IMG/VR virus record: IMGVR_UViG_3300008516_000090
Span: 1-24,201 of that record
Source: a virus
DNA length: 24,201 bases
Reading direction: 5' to 3' (one strand)
Positions 1 through 24,201 of the stretch are shown one piece after another. The notes under the pieces were generated by a model. The model was given only the letters and a program-made list of their open reading frames with translations. It did no database searches and was not told the DNA's origin. The first letter of the stretch is position 1; every line of letters begins with the position of its first letter. The translations under genes and the position numbers were made by a program.

Positions 1-2
1 CA

Positions 3-1556
3 CTGGGAAGAAAGAACTTCTGGATATTTTGCAGGGGGATAATGCAGAATGATTGGTTAACGGAAGAAGTTCATCTTCCTTTTTGCAATTTTCTGCAAAG
101 CCCATATCCCAAGAAAAAGTTGGTAGAACTTCCTCGTGGTTTCCTCAAAACTACAATTGCTTCCGAATATTACCCCATATGGCGTTCTCTCAATTTTCCT
201 TCTATTCGTGTATTGATAACACAAAACACCTTCGATAATGCTGCTAAAAAAGTATACAAAATACGTTCTATATTTGAAAAACATCAATTGTTTCGTGCAC
301 TTTATCCTGAACTTATACCAAATTTTAATAGTAAAAGTATTCGCTGGTCTAATGAGTGTGCTGAAATAAACAGACCAGAAACCTTTGAGGAAGGCACATT
401 TGAAGCTGCTGGCGTAGGAACTAAAATTACTACTCGCCATTATGACATAATTATAGAAGATGATTTAGTTACGGCAGAGGCAAGCGATTTATCAGAAGAA
501 GAAATTGCACCCAATATGGAGGATGTAGCCAAAGCCATAGGTTGGCACAAAATGGCTACAAATTTATCCATCAAACCTGATACATTTGAACGTATTGTTA
601 TAGGCACTCGTTGGTTTCAGGAAGATATGATTAATTATGTTCAAAAAGAACCAAATTATGCTAAATTTTTTATGGATGTATATGGTCGTAGATGTTTGGG
701 AGAAAGCAAAGAAGAAGAAGCTATTTATCCTTTCCGATTTAATAATGAAGTTTTAGAAGAACAAAAAATAGAACTTGGCACATATATGTTTGCCACACAA
801 AAATTGCTTGACCCGACACCTTTATCCAGAATGATATTCAAGCCTCAATGGACACGCTATTACAGTGTGGCACCTGAGACCAAGAATATGCTTTCTATTG
901 ACCCTGCCATTGGTGAAACAAAGCGTCATTGCGATAGTGCTTTAGTGGTAACGGGTGGTGCTGACAATGGATTGATATATGTAAAAGAGTCAATATCTGG
1001 ACAATTAAATCCAACCGAACTTATTAAACTTTCTTTTGCATTAATGCGTAAATATGAAATAAGAAAATTAGTTGTAGAAAATATTGCATTTCAGGAAATG
1101 CTTGCACAAGCCATTGAACTTGAAAGAGATAGAGTTGATGATAAAGGCGTTAAAGTTAATGAAGATGTGCATTTCTCGGTTGTAAGAGAAACTCCTGGCG
1201 GTAAGGACAGCAAAGACGCAAGAATAAAATCTATGATACCATATTTTGAGTTTGGTAAAATATTATTCCAGAAACAAAAAGATGAAGATGGGAATGTTAT
1301 TGTCAGCAAAGGAATTAAGAAGTTAGAAAAGCAATTAAGGGAATATCCCTATGGAAAGAAAAGAGATTTAATAGATGCTCTTGCTTATGCCATAAGGAAT
1401 ACAGGTTATAGCAAAAGTATAATTAAGCAACCCGTATATGACCCTAATTCTTTCGAAGCTATAATTAAAAGTTTAGATGATAAGGCAAATAAGGGCAAAA
1501 GCCCATGGGCAAAGGCACGCAACTACAGTGCCAATGCAAGCCCAAGTTTATGGTAA
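3..1556 (+). CDS. terL: Phage terminase large subunit (5' partial)
   Basis: ATPase/nuclease motor that packages phage DNA into the procapsid through the portal. Counting from the ATG at 42, a Walker A-like P-loop is at residues 31-38 (PRGFLKTT), Walker B at 135-142 (DIIIEDDL) and a GTRW coupling motif at 188-191. The C-terminal RNase H-like nuclease has acidic residues at D287 (SIDPAIGE), E346 (VVENIAF) and D442/D445 (KRDLIDALAYA). The frame stays open upstream of 42 to the window edge and reads LGRKNFWIFCRGI, which matches the aromatic-rich stretch that precedes the H-x2-FC-x-FL region in large terminases. I therefore treat the gene as starting before the window. The ATG at 42 has a G-rich SD (34-38) but only about 4 nt of spacing. 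Next gene follows after 14 nt. Confidence 0.95.
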   Translation: MGRKNFWIFCRGIMQNDWLTEEVHLPFCNFLQSPYPKKKLVELPRGFLKTTIASEYYPIWRSLNFPSIRVLITQNTFDNAAKKVYKIRSIFEKHQLFRALYPELIPNFNSKSIRWSNECAEINRPETFEEGTFEAAGVGTKITTRHYDIIIEDDLVTAEASDLSEEEIAPNMEDVAKAIGWHKMATNLSIKPDTFERIVIGTRWFQEDMINYVQKEPNYAKFFMDVYGRRCLGESKEEEAIYPFRFNNEVLEEQKIELGTYMFATQKLLDPTPLSRMIFKPQWTRYYSVAPETKNMLSIDPAIGETKRHCDSALVVTGGADNGLIYVKESISGQLNPTELIKLSFALMRKYEIRKLVVENIAFQEMLAQAIELERDRVDDKGVKVNEDVHFSVVRETPGGKDSKDARIKSMIPYFEFGKILFQKQKDEDGNVIVSKGIKKLEKQLREYPYGKKRDLIDALAYAIRNTGYSKSIIKQPVYDPNSFEAIIKSLDDKANKGKSPWAKARNYSANASPSLW

Positions 1557-1570
1557 AGGGAGTGATAAAA

Positions 1571-1855
1571 ATGGTAATGAGTCATTATAAGAAAAGTGTG
1601 AGTTCAGGTATTCTAACTAATTCTGCGAGAATATTTGAAGAAGAAGGTTGGTTAAATGGTGCAATACTTACAGGTGGAAGCACTGATTCAATGGTAACTT
1701 TTTATGATAGTGCGGATGAAGATTTAGGTGGCAAGTTAGAGGTAGGTTATATAAGTCAAGCTGTGCCATTATTTGATTTTGCAGTGCACGTTAAATATGG
1801 AATATATGCCGAGGTAGAAGAAGGCGCTGAGTATATGGTGCTATACGATAAGTAA
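1571..1855 (+). CDS. Small beta-rich phage protein, unknown function
   Basis: 94 residues. The frame opens earlier (1505) inside terL, but the ATG at 1571 has a GGGAG SD at 1558-1562 with 8 nt spacing, so that start is preferred. The predicted content is beta strands with Gly-rich turns (GAILTGGSTDSMVTFYD), ending in GIYAEVEEGAEYMVLYDK. The pattern 'induce NG-x-GG-x-T-x-T-x-YD ... GIY...Y' is one I associate with small phage beta-sandwich virion proteins. A similar ending occurs in the 86-residue protein at 9585-9845. It lies between terL and portal, so a head-associated or decoration role is plausible but unproven. Confidence 0.8.
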   Translation: MVMSHYKKSVSSGILTNSARIFEEEGWLNGAILTGGSTDSMVTFYDSADEDLGGKLEVGYISQAVPLFDFAVHVKYGIYAEVEEGAEYMVLYDK

Positions 1856-1867
1856 GAAGGTGATATT

Positions 1868-2077
1868 ATGCCTATTAAAAAGGGCAGAAGCAAATCTACA
1901 ATATCTTCTAATATAAGGGAATGTGTGCTCTCATATAAAAATAAGGGAACCATAGGCGACATAACACCAAAGAGTTTAAAACACGCAATGAAAATATGTA
2001 GTGGGATTGCATATAGCAGTGCACGTAAAAGTAAAGGCAAATCTGTCGTTAGTGAGGCGTTGCATAGTGGCAAATAA
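1868..2077 (+). CDS. Small basic conserved phage protein (DUF6496-like)
   Basis: 69 residues, rich in Lys, Arg and Ser. It starts MPIKKGRSKSTISSNIREC and has a C-terminal segment ICSGIAYSSARKSKGK. Both parts resemble small phage proteins of the type 'MPLKKGxSxKTISxNI ... QAVAIALSxAxKS', often assigned to the DUF6496 group; the function is unknown. The SD AAGGTGAT lies 5' of the ATG. Its 3' end overlaps the preferred portal start by 11 nt, so the two are probably translationally coupled. A nucleic-acid-binding or packaging accessory role is only a guess from its charge and position between terL and portal. Confidence 0.82.
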   Translation: MPIKKGRSKSTISSNIRECVLSYKNKGTIGDITPKSLKHAMKICSGIAYSSARKSKGKSVVSEALHSGK

Positions 2078-3854
2078 AGATATAGACGAAATAGTAAAAT
2101 GGATGGAAAACCTCAAAGGTGCTCAACAATACATTAAAGATTTTGCTTCGCCAATGAATTGGGGTATATATAGGAATTATTATCGTGGTGAATTTCAGCA
2201 CGGTTCTGTTAACCAACGTAAATATTCAGTAGCACTTATATTCGCTATATTGCGTAGTATGTTGCCAAGAATATATTTTACCAATCCGCAGGTTGTAGTA
2301 ACCAATGAAGTGCCTGGATATTATCTGCAATCAAAGATTGTGCAGAAAATAGACAATAAGATGATACGCAAGACAAAGCTGAAGCAGACACTTAAAGAAT
2401 TAATATTAGATGCTGGGCTTTGTGGGACAGTCCCACTTTTAACTGGCTTTGATACTGCATACGGATATGACCCCCGATTCAAGGAAACCGTTACAGATGA
2501 GAGAACTGGCGAGGATATTGAAATTGGCGGAACACTACTTCAATTCGATGAGAAAACTGGTGACAGATTAGAATACGACCAGCATATTATACCAGGCAAA
2601 CCCTGGGCAGATAAAATAAGACCAGAGTTTTTTATGGTGCCTTACGGATATGACAGGTTGCATAAAGTGCCCTGGGAAATGAGAATGTATGTTCGTCATT
2701 TAGATGATGTGAAACAAGACCCACGCCTGGTAAATGCTAAAAATATAAAAGCAAATGCCATAACCACCTTTGATTGGATGAAAGAGAAAAAATTACATCA
2801 GATGATGCCTAAACAAAACTTTGGTGATTTTGTCTTTTTGTGGGAAATCAGGGATTTAAAGACTGGCAGATTAATGATTATACAGGAAGGACATAAAAAG
2901 TTCTTATATAACGAAAAAGATGAATTACAGAAGTTTGGTAATCCTTATATGGAATTAACTTTTAATTATGACCCATTAACCTATTGGGGTATTCCTGACG
3001 CTAAATATTTAGAAGACCAGCAGTTGGCTATAAATGAAGTAAGAACCATACAAATGGAAACAAGACGTATAAGTAAGTTAAGATTTATATATGATGATAA
3101 TATAGTTACTGATGATAATGAAATAAGCAAAGTCCAAACAGAAGATACTGGTGTTGGTATTAAGGTTAGTGGTGATGTGGACAAGGCAATAAAAGCATTC
3201 CAACCTTATGTACCGCCTGATTTTGATATGAATGTAGACGCTATAAGAAAAGATGCACGTGAGAGTGTTGGACTTGGTCGTAATCAGGCTGGCGAATTTG
3301 AAGGCGGTAGAAGAACTGCTACCGAATCTCAAATTGTGCAAATGGCTTCACAGATAAGAATATCGGAACGTAAGGATATGGTTGCGGATTTACTTGTGGA
3401 TATTGTGGAAAAATATAATCAATATATGTTCTCCGAATATAATGTTCAACAAGTTGAAGATATTATTGGACCCGATGGGGTGCGTTATTGGGTGAACTTT
3501 ACTTATGAACAAATTAAAAGTAAGTATAACTTCAGGGTTGACCCCGAAAGCGGACAGCCAGTAAGTTCTGAAACGAGGAAAGCAGATGCAATAGCGGTAG
3601 CACAATATATACAGAGCAGCCCACTTGTGGCAATGGCAATGCAACCGCCAGCACCAGGACAGGAAGCACCTAAAATGCCCTATAATTTAGAAGCACTTGA
3701 TAGATTTGTATTAAGTCAGTTTGAAGGTGTGCCCCTTGATGAGATAATGCCGTTAAGAGCAGGTGCAGGTGGCAGTCCCGAAGCACCCATATCAATAGAA
3801 GGATTGCAAGAAAAATTAGCAGCGGGAGAAGGTGAAGCTGGTGCCACTGTATAA
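2067..3854 (+). CDS. Phage portal protein
   Basis: Forms the dodecameric ring at the unique capsid vertex through which DNA enters and leaves. The preferred start is the GTG at 2067 (VANKDIDEIVKWM), giving 595 residues, because a GTGAGG SD sits at 2052-2057; the same frame is open back to 2001. The region YWGIPDAKYLEDQQLAINEV followed by a long helix with METRRISKLRFIYDD is the stem/wing pattern of portals, and GRRTATESQIVQMASQIRIS is the conserved helical region with the ATE motif seen in P22-like and related portals. The C-terminal 80 residues are Pro/Ala/Gly-rich and acidic, probably disordered. Position directly after terL and before the scaffold and capsid genes supports the call. The exact portal subfamily is not resolved. 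Confidence 0.92.
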   Translation: MANKDIDEIVKWMENLKGAQQYIKDFASPMNWGIYRNYYRGEFQHGSVNQRKYSVALIFAILRSMLPRIYFTNPQVVVTNEVPGYYLQSKIVQKIDNKMIRKTKLKQTLKELILDAGLCGTVPLLTGFDTAYGYDPRFKETVTDERTGEDIEIGGTLLQFDEKTGDRLEYDQHIIPGKPWADKIRPEFFMVPYGYDRLHKVPWEMRMYVRHLDDVKQDPRLVNAKNIKANAITTFDWMKEKKLHQMMPKQNFGDFVFLWEIRDLKTGRLMIIQEGHKKFLYNEKDELQKFGNPYMELTFNYDPLTYWGIPDAKYLEDQQLAINEVRTIQMETRRISKLRFIYDDNIVTDDNEISKVQTEDTGVGIKVSGDVDKAIKAFQPYVPPDFDMNVDAIRKDARESVGLGRNQAGEFEGGRRTATESQIVQMASQIRISERKDMVADLLVDIVEKYNQYMFSEYNVQQVEDIIGPDGVRYWVNFTYEQIKSKYNFRVDPESGQPVSSETRKADAIAVAQYIQSSPLVAMAMQPPAPGQEAPKMPYNLEALDRFVLSQFEGVPLDEIMPLRAGAGGSPEAPISIEGLQEKLAAGEGEAGATV

Positions 3855-4089
3855 ATTAAAATGTAAAGCGTGTAACAGAGAATTTGAACAAATGTCAAGT
3901 GTAAGTGATAGTTGTAATATCAAATGTGATGAATGTAATGGAAGTACAGAAATAATGATACAACCAGTAGCATTTCATATGTTTGAGCCATACTGGCATC
4001 CTAATCTCACATCTAAGCCTGTATGGGTTAAAAGCAAAAAACATTTAAAGGAGTTAGATAAAAAATATAATATGACTTCCTATTATTAA
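3841..4089 (+). CDS. FmdB-like zinc-ribbon protein
   Basis: 82 residues from a GTG start at 3841, giving VPLYKLKCKACNREFEQ, which matches the MPLYEYxCxxCG opening of FmdB-type zinc ribbons; an earlier in-frame GTG is at 3832. The SD AGGTGA is at 3830-3835. Zinc-binding pairs are C8/C11 and C29/C32, with an extra C25. The tail, WHPNLTSKPVWVKSKKHLKE, resembles a conserved C-terminal segment seen in other phage zinc-ribbon proteins near portal genes. It overlaps the end of portal by 14 nt. Function is unknown; a regulatory or assembly role is conjecture. Confidence 0.82.
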   Translation: MPLYKLKCKACNREFEQMSSVSDSCNIKCDECNGSTEIMIQPVAFHMFEPYWHPNLTSKPVWVKSKKHLKELDKKYNMTSYY

Positions 4090-4108
4090 GCGGAAGGAGG
4101 AAAAAACC

Positions 4109-4423
4109 GTGAAACGAGGAAAGGAAGATAAAATAGTAATTACGAGAGACGAGGTCTCTAAACAACCGAAAGTAACAGTCGAGGGTTTGTGGACTGGTAG
4201 AGACAGAAATAGGATTGGTAGAATGTTATTAAGAGCAATGAGAACTGCTGCTTATAAAGAAAGACAGTCACGCAAACAAGCTGACCAAGCAAATAAACCA
4301 AAAATTATTGACCCTATTGAACAAAAACGACTTGCAGGGTTAAAAGCATATTGGGCAGCTAAAAAAGAAAAAAAATTAGAGGAGGAAAAGAAAAATGTCC
4401 GAGGACAACAAAAATCAAAATAA
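4109..4423 (+). CDS. Basic phage protein of unknown function
   Basis: 104 residues from a GTG start with a near-perfect SD, GGAAGGAGG at 4092-4100. An N-terminal beta-like portion with VTVEGLWTGRDRNRIGRMLLRAM is followed by a strongly basic helical C-terminus (KAYWAAKKEKKLEEEKK). I recognise no catalytic motif. It overlaps the scaffold-like gene by 29 nt, and the scaffold SD lies within its coding sequence, so the pair is probably coupled. The position between portal and scaffold suggests a head morphogenesis role. Confidence 0.78.
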   Translation: MKRGKEDKIVITRDEVSKQPKVTVEGLWTGRDRNRIGRMLLRAMRTAAYKERQSRKQADQANKPKIIDPIEQKRLAGLKAYWAAKKEKKLEEEKKNVRGQQKSK

Positions 4424-5024
4424 CGATGATTTGAAAAAAGAGATAGAGCAACTTAAAAGGGAAAATGCTGCAAAGGATATGAAATTAAGAAGGTCTGACG
4501 AAGACTTGTATAGTGAGGAATATTTAGCGTTCTTGCAAGAACAAAAAGAGAAACAACCACCACAGAATAGTTTTATGGCTGGAGGAAAACTAAGCGATTA
4601 TTCTGAAGAAGAACTTGGTGAAATGAAGTTGCATAAAATGGTACCGTTGATGATGGGGGAAGTTTACAGTCGGTTAAAGAGTGAAGAACAGAACAAAATG
4701 ACTAAAGAACAGGTTATAGCACGTAAAAAGCAGGTGGCTGCAACAAGAGCAGAGATAAAGAAATTTGCCAAAGACCACCCTGATTTTTATAACTATGTTG
4801 CCAAAATTGATGAATTAGCTGACGAAAATCCCAACTTAAACACCGAACAACTTTATGTATTGGCTGGTGGTAAATTAGAGGAAAAGCCATCAGATAAGAA
4901 GCAAGAACCTAAAAAAGAACCTCCTCCTAATACAAGACCAGGAAGCGAGGCTGGTATGAAAAAGTCAGATAAAAACCTATCTCGGAGGGAAATCATTGCT
5001 GAAGAATATCAAAAACTAAAATAG
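4395..5024 (+). CDS. Probable capsid scaffolding protein
   Basis: 209 residues, very rich in Lys, Glu and Gln, and mostly helical. A coiled-coil-like N-terminus (LKKEIEQLKRENAAKD) is followed by a long charged middle part and a disordered Pro/Lys/Glu stretch around 160-185 (KKQEPKKEPPPNTRPGSEAG). The last residues (LSRREIIAEEYQKLK) form a basic amphipathic helix of the type that contacts coat protein in scaffolds. Scaffolds direct procapsid assembly and leave the shell before or during packaging. No sequence signature is decisive, so the call rests on composition and on the location directly upstream of the major capsid gene. SD GAGGAGG at 4379-4385. Confidence 0.75.
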   Translation: MSEDNKNQNNDDLKKEIEQLKRENAAKDMKLRRSDEDLYSEEYLAFLQEQKEKQPPQNSFMAGGKLSDYSEEELGEMKLHKMVPLMMGEVYSRLKSEEQNKMTKEQVIARKKQVAATRAEIKKFAKDHPDFYNYVAKIDELADENPNLNTEQLYVLAGGKLEEKPSDKKQEPKKEPPPNTRPGSEAGMKKSDKNLSRREIIAEEYQKLK

Positions 5025-5041
5025 ATAGGATGTGAAAAAAT

Positions 5042-6013
5042 ATGGCTCTTCCAATTTTAACAAAAAAACTTGACGATTTACATTCGTCTACGTGGGAGAG
5101 AGTGAAAACTGATGTAGCTGATAACATCTTTGACGCAAATACTATTCTCAAAATAATGAAGGCAAGGGGTAAATTTGTAGAATACAATGGTGGAACTGAT
5201 ATTATGCAACCGCTGGAATATGGAGAGAATGAGACTGTTGATTGGATAGGTCGTGGTTCTAAAATAAGTATCGAAACTGGTGAGATAATCACAATGGCTA
5301 AATACCAATGGAAATATTTGGCTGGTTCTGTTGTCAGAATATTTACCGATGAAGATATGAATACTGGTGAACCTGCGATATTCAACTACACAGAAAAGAA
5401 TATAGGTAATCTTGAGAAAAGTATGAAGAAAAAAATCAATGCAGCATTAATGCTTGATGGCTCGCAACACGCTTTAGCTATGTCTGGAATTAAGAAATAT
5501 GTAGTAGAAGACCCAAGTGCTGCAACAACAGTCGGCGGAATTGACCCTTCTACTGAACCATGGTGGAGAAATCAGCAAATGACTATGTCTGGAGATGACC
5601 ATACTACATACTTGATTGATGATATGAGAACTATGTGGGATAGGTGTTCAGATGATGATGAAGGTGAAAATCCACAATTAATTTTAACTACCAAGGGAAT
5701 TAAAAGGTGGTATGAAGATGAAGCCTTAGATAGTCATTACTACACACAATCTAATGAGCTGGCTGATTTAGGTATTAAGGGTTGTGCATTTAAGGGTGCA
5801 CCAATAGTGGGAACAAACAGGTGCACTACTGCATGGATGTTTTTCCTCAATCTTAATTTCTTTGAAATAGCTTACACAGCATCAAAATACTTTGAAATGA
5901 CTGATTGGAAAACTGCTCAAGATAATTTAGAGAGAGTTGCTCAAATCGTAGCAAAGTTGCAGATGATTTGTAGCAATAGAGAAAAACAAGGATTGATTAC
6001 TGATATAGATTAA
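5042..6013 (+). CDS. Major capsid protein (HK97-fold type)
   Basis: 323 residues; builds the icosahedral head shell. Features shared with a widespread phage major capsid family are ARGKFVEYNGG (41-51, the loop entering the E-loop region), MAKYQWKYLAGSV (85-97) and TVGGIDPSTEPWWRNQ (163-178), the last being a hallmark of this family in my recollection. No N-terminal protease or long delta domain is present, in line with a separate scaffold gene upstream. SD AGGATGTG precedes the ATG. The gene ends inside the outer arm of a two-tier hairpin (6011-6049) that separates it from the next gene. Confidence 0.92.
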   Translation: MALPILTKKLDDLHSSTWERVKTDVADNIFDANTILKIMKARGKFVEYNGGTDIMQPLEYGENETVDWIGRGSKISIETGEIITMAKYQWKYLAGSVVRIFTDEDMNTGEPAIFNYTEKNIGNLEKSMKKKINAALMLDGSQHALAMSGIKKYVVEDPSAATTVGGIDPSTEPWWRNQQMTMSGDDHTTYLIDDMRTMWDRCSDDDEGENPQLILTTKGIKRWYEDEALDSHYYTQSNELADLGIKGCAFKGAPIVGTNRCTTAWMFFLNLNFFEIAYTASKYFEMTDWKTAQDNLERVAQIVAKLQMICSNREKQGLITDID

Positions 6014-6049
6014 TCTCCGAGCAGGAAGCCAATCCTGCTTTAAAGATTA
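6011..6049 (+). terminator. Two-tier hairpin after the major capsid gene
   Basis: The outer stem TAATCT (6011-6016) pairs with AGATTA (6044-6049), and the inner stem AGCAGGA (6020-6026) pairs with TCCTGCT (6033-6039) around a 6-nt loop. The outer 5' arm includes the capsid stop codon. There is no good U-tract after the stem, so partial termination or protection of the capsid mRNA from 3' decay is more likely than strict termination. Confidence 0.6.
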
Positions 6050-6078
6050 GCCCAAAAAAATCAAAGGAGTGAAATATA

Positions 6079-6816
6079 ATGGGTAATAAAGTAATAAACA
6101 CAACAAGTGTAAAATTAGGAATATACGAAACTTCAACCGATAGTCAGTTAGCAGGAATGTTAGGTGACGTAAAGGAAATGGAAGATGGTAGAAAGTTTAG
6201 ATTATGTAAAAATTCAAGTACAGCTACCGCATTAGTACCAGGTAAATTAGTTCAAGCAAAAGCAGATACTAATTACAGTGAAAGTTTAGTTATAGTAGGT
6301 GATTCTGTTGCAGGAGATACTACTGTAGTTGTAACTGTTGAATCGGGAGATTCCGATTTAGAAGTAAATGCACTAAAAGACGGATATTTTTGTATAGATA
6401 CTGGAACTGGTCATTTAGGACACGGTAGAAAGATAAAAGAAAATACTGCTGCTGAAGATACTGAAAATACTACTCTAACTTTTTATGATGCTTTAACTGA
6501 TGCTGTAACTGGTGGAACTGATGCTGGTGCTTGGGTATTTCCATTATACAAAGATGTGGTATTAGAAGCTGCTTCTGGAAAAATAATTGGAGTGTCAATA
6601 TGTGATGTAGCTGCAAGTGAATATTTCTGGGCACAAACTACTGGAGCTTGTCCTATGGTAGTCGGTAGCAATTTAACAAGGGGATTATCAGCACACTCAG
6701 ATGGTAGTGGACTTGCTACAGTCAATACTGGTGCCGAAACTGCTGCGGTTATTGGAACTTGTATGCAGACACAAGCTACTGGTTTGGTTGGTTTCGTATG
6801 GTTGAACTTAGAATAA
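6079..6816 (+). CDS. Probable capsid decoration/structural protein
   Basis: 245 residues, predicted all-beta, rich in Thr, Ala, Val and Gly. It opens with a Gly/Val-rich strand region, then EMEDGRKFRLCKNS and LVPGKLVQAK, and ends TQATGLVGFVWLNLE. In similar phages a protein with 'DGRxFRY ... GKLxQ ... WxQxTGxxPxxVG' lies directly after the major capsid gene; here the matching parts are EYFWAQTTGACPMVVGSNL and surrounding residues. A cement or decoration role on the head is inferred from this position. SD AAAGGAG at 6062-6068. Hairpins lie on both sides of the gene, suggesting separate dosage control. Confidence 0.78.
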   Translation: MGNKVINTTSVKLGIYETSTDSQLAGMLGDVKEMEDGRKFRLCKNSSTATALVPGKLVQAKADTNYSESLVIVGDSVAGDTTVVVTVESGDSDLEVNALKDGYFCIDTGTGHLGHGRKIKENTAAEDTENTTLTFYDALTDAVTGGTDAGAWVFPLYKDVVLEAASGKIIGVSICDVAASEYFWAQTTGACPMVVGSNLTRGLSAHSDGSGLATVNTGAETAAVIGTCMQTQATGLVGFVWLNLE

Positions 6817-6848
6817 TACTAACTTGTATAAAGTTTTAACTCGCATAT

Positions 6849-6878
6849 GGGGGTCAGAAGGGCAAACCTGTGACCCCC
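6849..6878 (+). terminator. Intergenic GC-rich hairpin
   Basis: GGGGGTCA (6849-6856) pairs perfectly with TGACCCCC (6871-6878), with a short inner stem AGG/CCT and a GCAAA loop. Only TT follows, so it is a weak or rho-independent-like terminator, or an mRNA stability hairpin, between the decoration-like gene and the fibre-like gene. Confidence 0.6.
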
Positions 6879-6910
6879 TTAACAAAAATTTAAAAGGGAG
6901 ATGAATTAAA

Positions 6911-8425
6911 ATGGCAAGATTGAGATACTTGCAAAATAAAAGAAGTGGTGCTGCTGGAACTATAAGTAAGGCAGATAAAAGAATATACTTTTTTGATGAT
7001 AATGCTTATATATATGGTTCAAGTTCTGGCGTATTAAATATAACTGCTACAACTCTTAACTTAACTGGTATTTTAGGATTTAGTGGTGCACAAGCATTAG
7101 ATGATGTACTTACTATAACTAATACATTAGGTGCTAATGAAAATGGAGTGGTAATAGATTTAGATGCTCCACTTGCAACTGTTACACATAATTGGACTGC
7201 TGCACAATATATTACTATTGACCAAACCAGTGCTATAAGTGGTGCATGGAATGCTAGTGGTAGGTTAATGGGTGTTCGTTCACTCGTAGCCTTTAATAAC
7301 AACATAACAAATGTATTTGGTATATATTCAAAGATTACTGCTGAGGCTGCTACTGCAAGTAAAACAGTAAATGATGTTCAGGCAGTTGTAGGTGTCATCG
7401 ATTTACTGACTACAGGTGGGGGAAGCGTTACTCAACAGACTACAAGCATGGTTTGTGGTCTAAAGGGTCAAATTACCAATACAAGTACGACTTGTACTTG
7501 GGGTGGTGCTTGTGCTGTTATCGCAGCAGAGTTCGGACCAAATACAACCTTTACTCTGGGAAGTGCTTTAATTAGTGCTTGGAATCATGCTGGGACAACT
7601 CTAAATCAAGGTATACATTTACATCCGAGTGGTACTCTTACGGTTGGTATAGACCTTGATAATGCTGAAAGTGGAGTTTTCACAACTGGTATAAACATTG
7701 ACTCTTGTGCTACTGCCAACCTTGCAATTCAAGGAACAAATGCAACTGGTATAGTTATGACTGGAACATATTCTACTGCTGCAATTAATATTGATGTAGA
7801 CTTAGATGGTTCTGCACAGACAAGAGTAGTGAATATATCTGGAGATTGCACTACGGCTTTTTCTTCTGGTTCGGTTTGTCTATTAAACGTTGTAGAGGCA
7901 GTAAGTGCTAATACAGATATTACTGGTACTGGTATGGTGCTTCCAATCTTTGGTCAAATCGCTGTTGAGGGAAGTGCTTCTGATACGACATTCAGTAGCA
8001 CATCTGTAATGTCTTGTGTAAGCGGTTGGATGGGTTCAGATACCGTTGATGGTATAGTCCATTCAAATGGACATATGTTAGCAGGATGGTTCACCGTTGG
8101 TATGGGACAATACTATGTTGGTTCTGGTTCAGCTTTCTTAGCTGGAATGCTCATCAGTAGTGAGACTCATGACTCTGCAACCATAAATGGTCATAACTAT
8201 AGTGCTATCCGAATAATGAAGAATAGTGGCAAGAAAGACTTTGTAACTGCTCTTGATATTCGAGATTGTGGTTATTTACTACGGATTGAAAATGATGACG
8301 CAGTTGCTTCTGATACAGCGGCGAGTCCTTTGAGTGATATTCAATCTCAAGCAAGTGCTGGTTTTATCAAGGTAATGGTTGATAACTCTACCGTGAAATA
8401 CATCGCACTGTATGATGCTAACTAA
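6911..8425 (+). CDS. Beta-rich virion protein, head or tail fibre-like
   Basis: 504 residues, almost wholly short beta strands with Gly/Thr/Ser/Asn-rich turns. Repeated aliphatic-alternating segments such as GIHLHPSGTLTVGIDLDNA and AINIDVDLDGSAQTRVVNIS look like the rungs of a trimeric beta-structured fibre or spike. The C-terminus IKVMVDNSTVKYIALYDAN resembles an ending seen on many phage surface proteins. It follows the decoration-like protein rather than tail genes, so a head fibre is possible. No enzymatic motif is visible. SD AAGGGAG at 6894-6900. A hairpin and a structured leader follow the stop codon. Confidence 0.75.
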   Translation: MARLRYLQNKRSGAAGTISKADKRIYFFDDNAYIYGSSSGVLNITATTLNLTGILGFSGAQALDDVLTITNTLGANENGVVIDLDAPLATVTHNWTAAQYITIDQTSAISGAWNASGRLMGVRSLVAFNNNITNVFGIYSKITAEAATASKTVNDVQAVVGVIDLLTTGGGSVTQQTTSMVCGLKGQITNTSTTCTWGGACAVIAAEFGPNTTFTLGSALISAWNHAGTTLNQGIHLHPSGTLTVGIDLDNAESGVFTTGINIDSCATANLAIQGTNATGIVMTGTYSTAAINIDVDLDGSAQTRVVNISGDCTTAFSSGSVCLLNVVEAVSANTDITGTGMVLPIFGQIAVEGSASDTTFSSTSVMSCVSGWMGSDTVDGIVHSNGHMLAGWFTVGMGQYYVGSGSAFLAGMLISSETHDSATINGHNYSAIRIMKNSGKKDFVTALDIRDCGYLLRIENDDAVASDTAASPLSDIQSQASAGFIKVMVDNSTVKYIALYDAN

Positions 8426-8440
8426 ATAATAAAAATCTTC

Positions 8441-8465
8441 GAGGGGTGGTATAGATAAACCCCTC
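8441..8465 (+). terminator. Hairpin after the fibre-like gene
   Basis: GAGGGGT (8441-8447) pairs with ACCCCTC (8459-8465) over an 11-nt loop. It has no U-tract, so it is likely an attenuating or stabilising hairpin. It resembles the G-rich/C-rich hairpins after the two preceding genes. Confidence 0.55.
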
Positions 8466-8473
8466 TAACAAAA

Positions 8474-8522
8474 TAAGGTTGCGACGAACCTTAATCGTTG
8501 CTTTTAGGAGGAAAAAGCGATG
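8474..8522 (+). promoter_or_regulatory. Structured mRNA leader that can bury the HNH start codon
   Basis: Three stems can form. Stem A: TAAGGTT (8474-8480) with AACCTTA (8487-8493). Stem B: GCGACGA (8481-8487) with TCGTTGC (8495-8501), one G-U pair. Stem C: 8496-8505 with 8513-8522, ten pairs including two G-U, which puts the ATG (8520-8522) in the stem and the SD AGGAGG (8506-8511) in the loop. A and C can coexist; B excludes both. Such a leader could restrict HNH translation or switch it. Known T4 homing endonuclease genes are limited by hairpins of this general kind; the switching idea is inference. Confidence 0.6.
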
Positions 8523-9218
8523 CCGATAGGTTTTCATCACTCAGAAGAATCGAAGAAAAAAATGAGTGAAGCAAAACAAAACTATGTACCTTGGAATAAG
8601 GGAATACCTTGTTCGGAAGAAACAAAGAAGAAATTAAGTGAAGCACGCAAGGGAGTAAAAAGAAAACCTTTTACAGAAGAAACAAAAAGAAAAATGGGTT
8701 TGGCAAAGAAGGGTCATAAATATAATTTAGGTAGACATCATACAGAAGAAGCAAAAATAAAAATTAGTGAAGCCCACAAAGGTAGACAATTTTCAGAGGA
8801 ACATAAAAGGAAATTAAGCGAAGCAAGTAAAGGACAACAACACTCTGAAGAATCGATAAGAAAAAATAGGGAAGCCTCTATGGGAAGTAGAAACCCTAAT
8901 TGGCAAGGCGGGATAAGCTCACTTAATAAAACAATTAGAAGAAGTTTTGAATACCGTCAATGGCGTTCCGATGTGTATACTCGTGATGAATATACTTGTC
9001 AAGAATGTGGAGATAATAGTGGTGGTAATTTAATTGCACACCATATAAAATCTTTGTCAATCTTAATATATTATTATGAGATTACAACATTAGAAGAAGC
9101 ATTGAAATGTGAAGAATTATGGAATATTAACAATGGAATAACTTTATGTGAGAGGTGTCACGGTAAAGTTATTCACGCTAAGAAAAAAAATATTTTAAAA
9201 GGAGGATTTTTGAAATGA
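8520..9218 (+). CDS. NUMOD3-repeat HNH homing endonuclease
   Basis: 232 residues; a free-standing homing endonuclease expected to nick or cut DNA near its own site so that repair copies the gene. Six NUMOD3-like DNA-binding repeats fill residues 6-122, for example HSEESKKKMSEAKQ, CSEETKKKLSEARKG and FSEEHKRKLSEASKG. A linker SRNPNWQGGIS leads to the HNH domain: C160/C163, H174-H175, N204-N205 and C210-x2-C213-H214. It lies between the fibre-like gene and the 115-residue gene. Its stop overlaps the next ATG (ATGA), and the SD of the next gene lies within its final codons, as expected for a gene that landed exactly in an intergenic gap. The leader carries the hairpins noted separately. Confidence 0.93.
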   Translation: MPIGFHHSEESKKKMSEAKQNYVPWNKGIPCSEETKKKLSEARKGVKRKPFTEETKRKMGLAKKGHKYNLGRHHTEEAKIKISEAHKGRQFSEEHKRKLSEASKGQQHSEESIRKNREASMGSRNPNWQGGISSLNKTIRRSFEYRQWRSDVYTRDEYTCQECGDNSGGNLIAHHIKSLSILIYYYEITTLEEALKCEELWNINNGITLCERCHGKVIHAKKKNILKGGFLK

Positions 9219-9562
9219 AACTTAGCATGAGAGACCGTTTTGTTTTGCTAAACATACTTCCCCCAGAGGGTGATATTGCTACTATAAAAATAGTACATAG
9301 ATTAAGAATGGATTTAGCACCAACGGAAAAAGAGTTTAAAGATTACAAGATTACACAACTTGAAGGTCAAGTGACTTGGGATGATGCTATGGAAAAGAAA
9401 CGAGGAGCACAAGAAAAGAAGATTGGACCCAAAGCATACATAATGCTTGAGGAAGCGTTTGAAAAATTGAATAAAGAGAAAAAGCTCACGGAAGGACATT
9501 TGCAGACTTATTGCAAGTTCTGTGATGAGAAAGAAGATTTAGACGAAGAAGAAAAAAAATAA
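9215..9562 (+). CDS. Conserved phage protein of unknown function
   Basis: 115 residues, mostly charged and helical. It starts MKLSMRDRFVLLNILPPEGD, and has a middle part LEGQVTWDDA. I recall the pattern 'MKLTVRERLVLLNILPxEGxxxTxKIVxxLR ... QVxWD' from other tailed-phage structural regions, where no function is assigned. The C-terminus is highly acidic (DEKEDLDEEEKK). The SD AAGGAGG (9199-9205) is inside the end of the HNH gene. A tail assembly or connector role is possible from location only. Confidence 0.8.
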   Translation: MKLSMRDRFVLLNILPPEGDIATIKIVHRLRMDLAPTEKEFKDYKITQLEGQVTWDDAMEKKRGAQEKKIGPKAYIMLEEAFEKLNKEKKLTEGHLQTYCKFCDEKEDLDEEEKK

Positions 9563-9584
9563 ACTAAAAGGACGGTGAAACAAA

Positions 9585-9845
9585 GTGAAAATTTTAGCGA
9601 AGTATATGTCAGCTACTGGACAAGTACATAATGGTAAGTGTTACTATATTGGTATGACAACCACACATGGTGCTGAACGAAAAGTGTATAACATAGAAGC
9701 AAGTGGAAGTGTTGCTGATGGAAATATGGTTGGGTGGTGTGATAATGATGGCAATAACCAACAAATACTTCCCAAGCCTGGCATAGAGTGTACTAACGGA
9801 TTGTATTGTAATGGTGATGGCGTTTTAGTTTTCTATGCTCTATAA
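9585..9845 (+). CDS. Small beta-sandwich-like phage protein
   Basis: 86 residues from a GTG start. The sequence is Gly/Asn-rich and probably beta; it ends with GIECTNGLYCNGDGVLVFYAL. The ending parallels that of the 94-residue protein at 1571-1855 (GIYAEVEEGAEYMVLYDK), which suggests two related small virion proteins, although overall identity is low. Four Cys residues are present but not in a clear zinc-binding arrangement. SD is weak (AAAGGA or GGTGA in 9567-9578). A good terminator follows it. Confidence 0.75.
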   Translation: MKILAKYMSATGQVHNGKCYYIGMTTTHGAERKVYNIEASGSVADGNMVGWCDNDGNNQQILPKPGIECTNGLYCNGDGVLVFYAL

Positions 9846-9859
9846 GTATAACATAATAG

Positions 9860-9886
9860 GGGGGGATAGAAATATCTCCCCTTTTT
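9860..9886 (+). terminator. Intrinsic (rho-independent) terminator
   Basis: GGGGGGATA (9860-9868) pairs with TATCTCCCC (9873-9881), nine pairs with one G-U, capped by a GAAA tetraloop and followed directly by TTTTT (9882-9886). This is the clearest terminator in the window. It separates the head/HNH block from the adaptor gene, whose SD (AAGGTGAT) starts just after it, so downstream expression needs read-through, antitermination or another promoter. Confidence 0.8.
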
Positions 9887-9901
9887 AAGAAGGTGATATA
9901 A

Positions 9902-10870
9902 ATGGCACTTGATACAGCACTTACAAAGGGTGCTATGATAAATGTAATTCAAAATGATATTATTGATAGAACCGATAAATCTTTATTGGTGGGTTATGCT
10001 TTAAATTGGGCTCTTGAAGCAATAGATAAAACTGCTGCTGCAAGGGGCTTTGCTTTTTCTGATTTAAATATGGAAGAAATAACTACTACAACTATATCTG
10101 ATACATTTGAAACAACAGATGTAACTGTAGGAAGTGATACTATAGAAACTGATATAGATATACCTACTGGCACTAAAATAGTATTTACTGCTGGTGATGA
10201 AGATGATGATGCTGTTCCTACTGGGCTTACTGCTGGCACTGAATATTGGTGTATAAGAACAGATGAAGATACTATTCAGGTAGCTGAAACATATTTAGAA
10301 GCGTGGCAGGGCACTAATATGACTATAACTGCTGAAGGTGCGGGTATAAGCACTATAACTGCTTACAGGGAAAGATTGGCTAAACCTGATTTATGTAGAT
10401 ATATTTATGATATTAGACTAATCGATGGTGCTATGAGTAGAAAATTAATAGCAATGCCTCCAAGAGTAATGGATTTATATAATCCTTTTGGTCAACAATT
10501 AAGTGTTGGAAGACCTACTCATTATATAGAGTGGAAAGATTATATACAATTATCAAAAATCCCCGATGCAACTTATGTTATTAAAATTAGATATTATAAA
10601 TGGCAAACTCATTTTGCTGAAACTACTTCATATGCAGAAGTAGACCACATAGATGATATTATCATTAAATTTGCTGCTGCTCACGTATGGGAGATGTTAG
10701 GTGAACCTGAACAGGCAAATATGATGAGAAATGCTGCCGAAGTAGCTTTGGCTAAATGTGGTAAATTAGAAAAAATGAAACCAGATTTAGTGCTTAAGCC
10801 GTCAATGGGAACAATAGCACGTGCTGATAGTGATACGCAAGATGACCCATGGGTTCATAGTCAGAGGTGA
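9902..10870 (+). CDS. Head-tail adaptor protein with inserted beta domain
   Basis: 322 residues. N-terminal helices (residues 1-55) and a C-terminal helical segment around FAAAHVWEMLGEPEQANMMR frame a beta core with YIYDIRLIDGAMSRKL, MPPRVMDLYNPFG and GRPTHYIEW, a pattern I associate with phage adaptor proteins that bind under the portal (P22 gp4/T7 gp11 type in role). Residues about 72-155 look like an insertion: a compact beta domain with VPTGLTAGTEYWCIRTDEDT and TITAEGAGIST, a type found in many phage surface proteins. The C-terminal 30 residues are probably flexible. Position after the head genes and before the tail proteins fits a connector. Confidence 0.75.
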   Translation: MALDTALTKGAMINVIQNDIIDRTDKSLLVGYALNWALEAIDKTAAARGFAFSDLNMEEITTTTISDTFETTDVTVGSDTIETDIDIPTGTKIVFTAGDEDDDAVPTGLTAGTEYWCIRTDEDTIQVAETYLEAWQGTNMTITAEGAGISTITAYRERLAKPDLCRYIYDIRLIDGAMSRKLIAMPPRVMDLYNPFGQQLSVGRPTHYIEWKDYIQLSKIPDATYVIKIRYYKWQTHFAETTSYAEVDHIDDIIIKFAAAHVWEMLGEPEQANMMRNAAEVALAKCGKLEKMKPDLVLKPSMGTIARADSDTQDDPWVHSQR

Positions 10871-10875
10871 TTATA

Positions 10876-11178
10876 TTGGGACACACATATAAATCTATTA
10901 CAGCAGCAGATAGAACATTTACTCCTGTTTCTGATGTTACACCAAGTGGAACAGTTGAAGAAAAATTTACTTGGGCTAATATAGCAGGGTGGACTTGGGC
11001 TGATTTACATAATTCAGGTAAAATACGTTGGTGTGATTGGTATTATGGAACTAAATATGCAGATAATTATACATCTATAACCACACCGTCTGCAACTTAT
11101 TCAAGTAAAACCAGAAGTGATAGAACATATTCTTCAATCACCACACCATCACAAACTTACAATGAGGTAACTAAATAA
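10876..11178 (+). CDS. Tyr/Thr-repeat phage structural protein
   Basis: 100 residues from the TTG at 10876, chosen because AGAGGTGAT (10863-10871) forms a good SD for it; an in-frame GTG at 10867 is the alternative and overlaps the adaptor stop. Three copies of a short repeat occur: YKSITAADRTFTPVS, YTSITTPSATYSSKT and YSSITTPSQTYNEVT. A Trp-rich middle part reads FTWANIAGWTWADL and IRWCDWYYG. Proteins with Y-x-x-x-T-x-P-x-x-T-Y repeats occur next to adaptor genes in other phages as I recall; their role is unknown. It is probably a small beta-structured virion component. Confidence 0.72.
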   Translation: MGHTYKSITAADRTFTPVSDVTPSGTVEEKFTWANIAGWTWADLHNSGKIRWCDWYYGTKYADNYTSITTPSATYSSKTRSDRTYSSITTPSQTYNEVTK

Positions 11179-11181
11179 TAT

Positions 11182-11655
11182 ATGCCATATAAAGATAAAG
11201 ATTATCAAAAAAAATATCAAAAAATACGGGGCAAAACGGAAGCAGGGAAAATAAGTCAAAGGGAAAGAGATAAAAAATATAATAAAACAGAAAAAGGAAA
11301 GTTGAAACAACAAAGGGCAAATTTAAAAAGAAAAGAAAACGGATATTTTAAAGAATGGAATAAAACAGAAAAAAGCAAAGCACGTAGTCAAAGAGGTCAT
11401 ATGAAAAGGCGAACAAAGGAAAGAGAAATTATCAATACTCTAACATCGCAAGAATGGGCAGATGTATTAGAAGAATACAATTATAGATGTGCTTATTGTG
11501 ATGTAGAATTTGAAGTAGAGAATATGCCACACAAAGACCACATTATACCGATAAGTAAAGGCGGACATAACATTAAAGAAAATATAGTTCCCGCCTGTCA
11601 AAGTTGTAATAGTAAAAAGGGAAATAAATTAAATTATAAAACGGAAGTGATATAG
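11182..11655 (+). CDS. HNH endonuclease
   Basis: 157 residues. The N-terminal 80 residues are extremely basic (Lys/Arg/Gln) with repeated YQKKYQK, KTEAGK, KTEKGK and KTEKSK units that look like short DNA-binding repeats. The C-terminal HNH (McrA-like) domain has C103/C106, DHIIPISKGG with D119-H120, N134 and C139-x2-C142-N143-SKKGN. It occupies the gap between the Y/T-repeat gene and the tail-fibre gene with only 3 nt before it and none after. It has no strong SD (AGGTAA at 11164-11169 is 12 nt from the ATG), so it may be translated poorly or by coupling. Presumed to be mobile, with a different HNH class from the gene at 8520. Confidence 0.9.
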   Translation: MPYKDKDYQKKYQKIRGKTEAGKISQRERDKKYNKTEKGKLKQQRANLKRKENGYFKEWNKTEKSKARSQRGHMKRRTKEREIINTLTSQEWADVLEEYNYRCAYCDVEFEVENMPHKDHIIPISKGGHNIKENIVPACQSCNSKKGNKLNYKTEVI

Positions 11656-14600
11656 GTGGCGACTTTAACTACAAATATTAGTTTAACAAAACACGTTATA
11701 GAGGATATAACAAAAATACGTGAAGATATAAATGCTAATATGAACATCATTGATGGCAGATTTTCTGCTACTTATATGGCTGTTCAAGCTAAAAATGCTG
11801 TAACTATTACAGGCGGTTCTATAACTGGCATAACTGATTTAGCTGTAGCTGATGGCGGAACAGGTGTATCTACCTTAACTGATGGTGGTGTATTGCTTGG
11901 TAGTGGAACGGGTGCAATTACTGCTATGGCTGTATTAACTGACGGTCAAATGATAGTGGGTAATGGCACTACTGACCCTGTAGCTGAAAGTGGTGCTACG
12001 TTAAGAACTTCTATTGGTGTTGCCATAGGAAGTAATGTCCAGGCGTATGACGCTGCCCTTACAAGCATATCTGGACTTGTTTATGCTTCTGCATCATTTA
12101 TAAAATTCAGTGCTAATGATACTTATGTCGTTAGAACAATAGCAGAAACTAAAACTGATTTATCACTTAATGCGGTAGAGAATACTGCACTATCTACTTG
12201 GGCTGGAACTACAAATATAACCACGCTTGGAACAATAGCCACAGGCACTTGGAATGCTACTATTATTGGAACAGCTAAAGGTGGAACAGGTGTAGCAAAT
12301 GATGCAAATAATACCATTACATTTACAGGCAATTATACTCTTGGTGTAACTTTAACTGCTAATACTGCTGTTACCCTGCCTACAAGTGGTACTTTATATG
12401 GAACAAAAACAGATTCAATTACTTCTGCACAACTTGCTACTTCCATGACTAATGAAACAGGTTCAGGCGTATTGGTATTCGGAACATCACCTACTTTTAC
12501 TACATCTGCAACTATAGCAAATATTGTTATCCCTACCATATATACAGATGAAACAGAGCCAACTGGCTTTACAGATAAAACAGCAACTTTAAGTTTTGTA
12601 CCTGGTGCTTCAGGCATAACAAGAGAATTTACCATAACGGGAACTCATTATATTTATATTAACGGTGTTAAGACTACAAAGACAACAGATACAAAAGCTA
12701 TTGCAGATACAACTGGACTGCACTGGATTTATTATAATGCTTCTGGTGTACTGTCAGAATCTACAGACCATCCTGGATTTAGCTTGCCTTTAGTAGCAAC
12801 TCTCTATTGGAATACAACGACAGATGCTTATTTACTTGGTGAAGAAAGACATGGTATAGGTATGAGTGGAGAGACTCATGCATTATTGCACAACACAGTC
12901 GGAACAAGATATGAAAGTGGATTAACTCTAACTGCTGATGATACAACTTTTACGGTTACATTAGGAACAATTTATGATGAAGATATTGCTTTAGATATTA
13001 CCGAACAGACGACTTGTAATATACTTTATAAAAACGGTACTGCAAATTTTGAGTGGGATGCTGCACAAACGACATTATATAAGAAAAATGCTAATTTAAA
13101 ATATAATAATGTAAATGATTTGGCTGATGTGGGTTCTAATGCTTATGTTGCTTACTGGGTATTTGCCACCAATGACACAACTACACCAATAGTTTCGTTG
13201 ATGGGGCAGAGAACTGATACCAATATAGCCAATGCAAGAATAAATAATAAATATGAAAGTCTGACACTTGGAACATTGCCGTTTGAAGAGATGAAATTAT
13301 TATATAGGGTTATCTTTAGGAATGATGCAGACCCATACGAAGAAGTACAGGATTTAAGAACTGTATCAAATTTACCTGCTGGCACTTATTTGGCTACACA
13401 ACACAATGCCTTGACTGGATTAACTTGGGCTTCCTCTGGACATAATGGTTTATTGGATTTAGACAATAGATTAACTGCTGGTACACTTACCTCACCTATT
13501 GATATAAGTACAAATTCTTATGGTGTACAATGGTATTATTCTGGTAATAATGAAGATGTTACTGCATTGCGAAGTAGGGGAATATTAGCAACAACCGACG
13601 CTTCTAATAAAACTGCACAAGGTGCATTATTGCAGGCAAGCAATTCAGATGGCATAGATGCTCTATGTTTAAATGGTGCACTAATTGAAGCAATAGGTAA
13701 ATCTGATAGTACCGCTTCTACTATTGGCACAATGAGAGCTTTAATAGTTAATTCGGAATGGAACGCTAAAGACACTATAACCAATTTAAAAACACTTCAT
13801 GTCAGAACTCATACTCGTGATAGTGCAACAGAAGGATATATAAGCGGAACAGGTTATTTAGTTTATCTTGAAAATGAAGCAGTCGGTGGTAATGGACAGC
13901 AACTTGACGCAGGTATTTATCTGAAAGCAACCAATGTGTCTACACCTTATGCTTTTAATTATGGTATAGATTTAAGCGGTGCTGCTGCTGAAATAGCAAC
14001 CGCTGATATTAGATTACAAAATGGTGAAATTATAGAGAACAAAACAGATGGGAAGATAACATTTACTGGAGAACTTACAGGTGACGGTGGAGGTTTAACC
14101 AATCTTCCTGCTGGCTATACCAATCTAACATCATTTGTAGAGCAAACTGCTTGGCGAGTATTTTATTCTAATACTGCTGGTGATGTAACTGAACTTGGTT
14201 TTGGTGATAGTGGAACATATTTAGGTTCTAATGGAGCTACTTCTGCACCAACTTGGTCTGTACCTGCTGGTGCTGGTGATGTTGTAAAAGTAGACACTCC
14301 TGAAGATAATCAAGTGGGTGTATGGACAGGTAATGGAACAATCGAAGGAACTGCTGGACTTACTTATGATGGCTCTAATCTGCTGCTATCAGGTGATATT
14401 GGTAAAACGGATGGGAAGATAACAAAAGGTTGGTTTACAGATTTAGCGGTAACCAATGCTATTGCAGCTTCAATTACTGGACAAGCTGCTACGGTTGCAA
14501 CCATAACAGGTTTAGCACCTGATACAGCTACTACAGCATCAGCACAAACATCAATAGTTTCCATATTAAACGCTGGATTATATATAGGTAGAGATGTAGA

Positions 14601-15027
14601 TAATACAATAAGTTTTGCAACTGATGACCACATAATATTTAAAACTGCTGGAAACGCAACTCCCCCATTAATTGGGGTTACTGGCGAACTTGATATGAAT
14701 AATAATTCTGTTGGTTTTACAATACAGACACTCACAGGTGATGGGACTGATGATATTGACTGGCGGTTAGGTAATTATATGTCGTTTACTCATGGAGCAC
14801 AAGCAACAGAGGAATTTACCTTCACAGCACCCTCAAATCCATGTGGTTTAACATTACAGGTTAAACAGGATGGGACAGGTGGAAGGGATATAACTTTTCC
14901 TGCATCTGTTAAATGGCTAATGACAGAACCTACTTGGACTGATGGTGGAGTAGGCAAAACAATTATAATGAGTATGAGATACGATGGCACTTATTACTGG
15001 TCTCAAGCTACATCTTGGGAAGCATAA
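11656..15027 (+). CDS. Large tail fibre protein
   Basis: 1123 residues from a GTG start directly after the HNH stop. The N-terminus MATLTTNISLTKHVIEDITK is a short helical part, likely the particle-binding end. It is followed by fibre repeats DGGTGVSTLTDGGVLLGSG (67-85), an AKGGTGVAND repeat and TNETGSGVLVFGTSPTFTTS, a very common tail-fibre motif. The central region is beta-rich, and the C-terminus has ITFPASVKWL and MRYDGTYYWSQATSWEA, endings typical of adhesin tips. KTDGKIT occurs twice (796 and 917) from a near-identical DNA repeat. Expected role: host receptor binding. No chaperone or peptidase domain is recognised. Confidence 0.88.
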   Translation: MATLTTNISLTKHVIEDITKIREDINANMNIIDGRFSATYMAVQAKNAVTITGGSITGITDLAVADGGTGVSTLTDGGVLLGSGTGAITAMAVLTDGQMIVGNGTTDPVAESGATLRTSIGVAIGSNVQAYDAALTSISGLVYASASFIKFSANDTYVVRTIAETKTDLSLNAVENTALSTWAGTTNITTLGTIATGTWNATIIGTAKGGTGVANDANNTITFTGNYTLGVTLTANTAVTLPTSGTLYGTKTDSITSAQLATSMTNETGSGVLVFGTSPTFTTSATIANIVIPTIYTDETEPTGFTDKTATLSFVPGASGITREFTITGTHYIYINGVKTTKTTDTKAIADTTGLHWIYYNASGVLSESTDHPGFSLPLVATLYWNTTTDAYLLGEERHGIGMSGETHALLHNTVGTRYESGLTLTADDTTFTVTLGTIYDEDIALDITEQTTCNILYKNGTANFEWDAAQTTLYKKNANLKYNNVNDLADVGSNAYVAYWVFATNDTTTPIVSLMGQRTDTNIANARINNKYESLTLGTLPFEEMKLLYRVIFRNDADPYEEVQDLRTVSNLPAGTYLATQHNALTGLTWASSGHNGLLDLDNRLTAGTLTSPIDISTNSYGVQWYYSGNNEDVTALRSRGILATTDASNKTAQGALLQASNSDGIDALCLNGALIEAIGKSDSTASTIGTMRALIVNSEWNAKDTITNLKTLHVRTHTRDSATEGYISGTGYLVYLENEAVGGNGQQLDAGIYLKATNVSTPYAFNYGIDLSGAAAEIATADIRLQNGEIIENKTDGKITFTGELTGDGGGLTNLPAGYTNLTSFVEQTAWRVFYSNTAGDVTELGFGDSGTYLGSNGATSAPTWSVPAGAGDVVKVDTPEDNQVGVWTGNGTIEGTAGLTYDGSNLLLSGDIGKTDGKITKGWFTDLAVTNAIAASITGQAATVATITGLAPDTATTASAQTSIVSILNAGLYIGRDVDNTISFATDDHIIFKTAGNATPPLIGVTGELDMNNNSVGFTIQTLTGDGTDDIDWRLGNYMSFTHGAQATEEFTFTAPSNPCGLTLQVKQDGTGGRDITFPASVKWLMTEPTWTDGGVGKTIIMSMRYDGTYYWSQATSWEA
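14041..14061 (+). repeat. 21-bp direct repeat, copy 1 (tail fibre)
   Basis: Copy 1 of a 21-bp direct repeat that matches 14404-14424 with one mismatch (position 6). Both copies are in frame and encode KTDGKIT, 363 bp apart. They may mark duplicated fibre modules or serve as a recombination point. Confidence 0.75.
14404..14424 (+). repeat. 21-bp direct repeat, copy 2 (tail fibre)
   Basis: Copy 2 of the repeat at 14041-14061, with 20 of 21 bases matching and the same encoded heptapeptide. It is at residue 917 of the fibre. Confidence 0.75.
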
Positions 15028-15039
15028 AGGAGAAAAATT

Positions 15040-15540
15040 ATGGCAGTTATTGATATCGGAAGTGCGGCTATCGATAGGGCTACCAATACATCCAGTAACC
15101 GTACTTATATAAATAAGGGAATTACTGCTACTGCATCGGGTACGATTACATCAATAGAAGTATGGGCTGAGGAGAGTATGACGAACGCTGAAGTTGCTAC
15201 TTTTTATCGTCCAGACTCCAGTGGTTTTCCTGATAATTTTACCACTCGTGATTATGAAACAATAGGCAATGTGACTGCTGGTTCTAAACAAACTTTTGAG
15301 GTCAACCTTGATGTAATAGAGGGTGATTTTATTGGAATAGGTTTCCCGTCGGGTACAATAGAATACGATGTCGTGGGAGGAGCAGGAACTTGGGTATATG
15401 CAAGTGGTAGCGGTGGCATCCCCTGCGACAATAAAACATACAATTTTAGTGCCGATAGAGCAATAAGCCTTTACGGAACGGGAGTAACCGAAGAAGAAGA
15501 AGAAGAAGCTAATGCAATATTTTTTGGGGCTAATTTTTAA
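15040..15540 (+). CDS. Beta-sandwich phage virion protein
   Basis: 166 residues. It opens MAVIDIGSAAIDRATNTSS, continues with TYINKGITATASGTITSIEV and GSKQTFEVNLDVIEGDFIGI, and ends with a strand RAISLYGTGVT, an acidic run of six Glu and ANAIFFGANF. This 'DIGxxAIDRAT ... GTITSVEVW ... VxAGDxIGIxF ... GDAISLYGTG' pattern is one I recall from many phage and metagenomic proteins near tail fibres, where it looks like a carbohydrate-binding-type jelly roll. The function is not known. The poly-Glu is coded by a (GAA)6 tract. SD AAAGGAG at 15026-15032. Confidence 0.78.
   Translation: MAVIDIGSAAIDRATNTSSNRTYINKGITATASGTITSIEVWAEESMTNAEVATFYRPDSSGFPDNFTTRDYETIGNVTAGSKQTFEVNLDVIEGDFIGIGFPSGTIEYDVVGGAGTWVYASGSGGIPCDNKTYNFSADRAISLYGTGVTEEEEEEANAIFFGANF
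15490..15507 (+). repeat. (GAA)6 trinucleotide tract
   Basis: Six perfect GAA codons encoding Glu near the C-terminus of the beta-sandwich protein. Because the unit is three bases, length change by slippage would alter the acidic linker without a frameshift. Confidence 0.9.
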
Positions 15541-15549
15541 GGAGATATT

Positions 15550-16035
15550 ATGTGCATATTTAAGAATAAATGGCGACCCTTTATACCAACTACCGAGTAT
15601 TTATCGGCAGTTAAAGACCTGACTACTGTAGATAAACTATATCAATTTATACAGCAATTTAAACGCAAGGAAGATGTAAAAGATTACTGGCAAGACCCCG
15701 AAGAGACGCTTATATTATTGACTTACGATTGCGATGATAGTATGCGATTCTGTGTAGATGTTCTAAAACGAGTAATGGGAATTGATGCTAAAGGTGTAAT
15801 TAGTAGTGGATATAATAAGGCACGCTGGGGTAATAAAAAACATTGTCACGCAATTACAGTATTTCCTTACAATGGTAAGTTAGCTTTGTTTAGTAATAGG
15901 GAATTAAAGACAGATTATAACAGTCATATTGAGGCGTGCAAATATACTTTTCCAGATGGGCTAAAAAGTATGACTATAAGAGATTGGCAAGGTAAGATTT
16001 TAAGCAGAAAATATAAACTGATTGGAGTGTTTTGA
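15550..16035 (+). CDS. Transglutaminase/papain-like fold protein, possible lysis enzyme
   Basis: 161 residues. The segment DYWQDPEETLILLTYDCDDS resembles the region before the catalytic Cys in phage transglutaminase-like cysteine proteins (W-x-P-E-T-L ... DCxD), giving C61. H100 follows in KKHCHAITVFPY, and N116 in ALFSNREL could be the third residue of a Cys-His-Asn triad of papain type. Cys61 and His100 are separated by the usual helix (RFCVDVLKRVMG) and beta strands. It is directly upstream of two holin-like genes, so a peptidoglycan or protein-cleaving role in lysis is plausible, but a maturation or virion role is equally possible. SD AAGGAGAT. No signal peptide is seen. Confidence 0.65.
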   Translation: MCIFKNKWRPFIPTTEYLSAVKDLTTVDKLYQFIQQFKRKEDVKDYWQDPEETLILLTYDCDDSMRFCVDVLKRVMGIDAKGVISSGYNKARWGNKKHCHAITVFPYNGKLALFSNRELKTDYNSHIEACKYTFPDGLKSMTIRDWQGKILSRKYKLIGVF

Positions 16036-16036
16036 T

Positions 16037-16243
16037 ATGCCAACAAACAAAGAAAGGCTTGCCTCAATAGAAACGAGCATTAAACATATTGATGAAAATA
16101 TAGAAAAGATTGCAACTAATAATGTTAATCAATGGAAAAGCATAAATAAAAATGGTAAAGATATTGCCAATATAAAAGGAATAGGTACAGTCATTGCTCT
16201 TGTTTTCACTGCCGTTTGTGGTTATCTGGGTATCAAACAATGA
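16037..16243 (+). CDS. XhlA-like membrane protein (holin-associated)
   Basis: 68 residues. The start at 16037 has a GGAGTG SD (16024-16029); an in-frame TTG at 16022 is unlikely. A short helical head MPTNKERLASIETSIKHIDENIEK is amphipathic and coiled-coil-like, followed by NGKDIANIKG and one C-terminal membrane segment (about 49-65, GIGTVIALVFTAVCGYLGI). This head-helix-plus-single-TM layout fits the haemolysin XhlA family, which acts with a holin in phage lysis. The stop overlaps the next ATG (ATGA), which suggests coupled translation with the two-TM protein. Confidence 0.75.
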   Translation: MPTNKERLASIETSIKHIDENIEKIATNNVNQWKSINKNGKDIANIKGIGTVIALVFTAVCGYLGIKQ

Positions 16244-16458
16244 AGAAATTTCAGAAGATATTTATTAGAAGAGCTATCGTTTTTATATTAATACCGATAG
16301 TTCTTGCAATAGATATTGATAGTTACTTATTATATAGAATAGGATTACTTGAGTATAGCGTTGGGCTCGTAGGCTTTTTGGGTATTATAAATGGATTATT
16401 AACTACTGTTATAGCTTTTTATTTTAAAGGGCGTAGAGAGGACATAGAGGCAGATTAG
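16240..16458 (+). CDS. Two-TM holin-like membrane protein
   Basis: 72 residues from the ATG at 16240; the frame is open upstream to 16216, but the overlap ATGA and lack of another SD favour 16240. A basic N-terminus (MKKFQKIFIRR) precedes TM1 (about 11-31, rich in Ile/Val/Leu) and TM2 (about 46-66, VGFLGIINGLLTTVIAFYF), with a basic/acidic tail KGRREDIEAD. Size, two TM segments and coupling to an XhlA-like gene fit a holin of the small class, which would form membrane holes at lysis. It is not recognised as a specific holin family. A promoter begins one base after its stop codon. Confidence 0.72.
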   Translation: MKKFQKIFIRRAIVFILIPIVLAIDIDSYLLYRIGLLEYSVGLVGFLGIINGLLTTVIAFYFKGRREDIEAD

Positions 16459-16494
16459 TTGACATTTCATATAGAATATGATAGAATATAGCAG
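16459..16494 (+). promoter_or_regulatory. Strong sigma70-type extended -10 promoter
   Basis: A perfect -35 TTGACA (16459-16464), a 17-bp spacer and a -10 TAGAAT (16482-16487, 5 of 6) preceded by TGA, i.e. an extended -10. Transcription would start near 16494. The spacer and -10 contain a tandem 10-bp repeat (16471-16480 and 16481-16490, differing in the last base) that may offer a second -10 or an operator. It directly precedes the gene at 16515, with SD AAGGGGG at 16500-16507. Confidence 0.75.
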
Positions 16495-16514
16495 TTTTAT
16501 AAGGGGGAATATTT

Positions 16515-16922
16515 ATGCAATTATTTTTTCCTGTTGTGTGTGGATTAATAGTTATTTATTTTTTATCTCGTATAGAAATAAGACCAAAAAAAGGGGAGTA
16601 TAAAGTAGAACATTTGCAAAATAGACCAGTGTTAATAGAGATAAATCCTAAGGGGACAAAAAGAGACCCTGTTAGGTGCAGGTTAAATTCAATAATGGCT
16701 TTTGCAGTCATAGGATTTGCTGATTATAAAAAAGAAAAGGTAGTAGAATTAAACGGCAGTAATATTAGATGGCATAATTATATGGGAAAATGGGATAAGA
16801 AATATGGTATTGATAATATGTATCATACTCCCAATAAAGCTGGATATCAAGATATATGGATTTCCTACAAGGATAAAAAAATAAATACAAGTTCTAAAGT
16901 AAAAATATTAGTGGAGGTGTAA
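16515..16922 (+). CDS. Membrane-anchored Ig-like protein, possible moron
   Basis: 135 residues. An N-terminal hydrophobic segment (about 1-18, MQLFFPVVCGLIVIYFLS) is followed by a basic stretch RIEIRPKKGEYK and a beta-rich domain. VVELNGSNIRWHNYMG and NKAGYQDIWISYKDKK have an Ig-like (Big-type) look: a strand with I-x-W, then a G-Y-x-x-I-W-I-x-Y strand, ending SKVKILVEV. By the positive-inside rule the charges would place the domain in the cytoplasm, while Ig domains are usually exported; topology is thus unclear. It has its own strong promoter, as lysogenically expressed accessory genes often do. Superinfection exclusion is a hypothesis, not a finding. Confidence 0.7.
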   Translation: MQLFFPVVCGLIVIYFLSRIEIRPKKGEYKVEHLQNRPVLIEINPKGTKRDPVRCRLNSIMAFAVIGFADYKKEKVVELNGSNIRWHNYMGKWDKKYGIDNMYHTPNKAGYQDIWISYKDKKINTSSKVKILVEV

Positions 16923-16923
16923 G

Positions 16924-17079
16924 ATGATTTGTTTTAGTATACTTATGATTATAATAGTAGTTATGTGTGTTACATTCTTTATATTTCACCCTAAAGATGT
17001 ATTGGGTTTTTGGGTGGTAAGTATAAAAAAAGTGTGTTCTGGAATATGGAAATTGATAAAGGGATTATTCAATAAATGA
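16924..17079 (+). CDS. 51-residue single-TM peptide
   Basis: Starts MICFSILMIIIVVMCVTFF, one strong TM segment (about 4-22), followed by FHPKDVLGF and a cationic amphipathic helix (VSIKKVCSGIWKLIKGLFNK). The SD GGAGGTG at 16913-16919 lies in the end of the preceding gene, one base separates the genes, and it shares the promoter at 16459. Size and charge fit a small holin, antiholin or membrane-active effector, but there is no family recognition. Confidence 0.68.
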   Translation: MICFSILMIIIVVMCVTFFIFHPKDVLGFWVVSIKKVCSGIWKLIKGLFNK

Positions 17080-17092
17080 AAGGGATTAAATA

Positions 17093-17740
17093 ATGTTTGA
17101 TGCAAAAGTTTATAAACATAAATGGTATTGTGATAATAAAGAAAGAATGAAAGAATTAAATAAAATATGGCATAAAGATAATCCTGAGAAAAATAAGGAA
17201 TACCAAAGGAAGAAACGGGAAAATAATCCAAATCGTGATAAAATATATTATCGAAAGAATGCAGAAAAAATAAAAATTTATAATCATCAATGGTATCTTG
17301 ACAATAAAGAAAAAGCAGATAGCAAAAAGTATAAATATGCTCAAGAACACAAAAAAGAACGTAATGAATATCTAAGAAATAAATACAAAACAGATTTAAA
17401 ATTTAATCTTAACATTAAGATACAAAAAATAATAGGGTCTTCATTAAAAGGTAATAAAAATGGTAGACATTGGGAAGATTTGGTTGGTTATAATTTAAAA
17501 GATTTGATTAAACATCTAAATAAGACAATGCCAAATGGATATTATTGGAATGATGTTTTAACTGCTAAATTACATATTGACCACATAATACCAATATCGG
17601 CTTTCAACTTTACTCAACCAAAGCATACGGATTTCAAGAGATGTTGGGCATTGAGTAATTTAAGGTTATTACCTGCAAAAGAAAATATAAGAAAAAGCAA
17701 TAAAATAACAAAGCCCTTTCAACCCGCATTAGCTATATAG
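17093..17740 (+). CDS. HNH homing endonuclease
   Basis: 215 residues. The N-terminal ~100 residues are very basic with repeated Y-x-x-x-W/K...NKE units (YKHKWYCDNKER, YNHQWYLDNKEK), probably DNA-binding repeats. A region WEDLVGYNLKDLIKHLNKTM leads to the HNH core HIDHIIPISAF (H161, D163, H164), CWALSNLRLLPA (N189) and ENIRKSNK (N198, K201-N203). This is the H-x-D-H ... N-x-R-x-L ... N-x-x-K-x-N class, common in free-standing phage nucleases; there is no Cys-x2-Cys pair. SD GAAAGGG at 17080-17087. It separates the promoter-driven small membrane genes from the coiled-coil protein and so may have entered recently. Confidence 0.9.
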   Translation: MFDAKVYKHKWYCDNKERMKELNKIWHKDNPEKNKEYQRKKRENNPNRDKIYYRKNAEKIKIYNHQWYLDNKEKADSKKYKYAQEHKKERNEYLRNKYKTDLKFNLNIKIQKIIGSSLKGNKNGRHWEDLVGYNLKDLIKHLNKTMPNGYYWNDVLTAKLHIDHIIPISAFNFTQPKHTDFKRCWALSNLRLLPAKENIRKSNKITKPFQPALAI

Positions 17741-17752
17741 AAAGGAGATAAA

Positions 17753-18514
17753 ATGAAATATATTAAAATTGCTTTAGTGATAATAATAATAGTCTTATTA
17801 TCATTTGCAGGCTTAAAAGGCTATAACTATTTCAGGCAATGGGAATCTGATAGGTTCAGTGAAATAAATATGCTTCGGACTAATCAAGACCTATTCTTGA
17901 AGAAAGTCAGCGACTTATCCGAAAGCATTACCAGAATAGTCAACGACACAATTAAGACTACAACTGAAGTCAAGCCTGACCACACTTACGAAAGTTTAAA
18001 AGATGAAGTAATTGAATTAAAGAAAGATGAAGAAGCAAACAAAGATGAGATAGCAGAATTAAGGGAAGAATTATCAGCACAAAGGAAAGCATTTTTAGCA
18101 AGTGACGATACTATTCTTATTAAGACTACAGATGATACATTATTGATATATCGTGATGAAGAAGGTACACTGCAACCTGCAAGTGATAATATAGAGAAAA
18201 TAATAGAGCATCGTGAATTGTCATCAGTTATCCCAATTCTTGCTGAAGAAAAAATCGAGATTAAAGAAACAAGCTATAATCTTAAAGCTGGTGGATATTA
18301 TAGCTTTGATAATACATATGGAGTTTGCATTAGCAAAGGAATATTCAGCATAAAAGATTATAGTATCAATGCAAGTTTATTATTAAGCGATTTTGAAGAT
18401 TTTAATTTTGCAGTTGGTGCAGATGTTGGGTATTTAGTTGGCGATAACTTGGAGATTGGCGTAGGATATAATACAAATAAAGAATATTATATAAAATTGC
18501 AATATACTTTTTAG
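17753..18514 (+). CDS. TM/coiled-coil protein with OMP-like C-terminus
   Basis: 253 residues. A basic N-terminus and TM (about 5-23, KIALVIIIIVLLSFAGLKGY) anchor the protein with its bulk outside the cytoplasm. A long helical coiled-coil-like part (about 75-115, KDEVIELKKDEEANKDEIAE) follows. From about 165 to the end, alternating hydrophobic/polar strands occur (YNLKAGGYYSFDNTYGV, NFAVGADVGYLVGDNLEIGV, EYYIKLQYTF), about six strands ending in C-terminal Phe, as in outer-membrane barrel proteins. An inner-membrane anchor joined to an outer-membrane-like end is the layout expected of a spanin-like protein that fuses the two membranes at lysis. A Gram-positive or fibrous role cannot be excluded. 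SD AAAGGAG at 17741-17747. Confidence 0.68.
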   Translation: MKYIKIALVIIIIVLLSFAGLKGYNYFRQWESDRFSEINMLRTNQDLFLKKVSDLSESITRIVNDTIKTTTEVKPDHTYESLKDEVIELKKDEEANKDEIAELREELSAQRKAFLASDDTILIKTTDDTLLIYRDEEGTLQPASDNIEKIIEHRELSSVIPILAEEKIEIKETSYNLKAGGYYSFDNTYGVCISKGIFSIKDYSINASLLLSDFEDFNFAVGADVGYLVGDNLEIGVGYNTNKEYYIKLQYTF

Positions 18515-18526
18515 TGAGGTGATTAA

Positions 18527-19309
18527 ATGATTAAGCGAGTGATTTTCTATCCTGATTTTCACCACCCACATATTAATAAACCTGCTGTAGATGCTGTGTT
18601 TCAATTTACTATATGGTTTAAACCCCACGCTGCTTGCATTTTAGGCGATGCAATGAATATGGATGCTGTTAATCATTGGAAAAGGGCAAGGGGTGCAAAG
18701 AAATATTTTGAAGGGAAAAGAATTAAAAAAGAATATGAAAATTTTGATATGGAAATTTTAACACCACTTGATAAGATACTACCCAAAGGTTGTGAAAAAA
18801 CATTTATGGGTGGTAATCATGAAGATTGGATTGATGGTGTTATAGAAAAACTTCCTGAATTTGAAGGAATGATTGAGGTTGAAACATCACTACGATTAGA
18901 AGAACGAGGTTGGGAATGGATACCATGGATTAAATATAATCCGAGGACTGATAGCTATACAAGGGGCATTAAGCAATATGGCAAGCTATTAGTTTTTCAT
19001 GGACAATATTATAACAAATATCATTCCGCAAAGACAGCCGATACATATAGTAAAAGCTGTGCTTATGCCCATACTCACGATATCCAATCATATACCAAGG
19101 TCACGGTAGATGACAGGGGTTTTCATACTGCACAAAGCATAGGGTGCTTATGCAACACCAGCCCTGAATTTCTAAAAGGGCGTATGAATAGGTGGGTCAA
19201 TGCTTTCGGTATTCTTTATGTTCGTGAAGATGGTATGTATAATTTGTATGTACCGATAATAATTAAAGGCAAATTTGTATTTGAAGGAAGAATATTTGAT
19301 GGTTCTTAA
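18527..19309 (+). CDS. Calcineurin-like metallophosphoesterase
   Basis: 260 residues; hydrolyses phosphoester bonds using two metal ions. Motifs in order: D10-x-H12 (YPDFHHPH), G40-D41 (LGDAMN), G96-N97-H98-E99 (GGNHED), H158 (VFHGQYY) and H182-x-H184 (AHTHDIQ, with Ala in place of the usual Gly of GHxH). All five metal-binding blocks are present, so the enzyme is likely active. Substrate is unknown; phage members act on proteins, DNA/RNA ends or nucleotides. It is encoded within the late region, between lysis-like and tail genes. Its C-terminus overlaps the following small gene by 11 nt. SD GAGGTGAT at 18515-18522. Confidence 0.88.
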   Translation: MIKRVIFYPDFHHPHINKPAVDAVFQFTIWFKPHAACILGDAMNMDAVNHWKRARGAKKYFEGKRIKKEYENFDMEILTPLDKILPKGCEKTFMGGNHEDWIDGVIEKLPEFEGMIEVETSLRLEERGWEWIPWIKYNPRTDSYTRGIKQYGKLLVFHGQYYNKYHSAKTADTYSKSCAYAHTHDIQSYTKVTVDDRGFHTAQSIGCLCNTSPEFLKGRMNRWVNAFGILYVREDGMYNLYVPIIIKGKFVFEGRIFDGS

Positions 19310-19478
19310 ACACATTAAAAGATTTGGAAGATGTTTTAATTGTAATAGATTACTCCCTTTAAAATATTTAGAACAAATAGAATTTTATAATAACCATATT
19401 ATAAATGGTGGATATCATCATAAATTATTATGTCAAAGCTGTAGAAAAAAAGCAGAAGAAGTATTTAATATAGTATAA
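19299..19478 (+). CDS. Small zinc-ribbon-like protein
   Basis: 59 residues from the ATG at 19299, which has a GAAGGAAG SD at 19283-19290; an in-frame TTG at 19275 is less likely. It overlaps the phosphoesterase end. C12/C15 (GRCFNCNR) and C49/C52 (LCQSCRKK) form a probable zinc-binding pair, with His residues (GGYHH) between. Size suggests a small regulatory or structural factor. It is not recognised as a known family. Confidence 0.72.
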   Translation: MVLKHIKRFGRCFNCNRLLPLKYLEQIEFYNNHIINGGYHHKLLCQSCRKKAEEVFNIV

Positions 19479-19504
19479 TAAATGTAGCAAGGTAGGTAGT
19501 AATA

Positions 19505-20998
19505 ATGGTTGTACCAGTACGAACAAAAATTTACCCAATATATAGTCCTGCATGTGGCTTAGCTCTCAATGTCCCCGCACCGTTTCTTGACCCACGAGCA
19601 ACCCCTGACTGTCAGAATGTCCACTTTTATGACCAGATTGTTGAAAAACGAACTGGTTATCCTTCAACTGAATATGATAGTGGCGACATAACTGGCACCC
19701 CGCTAAAGTTATATACTTACACACATAAAGATGGCACAGATTATGAGATACTTGCAACTACAAGTCATATAATTCAAAAAAGTGGTGCTGGTCATTGGAC
19801 TAATATTGAAGCACTTACTACCTTGACCAATATAACTATGTGCACTATGCACGATGAAGGTAGCTTTTACTTGATTTATGCCAGCAAGGAAAATGCTCCA
19901 AGAAAATGGAATGGTGCTGGAACTGAGGCAGCCATATCAGGAGCTTCAGACTATAAACCCAAGATAATGTTACCCTATCAATATAGATTGCTTCTGTTTA
20001 ATTTTTATGATAGCACAACAGATTTTCCTATTACATTCAGATATAGTGCTGCCAATGATATGGATACTTGGAGTGGCACAGGTACTGGTGCTCGTAATAT
20101 GGTGCAGGGTGCAGGCTCGCAGATAATGAACGCTGTTGCCATTAAAGACTACGTAGGCGTGTATAAGGACAAATCTATAAGTGTGCTTGACTATGTAGGG
20201 GGTTCATCTATATTCGCTACTGCTGTGCACATAGACGGCATAGGATTGCTTGCTCAAGACGCCATAGTTAATCTGGGCACTTCACATATATTTTTAGGTA
20301 GTGATTATAATATATACGAATGGAATGGCGGTTGGGAACCTATACCCATAGGCAATCCTGTAAAGAAATATATAAAAGATAATATGTATAAGACTAATAA
20401 GTCTAAATGTTTTGCTGTGCCTAATTATGAACGAACAGAAGCACATTTTTTTATTCCCATGATAATAGAAGATGTTGATGAAACTCCTGATTATCCTAAT
20501 AGATTTTTAACCTATAACTGGACTGATAAAACTTGGGCAATAAATACAGTTGCCTCTTGCTCTGGTGGTGGCAACTTAAATACCAGTGGTGTAGAAAAAA
20601 CTATGATAGCATTATCTGCTGAAGGCACTGTGCATAATTATGATTATAGTTCTCTTAATGATGGCTCTACTGCAATAAACAGTTGGTTCACTACACCAGA
20701 TATAACTATAGATAAAGAAGAATATAAAATAAAGCGTAAAGATTACCGCAACATATATGTAGATGCTAAAGGTGATGATTTGGATATGTCTTATTCAACT
20801 GATGAGGGAGCTACTTATCCAACAACAGTTACAATTTCACCAACTCCAGCTTTATCAACCACCATATATAACTTACACGCTTTTAATTATGCTGAAGCTG
20901 CAAGAAATATAAGATTTAAGTTTGCCAATAGTGCATCAGATGAAACTTATGCAGTGAGATTTGTAGGAGTTGAACATAAAGATGTAGGGAGAAAGTAA
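19505..20998 (+). CDS. Probable tail nozzle/hub beta-propeller protein
   Basis: 497 residues, beta-rich. The N-terminus LALNVPAPFLDPRATPDCQN plus FYDQIVEKRTGYPS fits the 'xxLPPxxAxDxxNVxFxxGxIxKRxGY' opening of short-tailed-phage tail proteins (P22 gp10 and T7 gp12-like nozzle/stopper proteins in role). It continues with repeated blade-like strands such as LTTLTNITMCTMHDEGSFYL, HIFLGSDYNIYEWNGGW and FLTYNWTDKTWAI. The C-terminal part (about 395-497) is a separate beta sandwich. Membership is inferred from pattern and position, as no enzymatic motif exists. The stop codon is immediately followed by the next gene's GTG. Confidence 0.78.
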   Translation: MVVPVRTKIYPIYSPACGLALNVPAPFLDPRATPDCQNVHFYDQIVEKRTGYPSTEYDSGDITGTPLKLYTYTHKDGTDYEILATTSHIIQKSGAGHWTNIEALTTLTNITMCTMHDEGSFYLIYASKENAPRKWNGAGTEAAISGASDYKPKIMLPYQYRLLLFNFYDSTTDFPITFRYSAANDMDTWSGTGTGARNMVQGAGSQIMNAVAIKDYVGVYKDKSISVLDYVGGSSIFATAVHIDGIGLLAQDAIVNLGTSHIFLGSDYNIYEWNGGWEPIPIGNPVKKYIKDNMYKTNKSKCFAVPNYERTEAHFFIPMIIEDVDETPDYPNRFLTYNWTDKTWAINTVASCSGGGNLNTSGVEKTMIALSAEGTVHNYDYSSLNDGSTAINSWFTTPDITIDKEEYKIKRKDYRNIYVDAKGDDLDMSYSTDEGATYPTTVTISPTPALSTTIYNLHAFNYAEAARNIRFKFANSASDETYAVRFVGVEHKDVGRK

Positions 20999-23065
20999 GT
21001 GGCGTATAAACAATGGACAGAAAATTCTTACAAAACATATAACGCATATATCAGTGCCATCAGTGATGAACTTCCTAAAGCGGGATATCCAGATAATGAT
21101 GCGTATTTAGCTAAAAGAAACCAAGCCGTAGGAGATTATGTTACCATTAATCCTTCCATAAATCCTTGGATTATTGTAGGGCAAAAAAATACTTATAGGG
21201 CATCTGATGATGTATACAAATATTATGTGCGTAGAGGTGTCTTTTTCTTTAGAAATAGTCGAAGCATTATGGCAAGTGCCCCTATAGAATATGCAAAGTT
21301 AGAAGTTTATAAGTTAGCCGAATCAGGGGAAATAAACTTTACTGTTGTAGTTACAAACGGGCAGCCAACATATCCTCATGCTCCCCCCGTGGTGGCAGAC
21401 TATGATATAACTCATTATTCTGGGAATGGTGGACAGTTAGTTAATCCTACAGGAATTGGTTGGAAAGAAATTGTCCTTAATGCAGATGGCAGGAATTTTA
21501 TAGACATAACTGAAGACTACATAGCCAAGTTGTGTTTAGTGACTCAAGATGATATTGACTCTACAGCACCTCTATCTCAATATGATGATGGATACCAACA
21601 TCTTTTAATATCTTCAGACACTCGTGCTAAACTTACTATTCGTGTTACGCTATCTATACCCACCGCACAGACTGACGAAGAAACAGAACAGGGTGCGTCA
21701 AGTGCAGTATTTAATGGAGAGATAACCGACTCTGGTTATTGGTTAGATAGTTATGGGTTTGAATGGAAACAAGGTGAAGAAGGTGATATAACTGCAATAG
21801 AAGTAGGCACTAACAGAACAACTGGTCTTGTTTTTGAATATGAAAAAACAGGGTTAAGTGGAACTATATATTACAGAGCATATGGGACAAATGGAGCTGG
21901 AACTGGATACGGTGAATGGGAAGCAATCGTATTCGCTTCAATAACAACACAAGCAGCAACCAACATAACTTATGATTATGCTTTGGGCAATGGAACTATT
22001 GTAGCTGGTGAAGATATAACTGAAAGAGGGTTTGAAGTTAAATTTGAACTTGCAGCAATGCTTGGTGATTATGTATTTCATCATGTGGCAGGATTTGAAC
22101 CAGAAGAACCTGTTGATTTTAATGTATCTACAGGTAATTGGGAAGCCACAATGATAAAAACTATAACGGAAGAAAATGGATTTGAAGCTGGTGCATATAC
22201 AGGTGACTTGGCTAAGCAACCTTATCCGATGTATTATGATACGCTATTTAAGTGTGAGAGTTATACTTATAGGGCATATATGGTAATTGATGATACAACT
22301 TATACTGGTGATTGGGTAGCATTTGATACACTGTGTGATGCTGGTGAAGAACAGCAACCAACAGATGATATAAGTGAAGGCAATCCAGTTGTGCCAATCA
22401 TACCGATTGAACCAATAGATATAATTGAAGAAGAAATTCCACCATTTGAGTGGGAAGAACCAGAGATAGAAATACCACCGTTCATATTTCCTGACTTACC
22501 ACCGTGGGAATTTCCAGACTATCCACCAATGTCTTTTGTGGGAGATTTTTATTATAGAAGACCTTATACTAAAAAAGATTTAGATGATTTAAGAAAAAAG
22601 TGTATTATATATAGTAAAAATAGCATAGAATTTGCATTGGTATTAAGGCATAATATGAATGTGCTTCGAGAGTTTTTTAATATGATGACAGATTATATGG
22701 ACAAGGAAGAATTTAATGACTTCACTGACTTAATACCACCGCAGAGATTGAAGGAATTATATCTTGACCCGCTTAATCCTACTGATTTTAGGGATATGAT
22801 AAATGGATTTATAAGAAATACCATAGATAATAATATAGCAGTCAATAGAAATTTTAAGCTGATACAAGACGGGTTGTCTGAATATGAAACTGAAAGCGAT
22901 GATGCTTATTTTAAGGAAATAAATAGCAATATTAAAACCGTAACAGAAGATGACCCTGATGTGCATAGATTAAAAAGAAAAATTAATAGTCTTAATCAGG
23001 AAGTAGCTTCTAATTTTGGAAGTATAATGCGTAATTTAAAAGTATTAAGAGCAAGGTTATTATAG
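20999..23065 (+). CDS. FN3-like tail protein with Pro-rich linker
   Basis: 688 residues from a GTG start directly after the previous stop. The N-terminal 220 residues form a beta domain (KLTIRVTLSIP at its end). About 222-310 is FN3-like (GASSAVFNGEITDSGYWLDS, GLSGTIYYRAYGTNGAG), and 318-450 is a similar second unit with ITYDYALGNGTIVAGEDI and SYTYRAYMVIDDTTYTGDWV. Residues about 460-515 are a Pro/Glu/aromatic linker (PPFEWEEPEIEIPPF). The last ~170 residues are helical, basic and acidic (KKDLDDLRKKCIIYSKNS), with a coiled-coil-like end. Modules joined this way suggest a tail appendage linking beta domains to a helical anchor. The precise role is not known. Confidence 0.75.
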   Translation: MAYKQWTENSYKTYNAYISAISDELPKAGYPDNDAYLAKRNQAVGDYVTINPSINPWIIVGQKNTYRASDDVYKYYVRRGVFFFRNSRSIMASAPIEYAKLEVYKLAESGEINFTVVVTNGQPTYPHAPPVVADYDITHYSGNGGQLVNPTGIGWKEIVLNADGRNFIDITEDYIAKLCLVTQDDIDSTAPLSQYDDGYQHLLISSDTRAKLTIRVTLSIPTAQTDEETEQGASSAVFNGEITDSGYWLDSYGFEWKQGEEGDITAIEVGTNRTTGLVFEYEKTGLSGTIYYRAYGTNGAGTGYGEWEAIVFASITTQAATNITYDYALGNGTIVAGEDITERGFEVKFELAAMLGDYVFHHVAGFEPEEPVDFNVSTGNWEATMIKTITEENGFEAGAYTGDLAKQPYPMYYDTLFKCESYTYRAYMVIDDTTYTGDWVAFDTLCDAGEEQQPTDDISEGNPVVPIIPIEPIDIIEEEIPPFEWEEPEIEIPPFIFPDLPPWEFPDYPPMSFVGDFYYRRPYTKKDLDDLRKKCIIYSKNSIEFALVLRHNMNVLREFFNMMTDYMDKEEFNDFTDLIPPQRLKELYLDPLNPTDFRDMINGFIRNTIDNNIAVNRNFKLIQDGLSEYETESDDAYFKEINSNIKTVTEDDPDVHRLKRKINSLNQEVASNFGSIMRNLKVLRARLL

Positions 23066-23079
23066 GGAGAGTGATAAAA

Positions 23080-23751
23080 ATGGCACAATGGACAACTGGA
23101 AAGAAAAAAGAACCGTGGAAAGAAATTATAGGAACAATGCCTTCACTAACAGAGGAGCAGGCAGCAGTTGGCACTCCTATGTCTGAATATTTAGCAGAAG
23201 CAATAGCTGGTATAGGTGAAAAACCAACATTTGAGGAATGGGCAGGAAAGCCTGGTGCTGTTCCACCTATGTTTGGGGGACCGCTTGCAGGACAAGCAAA
23301 AGGAGTATATGCAGAAGCTATGCGTGGAGCTTTTCCAGAGCAATATTATCAGGAAGCTGTTTATAAGCCAGCAATGACTGAATGGAGAGAGGATATTATG
23401 CCATCAATCAGGGAAAGTTATGTAGCCACTGGTGCAATAACTGGAACAGAAGTTGGCGAAAGAATAGCAAAGGAGGCAGGCAGGTTAGGTCAAAGTTTAG
23501 CAGGCGTAAAAGCTGGATTGGCAGAGCAGGCAAAGGTAAGGTCATTATTGGCAGCGGGTCAGTATAATACAGCATATATGGAAACTTTAAAATTAGCATA
23601 TAAAGATTATGTTAGAAAGTTTCCTGCGGTTTCTCAAATATTAGAGTCTGCATTAAGCTACCTGAATATTCCAATGATGGCTGCTTATCAAATACCAGAA
23701 GAAGAAAAAAAAGGAACTTGGGGTAGTCGAAGAATAGCAGCAAGCTATTAA
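23080..23751 (+). CDS. Probable internal virion/DNA ejection protein
   Basis: 223 residues. The ATG at 23080 is preferred (SD GGGAGAGTG at 23065-23073); an in-frame GTG is at 23071. Residues 90-150 contain EQYYQEAVYKPAMTEWREDI and PSIRESYVATGAITGTEVGE, and then AKEAGRLGQSLAGVKAGLAE, a pattern seen in phage proteins of the ejection or tail-tip region ('YYxxxVxxPxxxxxxExxxPxIxExFxxxG'). The rest is helical. No TM segment is obvious. The next gene begins after 13 nt. Function is inferred from pattern and location at the end of the tail gene block. Confidence 0.72.
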   Translation: MAQWTTGKKKEPWKEIIGTMPSLTEEQAAVGTPMSEYLAEAIAGIGEKPTFEEWAGKPGAVPPMFGGPLAGQAKGVYAEAMRGAFPEQYYQEAVYKPAMTEWREDIMPSIRESYVATGAITGTEVGERIAKEAGRLGQSLAGVKAGLAEQAKVRSLLAAGQYNTAYMETLKLAYKDYVRKFPAVSQILESALSYLNIPMMAAYQIPEEEKKGTWGSRRIAASY

Positions 23752-23764
23752 GGAGGTGAAAAAT

Positions 23765-24201
23765 ATGCCATTACAATACTTACCATTGCAACAAAGACAA
23801 AAACAAATAACACAACCACGTTCTGCTGTTTCAGAAGCATTAACACCACAACCAAAAGGAATAAGTGGTGAAGGAGTTGCAGCACGATGGGAAAGAGAAG
23901 AAGCAGCAGCGGCTGAACGTAAATTTCAAGAAAAGATGATGAAGTTACAACATGAACAAGGAATGGAGAAGTTAAGATTTACTACTGGTATGAAAGAAGA
24001 TGCAGCAAAAGGTATAACGGCAGGACAAGCATTGGAACGAGCACCAGCAGCAGGAGCAGCACCTACGGCAGCACCATTAACTAAAGAAAATATGCCTGAA
24101 GCAGCTAAAGAAATGTATGAACTTTTAAAAACTTTACCAGATGAAATGCAAAATGTATTATTGCAGCAGATATTTACACAAACAGAACCTGCTGGCACAA
24201 T
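23765..24201 (+). CDS. Ala/Gln/Glu-rich virion protein (3' partial)
   Basis: At least 145 residues, open to the window end. It starts MPLQYLPLQQRQKQITQ, then has a charged helical stretch (ARWEREEAAAAERKFQEKMM) and an Ala/Pro-rich linker (about 95-110, ERAPAAGAAPTAAP), followed by a helix EAAKEMYELLKTLPDEMQ. Good SD AAGGAGGTGA at 23750-23759. Composition resembles ejection or internal virion proteins, and the context supports that, but no family is recognised and the C-terminal part is missing. Confidence 0.78.
   Translation, partial: MPLQYLPLQQRQKQITQPRSAVSEALTPQPKGISGEGVAARWEREEAAAAERKFQEKMMKLQHEQGMEKLRFTTGMKEDAAKGITAGQALERAPAAGAAPTAAPLTKENMPEAAKEMYELLKTLPDEMQNVLLQQIFTQTEPAGT

Follow-up and report, generated by a model that had tools for sequence, protein, structure and literature searches.

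Extended -10 promoters of the consensus type combine a TTGACA -35 element, a 17-bp spacer, a TGn motif and a TATAAT-like -10 element. The published account of the late region of phage SPP1 describes XhlA-like and two-segment holin genes followed by small variable genes, which its authors term morons (PMC6316719). In that account PL1 is the one mapped strong late promoter, it has an atypical -35, and the authors report that they found no further late promoter like it (PMC6316719). Morons in late operons are usually expressed independently and differ between relatives at one slot, as described for the 'ant moron' of P22-like phages (PMC2629481) and for pid of P22 (PMC3573128).

Here we describe a promoter-like site behind the holin-like genes of an uncultivated phage. 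The stretch analysed, hereafter the window, is a 24,201-base IMG/VR record that begins at the terminase large subunit and continues with head and tail genes in one direction. The site occupies a 56-bp gap, 16459-16514, which also contains the next gene's Shine-Dalgarno. Judged from its sequence, it is very probably an ordinary working internal promoter of a known kind.

Genes around the 56-bp gap

The genes at 16037-16243 and 16240-16458 look like a two-part holin (Table 1). The product of the first also matched Pfam XhlA at E 0.0027, under the family cut-off, and has a homologue (53-58% identical) in the relatives L055 and L056, encoded immediately 5' of the second holin gene and endolysin. 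The second matched holins weakly (phrog_4237, E 0.018; P21 holin, E 0.019) and its homologue in L029 by BLASTP at E 4e-7.

Behind the gap, the 135-aa protein weakly resembles a 151-aa protein that L052 encodes at this position (27% over 56 aa, E 5e-5). Its predicted structure had a mean pLDDT of 46.5, and by tblastn none of seven candidate stretches in viral_contigs encoded a relative. GC content is 29% for its gene and 30-31% for the holin genes. The 51-aa protein is far more conserved, with 71-74% identity over matched residues in L029, L052, L053, L055 and L056. The HNH gene (17093-17740) and a related gene in L052 (2616-3389) share one site between the 51-aa and 253-aa genes, and HNH genes are missing from that site in L029, L053, L055 and L056; from this distribution, the junction is likely a homing site. 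The 253-aa protein is possibly spanin-like. Located 3' of the metallophosphoesterase gene, at 19305-19478, is a gene for a small Cys-rich protein with relatives in G003, and a Cys-rich 63-aa protein is also encoded beside the metallophosphoesterase gene of L051.

No recognised endolysin was found in the window; a possible candidate is the 161-aa gene at 15550, which belongs to no named family. A Pfam scan of eight window proteins returned a single weak HNH match and nothing else, and Rfam and tRNA scans of the window gave no matches.

Table 1. Positions of the features discussed, in window coordinates unless a relative is named.
Feature	Position	Strand	Basis or remark
Holin-like gene A, 68 aa, C-terminal membrane segment, XhlA-like	16037..16243	+	phrog_689 holin, E 0.0016
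Holin-like gene B, 72 aa, ATGA overlap with gene A, stop abuts -35	16240..16458	+	weak holin matches
Stop codon TAG of holin-like gene B	16456-16458	+	read directly
-35 element TTGACA, 6/6 consensus	16459-16464	+	first base after TAG stop
17-bp spacer, 3' end is extended -10 TGA (16479-16481)	16465-16481	+	sequence and promoter scan
Two copies of ATAGAATAT at 10-bp step, over spacer and -10	16471..16489	+	sequence
-10 element TAGAAT, 5/6 consensus	16482-16487	+	sequence and promoter scan
Predicted transcription start, A16493 or G16494, leader 21-22 nt	16493..16494	+	from the -10 position
Shine-Dalgarno AAGGGGG, 7 nt 5' of ATG 16515	16501..16507	+	sequence
First gene past the gap, 135 aa, hydrophobic N-terminus, no named family	16515..16922	+	sequence
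51-aa membrane protein (FFIFHPKDVLGFWVV), conserved in relatives' lysis cassette	16924..17079	+	sequence comparison
HNH endonuclease gene, mobile	17093..17740	+	sequence comparison
253-aa protein, N-terminal membrane segment, coiled coil, barrel-like C-terminus	17753..18514	+	lysis-cassette neighbour in relatives
Metallophosphoesterase gene, next in same direction	18527..19309	+	phrog_221, E 5e-26
AACTTGATATCGAAAAA box	G003: L045 8433-8449	+	overlaps -35 of promoter-like site
AACTTGATATCGAAAAA box	G003: L046 13902-13918 = L034 3397-3413	+	overlaps -35 of promoter-like site
AACTTGATATCGAAAAA box	G003: L046 11297-11313	-	overlaps -35 of promoter-like site
AACTTGATATCGAAAAA box	G002: L043 19519-19535	-	overlaps -35 of promoter-like site

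A near-consensus site in non-coding DNA

Direct reading confirmed the -35 element, 17-bp spacing, TGA and -10 element where an earlier note on this DNA had placed them, and likewise its statement that the promoter starts one base past a stop codon, with TAG ending at 16458 and TTGACA beginning at 16459. The site has the -35, the spacing (17 bp, within 16-18 bp), the TGn and the -10 of sigma70-type extended -10 promoters. Its -10 lies 28 nt from the start codon, and six non-coding sites in the first four relatives span 10-43 nt. Neighbouring intergenic gaps, from 15040 to 18527, measure at most 13 nt, compared to 56 nt here. No A/T-rich activating tract was evident upstream of the TTGACA at 16459, and a scan of 14000-19000 found no terminator-like site on the + strand.

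In a promoter scan of positions 14000-19000, the site ranked first of 28 and was the sole 11/12 match. Since 25.8 promoter-like sites were expected in this interval, its weak matches are noise. The site was also the only one in the whole 24-kb window with a sigma70-type match of at least 11/12. When the whole window was dinucleotide-shuffled 200 times and both strands were scanned, sites of at least 11/12 arose 1.5 times per window, falling to 0.09 with TGn, 0.02 with TGn and 17-bp spacing, and 0.005 with a perfect TTGACA as well, all at thresholds set post hoc, after the site was known. The site lies wholly in non-coding DNA, which makes up 3.8% of the window according to the simple custom gene caller on which all coding and non-coding counts rest.

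The tandem repeat over spacer and -10

Nine identical bases recur at a 10-bp step, 16471-16479 and 16481-16489. Such a repeat is somewhat uncommon by chance: among 2000 shuffles of the 56 bp, 25 contained a match run of at least 9 at steps of 5-20. The earlier note had suggested that it could be a second -10 or a repressor-binding site. The former was rejected, because the upstream TAGAAT (16472) is 7 bp away from the TTGACA and cannot serve it; this copy also lacks a TGn. The latter was not borne out either. No inverted repeat was found within 16400-16560, the one other copy of ATAGAATAT in the partial window (21284) is intragenic, and the palindromic or repeated site recurring at other phage promoters that characterizes repressor operators was not seen there. 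Removing one repeat copy would leave the TAGAAT 7 bp, not 17 bp, from the TTGACA.

The same junction in syntenic relatives

A search with a profile of the 51-aa protein led to this cassette in L052, L053, L055 and L056, and once more in the record of L029 (L038 and L054 belong to the L029 record and are not counted separately). These five syntenic relatives are mostly ~30-75% identical to the window phage in shared proteins. An M15 peptidase gene overlaps the second holin gene in L052, L053 and L056, and a GH108 gene does so in L055. In L029, a 111-aa gene begins 2 nt past the second holin gene, its product showing no significant similarity to the 135-aa protein (BLASTP E 0.66), and an M15 peptidase gene sits 5' of the terminase genes. 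The 'lysis region' label given by the earlier note was upheld by synteny: two holin-like genes lie here, and in four relatives out of the five an endolysin (M15 peptidase or GH108) comes next. Because an endolysin gene stands behind the holin in those four relatives, the 56-bp gap lies at the usual endolysin position. Gene order in L052 matches that of the window apart from the L052 endolysin, with a weakly similar protein filling the 135-aa slot; this slot holds another protein in L029, and the gene is absent in L053, L055 and L056.

No promoter-like site of at least 10/12 was present in the 100 nt past the holin stop in any of the five (L029, L052, L053, L055, L056), and the promoter element was also missing at the junction in L033, which has a different holin. 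The conservation of -35 and -10 that the earlier note had proposed to check among related phages was not found, as the elements are missing at the junction in all five, none of which is close. The exact pattern of promoter plus repeat occurred in no stretch of viral_contigs, and a near-identity search of 50,697 phage records gave no match to the window. The predicted promoter at 16459 is specific to this phage among those seen.

Promoter grammar across the phage group

We defined grammar sites as an exact TTGACA, a 16-18 bp spacer and a -10 of at least 5/6. A first set, made up of the window plus four records linked to it through shared genes (G001, G002, G003 and G005), contained nine such sites, compared to 3.6 in whole-sequence shuffles, of which 2 of 200 reached nine. 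Seven of the nine were wholly non-coding (six of eight without the window), with non-coding DNA making up 9.1% of bases. Shuffling the non-coding intervals gave 0.2 expected versus seven seen, or 0.19 versus six without the window, and none of 1000 shuffles reached either count. All four grammar sites in a second set (G011-G014) were non-coding versus 0.12 expected (0 of 1000 shuffles), two of the four being one 60-bp element in two related records. Base-by-base scanning covered nine of the 15 G records, window included (G000, G001, G002, G003, G005, G011-G014); G004 and G006-G010 were searched with one pattern, which was present in one of the ten records given to that search. By these sequence counts, the 16459 site follows a promoter grammar that is in use across the related phage records. 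It is mainly because the relatives' grammar sites fall in non-coding DNA that we take the 16459 site as a promoter.

The shared element (G013 5808-5867, +; G014 31885-31944, -) is an identical 60 bp with TTGACA-16-TATAAT and TGn, and in each record 179 nt separate its -10 from the following open frame; it is a possible small RNA promoter. G014 also carries a gene (9703-10057) for a sigma-70 region 4-like regulator, which may be an activator of late genes; this gene has a TTGACA promoter-like site of its own.

Late-region parallels

In G003, a more distant relative, TTGATA-17-TATAAT lies 38 nt past the second holin gene; it was first scored as coding, an open frame with a TTG start spanning it. 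The 17-nt box AACTTGATATCGAAAAA is found at the -35 of this site and recurs at three more promoter-like sites. Two of the four are ahead of terminase-small-subunit-like genes (G003 and G002), one is in the lysis cassette and one is minus-strand. The box looks like a shared late promoter or operator, and because it recurs ahead of terminase-small-subunit-like genes, the G003 site suggests that a late promoter has an internal copy in the lysis region of G003. The 14-nt core of the box was not found in the window at up to 2 mismatches.

L034 and L033 have in common TTGAC(A/T)-17-TGC-TATC(A/T)T, a conserved extended -10 promoter-like site, ahead of a small HTH gene in the late interval. These HTH regulator genes (L034 4530-4780, L033 4471-4755) lie between the lysis genes and the metallophosphoesterase gene, and non-coding DNA containing terminator-like hairpins separates them from the latter.

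Discussion

We consider it probable that the 56-bp gap is a complete small expression signal, a host-read internal promoter with a start near 16493/16494, at a site of presumed endolysin loss. Host RNA polymerase with its main sigma factor (sigma70/sigmaA-type) would read the extended -10 promoter at 16459-16487, and the short leader would retain the Shine-Dalgarno of the 135-aa gene. The transcript would cover the 135-aa, 51-aa, HNH and 253-aa genes, and probably the metallophosphoesterase gene, on top of read-through from the main late promoter. With no + strand terminator-like site up to 19000, transcripts would continue across the post-holin genes and past them. Since the gap is at the relatives' endolysin position, it most likely formed when the endolysin gene left or was replaced, a loss at 16459-16514 that is suggested by the neighbours, in a window without a recognised endolysin. 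The promoter would restore or raise expression of the genes behind the holins, with extra or earlier expression of post-holin genes as the likely effect. From the observed elements, position, statistics, group-wide grammar and synteny we infer activity, start site, timing and the endolysin-loss origin. Both the statistics and the relatives' promoter grammar favour the earlier note's proposal of a sigma70-type extended -10 promoter from which the next genes could be expressed independently of late read-through. Its further suggestion, expression in a lysogen, is unsupported by the six records searched for integrase and resolvase genes.

The same sequence could instead be an AT-rich intergenic scar of gene loss or recombination that resembles a promoter and is silent or irrelevant. 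We regard this as unlikely: the near-expected number of promoter-like sites in 14000-19000, the absence of the site from syntenic relatives and its post hoc choice by the earlier note are consistent with chance, but sites of such quality are rare in shuffled windows (0.02 per window), and this one is wholly non-coding, correctly oriented and spaced from its start codon like the relatives' promoters. Arrival of the 135-aa gene, perhaps with neighbours, as a moron cassette with its own promoter, expressed in a prophage or carrier state, would account for the predicted promoter-like site ahead of it, its small membrane-type product, its low GC and the variable post-holin slot, in which L029 has its dissimilar 111-aa protein. 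However, the holin genes are just as AT-rich, a weakly similar protein occupies the slot in L052, where the 51-aa and HNH genes again come next, and the terminator of its own that a moron would carry was not found on the + strand of 14000-19000. Tyrosine integrase and serine resolvase genes were each found in none of six records, all possible fragments, with a window that lacks the early region. This origin is highly unlikely in our view.

The repeat lends itself to two further readings. As an operator or an activator direct repeat, it would control the promoter; its two 9-base copies are one helical turn apart across the spacer and -10, and because AACTTGATATCGAAAAA overlaps a -35 at four promoter-like sites, found in two relatives, regulated promoters with such a layout may exist in the group. 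Set against this are the lack of an inverted repeat at the site, of a second non-coding repeat copy within the window and of the AACTTGATATCGAAAAA core in the window, as well as the expectation of a repeat of this kind in ~1% of shuffles, leaving the chance of a regulator site very slim. The promoter may also have been born in place, which we consider distinctly unlikely: after the endolysin gene left the slot, a 10-bp tandem duplication would have widened the spacing between a pre-existing TTGACA and the TAGAAT from 7 bp to 17 bp, creating the TGn simultaneously and turning a silent junction into a promoter that uncoupled the post-holin genes from the late transcript. If true, this would make the gene-loss scar, with its 10-bp duplication, a compact example of how a phage promoter is born.

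Under the preferred reading, an internal promoter read by the host, near-consensus promoters may be readable from sequence with some confidence in this uncultivated phage group, and lysis-region genes may possess their own transcription. A terminase scan of genome_contigs for the host gave no match. The metallophosphoesterase profile found one chromosomal locus there, in a Parcubacteria MAG; this contig (L051 5817-6825) carries a phage-type metallophosphoesterase gene (70% identity) among chromosomal genes that we take to be polA-, ftsW- and murG-like, and is a weak host or gene-transfer lead.

With sigma70/sigmaA extended -10 promoters of bacteria and phages, the site shares the TTGACA, the 17-bp spacer, the TGn, a -10 one base off TATAAT and a short leader with a Shine-Dalgarno. 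Compared to mapped promoters of this class, the start here is predicted, and so is recognition by the host's main sigma factor. The post-holin slot inside the late operon differs between relatives, as described at the 'ant moron' and pid slots (PMC2629481, PMC3573128). As reported for P22, pid has the reverse orientation and a terminator of its own (PMC3573128), whereas the 135-aa gene is in the same orientation as its neighbours and without a terminator; unlike P22-type morons, its neighbouring gene order is common to L052. As in the published description of SPP1, an XhlA-like gene and a second holin gene lie in the late region with small variable genes behind, but the window phage has a near-consensus site behind its holins, whereas SPP1 PL1 has an atypical -35 (PMC6316719).
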